From: Oceanospirillales bacterium
Lineage (GTDB): Bacteria; Pseudomonadota; Gammaproteobacteria; Pseudomonadales; Balneatricaceae
Assembly (NCBI GenBank): GCA_018223185.1
Contig: JAAEYW010000005.1
Span: forward strand, 62,001-126,000
Reading direction: 5' to 3'
DNA: 64,000 bases
Below, piece by piece: positions 1 through 64,000 of the stretch. Numbering within the stretch: position 1 is the stretch's first letter; each line of letters opens with the position of its first letter. Position numbers and translations under genes: made by a program. The notes below the pieces were generated by a model. It was not told the DNA's origin. It saw only the letters and a program-made list of their open reading frames with translations, and did no database searches.

Positions 1-703
1 TCAGCATATCCACTGCCCAGGCCACCTGCCCTGGCGTAGTAAAGGCACTGATTGAGGACTCAGCCTTCATATCATTCAGCACATCATCAACACTGCAGCC
101 ACGCATCTCCGCCCGGGCCACGGCCACCTTTCTCAGCCGTTCGGTATCAGCAGGGCCTGGCGCGATCACATGGGCAGTAACACCCCGGTCACCATAGGCC
201 AGACTAAGCTGCCGGGAAACATTAAACAGCGCCGCATTGGCCACACCAGCAGATGCTGCATAGGCAGTCGGTTCAAGACCATAGTGTCCGCCAATAGAGA
301 TCAGTCGACTACCGTCGGTCAGGAAACCATCAGCAGCCCGGCTCAGGCGCAACAGTCCACCCACTTTGATATTCACAGCATCAACCATGGTAGCCGTTGG
401 CGCGTCCAGAATTCCGCCAGCCACACCCACTCCCGGGCCATGCACCACCGCTCTGACCGTGCCATTATGAACAGTGCCGTCCAGAACTCTACGAATCGCC
501 TCAATAGCGCTGTCATTGCTGATATCAGCCACGCAGGAAATAACGCCCTCATGGGTTTCTGACAAGGCCTGCAAACTGTCTGCTGAACGCGCCACAGCGA
601 CAACTTTGAGTCCCCGGGCCAGCAATCGCTCAACAATAGCCTGGCCAAAAGCACCGGTCGCGCCGACAACAATCGCGGTTTCCCCCTTAAAATCTGTTTT
701 CAT
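1..703 (-). CDS. Short-chain dehydrogenase/reductase (SDR), partial at window edge
   Basis: The reading frame starts at an ATG at 703 and is open to the window edge, so about 234 residues are seen and the C-terminus is missing. It has the Rossmann-type Gly-rich turn GATGAFG (residues 14-20) near the N-terminus and a Ser136/Tyr148 pair spaced as in classical SDRs. The catalytic Lys expected four residues after Tyr148 is Ala (YAASAG), so oxidoreductase activity is doubtful. It follows the aldolase gene by about 25 bp on the same strand, so it is probably the last or a late gene of the meta-cleavage operon. Its substrate cannot be told. The family call is firm; function is unknown. Confidence 0.8.
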   Translation of the reverse strand, partial: MKTDFKGETAIVVGATGAFGQAIVERLLARGLKVVAVARSADSLQALSETHEGVISCVADISNDSAIEAIRRVLDGTVHNGTVRAVVHGPGVGVAGGILDAPTATMVDAVNIKVGGLLRLSRAADGFLTDGSRLISIGGHYGLEPTAYAASAGVANAALFNVSRQLSLAYGDRGVTAHVIAPGPADTERLRKVAVARAEMRGCSVDDVLNDMKAESSISAFTTPGQVAWAVDML

Positions 704-727
704 CTCAAGCGCCTTTCAATCGATCGG

Positions 728-1771
728 TTAAAAGCTCTCTTTCAATAAACCACGCTGTTTCGCCATGGTCATCGCGGTGTCCTGAATCATATCCTCCTGA
801 CCACCGATCATCTTCTTGCGGCCCAGTTCAACCAGAATATCCCGGGCCGGAACCCCAAACCTCTCTGCCGCACGTTTAGCGTGGAGCAGGAAGGTAGAGT
901 AAACCCCCGCGTAACCAAGCGTCAGTGAGTCTTTATCAACCCGGACAATGTGGTCCATCATCGGAAAGATAATCTCATCAGCAATATCCATGGTTTTAAA
1001 TAGGTCGACACCGGTCTCGATTCCCATCCGCTCGCAGACCGCGATAAACACCTCCAACGGCGTATTTCCCGCCCCGGCACCCAGACCGGCCACCGAGCCG
1101 TCAATGCGTGAAGCACCAGCCGCCACTGCAGCGATTGAGTTAGATATCCCCAGCCCCATATTATGGTGGCCATGAAAACCGATCTCGGTCTCGGGTTTCA
1201 GGACATCACGAAGCGCAGTGACACGTTGAGTAACATCTTCCGGCAACATAAAGCCTGCTGAGTCGGTGATATAGACAGTGTTGGCACCGTAGGACTCCAT
1301 CTTTTTCGCTTCTTGTGCCAATGAGGTGGCATCAGAAAGATGAGACATCATCAGAAAGCCGGTGGTATCCATTCCCAGTTCACGGGCATAGGCAATATGC
1401 TGGGGTGAGGTGTCCGCTTCGGTACAGTGGGTTGCCACATGTACGCTGCGGGCACCTGCACTATAGGCAGATTTCAGCTCTTTCATGGTGCCCAGCCCCG
1501 GTAACAGCAGAACAGAGACAATCGCCTGCTTCATTCGCGATGCAACCGCTTCGATATACGCTTCATTGCTGGCCAGCGCAAAACCATGTTGCAGCGAGTT
1601 GCCGCCCAGACCCGCGCCATGAGTCACCTGAATATAGGGCATCCCCGCATCATCAAGGGCGGTCGCGACTTTAACCATCTGCTCTACCGAGATCTGTTCC
1701 CGTTTGGCATGCATACCGTCGCGCAGACACATATCATGCAGAATAATTTTACGTCCTTTCAGATGACTCAT
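728..1771 (-). CDS. dmpG: 4-hydroxy-2-oxovalerate aldolase
   Basis: The 347-residue protein matches the DmpG/BphI/MhpE aldolase family in length and in its HMGL-like TIM barrel. The N-terminus carries the conserved LRDGMHAKR loop, and [11 protein letters not shown] holds the metal-binding His pair. The reaction splits 4-hydroxy-2-oxovalerate into pyruvate and acetaldehyde. In this family the aldolase forms a complex with the acylating acetaldehyde dehydrogenase and channels acetaldehyde to it. The ATG overlaps the stop of dmpF by one base (TAATG), fitting translational coupling of the two partners. It is the last carbon-cleavage step of the catechol meta pathway encoded here. Confidence 0.95.
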
Positions 1772-2685
1772 TACGCCACCTCCACAGGGTTCAGTTCAAT
1801 TTTCCCAGCCAGTATTTCTTCCGCAAACATCTCCGCCGTCCGGGTTGCAGCAGCGGTCATGATGTCGAGATTTCCGGCATACTTAGGCAGATAATCGCCC
1901 AACCCCTCAACCTCCATAAACACGGCGACTTTATTCCCCTCGAAACTCGGCCCGTTGACCAGTTTGTAACCCGGTACATATTTCTGCACCTCTTTGATCA
2001 TTGCCATAACCGATGCAGTGATCTTCTCCTCATCCGGCTCACCTTCCGTCAGACAGTAGATAGTGTTACGCATAATCATCGGCGGTTCTGCCGGGTTAAT
2101 AATCGCCAGCGCCTTACCTTTTTTCGCACCACCCACCACCTCAATGGCATTTGAGGTGGTGTAGGTAAACTCATCCAGATTAGCCCGGGTGCCAGGTCCT
2201 ATCGATTTAGAGGACAGACTGGCAATAATCTCAGCGTACTCAACGCCCTGCACCTGAGAGACCGCACTGACAATCGGAATCGTCGCCTGACCCGCACAGG
2301 AGATCATATTGACGTTCATCTCCACTTTTTCAGCGTGTTGCTTCAGGTTGACCGGCGGCACACACAAAGGACCGATGGCTGCGGGAGTCAGGTCGATCAT
2401 CATCACACCCAGTTCATTTAACTTGCGGCTGTTCTCCGCATGGACATAAGCACTGGTTGCATCGAAGGCGATCTGAATACCATCTTCCAGAACATGGGGA
2501 AGCAACCCGTCAATGCCGTCGGCCGTGGTTTTCAGTCCCATAGCCGCAGCCCGGGCAAGCCCTTCTGATTCAGGGTCTATACCCACCATCCAGACCGGTT
2601 CCAACACCTCACTGCGTTGAATTTTATAGATCAGATCGGTGCCAATATTGCCCGATCCGATCAATGCACATCTGATCTTTTTCAT
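1771..2685 (-). CDS. dmpF: Acetaldehyde dehydrogenase (acylating)
   Basis: The 304-residue protein belongs to the DmpF/BphJ/MhpF family, which converts acetaldehyde, NAD+ and CoA to acetyl-CoA. The N-terminal GSGNIGTDL is the NAD-binding glycine motif. The nucleophilic Cys lies in [11 protein letters not shown], at about residue 130. It sits between the tautomerase (4-bp overlap with its 3' end) and the aldolase (1-bp overlap), as expected for the channelling aldolase-dehydrogenase complex. There is no truncation or unusual feature. Confidence 0.95.
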
Positions 2686-2909
2686 GCTTTATCCTCTGCT
2701 GCAGAGGTCGCTACCCGGGTCTGATCGGATGCCCGGCCAGCACGCCCCCCCACATAGAACTCATCCTTTTTGTGCTCGGTCACCAGAATACGTACTGTAT
2801 CAATGCTGACACCAAAACCTTCAGCAGCCGCCTTTGAAATGGCAGCAGCGGCCTGCGCCTTAATCTCAGAGCTGCGCCCTTCCAGAATATGAACTTCAAT
2901 AATTGGCAT
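2682..2909 (-). CDS. dmpI: 4-oxalocrotonate tautomerase family enzyme
   Basis: A 75-residue protein with the tautomerase N-terminus [11 protein letters not shown] after removal of Met: the catalytic Pro1 and the Arg of EGR are present, and a second Arg lies in DTVRILV. It is slightly longer than the usual 62-residue XylH/DmpI, with an Ala-rich tail. In the pathway it isomerises 2-hydroxymuconate (4-oxalocrotonate enol) to the keto form. It sits between the 4-oxalocrotonate decarboxylase and acetaldehyde dehydrogenase genes and overlaps the latter by 4 bp, so co-translation is likely. Confidence 0.88.
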
Positions 2910-2918
2910 AATTATTCC

Positions 2919-3716
2919 TCACTCCTCAAACCGAATTGAGATGGAGCCCAGTTCCTGAAACCGGGCAATAACATGGTCTCCGGGGGACACAGCTACGGCT
3001 GCTGTGATCCCACCACTCATAACAAAACTACCGGCAGGCAGCTCCTCTCCCATGTCGGCGAGAATATTGACCAGCATAGCGACTGCCTCCGCCGGGTGGT
3101 CCATCACCGCAGCAGCGGCTCCCATCTCGACAATCTCACCATTTTTTTCCAGTACTGCGCCGATGGTTGGCAGATCCAGTTCATCTACATAGCGGGGACG
3201 GCCACCGCCCACAAAACGCGCCGAAGATCCGTTATCCGCAACGACACTCTCCAGATCGAATCTGAAGCCTGTAAATCGCGAGTCGATCACCTCGATAGCG
3301 GGTAATACATAGTCAGTTGCCTGCAACACATCCGCTGCAGTACAGCCCGGCCCCACCAGACGTTCGCGGGTGACAAACGCGATTTCACACTCCACCCGCG
3401 GATGCACCAGGTCAGCTGTTGAGATCACCGAGTTTTCAGGCCGTGACATTTTGTCGGTTAAAAAACCGATAGAGGGCTGATCCACCCCCATCTGTTTCAT
3501 CTTCGCCCGGGAGGTCAGTCCCGCTTTCCAGCCAATCAGCTTATGACCCTGTTCAATAAAACGTTTTCGCAGCGCAGTCTGAATTGCATAACCGTCGGCC
3601 ATGGTCATCGACGGGTATTCATCGGTTAGCTTAGGGATTGCATAGGCCCGGGTCTGAGCGCCTTCCACACGTTCACACAAACGTATTACTGCTTCTCTGT
3701 TCAGGGTTGTTTTCAT
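2919..3716 (-). CDS. dmpH: 4-oxalocrotonate decarboxylase (2-oxo-3-hexenedioate decarboxylase)
   Basis: The 265-residue protein is of the hydratase/decarboxylase family. Its C-terminal GGITAAVAVSPGD and the internal LIGWKAGLTSRAKMKQMGV resemble DmpH/XylI more than the hydratase paralogue next door. The Mg-binding acidic residues are expected in PRVECEIAFV and IEVIDSRF. It would decarboxylate 2-oxo-3-hexenedioate to 2-hydroxypenta-2,4-dienoate, and in this family it forms a complex with the hydratase. Its start overlaps the hydratase stop by 4 bp. The assignment between the two paralogues rests on remembered family sequences and could be swapped, though this is unlikely. Confidence 0.9.
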   Translation of the reverse strand: MKTTLNREAVIRLCERVEGAQTRAYAIPKLTDEYPSMTMADGYAIQTALRKRFIEQGHKLIGWKAGLTSRAKMKQMGVDQPSIGFLTDKMSRPENSVISTADLVHPRVECEIAFVTRERLVGPGCTAADVLQATDYVLPAIEVIDSRFTGFRFDLESVVADNGSSARFVGGGRPRYVDELDLPTIGAVLEKNGEIVEMGAAAAVMDHPAEAVAMLVNILADMGEELPAGSFVMSGGITAAVAVSPGDHVIARFQELGSISIRFEE

Positions 3717-4510
3717 ACTGCGCTTCTCCCGTCAAATTTAACCTTACAGCGACCCAGCCCACCCACGTTGCACTCAAGTTCATCACCGTGCTGCACGGCC
3801 ACCAACTCAGACTGAGAACCTGACAGAATCACTTCACCCGCTTTAAAAGGGATACCCAGTTCACCCAGAGTATTCGCCAGCCAGGCGACAGCGTTTGCGG
3901 GTGACCCCTGCACTGCAGCGCCGACGCTGGTTGAGTAAAGCTCACCATTTTTATGCAGTACCATGCCGGCCAGGGTCAGATCCAGCTTACGCGGGTCACC
4001 TTTCACATCACCAAGCACGTAAACGCCGCAGGAAGCATTATCCGCAACGGTATCCTGAATCCTGATTTTCCAGTCGGTAATACGGGAATCGACAATCTCG
4101 AAACAGGGCACGACATAATCGGTCGCCCTGATAACATCCATCGCGGTAATACCGGGGCCATTCAAATCCTCTTTCAAAACAAAGGCCAGTTCAGCCTCAG
4201 CTTTTGGCTGAATCAAACCATCCAGATCGATAACATTACCGTCACTCATCAGCATGCCGGAGGTAAGAATGCCAAAGTCAGGCTGAAACACTCCCAGAAA
4301 CTGTTGTACCGGTTTACTGGTCACCCCAATCTTCTTACCGACAACGGATTCTCCGGCATCCAGTCGACGGGCAACGAAGCGTTGTTGTATCTGATAAGCC
4401 TGCTCCAGCGTGATATCCAGGCCCCGCTCAGTAAACGGTTTTATGGTGCTGCGTGACAGAAAGGCAGCATACAACTCATCACCCAGCCGATTGATCATCT
4501 CCTGATCCAT
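3713..4510 (-). CDS. dmpE: 2-hydroxypenta-2,4-dienoate hydratase (2-oxopent-4-enoate hydratase)
   Basis: About 265 residues from the ATG at 4510. An upstream ATG at 4537 is in frame but lies inside the dehydrogenase gene, while the 4510 start has a GAGGTG ribosome site a few bases before it. Family signatures are VVGKKIGVTSKPVQ, KAEAELAFVLK and CFEIVDSRI. It hydrates 2-hydroxypentadienoate to 4-hydroxy-2-oxovalerate, the aldolase substrate. It follows the dehydrogenase stop by 7 bp and overlaps dmpH by 4 bp. Confidence 0.92.
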   Translation of the reverse strand: MDQEMINRLGDELYAAFLSRSTIKPFTERGLDITLEQAYQIQQRFVARRLDAGESVVGKKIGVTSKPVQQFLGVFQPDFGILTSGMLMSDGNVIDLDGLIQPKAEAELAFVLKEDLNGPGITAMDVIRATDYVVPCFEIVDSRITDWKIRIQDTVADNASCGVYVLGDVKGDPRKLDLTLAGMVLHKNGELYSTSVGAAVQGSPANAVAWLANTLGELGIPFKAGEVILSGSQSELVAVQHGDELECNVGGLGRCKVKFDGRSAV

Positions 4511-4517
4511 AACCACC

Positions 4518-5978
4518 TCACAACTTGACGCAGACATTGCGCATCTCGGTATAAAATTCTAGAGAGTGCACACCGCCTTCACGCCCAATACCAGACTGTT
4601 TAGCACCGCCAAATGCAGTTCGCAGATCCCGCAGGAACCAGCTGTTAATCCAGGTCACTCCGACATCAACCGCTGCCGCCATGCGGTGTGCACGGGCCAG
4701 GTCATTGGTCCAGATCGTGGTGGACAGCCCATAATCATTGGCATTGGCATAGCCAATCACTTCTGACTCGGTATCAAACGGGCAGATATGGCAGCAGGGA
4801 CCAAAGATCTCTTCGCGAACAACGGTTGCGGTTTCCGGCAGCCCGGTCCAGATAGTGGGCTGAACCCAGTTACCTTCAACCAGTTCAGCGGGCATCTCCG
4901 GAATACCGCCACCGGTGACCACCGTAGCCCCCTCTTCCACCGCCTTGCGATAATATGAGAGCACTTTGTCCTGATGTTCTCTGCTGATCAGCGGGCCATA
5001 GTTGGACTCATGGTTTTCAGGGCGGCCATATTTGACCGCTTCAGCCTTCTGTTTCAGTGCACTGACGAAACGATCAAAGAGTGACCGTTCGACATAGACC
5101 TTTTCTGTCCCAAGACAGACCTGCCCGGTATTCAGAAAAGCGGAGCGGAAGATGCCATCCACCGCGGCATCAAAATCCGCATCGGCAAACACGATACCGG
5201 CGTTCTTACCGCCCATCTCGAAGGAGACATCACGACATCCTTCAGCGGCCGCTTTCATAATGGCGGTGCCGGTACGGGTTTCGCCGGTAAAGGTGATCGC
5301 ATCAACAGACTGGTTCTGGGTCAGAAACTCACCGGCGGAATCGGGGCCGAAACCATGCACGACGTTAAACACCCCTTTGGGGATTCCCACTGAGTTCATC
5401 ACTTCACCCAGCAGAGTTGTGGTCAGCGGTGTTTCTTCCGAAGGCTTAACCACAACAGTGTTACCACAGGCGAGCGCTGGCCCCACTTTCCAGGTCATTA
5501 GCAGGAACGGGGCATTCCAGGGTGAGATAACACCGATAACGCCTTTCGGCACCCGCAGCCCATAGTTCAGAGCACCCCGTCCATCAGGGGTTGCCATCTG
5601 ATAACTTTCGGTGGGTACATTTTTAATAATGTCGGCGAACACTTTAAAGTTCGCCGCCCCCCGGGGGATAAAAGCATGGGTCATAACATGATGAGGCTGC
5701 CCGGTATCGGCCATCTCTGCCGCGACAAAGTCATCAAAACGACGGGTAATTTCATCGGCAACGCCATAGAGAAGATCAACCCGCTGATCAACGGTCAGCT
5801 GGCCCCATTCACCGTGCATTGCCGCTTTTGCCGCAGCAACAGCCCGATCAACATCGGCCCGACCCGCTTCAGAGATACTGGCAATGACGCTGTTATCCAC
5901 AGGTGAGCGCTTGTCAAACCGGCGCCCTGATTCAGCCTCAACAAACTCACCATTTATAAAATTATTAACTTGATGCAT
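4518..5978 (-). CDS. dmpC: 2-hydroxymuconic semialdehyde dehydrogenase
   Basis: The 486-residue NAD-dependent aldehyde dehydrogenase has the family motifs in order: SPWNAPFLLMTWK, FTGETRTGT, FEMGGKNAGIVF (general-base Glu), NTGQVCLGTEKVY (nucleophilic Cys) and EEIFGPCCHICPF. Length and neighbours identify it as the DmpC/XylG step, which oxidises the ring-fission product to 4-oxalocrotonate. It heads the lower-pathway run dmpCEHIFG-SDR and is preceded by its own copy of the composite operator at 6045-6092. A GGTG-type ribosome site precedes the ATG. Confidence 0.93.
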   Translation of the reverse strand: MHQVNNFINGEFVEAESGRRFDKRSPVDNSVIASISEAGRADVDRAVAAAKAAMHGEWGQLTVDQRVDLLYGVADEITRRFDDFVAAEMADTGQPHHVMTHAFIPRGAANFKVFADIIKNVPTESYQMATPDGRGALNYGLRVPKGVIGVISPWNAPFLLMTWKVGPALACGNTVVVKPSEETPLTTTLLGEVMNSVGIPKGVFNVVHGFGPDSAGEFLTQNQSVDAITFTGETRTGTAIMKAAAEGCRDVSFEMGGKNAGIVFADADFDAAVDGIFRSAFLNTGQVCLGTEKVYVERSLFDRFVSALKQKAEAVKYGRPENHESNYGPLISREHQDKVLSYYRKAVEEGATVVTGGGIPEMPAELVEGNWVQPTIWTGLPETATVVREEIFGPCCHICPFDTESEVIGYANANDYGLSTTIWTNDLARAHRMAAAVDVGVTWINSWFLRDLRTAFGGAKQSGIGREGGVHSLEFYTEMRNVCVKL

Positions 5979-6044
5979 TGCTGCTCACCTTTGTTTAATG
6001 ACTGATGGCATTTTCTGTTCCAACCAGTTTATGCAGCCAACCAG

Positions 6045-6092
6045 ATACCGTCTAATACCGTTTAATACCATCATCGATACCTAATAGGTATC
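6045..6092 (-). promoter_or_regulatory. Composite operator upstream of dmpC
   Basis: Three ATACC direct repeats begin at 6045, 6055 and 6065 (10-bp steps; the first two units are ATACCGTCTA and ATACCGTTTA). They are followed at 6076-6092 by a perfect inverted repeat, GATACCTA-A-TAGGTATC. The same layout, with identical 10/10/12 spacing, recurs at 7256-7302 before dmpB. It ends about 67 bp upstream of the dmpC start. A transcription factor site is inferred. Helically phased 10-bp repeats are known for IclR-type catabolic regulators such as PcaU, but no regulator gene is in the window. Confidence 0.65.
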
Positions 6093-6168
6093 AGATGTAA
6101 GACAAAAAAACACTCAGGATAAGGGTGCCAGTCATCTGAAAAAATTTAAAAAGAGTTCAGAGGGTTAA

Positions 6169-6198
6169 AGCTGCATACCGCTAATCCGATATGCAGCT
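6169..6198 (-). other. Stem-loop after dmpB
   Basis: AGCTGCATA (6169-6177) and TATGCAGCT (6190-6198) form a perfect 9-bp stem with a 12-nt loop, 10 bp after the dmpB stop. On the minus strand only TTTAA follows, so it is a weak terminator at best. It could act as an attenuator or mRNA end that sets dioxygenase expression apart from the downstream genes. Confidence 0.5.
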
Positions 6199-6208
6199 AA
6201 GCCAGTCA

Positions 6209-7138
6209 TCAGGTGACAATTGTCAGGAAAGATTCATGCAGTTTACGTTGCGGATAATCCAGTCCCTGTGGGAAGTGATCCCAGTCCCAGGTGATGGTTT
6301 CATAATCAGGATAGGGCTGATAACCGCCCATAAAGGTTTCAAAACGGTTGCCGGAAGGGTCCCACGCATAGATCGTACAACCACGGGTAATGCCGTGACG
6401 GGTCGGACCAATATCCACCGACACCTCATTCATCGACATAATATCTCCGGCACGCAGCACTTTCTCCCAGCTTTCCATCAGGAACGAGCAATGGTGTAGC
6501 TTGCCAGGTTCAGGGTGTTCAACGAAGGCGATATCATGAACTTTGTGAGAACAGGACAGCCACAGCGCCGCTTCAAACTCACCATCCTCAGCGAGAACCC
6601 GTTCCACCAGAAAGAACCCCAGAATATCTTCAAAAATCTTTTTGTTGGCAGCGACATTCGGCCCGTATAACAGCATGTGATCCAGACGAACTGGCGCAAT
6701 GCCATGTTCACTGGCACTATTCCAGGGGCCGGGGTTGTCATTGGTCAACCCGTTACCGACAGCGCTTTTTTCAGCATACAGCTCCATCACATGGCCGGTT
6801 GGCAGAGTAAAACGAACCCGTTCGCCGGTTTCAAGCATCTCGCCTGCCGGCATACGGGTGGTTTCAATGCCATACTCCTGCAGATCCGCCTCCAGCTTGT
6901 CCAGCGTCGCGGCATTGAGAACTTTAAAACCAAAGAAGTCCATACCGGCTTCTTCAGCCTGTCGGATGATATAACTGTTATGGTCCCGCTCATCCCAGCA
7001 CTTGAAGTAAACCCGGCCCTGATCATCACGACCGGTTTCAACCAAACCCAGGACATCACGATAAAAGCGCGCACTATCTTCCAGATCAAATACACGAATC
7101 TGTACATGTCCAGGTCTTAATACACCCGTCATTGCCAT
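6209..7138 (-). CDS. dmpB: Catechol 2,3-dioxygenase (extradiol, XylE/DmpB type)
   Basis: The 309-residue two-domain vicinal-oxygen-chelate protein is close in length to XylE (307). Ferrous-iron ligands are visible as His154 (RLDHMLLYG), His215 (GKLHHCSF) and Glu267 (GNRFETF). Active-site residues of the family are present in AFVEHP, GPTRHGIT and CTIYAWDPSGN. It opens the catechol ring to 2-hydroxymuconic semialdehyde. It is followed by a stem-loop and then a second operator, so it may be transcribed alone or with partial read-through into dmpC. No ferredoxin (XylT-like) or ring hydroxylase gene is in the window. Confidence 0.96.
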   Translation of the reverse strand: MAMTGVLRPGHVQIRVFDLEDSARFYRDVLGLVETGRDDQGRVYFKCWDERDHNSYIIRQAEEAGMDFFGFKVLNAATLDKLEADLQEYGIETTRMPAGEMLETGERVRFTLPTGHVMELYAEKSAVGNGLTNDNPGPWNSASEHGIAPVRLDHMLLYGPNVAANKKIFEDILGFFLVERVLAEDGEFEAALWLSCSHKVHDIAFVEHPEPGKLHHCSFLMESWEKVLRAGDIMSMNEVSVDIGPTRHGITRGCTIYAWDPSGNRFETFMGGYQPYPDYETITWDWDHFPQGLDYPQRKLHESFLTIVT

Positions 7139-7255
7139 AACAAACGCTCCAGTTTTTATCTTATTTTTATAAAATATGACGCATCAATGCATCACCGCTG
7201 TTCAATACTATCAGGTAGTGTTTTCCCGTACTTTCCAGTGTAAGCGGGTCAGTAA

Positions 7256-7302
7256 ATACCGTCTAATACCGTTTAATACCTAATGAGATACCTTTTAAGT
7301 AT
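7256..7302 (-). promoter_or_regulatory. Composite operator upstream of dmpB
   Basis: ATACC direct repeats at 7256, 7266 and 7276 are followed at 7288-7302 by the inverted element ATAC-CTTTTAA-GTAT. The spacing 10/10/12 is the same as in the dmpC copy, and the first 25 bp of the two copies are identical. It lies about 118 bp before the dioxygenase start. The rest of 7139-7526 is AT-rich and has no gene. Confidence 0.65.
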
Positions 7303-7526
7303 TGAAAAACAGGTCACTGAACTACCGTTGAAAAAGCGCGGTCCACAGCGGAAAGCTGACACCCGCCACTTACCCTCACTTTATTAATCTGGAAACCAGG
7401 AAACAATCCGCTACATATCCGATTCTGTAACCGCCCGCTAATGGTTCTGATGTTTTACAGCCAGATCACTTCGCCGCATGATCCAAGCGAAAGCGGTCTG
7501 CGTAACGCTGAAAAAAGGAGCCTCTT

Positions 7527-7829
7527 ATGCAGATCTCTCAAATGAAAACCTACGCACAATCAAAACTGATCACTGCTGTGAAATTTATCGAATCAGGTTG
7601 CAGCCCTATCGTGATAGAGCTTTCATATACCAAAGATAAAGCGATGCACAGGGAGCTCCTGACCCGGGGCACAGAAGTTGTTACCTGCAAATGTCTGGAA
7701 CAAGCGTACTGCATATGCAGAAACGCAGGTATCCACAAGGCGGAGCTGGTACAAATTATGACCCACGACGAAGCCAGTGCAGGAGACACCCTTGCCGGTC
7801 AGAATAACCCTATGATGCTGCGTTTCTGA
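7527..7829 (+). CDS. Small conserved-looking protein, possibly DUF6482
   Basis: A 100-residue protein with a clear AAGGAG ribosome site 7-8 bases before its ATG. It is Cys-rich in the middle (CKCLEQAYCICRN) and has no signal peptide or membrane segment. Length and general layout recall the DUF6482 family of marine gammaproteobacteria, but this is weak recall and not a motif match. Its stop is one base before the start of the flavoprotein gene, so the two are almost certainly co-transcribed and perhaps functionally linked. Function is unknown. Confidence 0.6.
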   Translation: MQISQMKTYAQSKLITAVKFIESGCSPIVIELSYTKDKAMHRELLTRGTEVVTCKCLEQAYCICRNAGIHKAELVQIMTHDEASAGDTLAGQNNPMMLRF

Positions 7830-7830
7830 C

Positions 7831-8823
7831 ATGACTAAAAAAATTGCCATTATTGGTGCAGGATTAGCCGGATCTGTACTTGCTGAGCGTCTGAGTTTCT
7901 CCGCTGACGTTACCTTATTTGAAAAAAGCAGAGGGACCGGTGGCAGAATCTCATCCTGCAGACTGGATGACTATTCTGCAGATCTGGGTGCCCCCTGGTT
8001 CAGCCCGTCTACAGAGAGATTCCGCATGTGGCTGGAACAGCAGCCTGAGATAACCCGTTGGCAGCCGCAGGTATGTGATTTCAATCATGTGCAGACTGCA
8101 TCTGACTGCCTCTATGTCGCCGGGCCAAAGCAAAGCGCTCTGACACGCCGCCTCTCCAGTTATGCAAAACTTATCACTCAGTGCAGGGTTGCATCGGTTC
8201 TACCCCGGCCAACTGAACAAACGCCCCGGACCCTTTTACATGATGATCAGTTAATAGAACTCGGCTGTTTTGATAGCGTCATCATTACAACACCGGTGCA
8301 GCAGGCAAAAGCACTACTTGAAGCGATACCCGAATTTTCCAACAGAACTGCAAGCATTAGTACAGATCCCTGCTGGGTTTGCGTAGTAAAAATAAAAGGT
8401 CAGCTGGACAGCGCTGATGTTTTTTATGGTGACCACCCGGTACTCTTCCGTTGCACCAAAGATAGTGCCAAACCTGGACGACAATCAGAGGAAAACTGCG
8501 AAACCTGGGTACTGGAAGCTACAAAACACTGGAGTACGAACCATATAGATGCCAATGCAACCGATATATTCGACGCTTTGTACGCAGCATTCTGCCAGCT
8601 TATTCATAAGACGCCCGACATACTCTCCAGCCGGACACATCGCTGGCTACTGGCCCGACACCGTATGGTATGCCCTACGCCTTTTCTCTGGAATTCAGAA
8701 ACAGGTATTGGCGCATGTGGTGACTGGTTCAACGGAGTTGGCTTAACAAACCAAAACGGCATAGAAACCAGCTGGCTGAGCGCCAACGCACTGGCCGATG
8801 CCATACTTCAGGAGAGCCTGTAA
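7831..8823 (+). CDS. FAD-dependent oxidoreductase, renalase-like
   Basis: The 330-residue protein opens with the dinucleotide-binding motif IAIIGAGLAGSVLAERL, then LFEKSRGTGGRISS and ADLGAPWFSPS, as in the renalase/amine-oxidase-like flavoproteins of bacteria. The C-terminal GIGACGDWFNGVGL is the second FAD contact of this group. It is predicted cytosolic with no membrane segment. Bacterial renalases oxidise off-form dihydro-nicotinamide isomers, but whether this member does so is not shown. It is coupled to the small gene upstream and converges on the TPR protein gene. Confidence 0.8.
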   Translation: MTKKIAIIGAGLAGSVLAERLSFSADVTLFEKSRGTGGRISSCRLDDYSADLGAPWFSPSTERFRMWLEQQPEITRWQPQVCDFNHVQTASDCLYVAGPKQSALTRRLSSYAKLITQCRVASVLPRPTEQTPRTLLHDDQLIELGCFDSVIITTPVQQAKALLEAIPEFSNRTASISTDPCWVCVVKIKGQLDSADVFYGDHPVLFRCTKDSAKPGRQSEENCETWVLEATKHWSTNHIDANATDIFDALYAAFCQLIHKTPDILSSRTHRWLLARHRMVCPTPFLWNSETGIGACGDWFNGVGLTNQNGIETSWLSANALADAILQESL

Positions 8824-8839
8824 TATTAAGCGGACTACC

Positions 8840-10480
8840 TTATTTCAACAAAGGGCCCAGCGAGGAGGGTGGTAGCTCATCAACGGACATTGCGCGATAT
8901 CTCTTTAGCAGCAATTTCTTATTATTTAACTCCGGCCTCAGTGACACACGCTCAACCAGATTCAGATAACGATCAACCATTTTTAACCGGCCTTCGCGAC
9001 GCTCTTTGTCATCACGGGCGGTTTCAAGAAACAACTGGGCCAGATTCAGAACCGCAGAGTGATTATTAAAATCAAAGTCAACGGCGGCACCGAAAGACTT
9101 AATCGCCAAACCAATTTTGCCTGACAGATAATGTTTAATTCCCAGCCGGTTAGCCTTATCACTCATATCAGGGTTAAGCTGTTTAGCTTTTGTCTCTCGC
9201 TGTTTACTGTCAGGGACCTGCTGAGATTTTTCCAGCACCGGCAGTGCTTCACCAGACATCACTAACAACTCACGATCAATATCGAGAGGATTTTCCAGTT
9301 CCCGGTTAACCAGTTTGGCGTCCCGAAGAAAACGCTCCTTCTCGCTGTTCTCCCCAAGGTCTTCAGCTAACTGACTACGGATAAGGAACGCCCGAACTTC
9401 TGCAGCCCGGTCTGACGAAAACTTTTTACGGGCGCTGACAAGCAGGCCATCGATCTCATGTTCAATCTGCTCCCGGGTCACTTTGTCACTGGTTTTGACT
9501 TCCATTCGCCGGAGGTTCGCAAGCTTAAGATAGGGTTCGGCTGAATGATAACAACTCTGTTTACCCAGAGAAATTGAACGTCGATACGCTCCCTTTGCCA
9601 GATCCAGCTCCTGAGTCTGAACAGCAACCCGTCCCAGTTCCATCTGCCGCGGAATTCCAAGAGGGGCACGCGTTGTGGCTTCCTTCAGCGTTTCCCGGGC
9701 CTGAATAAGATCGCCCATCTGTTCATGAACTTCGGCCAACAGATCATATGCAGCGATCAACAGCGGGTGATCCGTAATCAACTCCTGCAGCAACTGCTCC
9801 GCTGCCGCAAGATCATCCAGACCGATATATGCCCGACACAGATAGAGTCCGGCTTCCTTGTCCCGCGACTCCCAATAGATTCCGTCGAGCAGTTCACGGG
9901 CTCTTTCATATTCCCCCAGATCCAGTAGTAACGTGCCCCTGACTTTTTGCAGATGGGCATATTCCGGATGCTGACGATCAATCAGTGCCTCACAGATCTG
10001 CAACGCCTGATAACGCGCACCTGATTCTATAGCCAGATCGACCGGACGTAAGGCTAACTTACGCCGCATAATATGATCGAGACGATATTTGAGTTCTTCA
10101 ATAGAGAAGGGTTTTGAGATCAGGTCATCAGGATGACTATCGATGGCGTGAAGAATAACCTCTTGCGATGAATCGCTGGTCATACAGACCCACGCTGCGC
10201 TGGGCTTGATATAACCGCGGTAACGGGCTTCTTCAAGAATCTGAATACCGGTGACACTGTCACTGGCGTTGTGCCCCAGGAGGATAACATCAAAGTCGTT
10301 TTGCGCGATTAACGGGATAACCTTGTCATTAATCGTAATCGCTTTAACGTTCGTGATGCCCAGTTCCCGCAACATGTAATAGATCGTGGCACGCATATTA
10401 CCGCTACTGTCGATTAACAGAACATATTTGTCTGAATAGTCGATCTGAACATCAATGGGGTTATTGCGCAAAGCGGTCAC
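8840..10480 (-). CDS. Response-regulator-like protein with degenerate receiver and TPR repeats
   Basis: The 546-residue protein has an N-terminal CheY-like receiver (about residues 18-140) followed by TPR-like helical repeats (about 150-300 and again near 440-520). In related receiver-TPR proteins the phospho-acceptor Asp lies in a CDYN-type motif. Here the aligned motif is LLGHN, with Gly69 in place of Asp, and the acidic pair is reduced to a single Asp24. The Thr (VCMTSD) and Lys (ISKPFS) switch residues remain. It is therefore probably a phosphorylation-independent pseudo-receiver scaffold. No cognate kinase is adjacent. Confidence 0.85.
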   Translation of the reverse strand: MTALRNNPIDVQIDYSDKYVLLIDSSGNMRATIYYMLRELGITNVKAITINDKVIPLIAQNDFDVILLGHNASDSVTGIQILEEARYRGYIKPSAAWVCMTSDSSQEVILHAIDSHPDDLISKPFSIEELKYRLDHIMRRKLALRPVDLAIESGARYQALQICEALIDRQHPEYAHLQKVRGTLLLDLGEYERARELLDGIYWESRDKEAGLYLCRAYIGLDDLAAAEQLLQELITDHPLLIAAYDLLAEVHEQMGDLIQARETLKEATTRAPLGIPRQMELGRVAVQTQELDLAKGAYRRSISLGKQSCYHSAEPYLKLANLRRMEVKTSDKVTREQIEHEIDGLLVSARKKFSSDRAAEVRAFLIRSQLAEDLGENSEKERFLRDAKLVNRELENPLDIDRELLVMSGEALPVLEKSQQVPDSKQRETKAKQLNPDMSDKANRLGIKHYLSGKIGLAIKSFGAAVDFDFNNHSAVLNLAQLFLETARDDKERREGRLKMVDRYLNLVERVSLRPELNNKKLLLKRYRAMSVDELPPSSLGPLLK

Positions 10481-10581
10481 AGGCCAGCCTTATCCTTAAA
10501 ACTTAATTCAATCAAGTATAAGAGCCACACCGCCGAGGAGAAAGAAAAAACATCTCAAAACGGGATCAGTTTTCTTCAGGC

Positions 10582-10620
10582 AAAAAAAAGCACCGGGTGT
10601 AGGGTGAAACGCTCGGTGCT
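10582..10620 (-). terminator. Rho-independent terminator in gene-free gap
   Basis: The stem AGCACCG (10589-10595) with CGGTGCT (10614-10620) has an 18-nt loop and is followed on the minus strand by eight T residues. No annotated minus-strand gene lies upstream of it before 10801, which is why a small RNA is proposed. Confidence 0.75.
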
Positions 10621-10640
10621 AAATACAGTTCTATGCTGTG
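10582..10640 (-). ncRNA. Candidate FNR-controlled small RNA (about 59 nt)
   Basis: In the gene-free 10481-10800 gap the minus strand carries a full transcription unit without an ORF. An FNR-like box is centred 41.5 bp before a predicted start near 10640, with -10 TACTAT at 10652-10647. The unit ends in a stem AGCACCG/CGGTGCT followed by eight T residues. The RNA would have a short 5' segment (CACAGCATAG...) and a large C-rich loop containing CACCCTACACCC, suited to pair with purine-rich ribosome sites. I do not recognise it as a named sRNA. This is inference from signals only. Confidence 0.5.
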
Positions 10641-10646
10641 AGGACC

Positions 10647-10688
10647 ATAGTATAGCGACAAGACAAAATAGATAATGATCCACGTCAA
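10647..10688 (-). promoter_or_regulatory. FNR-type class II promoter of the candidate sRNA
   Basis: The minus-strand box TTGAC-GTGG-ATCAT (10688-10675) matches 8 of 10 bases of the FNR consensus. Exactly 22 bp follow it before TACTAT (10652-10647), giving the -41.5 geometry of class II FNR activation. Confidence 0.5.
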
Positions 10689-10735
10689 CAGTCTTACTAT
10701 TAAGCGGCTTACTAAATTATTATTTCCTACAACTT

Positions 10736-10764
10736 TTGACTAAGCGCTGGCACAGTGATATTCC
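10736..10764 (+). promoter_or_regulatory. Probable sigma-70 promoter of the deacetylase gene
   Basis: TTGACT (10736-10741) and TATTCC (10759-10764) are separated by 17 bp and lie about 37 bp before the ATG at 10801. The -35 match is good and the -10 only moderate. Confidence 0.45.
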
Positions 10765-10800
10765 AGTAGACTTAATATAAATAAAAGAATCAGATCAGAT

Positions 10801-11724
10801 ATGACTACTGCATTTATTACTCATCAGGACTGTACCCTGCACAACATGGGTCCGGAACATCCAGAAAGCCCGATCCGACTTCTGGCAATTCAGAAGGTGC
10901 TGCAAAAAACAGGACTGATCGAGCATCTGAAGCAGATGGAGTCGGTGCATGTAACCCCTGAACAGATTCAACTCGCTCATGCCAACCTGCATCAAAAGCG
11001 ACTTGAAATGAAGCTTCCGGAAGAGGGCGTCTTCTATGCCGATGAAGATACCGCGCTCTGTCCTGACTCGCTTCACGCTGCCAGCCTGGCCGCAGGTTCC
11101 ACTATTCTGGCAACCAATCAGGTATTAGCCGAAAAGGTTGATAATGCCTTTTGTGCTGTTCGCCCGCCCGGGCACCATGCCGAGCATAATGCTGCGATGG
11201 GTTTCTGTTTTTTTAACAACGTCGCGATTGGCGCTATGCATGCATTGCAACAGCCCAGTGTAAACCGGGTAGCGATTGTTGATTTCGACGTTCACCACTG
11301 CAACGGCACCGTCGATATTTTCAAAGATAAGCCTGAGGTACTGGTGTGCTCTACGTTCCAGCACCCCTATTATCCAGAACGCTACACCGATATTCAGCGA
11401 GACAACATCATCAACTGCCCGATTGAAGCACACACCCGGGCCTCTGTTTTCAGAGAACAGCTGGAGAAACACTGGCTTCCTGCCATCCAGAAACATAAAC
11501 CCGACATTATCTTTATCTCAGCCGGGTTTGACGCGCATCACGAAGACCCTATGGCAGACCTTAACCTCACCGAAGAGGACTACCGCTGGGCAACACAGTT
11601 ACTGACCGATGCCGCACGCACCACCTGTGGTGGACGCATCGTCTCAGTGCTCGAGGGGGGGTACAACCCGGTTGCACTGGCCTTTAGCGTACAGGCACAC
11701 CTGGAAGTACTCGCAGGGTATTAA
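10801..11724 (+). CDS. Histone deacetylase family protein (acetylpolyamine/AcuC-like amidohydrolase)
   Basis: The 307-residue protein has the class II HDAC fold signatures: HPESPIRL near the N-terminus, AVRPPGHHAEHN (catalytic His pair), FCFFNNVAIGA, DFDVHHCNGT (zinc-binding Asp and His) and ISAGFDAHHEDPM (second zinc Asp), then LEGGYNP. All catalytic positions are present, so it should be an active zinc deacetylase. Bacterial relatives act on acetylpolyamines or acetylated proteins, and the substrate cannot be told here. It is a single gene ending at a bidirectional terminator shared with oadB. Confidence 0.9.
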   Translation: MTTAFITHQDCTLHNMGPEHPESPIRLLAIQKVLQKTGLIEHLKQMESVHVTPEQIQLAHANLHQKRLEMKLPEEGVFYADEDTALCPDSLHAASLAAGSTILATNQVLAEKVDNAFCAVRPPGHHAEHNAAMGFCFFNNVAIGAMHALQQPSVNRVAIVDFDVHHCNGTVDIFKDKPEVLVCSTFQHPYYPERYTDIQRDNIINCPIEAHTRASVFREQLEKHWLPAIQKHKPDIIFISAGFDAHHEDPMADLNLTEEDYRWATQLLTDAARTTCGGRIVSVLEGGYNPVALAFSVQAHLEVLAGY

Positions 11725-11796
11725 GAGCAGAACGTCGCTGCGCGACTGCTAATTGTGGCTAGACGTCACTTCGTGGCTTGCCAGAAAAAGCAAAAA

Positions 11797-11826
11797 CAAA
11801 AAAACCGCCCGTAGGCGGTTTTTTTT
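11797..11826. terminator. Bidirectional terminator between deacetylase and oadB
   Basis: AACCGCC-CGTA-GGCGGTT (11803-11820) is flanked by an A-run on the left and a T-run on the right, so it can end both the plus-strand deacetylase transcript and the minus-strand oad transcript. Confidence 0.9.
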
Positions 11827-11838
11827 GAGCTCGCCGAT

Positions 11839-13140
11839 TTAACCAACGAACTTGATCATTACACCGGCAGCAACCGCAGAGCCGATTACACCGGCAACGT
11901 TTGGTCCCATTGCATGCATCAGCAGGAAGTTCTGGGAGTTTGCTTCCAGACCCAGCTTATTCGATACACGGGCAGCCATTGGTACGGCTGACACACCGGC
12001 AGAACCGATTAGCGGGTTAATGGAGTTACCACCTGCCATCTTATTCATGACCTTCGCCATCAGCACCCCACAGGCAGTACCGATACCAAATGCAACCACA
12101 CCCAGTAACAGAATACCCAGAGTCTGGACATCCAGGAACTTATCTGCAGACAGTTTAGAACCAACTGACAGCCCCAGGAAGATTGTCACGATGTTGATCA
12201 GTGCGTTCTGAGCCGTATCACTCAGACGATCAACCACACCACACTCACGCATCAGGTTACCGAAGCAGAACATGCCCAGCAGTGGCGCAGCATCAGGCAG
12301 CAGTAATGCAACCAGAATCAGCAACACGATCGGGAACATGATCTTTTCAGTCTTAGGCACATGGCGCAGCTGAACCATTGAGATCTTACGCTCAGCTTCG
12401 GTGGTCAGTGCTCGCATAATTGGCGGCTGAATCATAGGTACCAGAGCCATATAGGAGTATGCCGCTACGGCAATCGCACCTAACAGGTCTGGAGCCAATA
12501 GCGAAGCAACATAGATCGCTGTCGGGCCATCTGCGCCACCAATAATACCGATTGCAGCAGCATCCTGAATGGTAAAGTCCATCACACCAAGAGTGGTCAG
12601 ACCAACCGCGCCCAGTACTGTAGCAAAAATACCAAACTGCGCAGCAGCCCCCAGGAACAGAGTCTTAGGGTTTGCCAGCAGCGGACCAAAATCGGTCATT
12701 GCACCTACACCCATGAAGATCAGCAGCGGGGCAGCACCAGAAGCTATCGCAACGGTATAGAAGTTATACAGCATACCGTTGTTATAGCCATGGTCATTAG
12801 CCGAATATACAGCCGCCGTATGGGTTGCCGCGTCAGCCATGTGATATGCATGTTTGATCGCCTCAGGCTCAGTGCTGCTGATATGCAGAACAGCAGCCAG
12901 ATTCTGCAACATCTCAGGACCACCCAGGTGGATGGCATTTTCAACCGCTGACATCGCCAGACCCGCTTCAGGGATATTGGCCATAATGCCACCGAAGCCA
13001 ATTGGCACCAGCAACAAAGGCTCAAAGTTCTTGCGAATAGCAAGAAACAGAAGCAGGAGGCCGACCAGAATCATAAAGACCTGCCCCGGCGACACATTGT
13101 ATACCCCTGACGCGTGCCAGAGGTCCAGTAGCTTATCCAT
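11839..13140 (-). CDS. oadB: Oxaloacetate decarboxylase beta subunit (Na+ pump)
   Basis: The 433-residue polytopic membrane protein is of the OadB/GcdB/MmdB family. It decarboxylates carboxybiotin and exports Na+. Conserved segments include the transmembrane [13 protein letters not shown], with its functional Asp, and [12 protein letters not shown]. The C-terminal [22 protein letters not shown] and [15 protein letters not shown] regions match the family. It is the last gene of oadGAB, 12 bp after oadA, and ends at the bidirectional terminator. The Na+-linked enzyme fits a marine host. Confidence 0.96.
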
Positions 13141-13152
13141 TTAGATCTGCCC

Positions 13153-14931
13153 TTACGCCAGAGTCAGCAGACTGTCGCCAACCTGCACTGTATCGCCTTC
13201 TTTAACATCGATGCTGGAAACAGTACCGGCACGAGCTGCACGGATCTCAGTTTCCATCTTCATCGCTTCCAGAATTACCAGAACATCACCTTCCTGAATC
13301 GCCTGGCCTGCAGAGACAACAACTTTCCAGATGTTACCCGCCAGTGGTGCCGGAACAGATTCAGCCGGACCTGAAGCGGCAGGTGCAGCAGCGGCAGGCG
13401 CAGCAGCTGGAGCAGCCGCAGTGATATCACCACCTTCTGAAACCTGAACAACGTAGTTCTGACCATTAACATTGATGGTGTAAGTCTGTGGACCAGTATT
13501 CTTAGGTGCAGCCATTGCTAGGGCGTCCTCTAATGTAGGTGCGGGTTCAAATGCGTCTGGGTTACCGCGATTTTCAAGGAATTTAAGACCAATCTGTGGG
13601 AACAGCGCATAAGTCAGAACGTCATCAATCTGGTTCTCACCGGACGCCAGGCTAACGCCTTTCTCCGTTGCCAGCGCGTTAAGCTCGGCAACCAGCTTTT
13701 CCATTTCAGGCTCAAGCATATCAGCGGGACGACAGGTAATTGCCTCACCACCATCCAGAACACGTGCCTGAAGTTCAGCGTTATAGGGCGCAGGTGCTGC
13801 ACCGTACTCACCTTTCAGTACACCCTGAACCTCTTTAGAAATTGTCTTATAGCGTTCACCCATCAGCACATTGATAACAGCCTGTGTTCCAACGATCTGA
13901 GAGGTTGGAGTCACCAGCGGGATCAAACCGAGGTCTTCACGAACCCGTGGAATCTCGGCCAGTACTTCATCAAACTTATCGGAAGCACCCTGCTCACGTA
14001 ACTGGCTTTCCATATTGGTAAGCATACCACCCGGAACCTGAGCAACCAGAATACGGGAGTCAGTACCACGCAGAGAACCTTCAAACCGGGCGTACTTCTT
14101 GCGTACTTCACGGAAGTAAGCAGCGATCTCTTCCAGTTGCAGCAGATCCAGACCGGTATCACGGTCGGTGCCAGCCAGAGCGGCAACAACAGATTCTGTC
14201 GCAGTGTGTCCATAGGTCATGGACATAGAGGAGATTGCAGTGTCCACACGGTCAATGCCCGCTTCAACTGCTTTCAGAATGGTCATATCAGACAGACCTG
14301 AGGTCGCGTGAGCGTGCAGCTGAACTTCCAGCTCAGTCTGGGCTTTCAGACGGGAAACCAGATCAAATGCATCGTATGGCGTCAGGATACCGGACATATC
14401 CTTAATCGCGATCGATTCTGCACCCATATCTTCCAGCGTTTTAGCGTACTCAACCCACATATCGTTGGTGTGTACAACGCTCTTGGTGAAAGAGATGGTA
14501 CCCTGCGCATGCTTACCGGTAGCCTTAACTGCTTTAATCGCAGTTTCCAGGTTACGGGGATCGTTCATAGCATCAAAAATACGGAACACATCCACACCGT
14601 TGGTTGCAGCACGCTCAACAAACTTACTCACCACATCATCAGCATAGTGACGGTAGCCGAGCAGGTTCTGGCCACGCAGCAACATCTGCTGCTTGGTGTT
14701 AGGCATCGCTTTTTTCAGTTCCCGGATACGATCCCATGGATCTTCACCGATGTAACGGATACATGAGTCAAATGTCGCTCCGCCCCAGCTTTCCAGGGAC
14801 CAGAAACCGACTTTATCCAGTTTCTCTGCGATTGGCAGCATATCGTCGATGCGCATGCGGGTAGCAAACAGCGACTGATGCGCGTCCCGCAGTACCACAT
14901 CGGTAATGCCAAGAGGTTTTTTATCAGACAT
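13153..14931 (-). CDS. oadA: Oxaloacetate decarboxylase alpha subunit, biotin-containing
   Basis: The 592-residue protein has an N-terminal carboxyltransferase TIM barrel ([24 protein letters not shown] with metal-binding His), a PYC/OAD domain, an Ala/Pro-rich flexible linker near residues 510-525 and a C-terminal biotinyl domain with the lysine motif EAMKMETEI. It transfers the carboxyl group of oxaloacetate to biotin, giving pyruvate and carboxybiotin for OadB. Length agrees with the family. It is flanked by oadG and oadB on the same strand. Confidence 0.97.
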
Positions 14932-14992
14932 GGGTATAGGCCTTTTGTCGATTAATGCTCTTTAAAGTTAATTCTTGATTTCAGCTACAGGA

Positions 14993-15238
14993 TCAGTGCT
15001 TACGGAACTGATGTACCGCTGCAGTCATTACTGCAACCAGTTCATCACCACCGGAAGCGGGTGCTGCAACAGCAGCGGCAGGTGTTGATTTGGCTGGCGC
15101 AGGGGCTGCCTCAGGCGCCACCTTTGCAATCAGCTTCGACATAATGCCGGTAGCAAAAACCAACAGGGTCAGGAATACGAAAACGAATCCCATACCAAAG
15201 ACCATTAAGTTGAGGCCTTCTGACATTAGATTATCCAT
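14993..15238 (-). CDS. oadG: Oxaloacetate decarboxylase gamma subunit
   Basis: The 81-residue protein has one N-terminal membrane helix (LMVFGMGFVFVFLTLLVFA) and a hydrophilic Ala/Pro-rich tail ending in His and Lys, typical of OadG. This subunit anchors and assembles the alpha and beta subunits and binds zinc through the tail. It is the first gene of the operon. The 270-bp gap before it (15239-15507) is AT-rich and should hold the operon promoter; I could not single out one. Confidence 0.92.
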   Translation of the reverse strand: MDNLMSEGLNLMVFGMGFVFVFLTLLVFATGIMSKLIAKVAPEAAPAPAKSTPAAAVAAPASGGDELVAVMTAAVHQFRKH

Positions 15239-15507
15239 CTAACGGGTGCTCCTTCTTTGTACGAAACCCATAAGTCTGTTGCTGGCTTGTGGCCGCAGCT
15301 TCTCCCCGAAAGGTCGAATCCGGCTGCAACAGAACAGATGAACAGTTAGTAAATGGTGAACAATTAAACCTGAAATATAACCTTCAGGCAACTGGTTACA
15401 ATATAATTAATGCATAAAAAGTGCCGTAAACTTCTGTAAATAAACTACAAAAAACAGCGAAAATACGTCAATTTACTATCTTAACTAATATTACCCAACC
15501 CACTATT

Positions 15508-16965
15508 TCAGCCCTCAGGACGGTACACCTTAACGTTAACATACCCCTTCTCCTGCAGGTTCTGAGCATGCATCTGACTCATAACCCCTTTATCGCAATA
15601 CAACAAATACTCTTTAGTCTGGTCCAGATCCTGAAATTTTGTTTCAAGATCGAAAAACGGGATAGCCAGCACTTCAGCCTTAGGCATATTAAGGGGTTTT
15701 CGCTCCTGCTCGCGACTGTGACGGATATCGATAATCGTCTGATTCTCATCAACCCGGGTCAACGCCTCAATCGTTGTATGGATATTAATATCCTCAACGA
15801 TCTTATCAATAGAGATCACCTGGGTATTTTCCAGCGCATCTTCGAGAACAGCGTAATCGAAGTTAGCCTCCTCCTCTTCAACCCGCTCCAGTTTTGCATT
15901 GGTCGTTGGACGATCAGAAATAACACCACAGTACTCAGGTATATTCTTGGCAAAATCGTAGGCCCCAATCTCTTTTGTAATATCGATAATATCCTGCTTA
16001 TCCATAGTAATCAGAGGGCGAACAATTAACTTAGAGGTCACTGAGTCGATAACCTGGAGATTAATGAGGGTCTGACTGGAGACCTGAGCAATACTTTCTC
16101 CTGTCACAAAAGCTGGAAGCTTCATGCGATCAGCCACTTTTTCTGCGGCTCTCATCATCATCCGCTTCAAAATCACCCCCATGTGGGTGTGATGAACGTT
16201 CTGCAAAATTTCACCCACCACCTCGTCAAAAGGCACTGAGATAAATTTAATCCGCGCAGCGCTGCCATATCTCTGCCACAGATAAAGTGCAATCTGCTTT
16301 ACGCCGATCTCATGCGCCCGTCCACCCAGATTGAAAAACAGAAAGTGAGTTTTACTGCCCCGGCGCATTGTCATATAACTGGCGACAACCGAATCAAAGC
16401 CACCGGAGATAAGTGATATAACATCCTCCTGCGTGCCCAGAGGATAACCCCCCAGCCCCTTGTGCTGATGAGATATAAGGAACAGGTGCTGATCACGGAT
16501 CTCAAGCTTAACCGTAACTTCAGGATTGTGCAGATCCACCCCACCGGTTTCACAGTGCTCTAGCAAGCCTCCGCCGATATAACGCTCCAGGTCAGTGGAT
16601 TTAAATTCATGCTTGCCACCGCGCTTAATACGCACAACAAAGGTTTTACCTTTTATCTGTTCAGCATAGACTTCTTTAGCGATCTGAAAGATCTCATCAA
16701 AAGACCCCAGCGGATACTGATCAACTTCGAGAATATGCTGAATGCCCGGCGTGCAGCACATCAGCTCCACTGCCTGAGCCCTCAGTTCGCTGTCCGCAGA
16801 GGGCAGTTCAACCTCAACCCGATCCCACAAGCCCCGCACCTTAATATCATTATTTATACGCTTGAGTGTTACCTGCAAATTAGATTGAAGACGCTGAATG
16901 AAGCGCTTTCGAACAGGTTTACTCTTAATGGTAATTTCGGGGAAGAGTTTGACGATAAATTTCAT
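15508..16965 (-). CDS. thiI: tRNA 4-thiouridine synthetase / thiamine sulfur transferase
   Basis: The 485-residue protein has the full gammaproteobacterial ThiI layout: ferredoxin-like and THUMP domains in the first 165 residues, an ATP-PPase domain with SGGFDSVVASYM, and a C-terminal rhodanese domain with the active Cys in YLLYCDKGVMS. The partner Cys is in PEYCGVISD. It makes 4-thiouridine at tRNA position 8 and passes sulfur to thiazole synthesis. It is a single gene with its own promoter and lies next to the tRNA cluster. Confidence 0.96.
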   Translation of the reverse strand: MKFIVKLFPEITIKSKPVRKRFIQRLQSNLQVTLKRINNDIKVRGLWDRVEVELPSADSELRAQAVELMCCTPGIQHILEVDQYPLGSFDEIFQIAKEVYAEQIKGKTFVVRIKRGGKHEFKSTDLERYIGGGLLEHCETGGVDLHNPEVTVKLEIRDQHLFLISHQHKGLGGYPLGTQEDVISLISGGFDSVVASYMTMRRGSKTHFLFFNLGGRAHEIGVKQIALYLWQRYGSAARIKFISVPFDEVVGEILQNVHHTHMGVILKRMMMRAAEKVADRMKLPAFVTGESIAQVSSQTLINLQVIDSVTSKLIVRPLITMDKQDIIDITKEIGAYDFAKNIPEYCGVISDRPTTNAKLERVEEEEANFDYAVLEDALENTQVISIDKIVEDINIHTTIEALTRVDENQTIIDIRHSREQERKPLNMPKAEVLAIPFFDLETKFQDLDQTKEYLLYCDKGVMSQMHAQNLQEKGYVNVKVYRPEG

Positions 16966-16998
16966 GGTTTACATCTGCACAGGGTTAAAAGGCCGGCT

Positions 16999-17026
16999 AT
17001 TATACATTGCTGCGAAGAGGGGACAA
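16999..17026 (-). promoter_or_regulatory. Sigma-70 promoter of thiI
   Basis: Minus-strand TTGTCC (17026-17021) and a perfect TATAAT (17004-16999) are 16 bp apart and lie about 34 bp upstream of the thiI ATG. The remaining gap to the tRNA genes (17027-17174) shows no other feature. Confidence 0.65.
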
Positions 17027-17174
17027 AATTCATACAGTCATCGCAGGCATCGCCTGATGGAAAGGAGATTTCAGCTTCAAGGAAATCAGCGGCGTGTTAA
17101 GTTATATCAACACAGTGCCAATAAAAGTAACTTATTAAAACACTGATGAAGCAAAGAAGGGAATGATTAGAAAG

Positions 17175-17251
17175 TGGCGCGCCCGGCACGATTCGAACGT
17201 GCGACCGCCTGGTTCGTAGCCAGGTACTCTATCCAGCTGAGCTACGGGCGC
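17175..17251 (-). tRNA. tRNA-Arg (ACG), copy 3 in transcription order
   Basis: The 77-nt cloverleaf has acceptor GCGCCCG, anticodon loop CTACGAA (anticodon ACG, read as ICG), T-arm GTTCGAATC and encoded CCA. It is identical to the other two copies. Confidence 0.97.
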
Positions 17252-17320
17252 TTAACCCAAAAAAAGTTGTACTGCCATTATTTAAAACACTTTCAAAAAT
17301 CATAAAACAATCTTTGAAAG

Positions 17321-17397
17321 TGGCGCGCCCGGCACGATTCGAACGTGCGACCGCCTGGTTCGTAGCCAGGTACTCTATCCAGCTGAGCTACGGGCGC
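17321..17397 (-). tRNA. tRNA-Arg (ACG), copy 2 in transcription order
   Basis: Identical 77-nt gene, exactly 146 bp from each neighbouring copy, with an identical spacer. CCA is encoded. Confidence 0.97.
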
Positions 17398-17466
17398 TTA
17401 ACCCAAAAAAAGTTGTACTGCCATTATTTAAAACACTTTCAAAAATCATAAAACAATCTTTGAAAG

Positions 17467-17543
17467 TGGCGCGCCCGGCACGATTCGAACGTGCGACCGC
17501 CTGGTTCGTAGCCAGGTACTCTATCCAGCTGAGCTACGGGCGC
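17467..17543 (-). tRNA. tRNA-Arg (ACG), copy 1 in transcription order
   Basis: Identical 77-nt gene lying 4 bp after the tRNA-Ser gene, so it is processed from the same precursor. CCA is encoded. Confidence 0.97.
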
Positions 17544-17547
17544 TAAA

Positions 17548-17637
17548 TGGCGGTGAGCGAGGGATTCGAACCCTCGATAGAGTTTCCCCTATACGCCCTT
17601 AGCAGGGGCGCGCCTTCAGCCACTCGGCCAGCTCACC
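17548..17637 (-). tRNA. tRNA-Ser (GCT)
   Basis: The 90-nt class II tRNA has acceptor GGTGAGC/GCTCACC, anticodon loop CTGCTAA (anticodon GCT), a long variable arm and encoded CCA. The csrA - tRNA-Ser - tRNA-Arg order is common in gammaproteobacteria. Confidence 0.97.
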
Positions 17638-17704
17638 TAAACAACGGCGCGTATAGTACAATACTGATTTTCAAAAGAAAAGCGCTAATCCAAAAAAAGA
17701 AAAA

Positions 17705-17887
17705 TTATTCGTTATCCTGCTCTTTTTCTTTCTGAATTCGTTGATAAATCTCTTCACGATGAACAGATACATCTTTAGGTGCGTTAACACCGATACGTAC
17801 CTGATTCCCCTTGACGCCCAATACCGTAACGGTAACGTCATCACCAACCATTAAGGTTTCACCAACACGGCGAGTAAGAATAAGCAT
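17705..17887 (-). CDS. csrA: Carbon storage regulator / translational repressor CsrA
   Basis: The 60-residue protein starts [17 protein letters not shown] and has the [18 protein letters not shown] segment with the RNA-binding Arg (VHREE), as in RsmA/CsrA. It binds GGA motifs in mRNA leaders and is antagonised by Csr/Rsm small RNAs, none of which is seen in the window. It lies downstream of lysC with a 150-bp gap and upstream of tRNA-Ser. Confidence 0.97.
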
Positions 17888-18037
17888 AGAAAAATCTCCT
17901 TATTTAACAGACAAGTACTACAGACCTGACCTCTCCTGTTTGCATTATAGCGCAACAACGGGCTGCCGCAGGGTGACCTTGCGTTAAACATTATAATGGG
18001 CCAGCAATGATCTAACTATAGACCACTGCTGTTAAGT

Positions 18038-19273
18038 TTATTCGCTAACTGTATCAGCCGCGTCCAGATCAAAAGCTGAGTGCAATCCGCGCACAGCCAG
18101 CTCAAGGTATTTCTCTGCAATCACAACAGAAACCTTAATTTCAGACGTAGATATCATCTGAATATTGATGTTGTCTCCAGCCAATGTATCAAACATCTTG
18201 CTCGCAACACCAGCATGAGATCGCATACCCACACCAACAATGGACACCTTGGCAATTTTATTATTGCCTACGATCTCCCGCGCACCCAGTTCATCCCTGA
18301 TCTTGAGCAGAATGTCATGCGCAGCAGCAAAGTCATTGCGATGTACAGTGAATGTGAAGTCAGTGGAGTTATCCGCCGCGACATTCTGAAGAATCATGTC
18401 AACTTCAATGTTTGCGCGACTAATCGGCCCCAAAATACGAGAAGCAACACCGGGAATATCGGGTACACCCAGAACTGTCAGCTTTGCTTCATCGCGGTTA
18501 AATGCAATACCTGAGATGACCGGTTTTTCCACTGTATCGTCTTCCTCTGTTGTAATAAGTGTGCCAGGACCATCCTGAAAACTGTGCAGAACCCGCAGTG
18601 GCACATTATATTTACCCGCAAACTCGACAGAGCGAATCTGCAGAACCTTTGAACCGAGGCTGGCCATTTCCAGCATCTCTTCAAAAGTAATCTTATCCAT
18701 ACGCTGCGCGCCTTCCACGACCCGCGGGTCAGTGGTATATACGCCATCAACATCCGTATAGATCTGACACTCGTCCGCCTTCAGAGCGGCCGCAAGCGCA
18801 ACGCCTGTTGTATCAGAACCGCCACGCCCCAGGGTCGTTATATTACCGTCAGGATCAACCCCCTGGAAACCAGCAACAACTACAACCCGACCCTGCTTAA
18901 GGTCGGCACGCATGCCATCAACTTCAATATCCTGAATCCGTGCTTTCATATGCACATCATCGGTCAGAATTTTGACCTGCCCCCCCGTATACGAGCGCGC
19001 ACTAACGCCCCGCGCTTCAAGTGCCATACACAACAGGGCAATTGTTACCTGCTCTCCCGTCGACACAAGCACATCCATTTCACGGGGATTCGGCTGTTCC
19101 TGCATCTCTTTAGCCAGGCCAATGAGGCGGTTTGTTTCACCGCTCATCGCGGATACAACAACCACAATATCATGCCCCGCATCACGGAACCCTTTAACCT
19201 TATCGGCTACACCCTGAATACGTTCAACGGTACCGACAGAGGTTCCACCATATTTCTGTACATATAGGGCCAT
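18038..19273 (-). CDS. lysC: Aspartate kinase
   Basis: The 411-residue monofunctional aspartokinase has the N-terminal KYGGTSVG motif, the kinase core with VVSAMSGETNRL and LGRGGSDTT, and two C-terminal ACT domains (about residues 265-410) for feedback control by lysine and/or threonine. It phosphorylates aspartate at the head of lysine, threonine and methionine synthesis. It lies in the conserved alaS-lysC-csrA run, 52 bp after alaS. Confidence 0.97.
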   Translation of the reverse strand: MALYVQKYGGTSVGTVERIQGVADKVKGFRDAGHDIVVVVSAMSGETNRLIGLAKEMQEQPNPREMDVLVSTGEQVTIALLCMALEARGVSARSYTGGQVKILTDDVHMKARIQDIEVDGMRADLKQGRVVVVAGFQGVDPDGNITTLGRGGSDTTGVALAAALKADECQIYTDVDGVYTTDPRVVEGAQRMDKITFEEMLEMASLGSKVLQIRSVEFAGKYNVPLRVLHSFQDGPGTLITTEEDDTVEKPVISGIAFNRDEAKLTVLGVPDIPGVASRILGPISRANIEVDMILQNVAADNSTDFTFTVHRNDFAAAHDILLKIRDELGAREIVGNNKIAKVSIVGVGMRSHAGVASKMFDTLAGDNINIQMISTSEIKVSVVIAEKYLELAVRGLHSAFDLDAADTVSE

Positions 19274-19325
19274 ACTTATCCGTTCCCTTCATCAGCCTTA
19301 CGGCTGCAGTTATTACACGCTCTTA

Positions 19326-21887
19326 TTACAAGCTCTGCTCAACCAGTTTCTGCACATCAGCCAACGCTGCTGGCAGAGCATCAGTTTCAGTACCACCACC
19401 CTGAGCAAAGTCAGGACGACCGCCACCTTTACCACCCAGGCGGGTAGTCAGTTCGCGGACCAGGTCACCCGCTTTAACCTGACCAGTCAGATCTTTAGTG
19501 ACGCCGGCAGCCAGACTCACCTTGCCGTCAGCGATCGTTGCCAGAACCACAACGCCGCTTCCGAGTTTATTCTTCAGCTGATCAATCGTATCGCGCAACG
19601 TCTTAGGATCAACGCCCTCTAACTGCTCAGCTAATACCTTAATACCTTTAACATCGACAGCGTTGCTCAACAGATCGGCGCCTTTCGCGGCAGCCAGCTT
19701 AGCTTTCATCTGCTCAAGCTCTTTTTCAAGCTGCCGGCTCTTGCTGACCTGCTCCTGAAGCTTCGTCTCCAGCTGTACTGCAGACTGATCGATATACTCC
19801 AGAGCTTTCGCTCCGGTAACAGCCTCGATACGGCGTACACCTGCAGCAATACCACCTTCGGACACAATTTTCAGCAGCGCAATATCACCCGTACGACTGG
19901 CATGAGTACCACCGCAAAGCTCGACAGAAAAACCATCCCCCATCGTCAGAACACGGACGGTATCTTCATACTTCTCACCAAACAGAGCCGCAGCGCCTGT
20001 CTGCTTAGCCGTTTCAAGATCCATAATATCGGTACGCACTTCAGAGTTCAGACGGATCTGTTCATTACAGATCTTCTCAATCAGCTTTAACTCATCAGGC
20101 TTAACTGCCTCAAAGTGAGAGAAGTCGAATCGCAGACGATCAGCATCACAGAGAGAACCCTTTTGCTGTACATGTTCACCCAGAACCTGGCTTAAGGCCT
20201 CATGAAGAATATGAGTTGCAGAGTGATTAACGGCTGTAGCACGGCGTTTAGATTCATCAACCTGCACAGAGACTGTATCACCTACCGCCAGACTACCAGC
20301 GACCAGTACACCATGATGCAGGTGATTTTTCGATTCTTTAGTACAGTCATCCACCCGGAACTCAGTTGCGTCTGCGGTTAACAGGCCCGTATCACCGACC
20401 TGACCACCGGATTCGCCGTAGAATGGTGTCTGATCCAGCACCACCATACCTTTATCACCTGCATTTAACTGATCTACCGCCTCACCATCACAGAACAAAG
20501 CAACAACGTTTGCCGAACCGTTCAGCTGTGTATAACCGACAAACTCAGTCTGGCCATCAAGACGGATAGTATCATTGTAATCAACGTTAAATTTACCGGC
20601 CGCCCGGGCACGGTTACGCTGATCCTCCATCGCCCTGTCAAAGCCATCCATATCAACAGTTAATTTATGCTCACGTGCAACGTCTGCTGTCAGATCGACA
20701 GGAAAGCCGTAAGTATCATACAACTTAAATACGGTTTCACCAGGGATCCCGGTGCCGTCCAGATTAGTAATAACCTCTTCTAACAGACGCAGACCGTGAT
20801 CAAGGGTTTTAGCGAACTGCTCTTCCTCTTTCAGCAATACCCGCTCAATCTGAGCCTGCTTCTCTTTCAGCTCAGGATAGGCATCACCCATCTCAGCTAC
20901 CAGCGCTGCTACCAGAGTATTAAAGAAAGGCCCTGTGGCACCCAGTTTATTACCATGACGCACAGCGCGACGGATAATACGGCGTAATACGTAACCGGCA
21001 CCTTCATTTGAGGGAATCACTCCATCGCAAATCAGAAAGGCGCAGGAGCGGATATGGTCAGCAATTACCCGCAGTGACTGAGTATCTGTCTCTTTACAAC
21101 CTACCGCAGCTGAAGCGGCTTTCAAGAGATTCTGAAACAGGTCTATCTCATAGTTAGAGTGAACGCCCTGCAGTACGGCCGCAATCCGCTCCAGCCCCAT
21201 ACCAGTATCGATTGAAGGGTTAGGCAGCGGCTCCATTGAACCATCTGCAGAGCGGTTGAACTGCATAAAGACCAGGTTCCAGATCTCGATGTAACGATCA
21301 CCGTCTTCTTCAGGACTTCCGGGAGGCCCGCCCCAGACATCAGCGCCATGATCATAAAAGATCTCACTTGAAGGGCCACAAGGACCGGTATCACCCATCG
21401 ACCAGAAATTATCCTCATCCAGCTTGGAAAACCGCTCCGGATCAATGCCCATCTCTTCTTTCCAGATTTTCTCGGCTTCGTCATCGGAGATGTGAACGGT
21501 TACCCAAAGCTTCTCTTTCGGTAATTCAAGAACTTCCGTCAGAAAATACCAGGCAAAGCGAATAGCATCGCGCTTAAAGTAGTCACCGAAACTGAAGTTA
21601 CCCAGCATTTCAAAAAAAGTATGGTGACGGGCAGTATAACCGACATTATCCAGGTCATTGTGTTTACCACCGGCACGAACACAGCGCTGACTGGTAGTCG
21701 CCCGGCTATAAGAGCGTTTATCGCTACCCAGAAAGACATCTTTAAACTGCACCATCCCCGCATTAGTAAACATCAGGGTGGGGTCATTCCCGGGAATCAG
21801 TGAACTACTTTCTACAATTTCATGCCCCTGAGACTGAAAATATCCCAGAAAAGCCTGACGCAGTTCAGCACTTGTCATATTTTTCAT
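19326..21887 (-). CDS. alaS: Alanyl-tRNA synthetase
   Basis: The 853-residue enzyme has the class II catalytic domain at the N-terminus ([18 protein letters not shown]), an editing domain with the zinc ligands HSATHILH and [11 protein letters not shown], a coiled coil near residues 715-745 and a C-terminal oligomerisation domain. It is slightly shorter than E. coli AlaS (876). It charges tRNA-Ala and clears mischarged Ser and Gly. It is the first gene of the conserved block. Confidence 0.98.
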
Positions 21888-22085
21888 AGCTTTAGTCGCT
21901 CTAATACCTAACCGTCACCGGACCTGTTTCTGATACAAAACAGAAACTTAGAAACAGGCATGGAATTCATTATAAAAATGGCGAAGTAGTATATAACGAG
22001 ACGATTAAATCTACGAATTTTTTTATTTTAGAGGTTGTTTCTCAAAGTCTTTCATACACCACAGGGCAACCGTAATGATGACCCG

Positions 22086-22544
22086 TTACTCTTTATCCCT
22101 AGCGAACCCAGTGGCATAGTTAATCTGTTCTGAAGTGAACCCCCGCTGCGCCATAAAGCGCATTCTTTTGCCACGCTCTTTATAATCAGACGGGTCAAGA
22201 TCAGCTCTGTATTTACGCTGATACATATCCAGCGCCAACGCAAACCAGTCCGGATTGGCCGTCTCAAAGGCAGCTTCTATTAACTCACAGTCAATCCCTT
22301 TACGCTGCAGCTCAAAACGGATTTTTATCAGTCCTTGTCCCTGACCAATCCGCATGCGAATGAAACTTTCGGTAAAACGCTGATCTGACTGATAGCCATT
22401 GAATGCCAGATCATCAAGCACTGCTTCGATATCAATATCGTCACAACGACTCGCCAGCTTATCCAGCAACTCCTTGCGGGAGTGTTCTCTGCGTGCCAGT
22501 AATCCAATTGCTGCATTTTTGGCTTCAGCCTGAGTCTGGTACAT
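22086..22544 (-). CDS. recX: Regulatory protein RecX
   Basis: The 152-residue, charged, helical protein has the RecX three-helix repeats, including LLARREHSRKELLDKL and the C-terminal RGKRMRFMAQRGFTSEQI. RecX modulates RecA filaments. It lies 130 bp downstream of recA behind a terminator hairpin, so its expression probably depends on read-through from recA. The 540-bp stretch 21888-22085 plus 22545-22675 holds only spacer and that hairpin. Confidence 0.93.
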   Translation of the reverse strand: MYQTQAEAKNAAIGLLARREHSRKELLDKLASRCDDIDIEAVLDDLAFNGYQSDQRFTESFIRMRIGQGQGLIKIRFELQRKGIDCELIEAAFETANPDWFALALDMYQRKYRADLDPSDYKERGKRMRFMAQRGFTSEQINYATGFARDKE

Positions 22545-22630
22545 ACTCTTCCTATCTAAACTGACTTTCCGACACGATTTTCCCAGGCGGATCAGCGCAC
22601 TATTTACCCGAGCAATTAATCCGTGGATAC

Positions 22631-22656
22631 AAAAAAGGAGCCCTCAGGCTCCTTTC
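22631..22656 (-). terminator. Terminator of recA
   Basis: On the minus strand GGAGCC-TGAG-GGCTCC is followed by six T residues. It is placed 20 bp after the recA stop and before recX. Confidence 0.88.
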
Positions 22657-22675
22657 ATTTATACAGATCAACCGG

Positions 22676-23719
22676 TTACAGATCCAGCTGAGGCTCAGCC
22701 GCAGACTCTTCCTCTTTAACTTTAGGCTTCGCAACCGCCAGCAGTTTTTCACGGATTGCAGCTTCAACCTCAGTTGCAATCTCAGGATGCTCTTCAAGGT
22801 AGTTAGCTGCATTAGCTTTACCCTGACCTATCTTGGTGCCCTGATAGGCATACCATGCGCCTGACTTATCCACAAAGCCATGCTTAACACCCAGATCGAT
22901 CACTTCGCCCATATGATAGATGCCCGCACCATACATAATCTGGAACTCAGCTTCACGGAATGGTGGTGCAACCTTATTTTTAACAACCTTAACCCGGGTT
23001 TCGTTACCGACGATCTCATCGCCCTGTTTAACTGCCCCGATGCGGCGGATATCCAGCCTAACCGATGCATAAAATTTCAGTGCATTACCACCCGTTGTTG
23101 TTTCAGGGCTACCAAACATGACACCAATCTTCATACGAATCTGGTTGATGAAAATAACCAGGGTATTAGCGTTCTTCACATTACCGGTTAATTTACGCAG
23201 TGCCTGAGACATCAGACGAGCCTGAAGGCCCATATGAGAGTCGCCCATCTCACCCTCAATTTCAGCTTTAGGTGTTAAAGCTGCTACAGAGTCAACCACC
23301 AGTACATCAACAGCATTGGAGCGTACCAGCATGTCGGTAATTTCCAGCGCCTGCTCGCCGGTATCAGGCTGAGAGACCAGCATTTCATCGACATTTACGC
23401 CCAGTTTTTCAGCATAACCGGGGTCCAGCGCATGCTCTGCGTCAACAAAAGCACAGGTCTTACCCATCTTCTGCGCTTCAGCAATAACCTGCAGAGTCAG
23501 CGTCGTTTTACCGGAAGATTCAGGACCATAAATTTCAACAATCCGACCAGTCGGCAGGCCGCCAATTCCAAGTGCAATATCCAGCCCTAATGAGCCGGTT
23601 GATATTGCCGGAATCGCTTCCCGGGGATGATCCCCCATCTTCATTACCGCACCTTTACCAAATTGACGTTCAATCTGACTCAGGGCAGCATCAAGTGCTT
23701 TCTGTCTGTTCGCATCCAT
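22676..23719 (-). CDS. recA: Recombinase RecA
   Basis: The 347-residue protein has Walker A GPESSGKT near residue 66, the VDAEHALDP and [14 protein letters not shown] segments and an acidic C-terminal tail. It promotes strand exchange and LexA self-cleavage. A LexA-type box and promoter precede it, and a terminator follows. It is flanked by cinA and recX as in many gammaproteobacteria. Confidence 0.99.
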
Positions 23720-23751
23720 TGTAATGACCTATCTCTGCAACGCAGTTAAAA

Positions 23752-23799
23752 TACTGTATGTTTGACCAGCATTATTAACATAGCGCGTTCCGTTTGCAA
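23752..23799 (-). promoter_or_regulatory. recA promoter with LexA (SOS) box
   Basis: On the minus strand TTGCAA (23799-23794) and AATAAT (23776-23771) are 17 bp apart. Directly downstream lies TACTGTATG-N-type SOS box 23752-23771 (plus-strand CTGTATGTTTGACCAG, one mismatch to CTGT-N8-ACAG), overlapping the expected start of transcription. Confidence 0.8.
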
Positions 23800-23816
23800 G
23801 AAAAAAATATGTTTTT

Positions 23817-24311
23817 TTATACAGTGTTTTTATTTAGTTGTTTTATAAGCCCTTTTAAAGCTTCTCTGACGGCTGACAGACGAACTGAGTATCGATCACC
23901 CGTGAAATGAAAACAGCGCGTTTCGACCTCACTACCCTCGAAATACCAGGCCATCCATACGGTACCCACGGGCTTTTGCTGGGTTCCACCACCAGGACCT
24001 GCCACGCCACTGATCGACACACTCAATACTGCCCGACTGTTATGTACGGCCCCTTCAGCCATCGCCATAACAACTGATTCGCTGACCGCACCCTCACTGA
24101 TGAAAAGCTCTTCAGGCACCCCCAGCATCCGGGTTTTAGCCTCATTACTGTAGGTTACAAAGCCACATTCAAACCAACCGGAGCTACCGGCCAGCGCAGT
24201 AATTTCCTGCGCCACCCATCCCCCGGTACAGGACTCTGCGGTTGCGATCCTGACCTGCCTATTCAGTGCCAGTTGTGCCAGTGTTTCAACCAGCTGGTTT
24301 ATCTCTGTCAT
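23817..24311 (-). CDS. cinA: CinA C-terminal domain protein (nicotinamide-nucleotide amidase, PncC)
   Basis: The 164-residue protein, from the ATG at 24311, has the CinA amidase motifs ATAESCTGGWVAQ, FVTYSNEAKTRMLGV, EGAVSESVV and SGVAGPGGGTQQKPVGTVW. It deamidates NMN to NaMN in pyridine-nucleotide recycling. A longer frame running to 24719 is open, but its extra part crosses an 8-bp tandem repeat and is not family sequence, so the short start is chosen. It lies upstream of recA as usual, but mutS, its normal neighbour, is 30 kb away here. Confidence 0.92.
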   Translation of the reverse strand: MTEINQLVETLAQLALNRQVRIATAESCTGGWVAQEITALAGSSGWFECGFVTYSNEAKTRMLGVPEELFISEGAVSESVVMAMAEGAVHNSRAVLSVSISGVAGPGGGTQQKPVGTVWMAWYFEGSEVETRCFHFTGDRYSVRLSAVREALKGLIKQLNKNTV

Positions 24312-24957
24312 CACTATCCCAGACGGTGTAATTGCTATACAAAAAAATATTTTCACGCGCTGCCTGAAACCGCCGTCATCCGCGCTAATTTTACTCGGCT
24401 CAACGCCAATTTCTGGACCTCTGGACGGGGCTTGCAAGGTGATAATCATATCCTGCCACAGCCAGGCGATGTAAGCATAGATGATCAACATAGCATGCGC
24501 TGCACGCTCAGAGATGGCAATACAGTTAATAATGCCCTTAAATCTGGAACGGATGAGGTCGACACAGCCCGGCAAAAGCACCGTCAGTACTGAAAGGCCA
24601 GCGGTAACCGGTGGAACGGTGGAACGGTGGAACGGTGGAACGGTGAAGATTCTGAGCGATTCCCGGCATCCGGCAGTGGCACGTGCAGGTCCGTCTGAGT
24701 ACTCCGGACAGTTTCTCAACCGTCAGGGCAGTGCGGGTAGAGGGCAATAACCGGTCTCCTTAATCGTATTAGTTGCTGTTTATAACTAATTTCCTGTCTC
24801 AGAAAACATAATCAGCAATAAACGACCGCAGTCTGTCGCTTTGTTTAGCCAGAGTAAACTTGTATGCAGCTACGCCATTCAGGCCGCAGTCCGTCGCAAC
24901 GGACTACTTAACTGATGAAACAAGTAACTGACTAAACAAGGTTTCTTCAGATACACT
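24312..24957. other. Gene-poor junction region between cinA and moaD
   Basis: About 650 bp without a convincing gene. It contains a GGTGGAAC tandem repeat (24610-24641) and a perfect 7-bp hairpin, AGTCCGT-CGCA-ACGGACT (24888-24905), with no T-run. Open frames here have no family features. It marks the left edge of the anaerobic block. Confidence 0.6.
24610..24641. repeat. 8-bp tandem repeat, GGTGGAAC x4
   Basis: Four perfect head-to-tail copies of GGTGGAAC are followed by the diverged GGTGAAG. The number is not a multiple of three, so slippage would shift any frame crossing it, which argues against the long cinA start. Confidence 0.95.
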
Positions 24958-25212
24958 TCAACCGCCGGTTACCGGCGGGAAAAAAGCGACTTCATCGCCG
25001 GAAGTAATAGATTTATCGCGGGAACAAATCTCCTGATTAACCGCAGTACAGATCAATTTACTCGCCAGGGCTGATTGCCACTTATCGCCTCGCAGATGAC
25101 CCAGATACATCATTAAATCCGAAACGGTCTGGACCTGTTCAGGCAATTCAACAGCCTCCCTGTCGACTCCGAGAACGTCTCTTAAACCGGCAAAATAACA
25201 CAGTGTCAGCAT
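24958..25212 (-). CDS. moaD: Molybdopterin synthase small subunit MoaD
   Basis: The 84-residue ubiquitin-like protein ends in PPVTGG, the C-terminal Gly-Gly that is adenylated and thiocarboxylated. The N-terminal MLTLCYFAGLRDVLG and the DEVAFFPPV strand match MoaD. It donates sulfur to precursor Z in molybdopterin formation. The large subunit gene moaE, and moaC, are not in the window. It is the last gene on this side of the Moco cluster. Confidence 0.92.
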   Translation of the reverse strand: MLTLCYFAGLRDVLGVDREAVELPEQVQTVSDLMMYLGHLRGDKWQSALASKLICTAVNQEICSRDKSITSGDEVAFFPPVTGG

Positions 25213-25304
25213 TACTCCTGCACCTCAATTCCCTAGATTCAATATCGCTACAGTCATTCATTTATCCGTCGCCCTGTCCCAGCTTACCTGACACTTCTGA
25301 CTGA

Positions 25305-25835
25305 TCAGACAACCGCCTGATCTGCCGGCGCGCTATTTTCAGTATGGTAAAGCTTGATGCCCGATAGCAGTTTCAGGATATCCAGTGTCGAGACCGCACC
25401 ACAAATTTTTTCATCCCGTGTAATAAAGATCCTGTGTACGCCTCTGCTGTGCATCGTTTCGGCAAGCTCAGTCACAGGGGTCGTGTCAGATGCCGAAATA
25501 ATAGACCGGGTCATAATCTCGGCTACCAGATGATTTTTATGCTGATCACCGTCGGATAAACCTAATTCATCAGGTGAAAAGCCTTCAAGGGTGTTGTAAT
25601 AGTACTGCGTGGTGGGATTTTCATTCATTGAGTGCGATGGATTACTGTCAAATGTGAGAATATCACTCAGGCTGACGACGCCGACAAACTCCCTTTTAGA
25701 CGATAACACCGGTGCGCCGGTGACTTTATGGCGGTTAAAAAAATCGATCAGGGTCTGGATAGACCAATGCTCTGACACTGTCAGTAAATCTTGCGACATT
25801 ATATCGCCGGCGACCATTTCTGTGCGGGTATTCAT
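25305..25835 (-). CDS. Protein with two CBS domains
   Basis: About 176 residues from the ATG at 25835, which has AGAGGA 8 bases before it; a longer in-frame start at 25901 lacks a clear ribosome site. Two CBS domains are seen: residues about 8-70 (AGDIMSQDLLTVSEHWSI, RHKVTGAPVLS, GVVSLSDIL) and about 105-165 (VAEIMTRSIISASD, RGVHRIFITRD, GAVSTLDIL). No catalytic domain is attached, so it is probably an adenylate-sensing or regulatory partner. It lies between mobA and moaD. The 230-bp gap upstream has only a weak FNR-like sequence. Confidence 0.88.
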   Translation of the reverse strand: MNTRTEMVAGDIMSQDLLTVSEHWSIQTLIDFFNRHKVTGAPVLSSKREFVGVVSLSDILTFDSNPSHSMNENPTTQYYYNTLEGFSPDELGLSDGDQHKNHLVAEIMTRSIISASDTTPVTELAETMHSRGVHRIFITRDEKICGAVSTLDILKLLSGIKLYHTENSAPADQAVV

Positions 25836-26065
25836 AGTTTTCATCCTCTGCATCAGTTCTAGCGACCTGTTAACTGCAGGCCTGAAACTACGATTACACA
25901 TGGCAACCAGACGAGCTATATCTCAGAAGTGGTAATCGGACCGCAGCAGGGACCTTAATACCCCAGACATTGATCTGAGTTAAGAAACAGTGGAGAACTT
26001 CAACCGCTGCAGGCTGTTTCCAGTCTCAGTAATCCCAACAGAGCAGCCACTAAAGCGAACCTGCA

Positions 26066-26656
26066 TCACCCCACAGCCAGTAGTTCGGGCGTATTAAAAT
26101 TCAGCAAACAATCACACTCCCTGCTGACATCCAGGGCAACATGCGGCAACTGTCGGTACCAGCGCCCCACGGCTCCCTGACCAGCAGCCAGCCACTGCTC
26201 CAGAGCGGTCCGGTGACATGCCGGAATAATCGCATGCAGGTAATGTTCGCGCGCTCCGGTTTTCAGAAAAACAATATGCCCGGGATAAAGGCGGGCATGA
26301 CGTACCAGCATGCCTAACACCTGCTGACTGACCAGAGGGGTATCACAGGGTAATACCAGCAGGTGACTGACGTCGGCGTCCAGTTCGGCCAGAGCGGCCT
26401 CAATACCTGCCAGCGGCCCACTGAAGCCCGCCTTCCGATCACCCACCAGCGTCTCCCCAAAGCGGGCATAGAGGTGTTCATTACGATTACAACTGATGAT
26501 CAACTGATCAACCACAGGCCTGATCTGCTGAAGTGTCCAGCTAATCATGGGGGCTTCACGGAAAGACAGCAATCCCTTGTCCTGACCTCCCATACGGCTA
26601 CCCTGTCCACCGGCAAGTACAACGCCCGCCAGTCGGTTAAATCCAGCACCAGACAT
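26066..26656 (-). CDS. mobA: Molybdenum cofactor guanylyltransferase MobA
   Basis: The 196-residue nucleotidyltransferase has the N-terminal GTP-binding loop VVLAGGQGSRMGGQDKGLL, then GPLAGIEAAL and LPCDTPLV with the metal-binding Asp. It joins GMP to Mo-molybdopterin to form the guanine dinucleotide cofactor required by NarG. It starts one base after the moeA stop, so it is co-transcribed. Confidence 0.95.
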   Translation of the reverse strand: MSGAGFNRLAGVVLAGGQGSRMGGQDKGLLSFREAPMISWTLQQIRPVVDQLIISCNRNEHLYARFGETLVGDRKAGFSGPLAGIEAALAELDADVSHLLVLPCDTPLVSQQVLGMLVRHARLYPGHIVFLKTGAREHYLHAIIPACHRTALEQWLAAGQGAVGRWYRQLPHVALDVSRECDCLLNFNTPELLAVG

Positions 26657-26657
26657 A

Positions 26658-27887
26658 TCAGCTCAACAACCCGTCAAAGGGATAAAAGGCCAGTAAATCG
26701 CTCTCACCCACCGACTGTAGCGCCGGTATCCGCAAGAAACCCTGCGCCAACACCGAGGAGCTCAGTACGCCTGAGCTCTGACTATGGACCGGTGCGGCAT
26801 ACAGCTGCCCATCGCGCCATTCCAGACTGGCACGCAGAAATTCATCCCGGGGTATCGCCCGGTCACGCCGGAAACCACTTTTAACCGGAAAACAGGGGGG
26901 AGCTACTGCGCTGCACCCCTGCATGGCCATCAGATAAGGACGGGCAATCATCAGAAAAGTCACTAATACCGCTGCCGGGTTACCCGGCAACCCCATGAAA
27001 GGCACCTGACCGATACGGCCGTACGCCAGAGGCTTGCCCGGCTTGATCGCCAGCCGCCAGAGATTCAGCTCACCAAGACTTTCAACTGCGGCCTTAACAT
27101 GATCTTCCTCACCGACGGATACCCCGCCACTGCTGAGAATCAGGTCAGCGCGTTCGGCAGCTAAACTGAGTGCATCGCGGGTTTCAGCCAGCGTATCACC
27201 GATAATACCGCTGAATAGCACCTCGACACCCAGCGTCTCAAGCATCCCTTTTAGAGTGTAATAATTGGAGTTGTAGATTTTACCCGCAGCACAGCTATCA
27301 CCGGGCATCACCAGTTCATCACCGGTGGTGATAATTTCTACTCGCAGACGCCGGTAGACTCTCAACCGCTTGAGACCGACGGAAGCAATCACCCCCAGAT
27401 GACGACCATCAAGTCTGACACCTTTTTCCACGACACCGCTGCCGGGTAAAATATCCTGCCCTGCCGGACGAATATTATCTCCGGCTGACGGAATCTCACT
27501 GAGGATGACCCGATCGCCATCCCGGCTACAGCGCTCCTGCATAACCACGGCATTAGCTCCGGGCGGAATTTCAGAACCGGTAAAGATCCGTGCAGCCGTA
27601 CCCGGCAACAAGTGGTCTCCCTGCTGGCCCGCTGCGATACGCTGACTGACCGGAAGACAAAGATCCTCAGGCAGGGACTGGGTGTTCACCGCGTAGCCAT
27701 CCATCGCACTGTTGGCAGCGGGGGGAACGGCAATCGGCGATATCAGCGTCTCTGCCAGCACCCGTCCACAGGACTGATCCAGGGGCAGAATTTCAGTTGC
27801 ATCAATACACTGAGCCGATGCCAGTAACTTAGTCAGCGCCTCAGCAAAGGGCATCAACCCGCCACCGTCACAACTACAACCACTCAT
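26658..27887 (-). CDS. moeA: Molybdopterin molybdenumtransferase MoeA
   Basis: The 409-residue protein has the MoeA signatures SAMDGYAVN, ITTGDELVMPGD, SGGVSVGEEDHV and MGLPGNPAAVLVTF. It inserts molybdate into adenylylated molybdopterin. The start overlaps the moaB stop by 4 bp. A short Cys- and Gly-rich leader (SGCSCDGGG) precedes the usual N-terminus; its role is unknown. Confidence 0.96.
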   Translation of the reverse strand: MSGCSCDGGGLMPFAEALTKLLASAQCIDATEILPLDQSCGRVLAETLISPIAVPPAANSAMDGYAVNTQSLPEDLCLPVSQRIAAGQQGDHLLPGTAARIFTGSEIPPGANAVVMQERCSRDGDRVILSEIPSAGDNIRPAGQDILPGSGVVEKGVRLDGRHLGVIASVGLKRLRVYRRLRVEIITTGDELVMPGDSCAAGKIYNSNYYTLKGMLETLGVEVLFSGIIGDTLAETRDALSLAAERADLILSSGGVSVGEEDHVKAAVESLGELNLWRLAIKPGKPLAYGRIGQVPFMGLPGNPAAVLVTFLMIARPYLMAMQGCSAVAPPCFPVKSGFRRDRAIPRDEFLRASLEWRDGQLYAAPVHSQSSGVLSSSVLAQGFLRIPALQSVGESDLLAFYPFDGLLS

Positions 27888-28432
27888 GAGCGTGGCCCAC
27901 AGGCACTGCTGATGTCCGGCAGCACCATTTCGACAAAGTTACAGGGGCGGTGACGGGCATCAAGCTGCTCACAGATTACCTTTTCCCACGCGGTACGACA
28001 GGCCCCGGGAGAGCCCGGCATGGCAAAAATCACAGTCCGGTTGGCGACCCCCGCGATCGCACGGGACTGAATCGTCGAGGTACCAATCTCGGCATGGGAC
28101 AGCTGACGGAACAACTCCCCATAACCCTCAATCGTCTTATCGAACAACGGCAGTAATGCTTCCGGCGTATTATCGCGGACTGTGAAACCGGTGCCACCGG
28201 TCACTAGCACTACCTGCACATTGTCCCGGGCGATCCAGTCAGACACAACCGCCCGAAGCTGATAAATATCATCTGGTCTGATCTGCCGGTCCGCTAACAG
28301 ATGCCCGGAACCTTGCAGACACGTCTGAAGAGTATCACCCGAACCATCCGTTTCCAGAGTACGGGTATCTGAAACGGTCAGTAACGCTATATTCAGGGGT
28401 TGAAACTGTGCATCTTTTTTCGCGTGCCCCAT
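27884..28432 (-). CDS. moaB: Molybdopterin adenylyltransferase (MoaB/MogA type)
   Basis: The 182-residue protein has LLTVSDTRTLETDGSGDTL, LVTGGTGFTVRDNTPEAL and the C-terminal MPGSPGACRTAW of MoaB/MogA. It adenylylates molybdopterin before MoeA acts. It follows the DGC-domain gene by 11 bp and overlaps moeA by 4 bp. Confidence 0.93.
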   Translation of the reverse strand: MGHAKKDAQFQPLNIALLTVSDTRTLETDGSGDTLQTCLQGSGHLLADRQIRPDDIYQLRAVVSDWIARDNVQVVLVTGGTGFTVRDNTPEALLPLFDKTIEGYGELFRQLSHAEIGTSTIQSRAIAGVANRTVIFAMPGSPGACRTAWEKVICEQLDARHRPCNFVEMVLPDISSACGPRS

Positions 28433-28443
28433 GACAAAACTCC

Positions 28444-28821
28444 TTAATTCAATTCTACCTGCAGGCCATCAATTAGCTGTTCCACATGCAATATCACGCG
28501 GTTAACCTCACTGTCGCCCACTTTACAGCCAATATGTTTTTTGTAACCCTGCTCATAGAGCCGGACATGCCGGTCGGCCACCACCGAACACTGCTCCAGA
28601 CAGGCGGCAACACAATGCAGCCGACAACCATCAATGGCAATAATCGGACGACCGGAACACGCCGTTCTGACCAGCGAGGGAACTCCGCCACCCACCCCGG
28701 CAATACAGGACATTTCAGCCTTATTCCGGTGATCCAGGCGCACTGCGACATCGTTAGCCAGTTGCGCAACATCAGAGCAACCCGAACAAGCGTATACCAG
28801 TGGTAAATCACGACGCTTCAT
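28444..28821 (-). CDS. Putative zinc-binding protein with DGC motif
   Basis: About 125 residues from an ATG at 28821 that overlaps the regulator stop in an ATGA; a longer frame to 28869 is less likely. Cysteines cluster in YACSGCSD, EMSCIAGVGG and AIDGCRLHCVAACLEQC, and DGC is the hallmark of the DGC-domain family of presumed metal-binding proteins. Function is unknown. Its fixed place between a Crp/Fnr regulator and Moco genes suggests a metal or redox role linked to anaerobic respiration. Confidence 0.75.
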   Translation of the reverse strand: MKRRDLPLVYACSGCSDVAQLANDVAVRLDHRNKAEMSCIAGVGGGVPSLVRTACSGRPIIAIDGCRLHCVAACLEQCSVVADRHVRLYEQGYKKHIGCKVGDSEVNRVILHVEQLIDGLQVELN

Positions 28822-29525
28822 TGAATCAGCCTCTGTAAGCCAGCCACACTGAAAATAGTCAGGTGACAACCATGGACATCCAGCAACCCTTTCTCTTTGA
28901 AATCGCGCATCACCCGGGATAGTGTTTCCGGTTGCATCGCCAACCGTGATGCAATCAATTGTTTCGTTGCCGGTAGTTTCACTTTGACGCCTTCCTGCTC
29001 GCTCTCATCGATAAGGCTCAGAATAAAATGGGCGACTCGGTGGGCAGCGCTCTGCTGTGTCAGGGTCTCAATATCGCCTATGCTCCGTTTCAGCCGACTC
29101 GCCAGTGAGCCTAAGATTCCAAAACAGCTTTCATAGGACTGGTGCAGCAACTCCAGATAATCCTGACTACAGATTGACAACACGGTAGCGGACTTAACCG
29201 CCGTAGCATGAGCCGGATAATGTTGCTCTGTCATAAACATGGCCGCTTCGCCAACGGGATCCTGTTCACCGAAAACATTGATCACAACCTCTCTGCCGCC
29301 GGAGGTGAGTCGAAAAAACTTAATACTCCCCTGCAGCACAATATAAAACCGTTTCGCCTCTTCCCCCTGATTAAACAGACGTTCTCCAGCGAGCAGTTGC
29401 AAAAGCCTGGCTTTTTTCATCAAAGAAAAGAACTGACCATCGGTCAGAGCTGACAGCAATACATGCTGACGCAGCGTACCCATAGAACAGTGAGTCATGC
29501 TATTCAAACCGGGTAACACAATCAT
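28818..29525 (-). CDS. Crp/Fnr-family regulator, Dnr-like, without Fe-S cysteines
   Basis: About 235 residues from the ATG at 29525 (GGTGGA lies just before it); a GTG at 29534 overlapping the moaA stop is an alternative. It has an N-terminal cyclic-nucleotide-fold domain (GERLFNQGEEAKRFYIV, FGEQDPVGEAAMF) and a C-terminal helix-turn-helix with PETLSRVMRDF, whose E..SR pattern is that of FNR-type DNA recognition. Only one Cys is near the N-terminus, so no FNR-like 4Fe-4S cluster can form. It probably senses NO (Dnr/NnrR type) or another signal and could bind the FNR-like boxes of this window. Confidence 0.88.
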   Translation of the reverse strand: MIVLPGLNSMTHCSMGTLRQHVLLSALTDGQFFSLMKKARLLQLLAGERLFNQGEEAKRFYIVLQGSIKFFRLTSGGREVVINVFGEQDPVGEAAMFMTEQHYPAHATAVKSATVLSICSQDYLELLHQSYESCFGILGSLASRLKRSIGDIETLTQQSAAHRVAHFILSLIDESEQEGVKVKLPATKQLIASRLAMQPETLSRVMRDFKEKGLLDVHGCHLTIFSVAGLQRLIQ

Positions 29526-29526
29526 T

Positions 29527-30528
29527 TTATCCACCGGTCATATTCATAAAGCGTAACACCTGGGGAGCATCCTGATCGGCAAATCCATGCCCTTCCGGCT
29601 TACGGGTAATAGCATCACGTATCAGGCTTTCGAGTCGCAGGGGTTCACCCGGATAACGACGTAAAACAGCCCTTAAGTCCACCGAGTTTTCCTGCCCCAG
29701 GCAGAGCAACAAGCGCCCCTCTGCAGTGACCCGCAGACGATTGCAGCTGCTGCAGAAGTTGTGACTGTAAGGTGAGATAAAGCCGATGCGGCCTGACTGT
29801 CCGGGAATGCGATAATAGCGGGAAGGCCCGCCTGTCGTCTCGGTACTGGGCAACAGCTGAAACCGCTGCTCGATATACTGTTTTACCTCATCACTGGAGC
29901 AATGCACCTGCTGTCGGTCATGACTGCTGATCTGTCCCAGCGGCATCTCCTCAATAAAGCTGATATCAATGCCCCGCGCCTGGGCATATCCCAGCAGATC
30001 AAAAATCTCATCATCGTTATAGCCGCGCATCACCACAGTATTGAGTTTGATGCGTTCAAATCCCGCCTCAACCGCAGCATCGACCCCAGTCAGCACCTGA
30101 GCCAACATATCCCGACGCGTCATGCGGAAGAAGCGCTTCGCATCCAGACTATCGAGACTAATATTAATGCGCTTCAGACCTGCATCTTTTAACGGCTGCG
30201 CCAACCGGGTCAGTTGCGAACCGTTAGTGGTTAATGTCACTTCATCCAACCCCGGCAGAGACGCTAACGCGCTGATCAGTTCGACAATCCCTCTGCGTAC
30301 CAGCGGCTCTCCGCCCGTGAGGCGAATTCGGCGGATTCCCAGATTCACCAGCGAACGGCCTAGCGCGACCAGCTCCTCCAGTGACAGAACCCGGGCCCGG
30401 GGCAGAAACTCCATATCTTCGGCCATACAGTAGACGCAACGAAAATCACAACGGTCAGTTACCGATAAGCGGATGTAATCAATTTTTCTCCCCAGGCCGT
30501 CGATCAGGCCTTGTGGCGTATCTATCAT
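29527..30528 (-). CDS. moaA: GTP 3',8-cyclase MoaA
   Basis: The 333-residue radical-SAM enzyme has the N-terminal cluster motif CDFRCVYC (Cys27, Cys31, Cys34), a C-terminal second cluster in [19 protein letters not shown], and the terminal Gly-Gly needed for activity. It carries out the first step of molybdopterin synthesis. It is first in the run moaA-regulator-DGC-moaB-moeA-mobA and is preceded by FNR- and NarL-like sites. Confidence 0.97.
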
Positions 30529-30586
30529 CGCTGTGATCCTCTGCTACAGATGCATCGATTATTCCTGACTGCCAGACCACCACCTA

Positions 30587-30641
30587 TACCTACGTAGAGG
30601 TAATCAACCGACTCCTTTGGGGTGGTATTGATCTGGCTCAA
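30587..30641 (-). promoter_or_regulatory. FNR box and NarL-like 7-2-7 site upstream of moaA
   Basis: TTGAT-CTGG-CTCAA (30628-30641) matches the FNR consensus at 9 of 10 bases. Downstream toward moaA, TACCTAC-GT-AGAGGTA (30587-30602) is an inverted NarL/NarP heptamer pair. It would overlap the start of transcription if the FNR box is at -41.5. The -10 at that spacing (GATTAC) is poor, so the exact promoter is uncertain. Confidence 0.55.
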
Positions 30642-30670
30642 TATTGGCACGGCTCAGGGACCGGTCAGAC

Positions 30671-31327
30671 TCAATAACCCGACGTCCGCCCCTGGCTTAT
30701 TTCGTTCTGCATGACATAGATGGCAGGCGTATCACCATCACTGTCGATATCCATTTTCAGATCTTTAATCAGTCCGTCCTCTATACTGTAGATCCAGCCA
30801 TGCACAGCCAGCGACTGACCTTGTTGCCAGGCTTTTTGCACGATGCCTGAGCGACAGATATTTTCCACCTGCTGCAGTACATTCAATTCGCAGAGACGAT
30901 TAACACGGCTTTCTTCATCCGCCTCTGCCGAGAGTATTTCCTGATAACGGTGACCGATGTCCTTAAGATGCCGCAGCCAGTTATCAATCAGTCCGAAGTC
31001 CTGATTACTCAAGGCGGCACGAACACCGCCGCAGCCGTAGTGGCCACAGACGATAATATGTTTAATCTTGAGAATATGAACCGCAAAGTGAATGACTGAC
31101 AGACAGTTCAGATCGGTGTGCAACACCAGATTGGCAATGTTACGGTGAACAAACAGCTCACCCGGTAACATGCCGACAATCTCATTAGCCGGCACCCGGC
31201 TATCGGAACAGCCGATCCATAGATATTCGGGGCTTTGCTGGGCTGCCAACCGTTTGAAAAATCCTGGTTGCTCCCGTTCGATCCGCTCCGACCAGCAGCG
31301 ATTATTGTGTAACAGATCGGCTAGCAT
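30671..31327 (-). CDS. can: Beta-carbonic anhydrase
   Basis: The 218-residue protein has the zinc and catalytic residues of beta-class enzymes: Cys40, Asp42 and Arg44 in GCSDSRVP, and His96 and Cys99 in CGHYGCGG. It interconverts CO2 and bicarbonate in the cytosol. It follows the PpiC gene by 20 bp on the nar strand and so probably belongs to the nar transcript, an unusual placement. Confidence 0.94.
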   Translation of the reverse strand: MLADLLHNNRCWSERIEREQPGFFKRLAAQQSPEYLWIGCSDSRVPANEIVGMLPGELFVHRNIANLVLHTDLNCLSVIHFAVHILKIKHIIVCGHYGCGGVRAALSNQDFGLIDNWLRHLKDIGHRYQEILSAEADEESRVNRLCELNVLQQVENICRSGIVQKAWQQGQSLAVHGWIYSIEDGLIKDLKMDIDSDGDTPAIYVMQNEISQGRTSGY

Positions 31328-31347
31328 TGCTTCATTCTCCCCCCGCC

Positions 31348-32169
31348 TTACTGCACCAGCAGGGAATCAGCAGCCTGTAGCTCTATTCCCTCGATCTGAG
31401 CATCAGACACCAATAAGCAGATGTACTGGTTCACGGCACGACGGTAATTCCGCTCGATCAGATAGGCCCGTATCCGATCTTCCACTGCTTCGTAAGGCAG
31501 CGGTTCACCATCGATCCGCTTATCGATCCGGGTAACGTGAAAGCCGTAACGACTCTCCAGCGGACGCCCGGCCAGCCCCTCAGGCAAGCTGAATATCTGA
31601 CGTTCAAACTCGGCAACAGTCTGTCCTTTGTCGATCTGCCCCAATTGCCCGGCCAGTTCTTTCGATGGACAGGCAGAGTGCTGCTGAGCGATGTCAGCAA
31701 ACATCTCGGGGTGCTGTTGCAGCGTCTCAATCAGTACCTCAGCCTGAGCCTTTCGCTCAGCCCGCCCTGCCTCATCATCCGGCGCTGCTGCCAGCAGGAT
31801 GTGCGATACCGCCAGCAACGGCTGGGTAGAGAACTTGTCCCGGTTGGCTTCAAAGTAGTGACGGCACACCTGATCAGTTGCCTGCGGCAGGTCGACCTCA
31901 CGCTTAATTAACTGCCGAATCAGGGCCTCCTCTCCGGTTTCACCCGATTCAGGCCTGACTGTCAGCTGTAATGCATCGGCACGCTGTAATAACAACTCAC
32001 GCACCACCAGTGCCTGAGCGGCCTGCGCACGCGATATTTCCAGCGATTCAGCCGGATAATACTGGATCTCCTGCACGATACGCTGCTCGTCGAGGGGAGT
32101 GCCGTTAACCACCACCGGAGTAAACTCGGGCACCTCTCCACTTATCATTGCATGTTCAATCATCTGCAT
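31348..32169 (-). CDS. PpiC-type peptidyl-prolyl isomerase (NifM-like) of the nar operon
   Basis: The 273-residue protein has an N-terminal helical region and a parvulin domain at about residues 120-225 (AVSHILLAAAPDDEAG, QHSACPSKELAGQLGQIDKGQ, ESRYGFHVTRID). No signal peptide is visible, so it is cytosolic. A PpiC gene after narI is also known in Pseudomonas nar operons, where its role, perhaps in NarG/NarH maturation, is not settled. It lies 76 bp after narI with a strong hairpin between. Confidence 0.88.
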   Translation of the reverse strand: MQMIEHAMISGEVPEFTPVVVNGTPLDEQRIVQEIQYYPAESLEISRAQAAQALVVRELLLQRADALQLTVRPESGETGEEALIRQLIKREVDLPQATDQVCRHYFEANRDKFSTQPLLAVSHILLAAAPDDEAGRAERKAQAEVLIETLQQHPEMFADIAQQHSACPSKELAGQLGQIDKGQTVAEFERQIFSLPEGLAGRPLESRYGFHVTRIDKRIDGEPLPYEAVEDRIRAYLIERNYRRAVNQYICLLVSDAQIEGIELQAADSLLVQ

Positions 32170-32215
32170 GCCGGTTACCTCATATATTCTTTAATTAGAT
32201 CACTGGGGATGAGTC

Positions 32216-32232
32216 GGGGGGCAAAGCCCCCC
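32216..32232 (-). other. GC-rich hairpin between narI and ppiC
   Basis: GGGGGGC-AAA-GCCCCCC forms a 7-bp perfect stem 14 bp after the narI stop. No T-run follows, so it is more likely an mRNA-stabilising or partial-attenuation element than a terminator. Confidence 0.6.
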
Positions 32233-32245
32233 TCCTGCAGTCAGC

Positions 32246-32920
32246 TCAGCGCTGACGGACTATCTGATAGTTACGGGCAAAATATTTCACCGGTACACTC
32301 CAGATATGCACCATGCGCGTGAAGGGGAACACTACAAACATGGTCAGGCCAATGAAAATGTGCAGTTTGTACACCAGGCCAACCCCCAGCAGGTGCGTTG
32401 CAGCATCCGCCTGTAAAGTCACCAATCCCTGAGCCCAGTCAGCCAGCAACAACATCACACCACCATCCAGATGCCCAAGGGCAAAGGGAATGGTCAGCAG
32501 ACCCAGACTCACCTGTACAAACAACAACACCAGAATAAAGATATCTGCTTTGGTACTGGTGGCACGCACCCTGGCGTTACCCAGACGCCGTTTCAACAGC
32601 AACAACGCCCCTGTCCAGCAGGCCACGCCCGCCAGGCCACCGACAATAATTGCCAGCAATTGCTTGTTACCGGCCGAAATAAACGGCGCATACAGAGCAT
32701 GCGGCGTCAGCAGGCCAACCAGGTGACCAAAAAAGATCACCAGAACGCCGACGTGAAACAGATTACTGGCCCGGCGGAACCCCTTTGAGCTGAGCATCTG
32801 GCTGGAGCCAGCGCGCCAGGTAAACTGCTCACGGTCATAACGGATCCAGCTGGCGATAATAAATATCGCCCCGGCAATGTAGGGATAAACACCAAAAAAC
32901 AGATCATTCAGATAAGACAT
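32246..32920 (-). CDS. narI: Respiratory nitrate reductase gamma subunit (cytochrome b)
   Basis: The 224-residue membrane protein has five helices and heme-b histidines in LFHVGVLVIFFGHLVGL and VYKLHIFIGL / RMVHIWSVP. It takes electrons from quinol and passes them to NarH. Length equals that of E. coli NarI (225). It follows narJ by 16 bp. Confidence 0.97.
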   Translation of the reverse strand: MSYLNDLFFGVYPYIAGAIFIIASWIRYDREQFTWRAGSSQMLSSKGFRRASNLFHVGVLVIFFGHLVGLLTPHALYAPFISAGNKQLLAIIVGGLAGVACWTGALLLLKRRLGNARVRATSTKADIFILVLLFVQVSLGLLTIPFALGHLDGGVMLLLADWAQGLVTLQADAATHLLGVGLVYKLHIFIGLTMFVVFPFTRMVHIWSVPVKYFARNYQIVRQR

Positions 32921-32936
32921 TTCTCTTCTCCAGGGT

Positions 32937-33671
32937 TCAGAAAGAACCGGCTGATTCAGAAGGCGCAGACGGGGACAGCGGCTGAATATTCAGTGGCTGT
33001 ACCTTATCCAGTTCACGGCGGCGCTGGGAAATCGCATTATCCCCGCAGTCCTGTGCACTGTTTTCGGTAAACCGCACCATCTCCTCTTCCCAGACTTCAT
33101 CCATCGCTTCAGGCGTATCATCACGCACCTCAGCAGCCACTTTCTCCCGTAGTTCTTTGCGTTCCACCGGCACACCGGTGAAACTCAGCAGGACTTCAAA
33201 CAACAGTGCATAATTGCACTTTCGCTGATGCAGCCGGGTCTCCAGCAGGGCCAGAATATGACTGACGTCGGCCAGCCACTGCTGTACTTCCGACTCCGGC
33301 CGCAGGGACAGATATTCAAGAAACAGTGGCAGATAATCGGGCAGCTCACGCACATCGATTGCAAAGCCCTCTTTTTCATACACCGCCATCAGGTCGACCA
33401 TCGCCTGACCACGGTCACGGCTTTCGCCGTGAACGTGTTCAAACAACAGCAGTGACAGAGAACGGCCGCGGTCAAACAGTGATACATAGTTCTCCTGAGC
33501 ATCCATCAGTTCCTGATTACAGAGCTGCTCGATGAATTCAATCAACTGTGCCTGCTGAGCCTCCGGCAAACCCTCGTCTGACTGCACTTCATCAATCAGT
33601 GCCTGACGTGCCTCAAACAGCTCGTTTTCCGGATAGCCCAACAACGCCGAAATGACTTTCAGACTACGCAT
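32937..33671 (-). CDS. narJ: Nitrate reductase molybdenum cofactor assembly chaperone
   Basis: About 244 residues from the ATG at 33671, inside the 3' end of narH, with GGAGGTG just upstream; a longer frame to 33710 lies wholly within narH and is not favoured. MRSLKVISALLGYPENEL, NYVSLFDRGRSLSLLLFEHVHGESRDRGQAM and LPDYLPLFLEYL are NarJ/TorD-family signatures. It binds apo-NarGH and is needed for cofactor insertion, not for the final enzyme. Confidence 0.95.
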   Translation of the reverse strand: MRSLKVISALLGYPENELFEARQALIDEVQSDEGLPEAQQAQLIEFIEQLCNQELMDAQENYVSLFDRGRSLSLLLFEHVHGESRDRGQAMVDLMAVYEKEGFAIDVRELPDYLPLFLEYLSLRPESEVQQWLADVSHILALLETRLHQRKCNYALLFEVLLSFTGVPVERKELREKVAAEVRDDTPEAMDEVWEEEMVRFTENSAQDCGDNAISQRRRELDKVQPLNIQPLSPSAPSESAGSF

Positions 33672-35241
33672 CTTCCACCTCCCGGTCCTGCAGTAACTGT
33701 GGATCCACATGCTTCACCGCGCTGACCTTCTCAACCATGGTGACGTTCTGTTTCTTCGCCCCGAACAGGTTGAATTCAGTCTCACCACCCGCACAGCCGT
33801 TGCCAAAACTGAAGCCGCAACCGTTACGTTCAGGGAACGCTTCGCGGGCCAGCTCACGATGGCTGGTTGGTATGACAAAGCGATCTTCATAATTGGCAAT
33901 CGCCAGGTAGCGGTACATCTCCTTGGCCTGATGCTCTGTCAGACCAGCATCCGCCAGAACCTCCAGATTGATCTTGCCCTCCACCTGCTCATCACGTTTA
34001 TAGGCACGCATCGCCAACAGACGCTTCAGGGCACTGATGACGGGTTTTTCATCCCCGGCGGTCAGCAGGTTAGCCAGATATTTCACCGGTATACGCAGAC
34101 TTTCCACATCCGGAATAGCGCCGTTCATACCGATCGTTCCGGCATCCGCAGCAGACTGAATCGGGCTCAGCGGTGGCACATACCAAACCATCGGCAACGT
34201 CCGGTATTCAGGATGCAGTGGCAGAGCCAGCTTCCAGTCCATCGCCAGTTTGTACACCGGAGAGTTCTGTGCCGCCGTGATCACACTATCGGTCACGCCG
34301 TCCCTACGGGCCTGTTCAATCACTGCCGGATCGAACGGATCGAGGAAGATCTCCAGCTGTTTCTCATACAGATCCTGCTCGTTTCCAGCCGATGCTATTT
34401 CCTGAATCCGGTCTGCGTCATACAACATCACACCCAGGTAGCGGATACGACCCACACAGGTTTCAGAACAAACCGTTGGCATACCGGATTCAATCCGTGG
34501 ATAACAGAAGATACACTTCTCAGACTTACCGGTTTTCCAGTTGTAGTAGATCTTTTTGTACGGACAGCCACTGACACACATACGCCAGCCGCGGCATTTA
34601 TCCTGATCGATCAGAACAATACCATCCTCTTCACGCTTGTAGATGGCACCGGACGGACAGGATGCAGCACAGGCCGGGTTAAGGCAGTGCTCGCACAGTC
34701 GCGGCAGGTACATCATGAAAGTATTCTCGAACTCGCCGTAGATCTCTTTCTGGATGTTGTCGAAATTCTTATCCTTGGAGCGTTTTTTGAACTCAGTACC
34801 GAGGATTTCCTCCCAGTTGGGACCCCATTCGATCTTCTTCATCCGATCACCGGTGATCAGTGAACGCGGCCGGGCTACGGGCTGATGTTTGCCTTCGGGT
34901 GCGCTATGAAGGTGCTGGTAGTCGAAGTCGAACGGCTCATAGTAGTCGTCGATTTCCGGCAGATCCGGGTTTGCGAAAATATTCGCCAGTACCCGCCATT
35001 TACCACCGATACGCGGCTCGATACTGCCATCGGCTTTGCGCCGCCAGCCACCGTTCCACTTATCCTGATTCTCCCACTCTTTGGGGTAGCCGATACCGGG
35101 TTTGGTCTCGACATTGTTGAACCAGGCGTACTCCATACCTTCGCGGGAGGTCCAGACGTTCTTACAGGTGATCGAGCAGGTGTGACAACCGATACACTTA
35201 TCGAGGTTCAGCACCATGCCTATTTGAGAACGGATTTTCAT
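33664..35241 (-). CDS. narH: Respiratory nitrate reductase beta subunit (Fe-S)
   Basis: The 525-residue protein has the four cysteine clusters of NarH: CIGCHTCSITCKN, CEHCLNPACAASCPSG, CRGWRMCVSGCPYKK (Trp in the place of one Cys, giving the 3Fe-4S centre) and CIFCYPRIESG. It relays electrons from NarI to NarG on the cytoplasmic side of the membrane. Its start overlaps the narG stop by 4 bp. Confidence 0.98.
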   Translation of the reverse strand: MKIRSQIGMVLNLDKCIGCHTCSITCKNVWTSREGMEYAWFNNVETKPGIGYPKEWENQDKWNGGWRRKADGSIEPRIGGKWRVLANIFANPDLPEIDDYYEPFDFDYQHLHSAPEGKHQPVARPRSLITGDRMKKIEWGPNWEEILGTEFKKRSKDKNFDNIQKEIYGEFENTFMMYLPRLCEHCLNPACAASCPSGAIYKREEDGIVLIDQDKCRGWRMCVSGCPYKKIYYNWKTGKSEKCIFCYPRIESGMPTVCSETCVGRIRYLGVMLYDADRIQEIASAGNEQDLYEKQLEIFLDPFDPAVIEQARRDGVTDSVITAAQNSPVYKLAMDWKLALPLHPEYRTLPMVWYVPPLSPIQSAADAGTIGMNGAIPDVESLRIPVKYLANLLTAGDEKPVISALKRLLAMRAYKRDEQVEGKINLEVLADAGLTEHQAKEMYRYLAIANYEDRFVIPTSHRELAREAFPERNGCGFSFGNGCAGGETEFNLFGAKKQNVTMVEKVSAVKHVDPQLLQDREVEDA

Positions 35242-38200
35242 TGTACCGCCTCCTGAACATAATCATTATTCTCGCCATCCAGCCAGTCGATGTTCTTCAT
35301 CTTACGGACGATGACGAACTCATCCCGGTTGGAGCCCACAGTCCCATAGTAGTTAAAACCGTACGCCTGCTGCGCATAACCACCGATCATATGCGTCGGT
35401 TTCGGGCACGCGCGGGTGACCGAGTTATGAATACCGCCACGGGTACCTGAGGTCTCCGCACCCGGAATATTCACAATACGTTCCTGGGCGTGGTACATCA
35501 TGGTCATCCCTTCGTTAACCCGCTGCGACACCACTACACGGGCGGCAATAGCACCGTTACTGTTGAAGATTTCAACCCAGTCGTTATCTTCTATGCCGAC
35601 CTTCTGTGCATCCACTTCAGACATCCAGATGATCGGACCACCGCGGGACAACGTCAGCATCAGCAGGTTATCGCTGTAGGTCGAATGAATACCCCACTTC
35701 TGATGCGGAGTGATCCAGTTCAGGGCGATTTCCGGGTTGCCATTAGGCAACTTATTCATCATCGGCTTGACCGACTTGGTATTAATCGGCGGCCGGTAAA
35801 CCAGCAGGCTTTCACCGAAATCTCGCATCCACTGATGATCCTGATAATACTGCTGCCGTCCGGTCAGGGTACGCCATGGAATCAGCTCGTGAACGTTGGT
35901 ATAACCGGCATTGTAGGAAACATGCTCGTCTTCCAGGCCAGACCAGGTCGGTGAAGATATAATTTTACGGGGTTGCGCCTGCACATCACGGAAGCGGATC
36001 TTTTCATCCTCTTTCGGCTTCGCCAGATGGGTATGATCCAGACCGGTAAATTCACCCAGTGCCGACCAGGCCTTTACTGCAACCTGACCATTGGTTTCCG
36101 GCGCCAGACCGAGGATCATTTCCGCCGCATCAATCGCGGTTTCCAGCTTGGCCCGGTCTTTACCGACACCCTCTTCGGTATGGGTCCAGTTGAGTTTCTT
36201 GAGTAACTCAACCTCATCCTTAGTGTCCCAGCTGATCCCCTTACCACCGTTACCCAGACTTTCCAGTAAAGGACCGACCGATGTGAAGCGGGCATAGGTA
36301 TTCGGATAGTCGCGTTCGACCACCGCCAGATTTGGCAGCGTTTTACCCGGAACCGGTTCGCACTCGCCTTTCTTCCAGTCTTTAACATCATAGGGCTGAG
36401 ACAGTTCTCCCGGTGAATCATGCTGTAACGGCACGGTGACCAGGTCCTGTTCTACACCCAGGTGACCGACACAAACCTTGGAGAATGACTTCGCAATGCC
36501 TTTGTAGATATCCCAGTCAGAACGGGCTTCCCAGGCAGGGTCGGTGGCCGCAGACAGCGGATGAATAAACGGATGCATATCCGAGGTATTCAGATCGTCC
36601 TTCTCGTACCAGGTCGCCGTCGGCAACACGATATCGGAGTACAGACAGGTGGTAGACATACGGAAGTCCAGGGTCACCAGCAGGTCAACCTTGCCTTCAG
36701 CACCCTGTTCGTGCCATTTAACCTCTTCCGGCTTAGGCCCATCTTCGGCGCCCAGGTCTTTGCCCAGCACCGAGTGATTGGTGCCCAGCAGGTACTTGAG
36801 CATGTACTCATGGCCCTTACCGGAAGATCCCAGCAAGTTAGAACGCCAGATAAACATGTTCCGCGGGAAGTTCACCGGGTTATCCGGATCCTCAGCGGCA
36901 AATGCAATACCACCGGATTTTAACTGCTCAACCGTATATTCCTGCGGTGTTACACCGGCAGCTTCTGCAGCCTTGGTAATTCCCAGCGGGTTGGTATTCA
37001 ACTGAGGTGCAGACGGCAACCAGCCCATCCGCTCAGAACGCACGTTAAAGTCGATCAGGCTGCCGGTATATTTGGACTTGTCCGCCAGAGGTGACAGGAT
37101 TTCATCCACTTCCAGTTTTTCGTAGCGCCACTGGTTAGAGTGATTATAGAAGAAACTGGTACCGTTCATCTGCCTTGGCGGACGTTGCCAGTCGAGACCA
37201 AATGCCAGTGGTAACCAGCCACACTGAGGACGCAGCTTCTCCTGCCCCACATAGTGCGCCCAACCGCCGCCGCTCTGACCGATACAACCACACATCACCA
37301 GCAGATTAATCAGGCCACGGTAGTTCATATCCATGTGATACCAGTGGTTCATACCGGCACCAACAATGATCATGGAACGACCTTTAGTCTTGTTTGCGGT
37401 GTCGGCAAACTCACGGGCGATCTGAATCGCCACATTACGATCCACACCGGTGATTTTCTCCTGCCAGGCCGGCGTGTAAGGCGCATTATCATCGTAGCTG
37501 TCAGCCACAAAATCACCGCCCAGACCACGATTAACGCCGTAGTTGGCCAGCATCAGGTCGCCAACAGTCACCACCAGGGACTCACCACCATCGGCCAGTC
37601 TGATTTTTTTCGCCGGCAGATTGTGATGGATCACATCACTGAAGACGTTATTGGTGAAGTATTCATTCTCAACGCCGCCAAAGTATGGGAAACCAACCGA
37701 AACCACGTCATCGTGACTATCGATCAGACTCAGAGCCAGACGGGTATCGTTACCTTCGCCCCCCTCTTTCTCTTCGATATTCCACTTACCTTTCTCACCC
37801 CAGCGGAAACCGATGGAACCGTTAGGCACCACAAAGCTGTTGCTGTCTGAATCAAAGGCGACAGTTTTCCAGTCCGGATTATTTTCCTGTCCGAGCGACT
37901 GATCAAAGTCGGCAGCACGGATAAAACGGCCCGGCGCATAGCTTCCGTCTTCGCGCAGCTCCAGCTGTACCAGGAACGGCATATCGCTGTATTTACGTGC
38001 GTAATCGTTGAAGTATTCGCTCGGTTTATCGACATAAAACTCTTTCAGAATCACATGCCCCATGGCCATCGCCAGTGCAGCATCAGTACCCTGTTTAGGG
38101 TTCATCCACTGATCACACAGCTTGGCGACTTCGGAATAATCCGGAGTAACAGCCACGGTTTTAGTCCCCTTGTAACGCACTTCAGTAAAGAAGTGAGCAT

Positions 38201-38990
38201 CCGGGGTACGGGTCTGCGGCACATTGGAGCCCCAGGCGATAATGTAGTTGGAGTTATACCAGTCGGCCGACTCCGGTACGTCTGTCTGCTCTCCCCAGGT
38301 CATCGGTGACGCCGGAGGCAGATCGCAGTACCAGTCGTAGAAACTCAGGCAGGCTCCACCGATCAGTGACAAATAGCGGGCGCCGGCAGCATAGGAAACC
38401 ATCGACATCGCAGGAATCGGCGAGAAGCCGACCACCCGATCCGGGCCATACTGCTTAATGGTATAAGCGTTGGACGCGGCGATAATCTCATTCACCTCAT
38501 CCCAACTGGAACGGACAAAGCCACCCAGTCCCCGTACTGACTTATATGATTTAGCCTTTTCCGGATTCTCGACTATAGATTCCCAGGCATCCACAGGATC
38601 CTGATGACTACGACGAGCCTCACGCCACAGTTGCAGCAGGCGCTTGCGAATAGTTGGATACTTCAGTCGGTTAGCGCTGTAGATATACCAGGAATAACTG
38701 GCACCACGGGGACAGCCCCGAGGCTCATGATTAGGCAGGTCAGGTCGGGTACGCGGATAGTCAGTCTGCTGGGTTTCCCAGGTAATCAGACCGTTTTTAA
38801 CGTAAATTTTCCAGCTGCAGGAACCGGTACAGTTCACCCCATGGGTGGACCGGACAATCTTGTCATGCTGCCAGCGCTGGCGATAGCTATCCTCCCAGTC
38901 ACGGCTTTCCGTGGTGGTCTGGCCGTGGCTGCCGGAAAAACTTTCCGGCTTCTTCTTCAGATATTTTAGTCGATCAAGCAAATGGCTCAT
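35238..38990 (-). CDS. narG: Respiratory nitrate reductase alpha subunit (Mo-bisMGD)
   Basis: The 1250-residue enzyme, from the ATG at 38990, fits E. coli NarG (1247). AGGAG lies 8 bases before this ATG; the open frame runs on to 39206, but that part is leader. HGVNCTGSCSWKIYVKNG carries the His and Cys ligands of the FS0 cluster, and there is no twin-arginine export signal beyond the vestigial Nar N-terminus, so the site faces the cytoplasm. It reduces nitrate to nitrite, coupled to quinol oxidation. It is the first gene of narGHJI-ppiC-can. Confidence 0.98.
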   Translation of the reverse strand: MSHLLDRLKYLKKKPESFSGSHGQTTTESRDWEDSYRQRWQHDKIVRSTHGVNCTGSCSWKIYVKNGLITWETQQTDYPRTRPDLPNHEPRGCPRGASYSWYIYSANRLKYPTIRKRLLQLWREARRSHQDPVDAWESIVENPEKAKSYKSVRGLGGFVRSSWDEVNEIIAASNAYTIKQYGPDRVVGFSPIPAMSMVSYAAGARYLSLIGGACLSFYDWYCDLPPASPMTWGEQTDVPESADWYNSNYIIAWGSNVPQTRTPDAHFFTEVRYKGTKTVAVTPDYSEVAKLCDQWMNPKQGTDAALAMAMGHVILKEFYVDKPSEYFNDYARKYSDMPFLVQLELREDGSYAPGRFIRAADFDQSLGQENNPDWKTVAFDSDSNSFVVPNGSIGFRWGEKGKWNIEEKEGGEGNDTRLALSLIDSHDDVVSVGFPYFGGVENEYFTNNVFSDVIHHNLPAKKIRLADGGESLVVTVGDLMLANYGVNRGLGGDFVADSYDDNAPYTPAWQEKITGVDRNVAIQIAREFADTANKTKGRSMIIVGAGMNHWYHMDMNYRGLINLLVMCGCIGQSGGGWAHYVGQEKLRPQCGWLPLAFGLDWQRPPRQMNGTSFFYNHSNQWRYEKLEVDEILSPLADKSKYTGSLIDFNVRSERMGWLPSAPQLNTNPLGITKAAEAAGVTPQEYTVEQLKSGGIAFAAEDPDNPVNFPRNMFIWRSNLLGSSGKGHEYMLKYLLGTNHSVLGKDLGAEDGPKPEEVKWHEQGAEGKVDLLVTLDFRMSTTCLYSDIVLPTATWYEKDDLNTSDMHPFIHPLSAATDPAWEARSDWDIYKGIAKSFSKVCVGHLGVEQDLVTVPLQHDSPGELSQPYDVKDWKKGECEPVPGKTLPNLAVVERDYPNTYARFTSVGPLLESLGNGGKGISWDTKDEVELLKKLNWTHTEEGVGKDRAKLETAIDAAEMILGLAPETNGQVAVKAWSALGEFTGLDHTHLAKPKEDEKIRFRDVQAQPRKIISSPTWSGLEDEHVSYNAGYTNVHELIPWRTLTGRQQYYQDHQWMRDFGESLLVYRPPINTKSVKPMMNKLPNGNPEIALNWITPHQKWGIHSTYSDNLLMLTLSRGGPIIWMSEVDAQKVGIEDNDWVEIFNSNGAIAARVVVSQRVNEGMTMMYHAQERIVNIPGAETSGTRGGIHNSVTRACPKPTHMIGGYAQQAYGFNYYGTVGSNRDEFVIVRKMKNIDWLDGENNDYVQEAVQ

Positions 38991-39023
38991 TTCATTATCT
39001 CCTGAAGCCTCTTGGTCAGGACA

Positions 39024-39045
39024 AAATTCATCGGCTGATGAATTT
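39024..39045 (-). other. Hairpin in the narG leader
   Basis: AAATTCATC-GGCT-GATGAATTT is a perfect 9-bp stem with a 4-nt loop. It lies within the predicted 165-nt untranslated leader, about 35 bp before the narG start codon. It may influence translation or RNA stability. Confidence 0.6.
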
Positions 39046-39161
39046 CTCTGCTTTATTTCCCCGGAGCAGACATCCACTGTCCTGCGATTCCGGATTCCAT
39101 CGGTCTGGATGCAAGCGATGCTGCGACGTTGCAGCCCGGCCTGCGGTTTACTGTAGTGCTG

Positions 39162-39255
39162 AAAGTACGTGATATCCGGCTGAAGTCTGTTGACACAGAT
39201 CAACACTCTGAAAACTCGAAAGCGCCCGAAAAAAGCCTATACCACCAAAGTGATA
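39162..39255 (-). promoter_or_regulatory. narG: narG promoter with FNR box and NarL 7-2-7 site
   Basis: The FNR box TTGAC-ACAG-ATCAA (plus strand, 39190-39203; 9 of 10) is centred 41.5 bp before a predicted start near 39155. A weak -10 TACTTT lies at 39167-39162. The NarL-type pair TACCACC-AA-AGTGATA (39240-39255) is centred about 92.5 bp upstream, and a further single heptamer ATAGGTA is at 39348-39354. This matches anaerobic, nitrate-induced nar control. Confidence 0.75.
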
Positions 39256-39770
39256 CGTTCACAAAAAACACATAACCAATTGTTTTATTTGAAAAAATAA
39301 GGATATAAACAAGACAGACAGAGGACGCATCAACAACCAGATTCTTTATAGGTATGCCACCTAGACGAATCCCTAAAGCGAGTTTTCATGCGACACAAAG
39401 GCGCGTGAGAACGCTGCCTACAGCGACCAATAAAACAGAGAACAGAGAGACTTGAGAATGAGGTAAACAATGATGCTGGCAACGGATCAACGCCACCCGG
39501 CAATAAACATCAGGCATGACGCCCACCCGAACCAGTGACGACCCCGATGTACAGACAACGGTTGCAACCTGACCCGCACGATTAAAGTGCTCGGCCACCA
39601 GAGACGGCGCACCTCAGGAGCGCTCCACCAGCGCGTTAGACGGTACGGGCTCTCACAACCGCTACAACCTCTTGTATAGCCCCTCATACAGCAACTCAGA
39701 CAGTGGTATAGAAACACTGACTGGCAGCAACTGACAGCCGTCATCAATGAGAGCCCTAACAGACAATAAG
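39256..39770. other. Gene-free stretch between narG promoter and narK2 terminator
   Basis: No gene is convincing here. A minus-strand frame at 39386-39610 contains RAGQVATVVCTSGSSLVRVG, which recalls the Cache sensor region of chemoreceptors, but it is broken upstream by a stop and lacks the rest of such a protein. Confidence 0.4.
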
Positions 39771-39790
39771 AAAAGGGGCCCGCAGGCCCC
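39771..39790 (-). terminator. Terminator of narK1K2
   Basis: On the minus strand GGGGCC-TGCG-GGCCCC is followed by TTTT, 32 bp after the narK2 stop. This separates the narK1K2 transcript from narG, which has its own promoter. Confidence 0.85.
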
Positions 39791-39821
39791 TATACTCAGT
39801 ATTTTTTACCGATGTTAATGG

Positions 39822-41426
39822 TTACGGATTTTTATACTCAGCTTTAGGTCCCAGGTAGAACCACCAGTTCATCAGCAGACACAGCAGATAGAACAGCGCG
39901 AAGCCATAGAGCGCGTTTTCCGGTGTCGCAAGATTGATCTGTTCACCAAATACCTTAGGAATAACAAACGCCCCGTAAGCGGCTACCGCAGAGGTCCAGC
40001 CCAGTGCGGGACCAGCCTGCTCCTTATCAAATACCATCGCAATGGTACGGAAAGTAGAACCATTACCAATACCCGTAGCGGCAAACAGCACCAGAAACAG
40101 GATCAGAAACGGTACAAAGAACTCTTCCGGATTGGCAGACTGATAAGCCGCCTTGAGGTAATAAGCCACTCCCAGAGCACTGGCAATCATGACAATCGCC
40201 ACAATCTGAGTCACTTTAGCCCCACCGACTTTATCGGCAATCCAACCACCAACCGGGCGAATAAGGGCGCCGATAAAGGGCCCCATCCAGGCGTACATCA
40301 ATGCAGATGGACCATTATTGTTGACGGTCTCATGGGTCAGAACGCCATCGACCATCAGATGCTGGTAGCCGAATACCACCTTGATCGCCAATGCAAAACC
40401 GGCAGAATAACCGATAAAACTACCGAACGTCATAGTGTAAATAACACTCATGATCCAGGTGTGTTTATTATTGAAAATCTTAAACTGGCGCTGCAAATTA
40501 GGTTTGATATCTCCCGGAACCATCTTCATCAGCAGCACGGTCAGCAGCAGAATACCCGCTATCACTGGCCACTTGGCAATTGCTGGTGCCCCCATACCCA
40601 CAGGCGCAGGCAAAATCACATACAGACCACAGGCCGCAGTAAAGAAACCGATCAGCAGCAAACCGAGAATTTTCCCCATCGCCCCGGCGGAACTGCCCAC
40701 ATCAGGTGAGACCGCCTCGGTCTTGATATTATGCATACCAAACCAGCTCATCACCGCCAGCGGTATCAGGAACAACAACCAGACATACCCGGCATTCTGC
40801 ACATAGGTTTCGGTACCGGCCGGGATTTTTCCGATCAGAGTCCCTGAAGTGTTTTCCAGAATCATGGCATCGCCGCCGAAGATTCCGAACGTCATCACCA
40901 AAGGCACCAGAATCTGCATGGTGGTTACACCGGCATTACCCAGCCCGGCATTCAGCCCAAGCGCCAGTCCCTGCTGTCGTTTCGGGAAGAAAAAGCTGAT
41001 ATTGGACATAGACGAAGCGAAATTACCGCCCCCTATCCCCGACAGAAACGCCAACAGCTGGAAGATCCACAGCGGTGTATCCTTATCCTGCAGCGCCAGA
41101 CCGGTACCAAATGCTGGTACCATCAGTAATGCAGTGGTAAAGAAGACCGTATTGCGTCCTCCGGCGATACGAATAAAAAAACTACTCGGAATCCTAAGGG
41201 TTGCACCGGTCAGACCGGCAATACCAGCCAGCGTAAACAGTTCCGCTTTAGCAAAGGGAAACCCCAGGTTAAGCATCTGTACGGTAATAATGCCCCAGTA
41301 CAACCAGACAGCAAAACCACACAGCAGACTCGGAATAGAGATCCACAGGTTGCGATTCGCGACCCTCTTCCCTTCCTCTTCCCAGAACTTAGTGTTCTCG
41401 ACATCCCATATTTTTAAATCAGACAT
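39822..41426 (-). CDS. narK2: Nitrate/nitrite antiporter, NarK2 type
   Basis: The 534-residue MFS protein has about 12 membrane segments. N-terminal DVENTKFWEEEGKRVANRN precedes the first helix as in NarK2/NarU-type carriers. The nitrate signature regions GIGGGNFASSMSNISFFFPKR and GIGNGSTFRTIAMVF (TM5 and TM11) and binding Arg residues (GATLRIPSS, PVGGWIADK region) are visible. It exchanges nitrate for nitrite. It follows narK1 by 111 bp and ends at a terminator. Confidence 0.94.
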   Translation of the reverse strand: MSDLKIWDVENTKFWEEEGKRVANRNLWISIPSLLCGFAVWLYWGIITVQMLNLGFPFAKAELFTLAGIAGLTGATLRIPSSFFIRIAGGRNTVFFTTALLMVPAFGTGLALQDKDTPLWIFQLLAFLSGIGGGNFASSMSNISFFFPKRQQGLALGLNAGLGNAGVTTMQILVPLVMTFGIFGGDAMILENTSGTLIGKIPAGTETYVQNAGYVWLLFLIPLAVMSWFGMHNIKTEAVSPDVGSSAGAMGKILGLLLIGFFTAACGLYVILPAPVGMGAPAIAKWPVIAGILLLTVLLMKMVPGDIKPNLQRQFKIFNNKHTWIMSVIYTMTFGSFIGYSAGFALAIKVVFGYQHLMVDGVLTHETVNNNGPSALMYAWMGPFIGALIRPVGGWIADKVGGAKVTQIVAIVMIASALGVAYYLKAAYQSANPEEFFVPFLILFLVLFAATGIGNGSTFRTIAMVFDKEQAGPALGWTSAVAAYGAFVIPKVFGEQINLATPENALYGFALFYLLCLLMNWWFYLGPKAEYKNP

Positions 41427-41537
41427 AACTGACTCTCCAGACTGAAGCAGTCAGGAGTTCATCTCCTGCTGCCTTCGATTTCAAACCCTGTCTGCGGTGG
41501 CACAACACGGACTTCGTTGCCCTCGCCTGCCTACCAA

Positions 41538-42830
41538 TCAGGCATCCAGGTTCTCGTGTAAAAAATTATTTCGGATCGCCTCCTGTAAACGATTCTGTTT
41601 ATCCTGCAGGTTAATGCCGTAGTACATGACCGTCATGCACAGCGCCAACACCCCGTATAGCAGCATGAAACAGGAGCTTCGAACCCCGAACAGGTCTGTC
41701 ACCAGACCAAACAGAATCGGCAGAACAAACCCTCCGATCGCACCCAGCAGTCCCACGGCGCCACCAACCGTTCCCATCCGGTCCGGGTAGTAGTCGTAAA
41801 CGACGCGAAACACACTGGCTTTCCCGAACCCCATAGCCACACCCACCACCATGATCAATACAGTAAACAGCCAGACCGGCATCTCCAGCAGAAACGTCAT
41901 GTCTCCGTCGATGCCATGGATGGTCATCGTGGTAGGGGGATAGGAGAGAAAGAAAAGACAGAACAGGCAGACCCAGAAAACGCTCCAGTTGACCTGCCGT
42001 GCACCCAGATGGTCGGCACACCAACCTCCGAGTATCCGGGTTAATGCCCCCGGTACGGTAAACAACAGCGTAATAAAGGAAGCGGTTTTCAGATCCAGCC
42101 CGTAGTGGTGTACGTAATAGTCTGGCAACCAGAGCGCCAGTGCGACATATCCACCAAACATAAAAAAATAATACAAACCAAAACGCCACACCCGCAGTTC
42201 CAGCAGAGGCATCAGAATCTCTCTCAGAGACAGGTTTTTATGCTGTTGGCTGCGGCTCTGATGCACCGGATCATCCTGAGTCAACAACCAGAACAACAGC
42301 ACCAGCAGCACCAGCACAAAAGCATAGGCAATCGGAGCCATACGCCAGCCATAGGCGATAATAATCAGCGGAGCCACCAGGTTGGTCAGCGCAGCCCCAA
42401 GATTTCCGGCGCCAAAAACCCCCATTGCCAGTCCCTGATTTTCCCGTGACGACCAGGAAGAAACATACTGAATACCAATAACGAAGGTACTACCGACCAG
42501 CCCGATACATAATCCTAATAACAGGTATTGCCAGTAATACTGGGCATAGGCGAAGCCGTACAAGGGAACGCTCACCAGTAGTACCAGCCCCAGCATCAGC
42601 TGCCGCCCGCCGTAACGCTCCGCCAGAATGCCCATCGGCAAGCGTGCGAGCGCACCACTCAGAATCGGCGTGGCGATCAATAGACCAAACTCAGTCTCGC
42701 TCAGCTGCAGATCCTCTTTAATCTGCAAACCAATCACGGAGATCAGTGTCCAGGTGGCAAAACAGGCGGCAAAAAGCAGGGTGCTCATTACCAAAGCTGA
42801 TATCTGTTTTTGAGTTTCCTGGGCAGGCAT
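41538..42830 (-). CDS. narK1: Nitrate/proton symporter, NarK1 type
   Basis: The 430-residue MFS transporter has the NNP-family features LARLPMGILAERYGGR, GLAMGVFGAGNLGAALTNL and MGFGKASVFRVVYDYYPDRMG. NarK1-type proteins bring in nitrate with protons at the onset of anaerobiosis, with NarK2 then exchanging it for nitrite. It is the first gene of narK1K2, transcribed away from narXL, and its promoter carries FNR and NarL sites. Confidence 0.92.
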   Translation of the reverse strand: MPAQETQKQISALVMSTLLFAACFATWTLISVIGLQIKEDLQLSETEFGLLIATPILSGALARLPMGILAERYGGRQLMLGLVLLVSVPLYGFAYAQYYWQYLLLGLCIGLVGSTFVIGIQYVSSWSSRENQGLAMGVFGAGNLGAALTNLVAPLIIIAYGWRMAPIAYAFVLVLLVLLFWLLTQDDPVHQSRSQQHKNLSLREILMPLLELRVWRFGLYYFFMFGGYVALALWLPDYYVHHYGLDLKTASFITLLFTVPGALTRILGGWCADHLGARQVNWSVFWVCLFCLFFLSYPPTTMTIHGIDGDMTFLLEMPVWLFTVLIMVVGVAMGFGKASVFRVVYDYYPDRMGTVGGAVGLLGAIGGFVLPILFGLVTDLFGVRSSCFMLLYGVLALCMTVMYYGINLQDKQNRLQEAIRNNFLHENLDA

Positions 42831-42861
42831 GGGTCACTATCCGGGTTATAGGCTTACCGCT

Positions 42862-42961
42862 AAGCTAAACCTGCAACCCGAAGCGGGTATTGATCCAAAT
42901 CAATACACAACTCACTGAAAAGTTTATGTTTTTCCTCTAATACCACTTTAGTGATACCACT
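42862..42961 (-). promoter_or_regulatory. narK1: narK1 promoter with perfect FNR box and NarL sites
   Basis: TTGAT-CCAA-ATCAA (42890-42903) is a perfect FNR box. At -41.5 it places the start near 42855, with a weak -10 TAGCTT at 42867-42862. The NarL pair TACCACT-TT-AGTGATA (42941-42956) lies 52 bp upstream of the FNR centre, and a third heptamer TACCACT is at 42955-42961. Confidence 0.8.
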
Positions 42962-42969
42962 AGTTATAG

Positions 42970-42998
42970 TTGTAACTTAATGTTTTAACTTGTATTTT
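42970..42998 (+). promoter_or_regulatory. narX: Probable promoter of narXL
   Basis: TTGTAA (42970-42975) and TATTTT (42993-42998) are 17 bp apart and lie about 87 bp before the narX ATG. The NarL heptamers at 42941-42961 lie just upstream of the -35, so autoregulation is possible. Confidence 0.45.
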
Positions 42999-43084
42999 TG
43001 ATACTCTGATTCGATTCTTGAGAAACACCAGATGACGTATCGATTCTTTGTGAGTAGATTTGTTCTCTGAGGATAGAGACCCGC

Positions 43085-44908
43085 ATGAATTTTCTGAAAC
43101 AGTCCATCATCGCCCGTCTGGGCACCGCGATGTTCGCCATCAGTCTGATGGCACTCATCAGTATGATCAGCTCTGTCATTGTAGCCGAAAGCACTCAGGG
43201 AGACGCCACCGGTATCAACCTGGCAGGCTCACTGCGCATGATGTCGTATCGAATCATTGCTGAAGCGCAACAGCATGAGAATCAACCATCAGATCAAACC
43301 TTAGCCCGCGTTCTGGAATCCATTGACGAGTTTGATCGCCGCATCAGCGATAAAGTGCTGACTGACGTTATCCCCGGGGACAAGGACCATAAGCTCTATC
43401 AAATTTACCAGACACTGACGTCCGAATGGCGCAACATACTCTCCCCTGACCTAAAGATGCAATTACAAACGGGGCCACAGGGAAGCACCAAAAACCAGAA
43501 ACTGTTTGAGGACTTTGTGCCGCGTATTGATCACATGGTCAGGTTACTGGAAGAGAGTACTGAATCTAAAATCAAACTGCTCAGTCTGGTACAGGGTATC
43601 AGTCTGTTTATGACGGTCATGATCATCTTCATCGCCCTGTATGATATCAAGTGCAACGTAATTGAACCGCTTGGACAACTATTACAGGCCTCTAAAGAAG
43701 CCAGTGAAGGTAAACTCAGTGCCCGGGTCTACTATCAGAGTGATGACGAACTGGGCCTGCTGGGTAAAACGTTCAATCACATGGCAGAAGAGTTATCTAA
43801 AATTTATGCTGACCTGGAACACCGGGTACAACAGAAAACCACCCTGCTACGAGAAACTAATCAAAGACTGCAGCTGCTATACAACGCCACCCGGCGCTTT
43901 AACCGCGATGAAGATATTTGTCGTCGCCTGATGCCCGTTATGAAAGAACTGGAAAAGACCCTTCCGGTCGGGCCGGTGAGCGTAACCCTGTGTGACCCCA
44001 ACCAACACAGCAGTTACCGACAAATTACCACCCAATCGCTGGAACGGCCTGCTGACTGTATGCAGGAAAGCTGCAACGATTGTCTCGTACCAACCCTGAA
44101 TAACCATCCTCATCATTCAGCCAATTTTCCGATTCAGACCCGGGAAGCATATTTTGGCGAACTTACCATCGCTTATCCACCAGCCGCACCACCCAATGAA
44201 GAACAAACAACGCTGATCAAAACCCTGGTGGGTAATCTGGGAACCGTTCTGTCTCTGGAGCTGAAAGCCTCGCAGGAACAACATATGTCACTGATGGAAG
44301 AACGAGCGGTCATCGCCCGGGAATTGCACGATTCGCTGGCACAATCGCTCTCCTACCTGAAAATGCAGGTTGGCCGGCTGCAAATTCTGCGTAAAAAGCA
44401 TCAGAGTGAACAACAGATCGATGACGTTGTTAATGAACTCAGGGAAGGTCTCAATAATGCTTACCGCCAGTTACGGGAGTTGCTGACGACGTTCCGTCTG
44501 ACACTGGATCAGCCCGGACTCAAGCCCGCTCTGGAGTCCACCATTAAAGAGTTCTCTGAACGGCTAAACTTTGAGATTCGGTTAACCTATGATCTGTTAC
44601 CACACACGCTGACCGCCAACCAGGAAATACATGTATTACAATTGGTACGTGAGGCGCTGGCAAATGTGGTAAAACACAGTCAGGCTTCAGAGACCACCGT
44701 GCGGATCGTGCAAAAAAACGGCTATCAGATAGAGGTCTGCGTAGAAGATAATGGTGTCGGACTGCCTGAAGATAAAAATCCTGCCGGTCATTACGGTATG
44801 GTGATCATGCAAGACCGCAGCGCCACGCTCAACGGTGAGTTTAAAGTAGAAAATCGCAAAACGGGCGGTACCCGGGTACAGCTCAATTTTACCGCCAAAC
44901 ATAATTAA
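43085..44908 (+). CDS. narX: Nitrate/nitrite sensor histidine kinase NarX
   Basis: The 607-residue protein has an N-terminal membrane helix, a periplasmic helical sensor domain with the conserved P-box-like GSLRMMSYRIIAEAQ, a second helix near residues 170-190, a HAMP linker, a GAF-like cysteine-containing central region (CMQESCNDCLVP) and an HPK7 kinase core. The phospho-accepting His415 is in ARELHDSLAQSLSYLK, and ATP-site motifs are EALANVVKHS and VEDNGVGLPE. It passes phosphate to NarL. It is divergent from narK1K2. Confidence 0.96.
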   Translation: MNFLKQSIIARLGTAMFAISLMALISMISSVIVAESTQGDATGINLAGSLRMMSYRIIAEAQQHENQPSDQTLARVLESIDEFDRRISDKVLTDVIPGDKDHKLYQIYQTLTSEWRNILSPDLKMQLQTGPQGSTKNQKLFEDFVPRIDHMVRLLEESTESKIKLLSLVQGISLFMTVMIIFIALYDIKCNVIEPLGQLLQASKEASEGKLSARVYYQSDDELGLLGKTFNHMAEELSKIYADLEHRVQQKTTLLRETNQRLQLLYNATRRFNRDEDICRRLMPVMKELEKTLPVGPVSVTLCDPNQHSSYRQITTQSLERPADCMQESCNDCLVPTLNNHPHHSANFPIQTREAYFGELTIAYPPAAPPNEEQTTLIKTLVGNLGTVLSLELKASQEQHMSLMEERAVIARELHDSLAQSLSYLKMQVGRLQILRKKHQSEQQIDDVVNELREGLNNAYRQLRELLTTFRLTLDQPGLKPALESTIKEFSERLNFEIRLTYDLLPHTLTANQEIHVLQLVREALANVVKHSQASETTVRIVQKNGYQIEVCVEDNGVGLPEDKNPAGHYGMVIMQDRSATLNGEFKVENRKTGGTRVQLNFTAKHN

Positions 44909-44917
44909 GAGGCAGTA

Positions 44918-45583
44918 ATGATCACAGAAGATAATGACAAAAACGGACCCGCATCGATTCTGCTGATAGATGACCATCCACTGTTACGAAAAGGCGTAAA
45001 ACAGCTGATCGAACTGGACAGTCAGCTTCTCGTCATCGGTGAAGCCAGTAATGCAGAAGAAGGGATTACCCAGGCGACGCAACTGGAGCCTGACCTTATA
45101 CTGCTGGACCTGAACATGCCGGAAATCAACGGCATTGAAACCCTTAAGCTACTGCGGGATGCCGGTGTTGCATCCCGGGTTGTGGTCTTTACGGTTTCTG
45201 ACAATGAAGAAGACGTCATCGCTGCCCTGAAGGCCGGAGCCGACGGCTACCTTCTCAAAGATATGGAGCCTGAAGACCTGCTCAGCAATCTGAATCAGGC
45301 GGCCCTGGGTAAAATGGTGATCAGTGAACGTCTGTCTTCCATGCTGGCCCAGGCCCTGCAAAGTAATCGTAAACGGACCGGGCCGGATATAAGCAGCCTC
45401 TCCCCCAGAGAAAAGCAGATCATCAAGCTAATCGCAGGAGGACTGCCGAACAAACTCATTGCGCGGAAGCTGAATATTACCGAGGGCACGGTGAAGGTAC
45501 ATGTGAAGCATCTGTTTAAAAAACTCAACCTTCGCTCAAGGGTCGAAGTGGCTGTATGGGCCGTTCAGGAAGGTTTGGGATAA
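44918..45583 (+). CDS. narL: Nitrate/nitrite response regulator NarL
   Basis: The 221-residue protein has a receiver with Asp64 as the predicted phosphorylation site ([11 protein letters not shown]) and a LuxR/NarL helix-turn-helix ([26 protein letters not shown]...[15 protein letters not shown]). It starts 9 bp after narX with an AGAGG ribosome site. Its likely targets are the 7-2-7 heptamer pairs before narG, narK1 and the nasA-like gene. Confidence 0.96.
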
Positions 45584-46083
45584 CAACTGTTTGGCACGGG
45601 TACAACACACCAACAGAACTGCTTATAAATTACTCAGCAACGCCCCCCAGACCTGCCGGGATAAAAAATCCCCCGAAACAAAGTAACGGGGGCAGAGACT
45701 TTCTGTCAATATGAGCCTGAAATCATCGCATGCCGCTATTCCCAGCTTATGAGGTCAATACCCGCAGCTGAGGAAGATATTGCTTTTATGTATCGGCACA
45801 CCGACAAAACCAAGGCTAATCCAACCGCCCAGAAAAATGAATCACACTGAAGAGATATCTTCTCTACCCCTTATGCCCGGACAGAGTTTGACTTTTATCA
45901 TAGACAACAGCTACCGCTTCTGACGCAAGCAAATGCTTTTTAGCATCGGCTAAACACCGGCCATATACCTTATTTGGCGACGTATACCTCCTAAGACTCC
46001 TCCCGACCAAATAACACTAAAAACAACATCTTAAAAACAAAAAAAATCATATAAATCATAGAATTAACAGACAAAGCAATGCC
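45584..46083. other. Gene-free gap after narL with an orphan hairpin
   Basis: No convincing ORF. The stem CCCCCG/CGGGGG (45670-45692) is followed on the minus strand by ATTTTTT and so looks like a minus-strand terminator, though no minus-strand gene precedes it. An overlapping GGGAT/ATCCC stem could compete. A half-hearted FNR-like sequence (45888-45901) has no matching -10 on either strand. Confidence 0.45.
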
Positions 46084-46178
46084 TACCACCAAGGGAGTAT
46101 AGCGACCTGAACAGACCATGACAGCGCTCCAATGCGTTGACATGCATCAACGGTTTTTTCCTCTGAAAAGCCTATTTT
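46084..46178 (+). promoter_or_regulatory. Promoter of the nasA-like gene with NarL and FNR sites
   Basis: NarL-type pair TACCACC-AA-GGGAGTA is at 46084-46099. FNR box TTGAC-ATGC-ATCAA is at 46137-46150 (9 of 10). After exactly 22 bp comes TATTTT at 46173-46178 as the -10. The start is then near 46185, giving FNR at -41.5 and NarL at -93.5. This also rules out the earlier in-frame start codon at 46118. Confidence 0.75.
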
Positions 46179-46240
46179 CTAACTTAATTTTTATCTCCAA
46201 ATATTTTCAGGGCAGAGGTCCATTCCTCAGGAGCAGTCAA

Positions 46241-47713
46241 ATGTCCACTAATAAATTGCGTTTACTTAATTTTGGCGACCCCAAAATAAAAACCTTGCAC
46301 GTCACCTGGTTTGCCTTCTTCCTGACCTTTGTGGTCTGGTTCAGTCACGCCCCGATGCTGGCCTATATTAAGGATGTTTTCGGCCTCAGTAGTGCAGAGA
46401 TCAAGGCACTGATGATACTCAACGTAGCACTCACAATCCCCGCACGTATAGTGGTCGGCACACTGGTAGATAAATACGGTCCCCGGATAGTCTATAGCAT
46501 GCTACTGTTCATCGGCGGTGGCATCTGTATCGGTTTTGCACTGGCCCAGACCTATGAACAACTGGCAATCATGCGCTTTCTCAGTGGTTTTATCGGGGCC
46601 GGATTTGTCATCGGTATCCGTATGGTCGGTGAATGGTTTCCGGCTAAACAGGTTGGTGTCGCCGAAGGTATTTACGGTGGCTGGGGTAACTTTGGTTCAG
46701 CCGCTGGAGCCATGGCGCTGCCCACCATCGCGCTGATGTTCGGCGGTGAGCATGGCTGGCGTTATGCTCTGATCTCTATCGGTCTCATTGCCATGCTGTA
46801 CGGTTTACTGTTCTACAAAATAGCCCGTAATACTCCAAAGGGATCTACCTATTTCAAACCGAAAAAGCACGGCGGCCTGGAAGTCTCCAGCAAGAAGGAC
46901 TTTATATTCTACATTCTGATGAACCTGCCGATGTATGCTGCCCTGGCGGTACTTGCCTGGAAACTGTCGCCCAGCAATATAGGCCTGCTGGATCAGTTCG
47001 CAACCTACGCCATCTATGCCGTTCTGGTGGTGCTTTTTCTGGTACAGCTGAGGGCTATTTACCACGTAAATGAAGACAACCTTAAAAACGGCGTACCTGA
47101 AATCCAGCGTTACAAGTTTAAACAGGTAGCCGTGCTGGATGTAGCCTATTTCGTTACCTTTGGTTCCGAGCTGGCGGTTGTCTCCATGCTGCCTCTGTTC
47201 TTTCTGGAAACCTTTGACGGGCTGGACCCTGTCAAAGCCGGGCTGCTCGCCTCTGGATTTGCCTTTATGAATCTGGTGGCCCGGCCTACCGGCGGCCACC
47301 TGAGTGATACTATCGGAAGGCGCAAAACACTGAGTGTACTGATTCTCGGTCTGGCCGCAGGCTACTTCGTGCTTAGCCAGATCGACGGCGGCTGGTGGAT
47401 CCCGCTGGCGGTTATCGCCACTATGGCCTGCTCATTCTTTGTGCAGGCAGGAGAAGGTGCCGTATTCGCTGTAGTACCATTGATTCAGCGGAGGATGACC
47501 GGACAGATTGCCGGTATGGCCGGAGCCTATGGCAACGTCGGCGCGGTGTGCTACCTTACCGTGCTGAGTTTCGTCGACTATTCCACCTTCTTTATGGTGA
47601 TAGGAGCCTCCGCTGGCATAGCATTCCTGCTGGTACAGTTTATGGACGAACCCAGCGGCCAGATGGCCGAAGTGTTACCGGATGGTACCGTGCAGCTCAT
47701 CAATGTCGATTAA
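46241..47713 (+). CDS. NNP-family nitrate/nitrite MFS transporter (NasA-like)
   Basis: About 490 residues from the ATG at 46241, which has AGGAG 8 bases upstream; the open frame from 46118 lies across the promoter. Twelve membrane segments are expected. NNP signatures are [43 protein letters not shown] (written in part) and [18 protein letters not shown] long cytoplasmic loop splits the halves. The adjacent kinase gene recalls the Pseudomonas nasA-PA1782 pair of the assimilatory cluster, but here no nirB or nasC follows and the promoter has respiratory-type control. Confidence 0.88.
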
Positions 47714-47773
47714 CCCCGGTGCGGGAATGAGGGTGCGGCTGACGGCAGCTCACCCTTTCGCACTTAGACTGAA

Positions 47774-49537
47774 ATGGCCGAAACGATGAATGATCTTGAG
47801 TCGCAAACGATCTACCTGCAAGACGGCATTCAGCTGTCGGCGGGGCAGCACAGCGATCAGGGACGTAAGGCACGTAACGAAGACTGTCTGGGTTTTTTCC
47901 AGCCGCAAGGCAACCTGCTGACCACCAAAGGGGCTGCTGCCGTTATCGCCGATGGTGTCAGTACGGCCGAAGCCGGTGCCGAAGCCGCGTTCTACTGCGT
48001 GCAGGAGTTTCTCAGCGATTATTTTGACACCCCGGATATCTGGACCGTTGGCAAGTCTGCGCAAAAGGTGCTGACATCGATCAATCGCCTTCTCTATTCC
48101 CGCAGTCATGAATATCTGACCACCTCCCGGGGGCATATATGTACGCTTTCGGTGCTGGTTATCAAATCCAGAACGGCTCACCTGTTCCATATTGGCGATA
48201 GCCGGATCTACCTTATTCGCAACAATGAACTGGAACTGCTGACCGAAGACCATACCACCCAGCTGAATCGTCAGGATAGCTGCCTGGCCCGCGCCATGGG
48301 CATGGATACTCATCTGGAAATTGACTACCGCACTGTGGAAGTCAAACAGGGAGATCTGTTTCTCCTCACCACCGATGGTGTTCACGATAGTCTGACGCCG
48401 ACGATGCTGAAACAGTTGTCGCTGTCCTCTGAAGATTTGCAGAACAACTGTGAGGCGCTGGTGCAAGCCGCCTATGACGCAGGCAGCAGCGACAACCTGA
48501 GTTGCCTGCTGGTGCGGGTGGATCAGTTGAATGATGACTCTCTGAATCAGATTACCGATCGTCTTACCCTATTACCTTTCCCTCCTGAACTGGAGCCGGG
48601 TATGAAGATTGACGGCTACCTGATTGAAAAGGAGCTTTATGCCAGTAATCGCAGTCAGCTATACCGGGTACGTGATCTGAACACTGACCAGACCTGGGTA
48701 ATGAAAACCCCCTCCCGTAATTACGAAGACGATACTGCCTATATTGAGCGTTTTATTATGGAGGAATGGGTCGGCAGCCGTATCCATAGCCCTCATGTGG
48801 TTTCGGTTCATATCCCCAACCGGGCCAAAACCTTTCTCTACTACCTGATGGAGTTTATCGAGGGTGTGGCACTGGATACATGGATCAGCCAGAACCCGTC
48901 ACCGAAACCGGCCCTGGCGATTCAACTGGTCAAACAGATAGCCGAGGGACTGAAGGCATTTCATCAGCGTGAAACCCTGCATCAGGATCTCAAACCGAGC
49001 AATATTATGGTGCGTCCTGACCACAGCGCGGTCATTGTGGATTTTGGTTCAGTGTTTGTCGCGGGTATCAATGAGATCTTCGTGCCCCTTCAGCGTGACC
49101 GGATTCTGGGCACGATGAACTACTCCGATCCGGTATTCCGTCTGGGTCAGAATACCGGCATCAAGGGCGATATGTTTTCCCTTGCCGCGATTACCTACGA
49201 AATGTTCACGCATAAACTCCCTTTTGGCAATGCCCTGGAAAACTGTGATAACCCTCAGCAACTACAAAAACTCAATTATATTCCGGCCGACCGCTACAAT
49301 CCGATTATTCCTGTCTGGTTTGACCGTGCCCTGGAGAAAGCGTTAATGACAGACCCGACACAACGCTACGACAGCATCAACCAGATGATCCAGGATCTGA
49401 CTCAACCTAACCCTGATTTTCTGGTGCCGCGGGAAAAACAACAGAAAAGTCCCAACGCGCTTCTGTTCTGGCAGCTGATGTCCCTGATGTGGTTTATGAC
49501 CGCCCTGTTTACATTAATTGCGTTCTGGTTAAAGTAA
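47774..49537 (+). CDS. Bifunctional PP2C phosphatase / Ser-Thr kinase, membrane-anchored
   Basis: The 587-residue fusion has a PP2C domain at about residues 20-255 (GRKARNEDCLG, VIADGVSTAEAG, HIGDSRIYLI, LLTTDGVHDS, DNLSCLLVRV). A protein kinase domain follows at about 275-545 (MKTP with the ATP Lys, HQDLKPSNIMV catalytic loop, VDFGSVFV, GDMFSLAAITYEM), and a C-terminal membrane helix ends the protein. The kinase HRD motif reads HQD. It lies 60 bp after the nitrate transporter gene, so the transporter or nitrate metabolism is a likely target, as suspected for the Pseudomonas homologue. Confidence 0.92.
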   Translation: MAETMNDLESQTIYLQDGIQLSAGQHSDQGRKARNEDCLGFFQPQGNLLTTKGAAAVIADGVSTAEAGAEAAFYCVQEFLSDYFDTPDIWTVGKSAQKVLTSINRLLYSRSHEYLTTSRGHICTLSVLVIKSRTAHLFHIGDSRIYLIRNNELELLTEDHTTQLNRQDSCLARAMGMDTHLEIDYRTVEVKQGDLFLLTTDGVHDSLTPTMLKQLSLSSEDLQNNCEALVQAAYDAGSSDNLSCLLVRVDQLNDDSLNQITDRLTLLPFPPELEPGMKIDGYLIEKELYASNRSQLYRVRDLNTDQTWVMKTPSRNYEDDTAYIERFIMEEWVGSRIHSPHVVSVHIPNRAKTFLYYLMEFIEGVALDTWISQNPSPKPALAIQLVKQIAEGLKAFHQRETLHQDLKPSNIMVRPDHSAVIVDFGSVFVAGINEIFVPLQRDRILGTMNYSDPVFRLGQNTGIKGDMFSLAAITYEMFTHKLPFGNALENCDNPQQLQKLNYIPADRYNPIIPVWFDRALEKALMTDPTQRYDSINQMIQDLTQPNPDFLVPREKQQKSPNALLFWQLMSLMWFMTALFTLIAFWLK

Positions 49538-49590
49538 ATCCATTACACCCATTCCTTCTGGGAAAAACACTAAGATACCCTGCTGACTTC

Positions 49591-50295
49591 CTATCCCCGC
49601 CACTCAAATGCCGGAAACATTGACTCCAGCTCCTGACGCAAATCCACCAGCTGCTCAGTAGCCAGGCTCACCGGTCGTTGCAACCGGGCATCCAGACAGT
49701 TGTTCCCATGACTGATCTGCAGGGCATAGCAGGTTACCCCCATCGCAGCCAGCTGCCGGGCCAGCAGGAGGATATCTTCGGGTTGCAGCAACTGCCAGCT
49801 GACAGTAGTCCGGCACTCAAAGGCAATGCCGGACGCCAGCAACAACTGTAACGACTGACGGTTTTTAAGCGCCTGATTATCACGCCCGGTCACCCGGGCG
49901 TAAAGATGGGCCGGCGCCTTCACATCCAGCCCGACCCAGTCCAGCTGACTCAGCACTGACTCCAGACGGGAGGGCTGCACGCCGGCAGAGTGCAGCCCCA
50001 CTTTATAACCCCGTTTTTTGACGCTCAGTATCGCTTCGCGTAACCCCGCTTGCAGGGTTGGCTCGCCGCCACTGAACACCACGGCTTCGAGCAAGCCCTG
50101 TCGACGCGTGAGAAAGTCATCGATGTCACTCCAGCTGAGGGGCTCCGTATCGGTTTGGAAAGGAATCAGTTCCGGGTTATGGCAATAACCGCAACGCAAC
50201 GGGCAGCCCTGTGTATAGAGCACACAAGCCAGGTGATGCGGAAAGTCGATGGTGGTCAGTGGTGTCATACCACTGACCTGAAGACCTGCTACCAT
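49591..50295 (-). CDS. nrdG: Anaerobic ribonucleotide reductase activating protein
   Basis: The 234-residue radical-SAM protein has the cluster motif CPLRCGYC (Cys31, Cys35, Cys38) and VVFSGGEPTLQ for SAM binding. It generates the glycyl radical on the reductase. GCAGGAG precedes the ATG. It is the third gene of the unit nrdD - small glycyl-radical ORF - nrdG, 16 bp after the small ORF. Confidence 0.94.
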   Translation of the reverse strand: MVAGLQVSGMTPLTTIDFPHHLACVLYTQGCPLRCGYCHNPELIPFQTDTEPLSWSDIDDFLTRRQGLLEAVVFSGGEPTLQAGLREAILSVKKRGYKVGLHSAGVQPSRLESVLSQLDWVGLDVKAPAHLYARVTGRDNQALKNRQSLQLLLASGIAFECRTTVSWQLLQPEDILLLARQLAAMGVTCYALQISHGNNCLDARLQRPVSLATEQLVDLRQELESMFPAFEWRG

Positions 50296-50311
50296 GATGC
50301 GCTCCTGCGGG

Positions 50312-50461
50312 TTATGGTTTTTCGCTAAAATGGCGGCGCTCTTTGTGCTCTGACTGCTTACCGGCGTTAAACTGGGATACCGGACGGTGATAGCCCATCA
50401 CCCGGGTCCAGATTTCACACCGCTGACGTTCTTCAGTTTTCAGTTCGTATGCTGCATTCAT
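50312..50461 (-). CDS. Separate glycyl-radical domain of class III ribonucleotide reductase
   Basis: A 49-residue ORF with AAGGAG 7 bases before its ATG. It contains RCEIWTRVMGYHRPVSQFN, and VMGYHRP carries the Gly23 expected to hold the radical, followed by FNAGKQSEH as at NrdD C-termini. The main NrdD upstream stops in frame before this domain, and 34 bp of spacer with a fresh ribosome site separate the two, so it is a true separate subunit rather than a frameshift. It must assemble with the large chain for activity. Confidence 0.85.
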   Translation of the reverse strand: MNAAYELKTEERQRCEIWTRVMGYHRPVSQFNAGKQSEHKERRHFSEKP

Positions 50462-50495
50462 GGTATTGCTCCTTGGTATTGTTAGCGCCCGGCCA

Positions 50496-52226
50496 CTACT
50501 GGACACAGGCGTTTGCTTGCTTTGCTTTTGAGAGTTTTTGTTGCATCCGCTCGGCATCACAACGCGGACAGAATTCGTGTTCCCCGGCCAGATAGCCATG
50601 CTGCGGACAGATGGAGAACGTCGGGGTAATCGTCAGGTATGGCAGCGCAAAACGGGTCAGCGATTGCTTCACCATCTGTTTACAGGCACGCACACTAGAG
50701 ATCCGCTCGCGCATATACAGATGCAATACGGTGCCACCGGTATAACGGGTCTGCAGGGCATCCTGCTTTTCCAACGCAAGAAACGGGTCATCGGTATAAC
50801 CCACCGGCAACTGACTGGAGTTGGTGTAATACGGATGTTCCGGCGTACCTGCCTGAAGGATATCCGGCCAGCGTTTGCGGTCCTCACGGGCAAAGCGATA
50901 CGTCGTGCCTTCGGCCGGCGTGGCCTCGAGGTTGAACAGGTGTCCGGTGTGTTCCTGAAACTCAGTCAGACGCTGATTAATATGATCCAGCAAGCGTAAC
51001 GCCTGCTCCTGTCCGGAATCACTGCTGATATCCAGCGTGTCCTGACTGAAGTTGCGCAGCATCTCGTTGATACCATTAACCCCGATAGTGGAAAAATGGT
51101 TCCGCAGGGTACCCAGATAGCGCTTGGTATAAGGAAACAACCCTTCATCCATCAGTTGCTGGATACGCTGCCGCTTCAGCTCCAGCGAATCCCGGGCCAG
51201 CAGCAGCAGATGATCCAGTTGCTGATACAGTTGTTCCCAGTCACCCCGGTACCGATAACCCAGCCGGGCACAGTTGATAGTGACCACGCCAAGGGAACCG
51301 GTCTGCTCCGCTGAGCCGAACAGACCGTTGCCCCGCTTCAGCAATTCCCGCAAATCAAGCTGTAGACGACAGCACATCGAGCGAACCATATTCGGCTCCA
51401 GATCTGAGCGGATAAAATTCTGAAAGTATGGCAAACCGTATTTTGCGGTCAGACCAAACAGCAGCTCTGCATTGGGGCTGTCCCAGTCAAAGTCGCGGGT
51501 GATGTTGTAGGTCGGTATCGGGAAGGTAAACACCCGGTCTTTAGCGTCTCCCGCAGCCATCACTTCCAGATAGGCGCGGTTGATCATATCCATTTCCTGC
51601 TGCAGTTCACCATAGGTAAACGGCATCTCCTCACCGGCAATCACCGGTACCTGCTGCTGCAGATCATCCGGACAGTGCCAGTCGAACGTCAGATTAGTAA
51701 AAGGAGTCTGAGTACCCCAGCGTGACGGCACATTCAGGTTGTAGATTAGCTCCTGTATCGATTGCAGCACCTGCTCATAGCTGAGGTTATCCTTACGGAT
51801 ATACGGCGCCAGATAAGTATCAAAGGAGCTGAACGCCTGAGCCCCGGCCCATTCGTTCTGCAGGGTGCCGAGAAAATTAACGATCTGACCGATAGCGCTG
51901 CTAAGATGCTTCGGCGCCCCACTCTCCAGCCGTCCGGGAATACCGTTCAAGCCTTCATACAACAGGGTGCGCAGGGACCAGCCTGCGCAATAGCCGGAAA
52001 GCATATCCAGATCATGAATATGCAGATCCCCTTCCCGGTGCGCCAGGCCAATCTGCGGGGTATACACCTCGTTCAGCCAGTAGTTAGCAATCACCTTCCC
52101 GGAGACATTCAGAATCAGGCCACCGAGCGAATACCCCTGATTGGCATTGGCATTAACCCGCCAGTCACTACGCTCAAGATACTCATCAATAGTACTCCTT
52201 ACGGCAACGCTGTCATTCCTGTCCAT
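50496..52226 (-). CDS. nrdD: Anaerobic (class III) ribonucleoside-triphosphate reductase, large part lacking the glycyl-radical tail
   Basis: The 576-residue protein has the NrdD barrel with catalytic cysteines in SGYCAGWSL (Cys80) and VRSMCCRLQLD, the HIHDLDM motif, and a C-terminal zinc site SICPQHGYLAGEHEFCPRC. It then ends without the RVxGY radical segment, which is encoded by the next ORF. It makes deoxynucleotides without oxygen. A promoter with two NrdR boxes and an FNR box precedes it. Confidence 0.93.
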   Translation of the reverse strand: MDRNDSVAVRSTIDEYLERSDWRVNANANQGYSLGGLILNVSGKVIANYWLNEVYTPQIGLAHREGDLHIHDLDMLSGYCAGWSLRTLLYEGLNGIPGRLESGAPKHLSSAIGQIVNFLGTLQNEWAGAQAFSSFDTYLAPYIRKDNLSYEQVLQSIQELIYNLNVPSRWGTQTPFTNLTFDWHCPDDLQQQVPVIAGEEMPFTYGELQQEMDMINRAYLEVMAAGDAKDRVFTFPIPTYNITRDFDWDSPNAELLFGLTAKYGLPYFQNFIRSDLEPNMVRSMCCRLQLDLRELLKRGNGLFGSAEQTGSLGVVTINCARLGYRYRGDWEQLYQQLDHLLLLARDSLELKRQRIQQLMDEGLFPYTKRYLGTLRNHFSTIGVNGINEMLRNFSQDTLDISSDSGQEQALRLLDHINQRLTEFQEHTGHLFNLEATPAEGTTYRFAREDRKRWPDILQAGTPEHPYYTNSSQLPVGYTDDPFLALEKQDALQTRYTGGTVLHLYMRERISSVRACKQMVKQSLTRFALPYLTITPTFSICPQHGYLAGEHEFCPRCDAERMQQKLSKAKQANACVQ

Positions 52227-52236
52227 TTTTACACCT

Positions 52237-52284
52237 ATACAATATGCAGTGTTATTTTTTAGTTAATTACACAATATATAGTGC
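52237..52284 (-). promoter_or_regulatory. Paired NrdR boxes of nrdD
   Basis: ATACAATATGCAGTGT (52237-52252) and ACACAATATATAGTGC (52269-52284) are both good 16-bp NrdR boxes. They are offset by 32 bp, about three helix turns, the usual arrangement for this dNTP-sensing repressor. They overlap the predicted nrdD start of transcription. Confidence 0.8.
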
Positions 52285-52355
52285 ATTATGTTTAATCAGG
52301 CCCCTTGATAACCTTGACACATATCAAGGGCATTCATTTTTTTTTCGCCTAACAT
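52285..52355. promoter_or_regulatory. Shared FNR box of divergent nrdD and ubiT promoters
   Basis: TTGAC-ACAT-ATCAA (52314-52327; 9 of 10) lies between the two genes. Toward ubiT it is 22 bp from TAACAT (52350-52355), placing the start near 52362 (-41.5). Toward nrdD it is 23 bp from CATAAT (52290-52285), giving about -42.5. One box can therefore serve both directions. Confidence 0.75.
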
Positions 52356-52382
52356 CGAATAAACATTTCAGGAGCTTTTAAG

Positions 52383-52865
52383 ATGCGACTAATACCCGGA
52401 CTAGCCCCCCTATCCCGACTCCCCCTCTTCGGACTACTTCAGCGCAGCCAGACATATATTCCATTTCGTCTGAAACAGGCAGTACTGGCTCCACTGCTGA
52501 ATCATCTGTTTAAGGAGCAACTGCAGGACGGGGAGTTCTGTTTTCTCGAGGGACGACGGCTTGGGCTGGAGGTCAGAGATCTGGATATATCTCTGGCGTT
52601 CGGTTGTCATGACGAACAACTACAGGTAGTACCTGCCGACCAGCCAGATGCCTGGATTCGTGGTAACAGCCGGGACTTTATGCAACTGGCAAATCAGGCG
52701 GAAGACCCGGATACCCTGTTTTTCCAGCGTCGTTTGTCAATTGAAGGGGATACCGAACTGGGGCTGGCAGTCAAAAACCTGCTGGATAGCATCGACTGGA
52801 GTGAGATGCCTGCGCTGTATCAGCACAGCCTGAAACTGATACAGCGGTTGCAGAGCGGTAGCTGA
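52383..52865 (+). CDS. ubiT: UbiT, SCP2-domain protein of O2-independent ubiquinone synthesis
   Basis: The 160-residue protein has an SCP2 lipid-binding fold (QDGEFCFLEGRRLGLEVRDLDI, DTLFFQRRLSIEGDTELGLAVKN in part). With UbiU and UbiV it is required for ubiquinone synthesis without oxygen, where it is thought to replace UbiJ as lipid carrier. CAGGAG precedes the ATG. It is convergent with ubiV. Confidence 0.9.
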   Translation: MRLIPGLAPLSRLPLFGLLQRSQTYIPFRLKQAVLAPLLNHLFKEQLQDGEFCFLEGRRLGLEVRDLDISLAFGCHDEQLQVVPADQPDAWIRGNSRDFMQLANQAEDPDTLFFQRRLSIEGDTELGLAVKNLLDSIDWSEMPALYQHSLKLIQRLQSGS

Positions 52866-52899
52866 ACCGCCGCCCTGATTCAGAGCCCTCGGGAAAGCA

Positions 52900-53799
52900 T
52901 TACTCCACCCGATTCATACCGGGCTGACCATACCAGTAGCCGTTGCACTGACTGGCATTTAACAAGGGTATAGCGGCCGGGCTGTCGCCCTGTAAGCGAT
53001 CGTGAAAACGCTTAACAACCTCCGCCATCCCCTGCTGTTGCGGACTGAGACGCACCAGCCCAACCCCCATCGACGTCATCCGTTCCAGCTCATATTCCAG
53101 ATTATACACCCCACTGGAAAGAGTCTGGATGCCGTTCATGCTGAACAGCTCGGTACCCTCCTGAGAGCGCACCTGAATACCGTCGGGATATTCGATGCAA
53201 CAAAAGTTACAGTTATCCTTCGGCAGATTACGGTAACGGGCAGTAAAACAGCGGGCCGCGTAGGCCAGCGGTAAACAGCCATAGGCAAACACTTCGGTTT
53301 CCAGCTGCGCCAGCCCACCGTCATCCGCAGCCTCCTGCAACAGAGTATCGAGCGTCTGTGCCGAGAGTTCAACCGGCATCACCCAGCGGCGCATACCGCT
53401 GGCATACAACCGTTTCAGCACTGCCAGATTGTAGATATTGATCGACGGGCCGGTAATAAAAGGCACGCCCTGCTGGCTGAGTAAATACACCGCTGCCATA
53501 TCATTGGCTTCGACCATAAACTCGCCGTTGTCACAAATGCGGCGCAACATTTTCAGCTCGGATTCCGCCTCCAGCAGCGCCAGACTGGATAATACCACCC
53601 GTTTACCGCAGGCCGTCAGGTCGCGACCGATCTCCAGCCAGTCATCCAGCTTCAGCTGCCTGCGCTTGGAACAGACCGTTTCTCCCAGATAGATAGTATC
53701 CAGCGGCTGCTCCGCCATCTCCGCGTAAAAGTTATAAACAGCCTGCTTCGGCCAGAAATAAAGCAAAGGCCCCAGTGACAAGCGCATGTTGTGTTCCAT
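52900..53799 (-). CDS. ubiV: UbiV, U32-family hydroxylase component
   Basis: About 299 residues from the ATG at 53799, with GGGGA upstream; a frame open to 53868 overlaps ubiU. It begins [20 protein letters not shown]. The Fe-S cysteines are in [10 protein letters not shown] and [13 protein letters not shown]. With UbiU it forms a 4Fe-4S heterodimer that hydroxylates the ubiquinone ring using prephenate as oxygen donor. It follows ubiU by 10 bp. Confidence 0.92.
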
Positions 53800-53809
53800 A
53801 TCCGGTCCC

Positions 53810-54802
53810 CTACTGCCAGTTACGGTGGTAGGCGCCAATCGTTGTCGTGGCACCTTCCGAAAGTTCATTCAAACCGTTATTCCACTCCGGGCGAACCCGA
53901 AAAGCCCCTAACGCACGGGATGTATCCAGTGCTTCACGCCAGATCCGGGTTACCCGGGCAACGTAAGCAGGACTTCGTTGCCGCCCTTCAATTTTCACCG
54001 CTTTAATACCGATCCGCTGCAATTCAGGAATCAGATCCAGCGTATTCAGGCTGGTCGGCTCTTCCATCGCATGATAGACATGCCCTTCAACCTCAAAGCG
54101 CCCCTTGCACAGCGTCGGATAACCGGCTTTTTCGTCTGCACTATACCGGTCGATCAGTACTTCGTTGAGACGCGACTCCAGCCCCTGAGGGGTTTCCTGC
54201 CAGCGCACCGCCTTCGCTGGCGAGCAGGCACCACAGGTATTCGGAGATTCATCAGTAAGATAAGAGGAGAGATAACAACGCCCTTCCAGCATGATACAGA
54301 GACTGCCAAAGGCAAATACTTCCAGTTCCACCGGTGAGTGCGCCGCCAGATGTTCCACCTGAGCAAGGGAAAGCACCCGGGGCAACACCGCACGCTGGAT
54401 ACCAAACTGCTGCTGATAATACCGCAGAGCTTCGTAGTTGGTCGCCGACCCCTGCACCGACAGATGCAGACGCAGATCCGGATGACGCCCCGCAGCATAA
54501 CCCAGCACCCCCATATCGGCAGCAATCAGCGCATCGACCTGTAAGCCCGCCGCCATATCCACCGCCGCACGCCAGGTTTCCCAACCTTCCGGCTGGGGAT
54601 AGGTATTGATAGCACAGAGCACTTTAACCCCCCGGGAGCGGGCATAGTCGATACCTTTTTCCGCCTTGCGCCGGTCAAAATTAAGACCGGCAAACTGACG
54701 CGCATTGGTTTTATCCCGAAAACCGAAATACACCGTATCGGCTCCGCCATCCACCGCCGCTTTCAATGCGGGAAAACTGCCCGCCGGGCACACTAGTTCC
54801 AC
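53810..54802 (-). CDS. ubiU: UbiU, U32-family hydroxylase component
   Basis: About 330 residues from a GTG at 54802, which has CAGGAG 6 bases before it and gives the family N-terminus [17 protein letters not shown]; an ATG at 54829 is in frame but coincides with the predicted transcription start. It contains [22 protein letters not shown] (in part) and Cys residues in [17 protein letters not shown] and [10 protein letters not shown]. It is the partner of UbiV in anaerobic ring hydroxylation. Confidence 0.92.
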
Positions 54803-54835
54803 AGCCAACTCCTGTATCAATAATGACAAAGAGAC

Positions 54836-54877
54836 AAACTATCAGGAAGTCACTATGGCATACATGACCATTATCAA
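54836..54877 (-). promoter_or_regulatory. FNR-like promoter of ubiUV
   Basis: On the minus strand TTGAT-AATG-GTCAT (54877-54864; 8 of 10) is 22 bp from TAGTTT (54841-54836). The predicted start is near 54829, 27 bp before the GTG chosen for ubiU. Confidence 0.5.
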
Positions 54878-54926
54878 ACCGGAAGATCGGTGTTGCTCAA
54901 GATTGCCCGGACATCGGCGAATAAAG

Positions 54927-54972
54927 CCGGTGCTGTTCAGTCGGGAAGCCGGCACCGGTAATATCCGGTGCC
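54927..54972. other. Competing hairpins between ubiU and mutS
   Basis: GGCACCGG-TAATAT-CCGGTGCC (54951-54972) is a perfect 8-bp stem. Its left arm can instead pair with CCGGTGC at 54927-54933, so two exclusive folds are possible. No T-run follows. Confidence 0.5.
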
Positions 54973-55068
54973 CCCGGACTATGTAAGTCTATCTGATTAA
55001 CGTAGAATGCTCTGCTTACTAAAAAGATGGCAATACAGCCAGCGAATCACCTAATAAGATTGCTCGCA

Positions 55069-57648
55069 ATGACCAGTACGAACTCTACAACCGCGCCTCA
55101 CACACCCATGATGCAACAGTATCTGAAGATCAAGGCTGAACACCCTGATCAACTGGTGTTCTATCGTATGGGCGATTTCTACGAGTTGTTTTTTGATGAT
55201 GCTAAAAAAGCCTCGCAGCTTCTGGATATCTCGCTGACGGCAAGAGGCAAGTCTGCTGGCGATCCGATACCGATGGCGGGCATCCCTTACCACTCGGCAG
55301 ACGGTTATATTGCAAAAATTGTACGCGCGGGTGAGTCCGTTGCTATCTGTGAGCAGGTGGGCGACCCTGCCACCAGCAAAGGACCGGTCGAGCGTAAAGT
55401 GATGCGTATCGTTACGCCGGGGACGCTGAGTGATGAGGCCCTGCTGGATGAACGCCGCGACAGCCTGCTGATCGCTGTAAACACCGATCTGCAACGCTAT
55501 GGTATTGCGATTGTCGATATCAGCACCGGTCGCTTCAGCTTACTGGAGATAACGGGCGAGGAAGCGCTTCACGGTGAACTTGAGCGCATCAAACCGGCTG
55601 AGATTCTGTTTAATGATGGTCACAATCTGGCCCAGCCTCTGCAGTCTTACAAAGGACTGCGCCCCCAGGCTCCCTGGAACTTCGAACGGGAGACGGCTGA
55701 ACGATTGCTATGTCAGCAATTCCAGACCAAAGACCTGACAGGTTTTGGCTGTGATCATCTGCCGGTTGCTCTGGGTGCAGCGGGCTGTTTGCTGCAATAT
55801 GCAAAAGACACTCAGCGAACCGCACTGCCTCATATTCGCCGGCTGATTCTGGAGCAACGGGATGACAGCGTTATCCTGGATGCAGCCACCCGCAAAAACC
55901 TGGAGATCGATATCAATCTGGCGGGCGGCCGGGAGAACACCCTGGCCTCGGTGATTGATAAAACCGCGACGCCGATGGGCAGTCGCATGCTCAGACGCTG
56001 GCTAAACCGGCCCCTGCGTTGCCGTAATACCCTGCAAGCCCGGCAGGGCGCACTGCAATGGCTGATCAGTGACTACCGCTTTGAACAGTTATCTCCGCCT
56101 CTTAAACAGATTGGCGACATCGAACGGGTGTTAGCCCGGGTTGCCCTGCGCTCTGCCCGTCCCCGGGATCTTGAACGACTCAAGAACGCTTTTCAGGTTT
56201 TACCTGAGGTTCAGGACCATCTGGCAGCGACACAACCTGCACTGCTGAAAACGCTGGCAGAGACGGCTGGCGCTTTCCCCGACCTTTGTGACCTTCTGAA
56301 CCGGGCGGTGACCGAAAACCCACCCGTGGTTATCCGTGATGGTGGGGTAATTGCCGCCGGTTACGATGCAGAGCTGGACGAGTTGCGGGGGCTGAGCGAA
56401 AACGCCGGTGATTATCTGGTACAACTGGAAACCCGTGAACGAGAGCGTACTGGCATCCCGACTCTTAAAGTCGGTTATAACCGGGTACACGGCTATTTTA
56501 TCGAGATAGGCAAAGCACAGAAGGCCGAAGTGCCTGGTGACTATATCCGTCGGCAGACGCTCAAGAATGCAGAGCGGTACATCACTCCGGAACTGAAAGA
56601 GTTTGAAGATAAAGCCCTGAGCGCTAAAAGCCGGGCCTTAAGCCGAGAGAAGGCGCTGTATGAAGCATTGATTGAAACCGTTGCAGAGCAGCTTGCCCAA
56701 CTGCAGGACAGTGCTGCGGCCCTGGCTGAACTGGATGTCCTGTGCAACCTTGCAGAACGCGCCGACAGCCTGGACTATGTTGCTCCTACACTGGCCGATG
56801 AGCCACAGATTCAGATTACCGGCGGACGCCACCCGGTCGTTGAGAATGTTCTCGATGATCCTTTTGTCGCCAATAGTCTGAGTCTTTCGCCTGAACGGCA
56901 GATGCTGATTATTACCGGCCCCAATATGGGGGGTAAATCCACCTATATGCGTCAGGCGGCACTGATTACACTGCTGGCCCATATTGGCAGTTATGTCCCG
57001 GCACAACGGGCAACCATCGGCCTGGTTGACCGGATATTTACCCGTATGGGATCGTCAGATGATCTGGCCGGTGGCCGTTCAACCTTCATGGTTGAGATGA
57101 CGGAAACCGCCAATATTCTGCATAACGCAACCGGGCAAAGTCTGGTGCTGATGGATGAAGTCGGGCGCGGTACCAGCACCTTTGATGGATTATCCCTGGC
57201 CTGGTCGGCGGCGGAATACCTGGCAAATGAAGTTAAGGCAATGACCCTGTTTGCCACCCACTATTTCGAGCTGACCGTGCTACCGGAACTCTGTCAGGGG
57301 GTATTCAATGTGCACCTGACGGCGATTGAGCATCAGGATCATATCGTTTTTATGCATGAGGTTCAGGAAGGCCCGGCAAGTCAGAGTTATGGTTTACAGG
57401 TAGCCCAACTGGCGGGAGTCCCAGACAATGTAATCCGTCGTGCCCGTCAGAAACTGATTCAACTCGAGGAGGATGCTGGTCAGACTGAACAGCGTCGTCA
57501 GCCGCCACCGGTTCAGGATGATCTGTTTGTTGCGCCGCGCCCACACCCGGCTCTGGTGCAGCTTCAGGCACTCGAACCTGACAACCTGAGCCCCCGTGAG
57601 GCACTGGATCTTATCTATACACTGAAAAAAGCAGCTGAACGTCACTGA
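55069..57648 (+). CDS. mutS: DNA mismatch repair protein MutS
   Basis: About 859 residues from the ATG at 55069, which gives the family start ...[16 protein letters not shown]; an upstream in-frame ATG at 55027 is possible. The mismatch-binding [11 protein letters not shown] (Phe-x-Glu) is near residue 40. The ATPase has Walker A GPNMGGKS, then [14 protein letters not shown] and FATHYFELT. It recognises mismatches and recruits MutL. It is upstream of rpoS in convergent orientation and ends at a shared terminator. Confidence 0.98.
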
Positions 57649-57682
57649 TTCAGATACCAGGCTATCTGATCAGCGAATTCCA

Positions 57683-57726
57683 GAGATAAAAAAACCGGGT
57701 TGTTAAATACCCGGTTTTTTATCTCT
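57683..57726. terminator. Bidirectional terminator between mutS and rpoS
   Basis: ACCGGGT-TGTTAAAT-ACCCGGT is flanked by an A-run and a T-run and by outer arms GAGATAAA/TTTATCTC, forming a long symmetrical stem that can end both transcripts. Confidence 0.92.
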
Positions 57727-57733
57727 CAAGCGC

Positions 57734-58729
57734 TTAGCCTTTTAGCAGATCTTCCCCGCTCAGACCATTACGCTCAACGATCTCACGCAGCTTACGCAGC
57801 GCTTCAACCTGTATCTGCCGCACCCGCTCACGGGTCAGACCTATCTCTTTACCGACCTCTTCCAGAGTGCTCATCTCATAGCCTCTGAGTCCGAAGCGTC
57901 GGGACAGTACCTCTGCATGCTTTTCCGGCAACATCCCCAGCCAGCCTTCCAGATTACCGCTGATATTCGATTTCTGTAGCAGAGTTTCCGGATCGGATGA
58001 CTCTTCATCCGCAATCGTATCCAGCAACATCTTATCGGAATCTTTGCCAACCGGAACATCAATCGAGCTGACACGTTCATTCAGGCCGAACATCTTCTCA
58101 ACATTCTCGACCGGTTTATCAACTGCCGCGGCAATCTCTTCAACGGTTGGCTCATGATCAAGCTTCTGCGCAAGCTCCCGGGCGGCACGCAGATAGACAT
58201 TCAGCTCTTTGACAACATGAATCGGCAACCGGATAGTCCGGGTCTGATTCATGATAGCCCTCTCTATCGTTTGCCTTATCCACCAGGTGGCATAGGTTGA
58301 GAAACGAAACCCTCTCTCGGGGTCAAACTTTTCAACCGCCCGGATCAGACCGAGGTTCCCCTCCTCGATAAGATCAAGCAGCGTCAGCCCCCGGTTGATA
58401 TAGCGGCGGGCAATTTTAACCACCAGCCGCAGGTTACTTTCAATCATCCGCTTACGTGATGCGTCATCCCCTTTAAGAGCACGCCGGGAGAAATAAACTT
58501 CCTCCTCAGCGGTCAATAATGGGGAAAAACCTATCTCATTCAGATATAACTGCGTTGCATCCAGTGTTTTCGCATTCAGCAGGTCATTATGGGCCATACT
58601 GCCCTTACCGCGCCCACTGTTGAGAAACTCTGGTTCGTCGTCGGCAACTTCGTCAAGATCCGGGGTTGCGTCGTCCATATCGATGGAAACCGCCTCCAGC
58701 TCCTGATCACTATTTTCAACATTTACCAT
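57734..58729 (-). CDS. rpoS: RNA polymerase sigma factor RpoS
   Basis: The 331-residue sigma-38 has an acidic N-terminus, region 2 ([23 protein letters not shown] and [17 protein letters not shown], each in part) and region 4.2 with the [23 protein letters not shown]. It directs stationary-phase and stress transcription. It lies 70 bp downstream of nlpD, whose gene in relatives holds an rpoS promoter. A long leader could carry regulation, but no sRNA site is assigned here. Confidence 0.98.
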
Positions 58730-58800
58730 TGCATTATTCCCGAGTAACCTGATTCTTATAGATTGTTATCGGTCACTACATAGCGATAATCATTTAAGTT

Positions 58801-59652
58801 TTATCTTTTACGCGGCAGATACACCATAGGATCCACAGGCTGTCCATCCCTGCGAATCTCAAAATGCAGCATTGTTCTGGCGGCTCCACTATTACCAATT
58901 TCAGCAATTTTGTCACCTGCTTTTACCTTATCATTTTCTTTCACTAGAATGCGACTGTTATGCGCATAAGCACTCAGAAATTTCTGATTATGATGAATTA
59001 TGACAAGATTGCCATAACCCAATAAACCACTCCCGGCATAAACCACCCTGCCCGATTCAGCAGCAAAAACAGGCTCGCCTTTATTGCCGGCAAAGTTGAT
59101 CCCTTTATTCACGACGCCCTTATTACTAAACCTGCCAATAATCTTACCTGAGGCAGGCCAACTCCAGCTCAATGCACGATCAGCAACTGGCTCGAAACGT
59201 TTTTTTACAACGACAGGCGCAGCCTCGGGAGAAGAAACAATCTTTTTATACGGGACAGGCTTGGCTGGCGGTGCAGATTTAGCGGCAACTGAAGACTGAG
59301 AGGGGCGGGTAACAGCAACACGTCCCTGCGCGGCTTTTTTATCCAGAGGTGTTTCCTTAAGCTCCAGAAGCTGACCGGGAAAGATATCATAGCGATCACT
59401 GATGCCATTGCTGTGGGCCAGCTGTCTGAAATCCAGCCCATAACGAAATGCGATTGAATAGAGGGTATCACCCCGACGCACCCGATACTGACCGGGACGA
59501 GCCTGACTGCTGACGACCTTAACCGAATGGCGGCCGCTGATAGAACGTTCATCCACCGGCGTGTAGACACTGGTTGAGCTGCAGGCAGACAGTATCAGCA
59601 CAACGGCAAACAGTGCCGGAGCTGAGAAAATGTCTGCCACTGCTCTCACCAT
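58801..59652 (-). CDS. nlpD: Murein hydrolase activator NlpD (lipoprotein)
   Basis: The 283-residue protein has a lipoprotein signal ending in LSAC, a LysM domain at about residues 55-100 (YRVRRGDTLYSIAFRYGLD) and a C-terminal M23/LytM domain. The zinc ligands of active M23 peptidases are lost (NKGINFAGN in place of the His/Asp motif), as in E. coli NlpD, so it should activate the amidase AmiC at division rather than cut peptidoglycan itself. It lies between the DUF368 gene and rpoS. Confidence 0.94.
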   Translation of the reverse strand: MVRAVADIFSAPALFAVVLILSACSSTSVYTPVDERSISGRHSVKVVSSQARPGQYRVRRGDTLYSIAFRYGLDFRQLAHSNGISDRYDIFPGQLLELKETPLDKKAAQGRVAVTRPSQSSVAAKSAPPAKPVPYKKIVSSPEAAPVVVKKRFEPVADRALSWSWPASGKIIGRFSNKGVVNKGINFAGNKGEPVFAAESGRVVYAGSGLLGYGNLVIIHHNQKFLSAYAHNSRILVKENDKVKAGDKIAEIGNSGAARTMLHFEIRRDGQPVDPMVYLPRKR

Positions 59653-59655
59653 ATT

Positions 59656-60594
59656 CTATCCCTTAGCGGCTTGATAACGCTCCAGAACCACTACAATTAC
59701 GATACCAACCAGGGTTAACCCGATCGCCCAGAACATAAAAGCTGACTGACCGGTAATACTTTCAAAATTCCAGGGAAGGACGTTGTCCTGCAACAGCGGC
59801 ACCTGTTCACCATGCCGGTTAATGGTATAAGAAAGCGTGTATTTCCAGGGCCAGACTTTATTCAGGGACCCGAGCATAAATCCAGCAAGCAACGCCAGAG
59901 TCATCTGACGATGATGACTGAACATCCAGCCAAGCAGCCGGGAAAAGCTCATAATACCCACAACACACCCGACCACAAACAGACCAATAAGCTGAAAATC
60001 AGCCCCTTTGACCGCCGCCAGAATATGCGCATACATCCCCAGCAACAACAGAATAAAACTGCCGGAGATACCCGGCAAGATCATCGCACAGATCGCAATA
60101 GCTCCGGACATAAACACCATCATTGCAGTGGGTTCAACACTGACAGGCGCAATACTGGTAATGGTGTATGCCACAATAGAGCCGATGATAAAACTGGATA
60201 CAAGGTTCATATTCCATTTTTCAATGTGACTCATCACCAGCCAGACCGACGCCAGAATCAGACCAAAAAAGAACGCCCACAACAGAATGGGATAGTCTGT
60301 CAGCAAAAACAACACGGCCCCTGCAATGGTGGCTATACTGGTGATAATTCCGGCTAACAGCACCAGCAGAAAGCTGCCATTAACCTGTTTCCAGAAAGCC
60401 ACGGGGCCCTTCTGAAACAATATTCTGACCGCCCCCAGATTAAAGCCCCTGATGGTATAGATCAGTTCTTCGTAGATACCAGTAATAAAAGCGATAGTGC
60501 CACCTGACACACCGGGAACCACATCAGCAGCCCCCATCATTACTCCTTTCAAGAAAAGCCCCAAAAACTCCCGGGGGGTTCGCTTTGTAGTCAT
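59656..60594 (-). CDS. DUF368 membrane protein (undecaprenyl-phosphate translocase family)
   Basis: The 312-residue protein has about 8-9 membrane segments and the family motifs GAADVVPGVSGGTIAFITGIY and MILPGISGSFILLLLGMY, a repeated PGxSGG element. DUF368 proteins (PopT, including Vibrio cholerae VCA0040) recycle undecaprenyl phosphate across the inner membrane. It starts 25 bp after pcm and ends 3 bp before nlpD, so it is embedded in the stress/cell-wall operon. Confidence 0.93.
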   Translation of the reverse strand: MTTKRTPREFLGLFLKGVMMGAADVVPGVSGGTIAFITGIYEELIYTIRGFNLGAVRILFQKGPVAFWKQVNGSFLLVLLAGIITSIATIAGAVLFLLTDYPILLWAFFFGLILASVWLVMSHIEKWNMNLVSSFIIGSIVAYTITSIAPVSVEPTAMMVFMSGAIAICAMILPGISGSFILLLLGMYAHILAAVKGADFQLIGLFVVGCVVGIMSFSRLLGWMFSHHRQMTLALLAGFMLGSLNKVWPWKYTLSYTINRHGEQVPLLQDNVLPWNFESITGQSAFMFWAIGLTLVGIVIVVVLERYQAAKG

Positions 60595-60619
60595 TCAATA
60601 TCCCGTTACATTCATCAAT

Positions 60620-61288
60620 TCAGCGAACCGTTCCGCTTAACAGAGGCACAAACTTAACGCCTTCAAGTACCGTTGTTTTATACTCAGTTTCTGTGACCCG
60701 AATAATCAGCTTAAGTTGCTGATTCTGAGTACCTCCGACCGGAATCACTAACCGGCCACCCACGGCCAGCTGAGCTAACAGTTCAGGCGGAACCTCCTCT
60801 GGTGCCGCAGTCACCATAATGCCATCAAATGGCCCCCGCTCAGCCCAGCCCATGCCGCCATCACTGTGTTTTAGCGAGACATTGCGAATTTTTAGCAACG
60901 AAAATCGCTGCCGGGCTTTATCCTGTAAGGGTTTAATCCGTTCAACACTGAAAACTTTATCAACCAACTGCGCCAGTACGGTCGTCTGATAGCCTGATCC
61001 GGTGCCGACCTCCAGCACTTTTCCCAGTGGGCCACCCGCCAGCAGTATCTCTGTCATTCGTGCAACAATATAGGGCTGGGAGATGGTCTGATTAAACCCG
61101 ATCGGCAGTGCAGTATCCTCATACGCCCGATGCGACAACGCTTCATCGATAAAAATGTGGCGTGGGGTATTACCCATAACATCCAGCACCTGCTGATCAG
61201 TGATTCCCTGTTCTTTCAGCCGCTGCACCAGCCTGCTGCGGGTTCGCTGGGAAGTCATCCCAATACCCTGCAACTGCAACTTATTCAC
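60620..61288 (-). CDS. pcm: Protein-L-isoaspartate O-methyltransferase
   Basis: The 222-residue protein has [18 protein letters not shown] (in part), the SAM motif [18 protein letters not shown] and [16 protein letters not shown]. It methylates isoaspartyl residues to start repair of aged proteins. The GTG start at 61288 overlaps the surE stop in GTGA, the reason for choosing it over the internal ATG. Confidence 0.95.
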
Positions 61289-62037
61289 GCTAAATCCTCA
61301 AGCCAGTTACTTAGATTATCCATACCGGAATACTGTGTCATATCAATATTCAGCGGGGTTATTGAAACATAACCGGACTTAACCGCAAAAAAATCGGTTC
61401 CCGGCCCACAGTCAGCGGCTACCCCTGCACCAGCAATCCAGAAACGCTGCGTACCACGCGGGTCGATCGACTCAACCGGTGCATCAGCCACCACCCGATG
61501 GCCCAGGCGGGTTACATGAATCCCTTTTAACTGATCCAGTGGCAGATCCGGCACGTTGACATTCAACACCGTTCGGGGAGCCAGTACCAGTCCCCGGATA
61601 TCCAGGATCAGCTGACGCACAACTTCCGCAGCAGTATCATAGTGAACCGGGGCACTGCCTGCCAGCGATACTGCGATCGGAGGCAGGTGCAAATGCCGGC
61701 CTTCCATCGCCGCAGCGACCGTTCCCGAATAGAGCACATCATCGCCCAGATTGGAGCCACTGTTAATGCCCGAGATCACCATATCAGGAGGTTCATTGTA
61801 GATACCGCCGATTCCGAGGTGAACACAATCAGTTGGCGTACCGTTAATACCGATAAAACCGTTCTGATGATGGTGCGCTTCAAGAGGGCGATCCAGTGTC
61901 AGCGAATTGCTGGCTCCGCTACGATTACGATCCGGGGCGACCACTGCCAGCTCAGAATCCTTAGCCAGAATTCGTGCCAGCGCTTCCAGGCCGGGTGCAT
62001 AAACACCATCATCGTTAGATAGTAATAATCTCATCAC
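61285..62037 (-). CDS. surE: 5'/3'-nucleotidase SurE
   Basis: The 250-residue protein has the metal site [27 protein letters not shown] and [21 protein letters not shown] (in part). It is a survival phosphatase acting on nucleotides and short polyphosphate. It overlaps truD and pcm by 4 bp each, giving a tightly coupled truD-surE-pcm run. Confidence 0.97.
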
Positions 62038-63086
62038 TCTGACTCCGGTTCCTGCTGCCCTGAAGCTGATGACACCTGCGCCAGCTCTCGCAGCACACTG
62101 GTGGCAAAGCTGCCTGCAGGCAGATTAAAGGCCAGGACAAACTGATCATCGGCTTCCTGATCAATGGTCAGATCAGCCGGTACCAGCCGGGTTGACCGAC
62201 GTTCCTGATTCAGCCCCAGCCGCTCCAGCCCTTCCAGTTGCTCCTGCCATGGTGTTAACTGTTCAGCTTCCCAGGCGGCCGCAACCTCTGTACAGATTGA
62301 GCGCCCCCGGCCCCACATCGCCGCCGTCAGGTGCAGATCACCTGATTGCAGACGTGTCAGAATAGTCTCATCCGCGGCGTCAAACTGAAAACAGCTCTGG
62401 CTGCCATTGATCATCAGCACATCACCCGGCATCGGCTGAGAAAAAAGAGACTGTCCAATTCGCTCAGATACCAGCTGATTAAACATATAGGAGCGCACGG
62501 CTGAGATATAAAGACCTTTCTTGTGCCGCTGCCGTTCTTTCAGCTTGCCTGCGATCAACAGAGCACCCTTATGCAGATTTCCATGATGGTGCCCGAACCG
62601 CTGCTCACCAAAATAGTTGGGAACGCCAGCAACAATCTGTTGCGCACGACTCAGCAACGCCTCAGGTTCAGTCACCTGGCGCAGACGGATCTGAAACCGG
62701 TTCCCGTTCAAACTCCCAAGCCTGAGCTTGCGGGTATGTTTAACCGCTTTGAGCACTTTGATGGTATCAGTTTCAAACAGTGACCAGGTCAGCGGAGAGC
62801 GACCCGGCAGATGCACACTGAACCACTGTTCGGTTTCCGCATGACGATCTTTCTTTCCGGCGTAGCCAACCTCTTTAGGGCTTACCTGACAAAAATGCGC
62901 CAGTTGCCGGGCTACCCAGTCAGTATTTTCACCGGTTTTGCGGATATAGAGAAATACATGGTCGCCGCTGCCTTCGGGTTCAAAAGAGAGATCTTCTGTC
63001 ACCCTGAAATCATCGGCTTCGGTTCGGATAACCGCACGACTGGCAGGTTCACCGTAGAGATAGTTTAACGCGATTGGAAAGTTCAT
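62034..63086 (-). CDS. truD: tRNA pseudouridine(13) synthase TruD
   Basis: The 350-residue protein has the catalytic Asp in GYAGKKDRHAETEQWFS, with the FRVTEDLSFEPEGSGDH N-terminal strand and RYFGEQRFGHHHGNL-like NYFGEQRFG motif. It modifies U13 of tRNA-Glu. The ATG lies 17 bp after the ftsB stop. ispD and ispF, which lie between ftsB and truD in Pseudomonas, are absent here. Confidence 0.96.
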   Translation of the reverse strand: MNFPIALNYLYGEPASRAVIRTEADDFRVTEDLSFEPEGSGDHVFLYIRKTGENTDWVARQLAHFCQVSPKEVGYAGKKDRHAETEQWFSVHLPGRSPLTWSLFETDTIKVLKAVKHTRKLRLGSLNGNRFQIRLRQVTEPEALLSRAQQIVAGVPNYFGEQRFGHHHGNLHKGALLIAGKLKERQRHKKGLYISAVRSYMFNQLVSERIGQSLFSQPMPGDVLMINGSQSCFQFDAADETILTRLQSGDLHLTAAMWGRGRSICTEVAAAWEAEQLTPWQEQLEGLERLGLNQERRSTRLVPADLTIDQEADDQFVLAFNLPAGSFATSVLRELAQVSSASGQQEPESE

Positions 63087-63103
63087 TAACGCTAGGGGTT
63101 CCG

Positions 63104-63427
63104 TTACTGACCGGTATCGGCCGGTGGCTTACCTGGCAACGCCGGAACAAGCTGAAAGAAAGATTCACCCTCTTTCACCATTCCCAGCTGATTCCGGGCC
63201 CGCTCTTCCAGTGCATCCAGTCCCTGCTTGAGGTCTTTTACCTCAGCATCTAACTGATGGTTACGATTTACCAGAAGGTCATTTTCGGCCCGTTGCCGCT
63301 CAATCTCCTGCTGCAATGCCTGCACTTCAGCCAGATTCGCTTCGCCAAACCATAGCCGGTACTGCAGCCCGATCAGACAGATCAGCAGCAACAACATAAT
63401 CGAACGAAATAAACTCAGGCGAAACAC
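63104..63427 (-). CDS. ftsB: Cell division protein FtsB
   Basis: The 107-residue bitopic protein has a short cytoplasmic start, a membrane helix (SIMLLLLICLIGLQYRLWF), a periplasmic leucine-zipper coiled coil (residues about 32-75) and the terminal LGMVKEGESFFQL motif. It forms the FtsBLQ complex of the divisome. An eno terminator precedes it, so it needs its own promoter in the short gap. Confidence 0.95.
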   Translation of the reverse strand: MFRLSLFRSIMLLLLICLIGLQYRLWFGEANLAEVQALQQEIERQRAENDLLVNRNHQLDAEVKDLKQGLDALEERARNQLGMVKEGESFFQLVPALPGKPPADTGQ

Positions 63428-63460
63428 AGTCCGACAGCACTCTTACTCTTTCATATAGTC

Positions 63461-63485
63461 AAAAAAGGGGGCGTTAAGCCCCCTT
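63461..63485 (-). terminator. Terminator of eno
   Basis: On the minus strand GGGGGC-TTAA-CGCCCCC (63466-63485 with flanking bases) is followed by six T residues, 25 bp after the eno stop. Confidence 0.9.
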
Positions 63486-63509
63486 AGTATTTCACAGATC
63501 GGTTAAAAA

Positions 63510-64000
<491 letters not shown>

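Follow-up and report, generated by a model that had tools for sequence, protein, structure and literature searches.

A class III ribonucleotide reductase probably encoded as two chains, with a separate glycyl-radical gene that also occurs alone in prophages and viral contigs

Class III ribonucleotide reductase produces the building blocks of DNA under anaerobic conditions. In the window analyzed here, a stretch of 64,000 nucleotides from an Oceanospirillales bacterium (contig JAAEYW010000005.1, positions 62,001 to 126,000), the gene for this reductase, nrdD, ends ahead of the region that would carry the radical glycine, which is found in a small open reading frame (ORF) of its own. The locus raises the question of whether these two frames encode a working enzyme of two chains or are the remnants of a single one. 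Its features are as follows.

52314-52327, minus strand: presumed FNR/ANR-type box, TTGATATGTGTCAA, 87 nt upstream of the nrdD start
52226-50496, minus strand: nrdD, 576 aa, with barrel, MCCR finger loop and zinc site, lacking both ATP cone and radical glycine
50474-50469, minus strand: AAGGAG ribosome-binding site of the glycyl-radical gene, 7 nt upstream of its ATG, located by reading the sequence
50461-50312, minus strand: glycyl-radical (GR) subunit gene, 49 aa, with the motif RVMGYHRP and its Gly23
50295-49591, minus strand: nrdG, encoding an NrdG2 activase of 234 aa

The nrdD frame closes with a TAG codon (50498-50496) directly after CPQHGYLAGEHEFCPRC and is separated by 34 nt from the 49-aa ORF, which lies in a frame offset by one base and is followed by nrdG. 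NrdD matches the Pfam NRDD model (PF13597) over model positions 2-531 (E 1.7e-171), while the small protein matches the same model over positions 531-562 (E 8.3e-9), and these complementary stretches indicate that the two ORFs correspond to a single enzyme, divided past the zinc site. The preliminary description had proposed both that NrdD terminates after this site and that the radical domain is a separate ORF with an AAGGAG site, and both proposals are borne out; the radical glycine is absent from the NrdD chain itself. The zinc site (CPxH...CPRC), which is predicted to bind zinc, is present and kept in relatives, and the MCCR finger loop is invariant in a 75-row alignment (A5). The lack of an ATP cone is apparent from the match to the 684-long PRK08270 model, which begins at position 96, and NrdG is assigned to the NrdG2 type by TIGR02495 (201.9 bits versus the NCBIfam cut-off of 131.15). 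The GR protein has no match at E <= 1 to the Gly_radical domain PF01228.

A search of the organism's own genome (43 contigs, completeness 99.41) with the NRDD model returned two matches only, the NrdD core and the GR protein, so that a second full-length nrdD, the existence of which the preliminary description had named as fatal to its reading, was rejected. A profile search of the same genome for the pyruvate formate-lyase/YfiD domain PF01228 gave none, and a role of the GR protein in pyruvate formate-lyase was likewise discarded, given the absence of this domain from both protein and genome. The sole further reductase in the genome belongs to class I, with a single PF02867 match in a 754-aa NrdA-like ORF adjoined by an NrdB-like ORF (both named by eye), and the split enzyme is hence the only oxygen-independent reductase seen. 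The nrdD operon is adjoined by ubiT (52383-52865), ubiV and ubiU, with narL and narK further away; the ubi genes serve oxygen-independent ubiquinone synthesis, and these ubi and nar genes together occupy the stretches 52383-54829 and 44918-47713. The box at 52314-52327, which we take to be of FNR/ANR type, is one of five matches to that motif in the window (two of them forming one palindrome) versus 0.34 expected. Taken together, the ubi and nar genes and the putative FNR-type box would fit expression during nitrate respiration.

The arrangement recurs widely. In genome samples that overlap in part, an NRDD match was present in 19 of 116 genomes of the family (16 split, one fused, one a fragment and one a weak partial match), in 57 of 390 of the order (32 split, 25 fused), in 38 of 369 of the class (28 split, seven fused, three assigned to neither), in 26 of 249 of the phylum (eight split, 18 fused) and in 29 of 240 of the Alphaproteobacteria (19 split, nine fused, one of these with a long linker, and one, G1271, counted as neither). 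The split genomes comprise 15 with GR as a separate match and one with an in-frame stop in the family, and 27 with a separate match and five with a match passing through an in-frame stop in the order, where G437 was classed as split by its two separate matches; G1269 (locus L321), with no stop between NrdD and GR, was counted as fused. A scan of named genomes, which began from split GR proteins and is biased toward split loci, yielded 80 loci from 535 relatives, 79 of them split and the remaining one (L165) a prophage GR gene without adjoining NrdD. By name, these 80 loci fall into the Pseudomonadota (75), the Verrucomicrobiota (three) and the Omnitrophota (one), with one unplaced. In the Verrucomicrobiota, at least 129 of 194 genomes have an NRDD match.

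Several of these loci display peculiarities of their own. The nrdD core at G205:C163:15337-17079 contains nine in-frame TGA codons, pointing to either a recoded stop or poor sequence. Intein-like in-frame inserts of several hundred residues occur in the cores of G620:C2:195825-198362, G863:C66 (L233) and L432, each of which is accompanied by a separate GR gene. In Halomonas olivaria (G864:C1:2565285-2567071, L120) the core lies in three pieces in different frames, followed by an intact GR gene, and is either a broken gene or the product of sequence errors, whereas on the Bradyrhizobium japonicum plasmid pS11L-3 (L170) nrdD lacks its N-terminal part near an IS3-like element, with the GR gene and nrdG intact.

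The small genes bear the marks of independent translation and of selection. An SD-like site precedes the nearest in-frame ATG in 104 of the 132 distinct bacterial GR sequences that could be assessed (from 156 loci, the rest being repeats or without an ATG in range), against 9.8% of 5277 control ATGs, and a strong site does so in 85 of the 132, against 2%; for viral loci the figures are 29 of 38 against 11.3% of 1502. As judged from a 108-nt GR block, GR genes are under purifying selection, with a pN/pS of 0.153 over 1709 bacterial and other pairs and of 0.135 over 40 viral pairs (pairs that are not independent), and a locus from the same genus (L014) differs from that of the window by seven synonymous changes and one nonsynonymous change. 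The view that both ORFs belong to a single gene interrupted by sequencing error, or to a dying one, could draw on the short gap and shifted frame of the window locus and on the broken genes of H. olivaria and the Bradyrhizobium plasmid. Sequencing error, which the preliminary description had also listed against itself, is nevertheless excluded by recurrence, since 16 of the 19 family genomes with a match are split, as are 79 of the 80 loci from named genomes, and the SD sites, the low pN/pS and the changes relative to L014 make the whole explanation extremely improbable.

Readthrough or programmed frameshifting, by which the two frames would yield a single fused chain, fares hardly better. In about one third of loci (47 of 156 distinct split loci or cores) the GR sequence does share the NrdD frame, with at least one stop between them, but it occupies the other two frames in 54 and 55, and its motif begins anywhere from 31 to 393 nt past the NrdD stop. 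With this mixture of frames and spacings, an SD site of its own, and GR copies that are unlinked or viral, we rejected readthrough and frameshifting as highly improbable.

Evidence from living cells comes from Cupriavidus necator H16, in which the operon on plasmid pHG1 consists of nrdD (676 aa), a 66-aa gene also called 'nrdD' and nrdG, and is therefore split. The nrdDG genes of this strain are reported to be essential for complete denitrification, and cobalamin to counter the defect of the plasmid-free strain (PMC2864759), an effect reported to run by way of class II; with the pHG1 operon split and its nrdDG reported essential, the split enzyme appears to be functional in a cell. The same study lists C. 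metallidurans NrdDG as Rmet_5137 and Rmet_5139, and the locus number between them could be the small GR gene. A further source lists pHG1 with NrdD and NrdG only (PMC3019208). In plasmid records the small gene is labeled nrdD in RefSeq, or hypothetical, and a literature search that covered papers as listings or passages returned no description of a separate NrdD radical chain or of its phage copies.

GR genes are also found away from nrdD. In 17 loci from bacterial genomes, two of which lie near a contig end (L364 and L365), neither an NrdD core nor NrdG was detected in the fetched stretch. In five of the 17, the PHROGs collection identifies phage neighbors, one locus per line:

L226: stand-alone GR gene, neighbors integrase and endolysin
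L228 and L360: stand-alone GR genes, neighbor endolysin
L173: stand-alone GR gene, neighbor tape measure
L366: stand-alone GR gene, neighbor Sak4-like

Elsewhere, an SSB gene adjoins the GR gene in L174, nuclease and mobilization-like genes (by eye) surround it in L357, and the neighborhoods of L363 and L370 have no PHROG match. Number and linkage vary too: G855 carries four GR genes for one NrdD, G1219 has its sole detected GR gene on a different contig from NrdD, and in G314, where the single NrdD match is a fused one belonging to a different type, a GR gene lies in a prophage. One extra GR gene of G855, a sheep-rumen alphaproteobacterial MAG, lies behind atp genes named by eye (L225).

In viral contigs the stand-alone form prevails. 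Scans of IMG/VR gave 56 loci and then the best 80 of 83, on at least 131 distinct contigs by name, a figure that includes near-copies and is not a number of virus kinds, and of which the records may be fragments. Among the loci listed, 55 of the 56 and 79 of the 80 had no NrdD core in the fetched stretch, and when 100 viral records were searched over their whole length, 98 (49 of 50 in each of two sets) contained the GR stretch only, the exceptions being L296, with a fused NrdD, and L432, in which the GR gene precedes a separate core. In eight viral loci, nine of ten neighbors tested match phage families (DNA polymerase, clamp loader, helicase, replication initiation, tail fiber, endolysin and ATPase), and all six GR proteins tested match the C-terminal part of PHROG 4132, a family with function unassigned. 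In the viral GR proteins of L251, L252, L255, L263 and L293, the radical motif is preceded by an N-terminal segment rich in cysteine. Among named phages, tblastn with GR proteins found one free-standing case, that of ANMV-1 virus, a virus of an archaeon, the other matches being annotated NrdD large subunits or fused (MT835493.1); on this result, named phage genomes are nearly devoid of the free GR gene that IMG/VR contigs contain. The ANMV-1 virus ORF, of 115 aa with cysteine pairs of its own, is accompanied by no NrdD core found in the record. It is annotated as anaerobic ribonucleoside triphosphate reductase (L458, KP703175.1, 25525-25959), with an annotated start that overlaps a tRNA-Met gene; the 115 aa are counted from the next ATG. 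The occurrence of stand-alone copies in both prophages and viral contigs, which goes further than the preliminary description, makes it likely that the GR protein acts in trans.

The history of the split was approached with a tree of 48 representatives, chosen from 218 distinct cores by thinning to 80% identity and by omitting far types and, with one exception, rows without GR in the locus. One branch (100/99) unites 31 split rows, one unlinked row and four fused rows, the latter (L062, L315, L316 and L321) nested inside the split branch, so that separation is not required for function. In L321 a long in-frame linker ends in the region where the small protein usually starts, and a re-fusion is likely. 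A second type of split, in the Verrucomicrobiota, stands apart in the tree (100/99, two rows), and its small protein (MAKCGEKTEVYSRVCGYFRP...) starts inside the zinc site; given these differing cut points, the split may have arisen in two separate events. Split and fused states require five changes on the tree, which does not distinguish gain of the split from its loss.

A structure was predicted with AlphaFold for a relative with an in-frame stop (L018), read through and supported by 75 rows, after a first model from 18 rows had proved poor (pLDDT 64.6). The chains in this model are joined by the read-through linker, making it a tethered stand-in for the complex that is silent on the binding of separate chains. 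It has a pLDDT of 87.5 and a pTM of 0.89, with 88-94 in the GR blocks (77 in the last six residues), 54-62 in the linker and 47-63 in the finger-loop region (residues 281-310), the last too low to place the glycine relative to the cysteine. Among PDB chains, 8p2s_B is the closest (TMq 0.77, versus 0.65 for 8p2s_A). The radical domain of that enzyme is described as ordered in one monomer only (PMC11226230), and chain B, with 651 versus 550 residues, is presumably the ordered one.

Taking these lines together, we consider it probable that this enzyme is a class III reductase of two chains, its radical subunit being docked non-covalently (probability about 0.85, judged from sequence). That the enzyme comes in two pieces, as the preliminary description held, is strongly supported by conservation, by separate start sites, by purifying selection and by the lack of a second NrdD in the genome search, and the non-covalent assembly that it added is suggested by analogy and by the tethered model. 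Under the two-chain reading, NrdD and the 49-residue GR protein would be translated separately from genes in a row before nrdG; the Gly23 loop of the small chain would insert into the NrdD barrel by the MCCR finger loop, NrdG2 would generate the glycyl radical on the small chain, and the radical would pass to a finger-loop cysteine for NTP reduction. As the radical would reside on the small chain, oxygen cleavage would be confined to it, and a fresh copy could be substituted; the host enzyme might then draw on the stand-alone copies of phages and prophages as replacement radical subunits. Against the two-chain reading stand the fused relatives inside the split branch, the fused state of the enzyme in 18 of the 26 genomes with a match in the phylum sample and in 25 of the 57 in the order sample, and the prophage copy of G314, which shares its genome with a fused NrdD of another type only.

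The solved single-chain NrdD enzymes (Thermotoga maritima, Prevotella copri, S. thermophilus and phage T4) share with the window enzyme the barrel, MCCR loop, zinc site, R-V-x-G-Y radical loop, adjoining nrdG and Pfam family. The radical loop of the window enzyme, unlike theirs, is a chain of its own with a separate start codon. Closer in form are YfiD (GrcA) of Escherichia coli and Y06I of phage T4, small autonomous glycyl-radical proteins that act in trans as spare parts of pyruvate formate-lyase, Y06I being phage-borne; according to Andorfer et al. 2021 (PMC8683613), these two alone are validated as spare parts, both for pyruvate formate-lyase, with others possible. The GR protein of the window, in contrast, belongs to the NRDD C-terminus, in a genome where PF01228 is absent, and for bacteria with the split it is the sole radical domain and not a back-up. 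The resemblance to YfiD advanced in the preliminary description thus holds for a small separate glycyl-radical protein and does not extend to a repair copy, as the genome search found this GR domain alone and no full-length copy to be mended. NrdJa/NrdJb is likewise a reductase encoded as two chains, but of class II and dependent on B12. In phages, reductase frames in pieces (Aeh1 nrdA-a/nrdA-b, phiAS4 nrdD and phage 949 nrdD) are described (PMC3653736), broken within one locus by a homing endonuclease, an intron or unexplained, whereas here the GR gene stands alone on viral contigs.

Two other accounts accept two chains and dispute their purpose. The split might serve as a regulatory switch, in which radical content or activity depends on how much GR chain is present or on how it docks; dATP is reported to act by loosening the radical domain in P. 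copri NrdD (PMC11226230), and the window NrdD is without an ATP cone. However, split NrdDs in the class sample occur both with and without an N-terminal extension (open frames of about 575 to over 700), so that having the split does not depend on having lost the cone, and we regard a switch as unlikely. Ordinary gene fission, in which the chains reassociate with no replacement or spare role and the viral copies are passengers or, for example, inhibit or retune the host enzyme, is a possible though doubtful explanation. Split reductases of other classes are on record (PMC9669993), and with only five changes on the tree the trait may reflect inheritance and not selection. Fission of this kind is at odds with the stand-alone copies in prophages and viral contigs, with the several GR genes for a single NrdD in G855, with selection on the viral copies, and with a second split at another cut point.

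Oxygen cuts the chain of the anaerobic reductase at the glycyl-radical residue (PMC3019208), which makes the glycyl radical the weak point of the enzyme; with a separate radical chain of 49 residues, such damage would cost the cell a cheap part instead of the whole enzyme. Beyond the two-chain enzyme itself, we think it an evenly balanced proposition that the class III radical subunit can diffuse and be exchanged, that it became detached on at least two occasions, and that phages and prophages carry it alone so as to sustain or resume the anaerobic synthesis of dNTPs in the host. This would then be the first spare-part system of a glycyl-radical enzyme beyond pyruvate formate-lyase, and PHROG 4132 would belong to it. 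The finding matters for the annotation of small genes now labeled nrdD or hypothetical, it suggests a function for the phage genes of PHROG 4132, and the split GR family makes the existence of spare parts beyond pyruvate formate-lyase directly testable.
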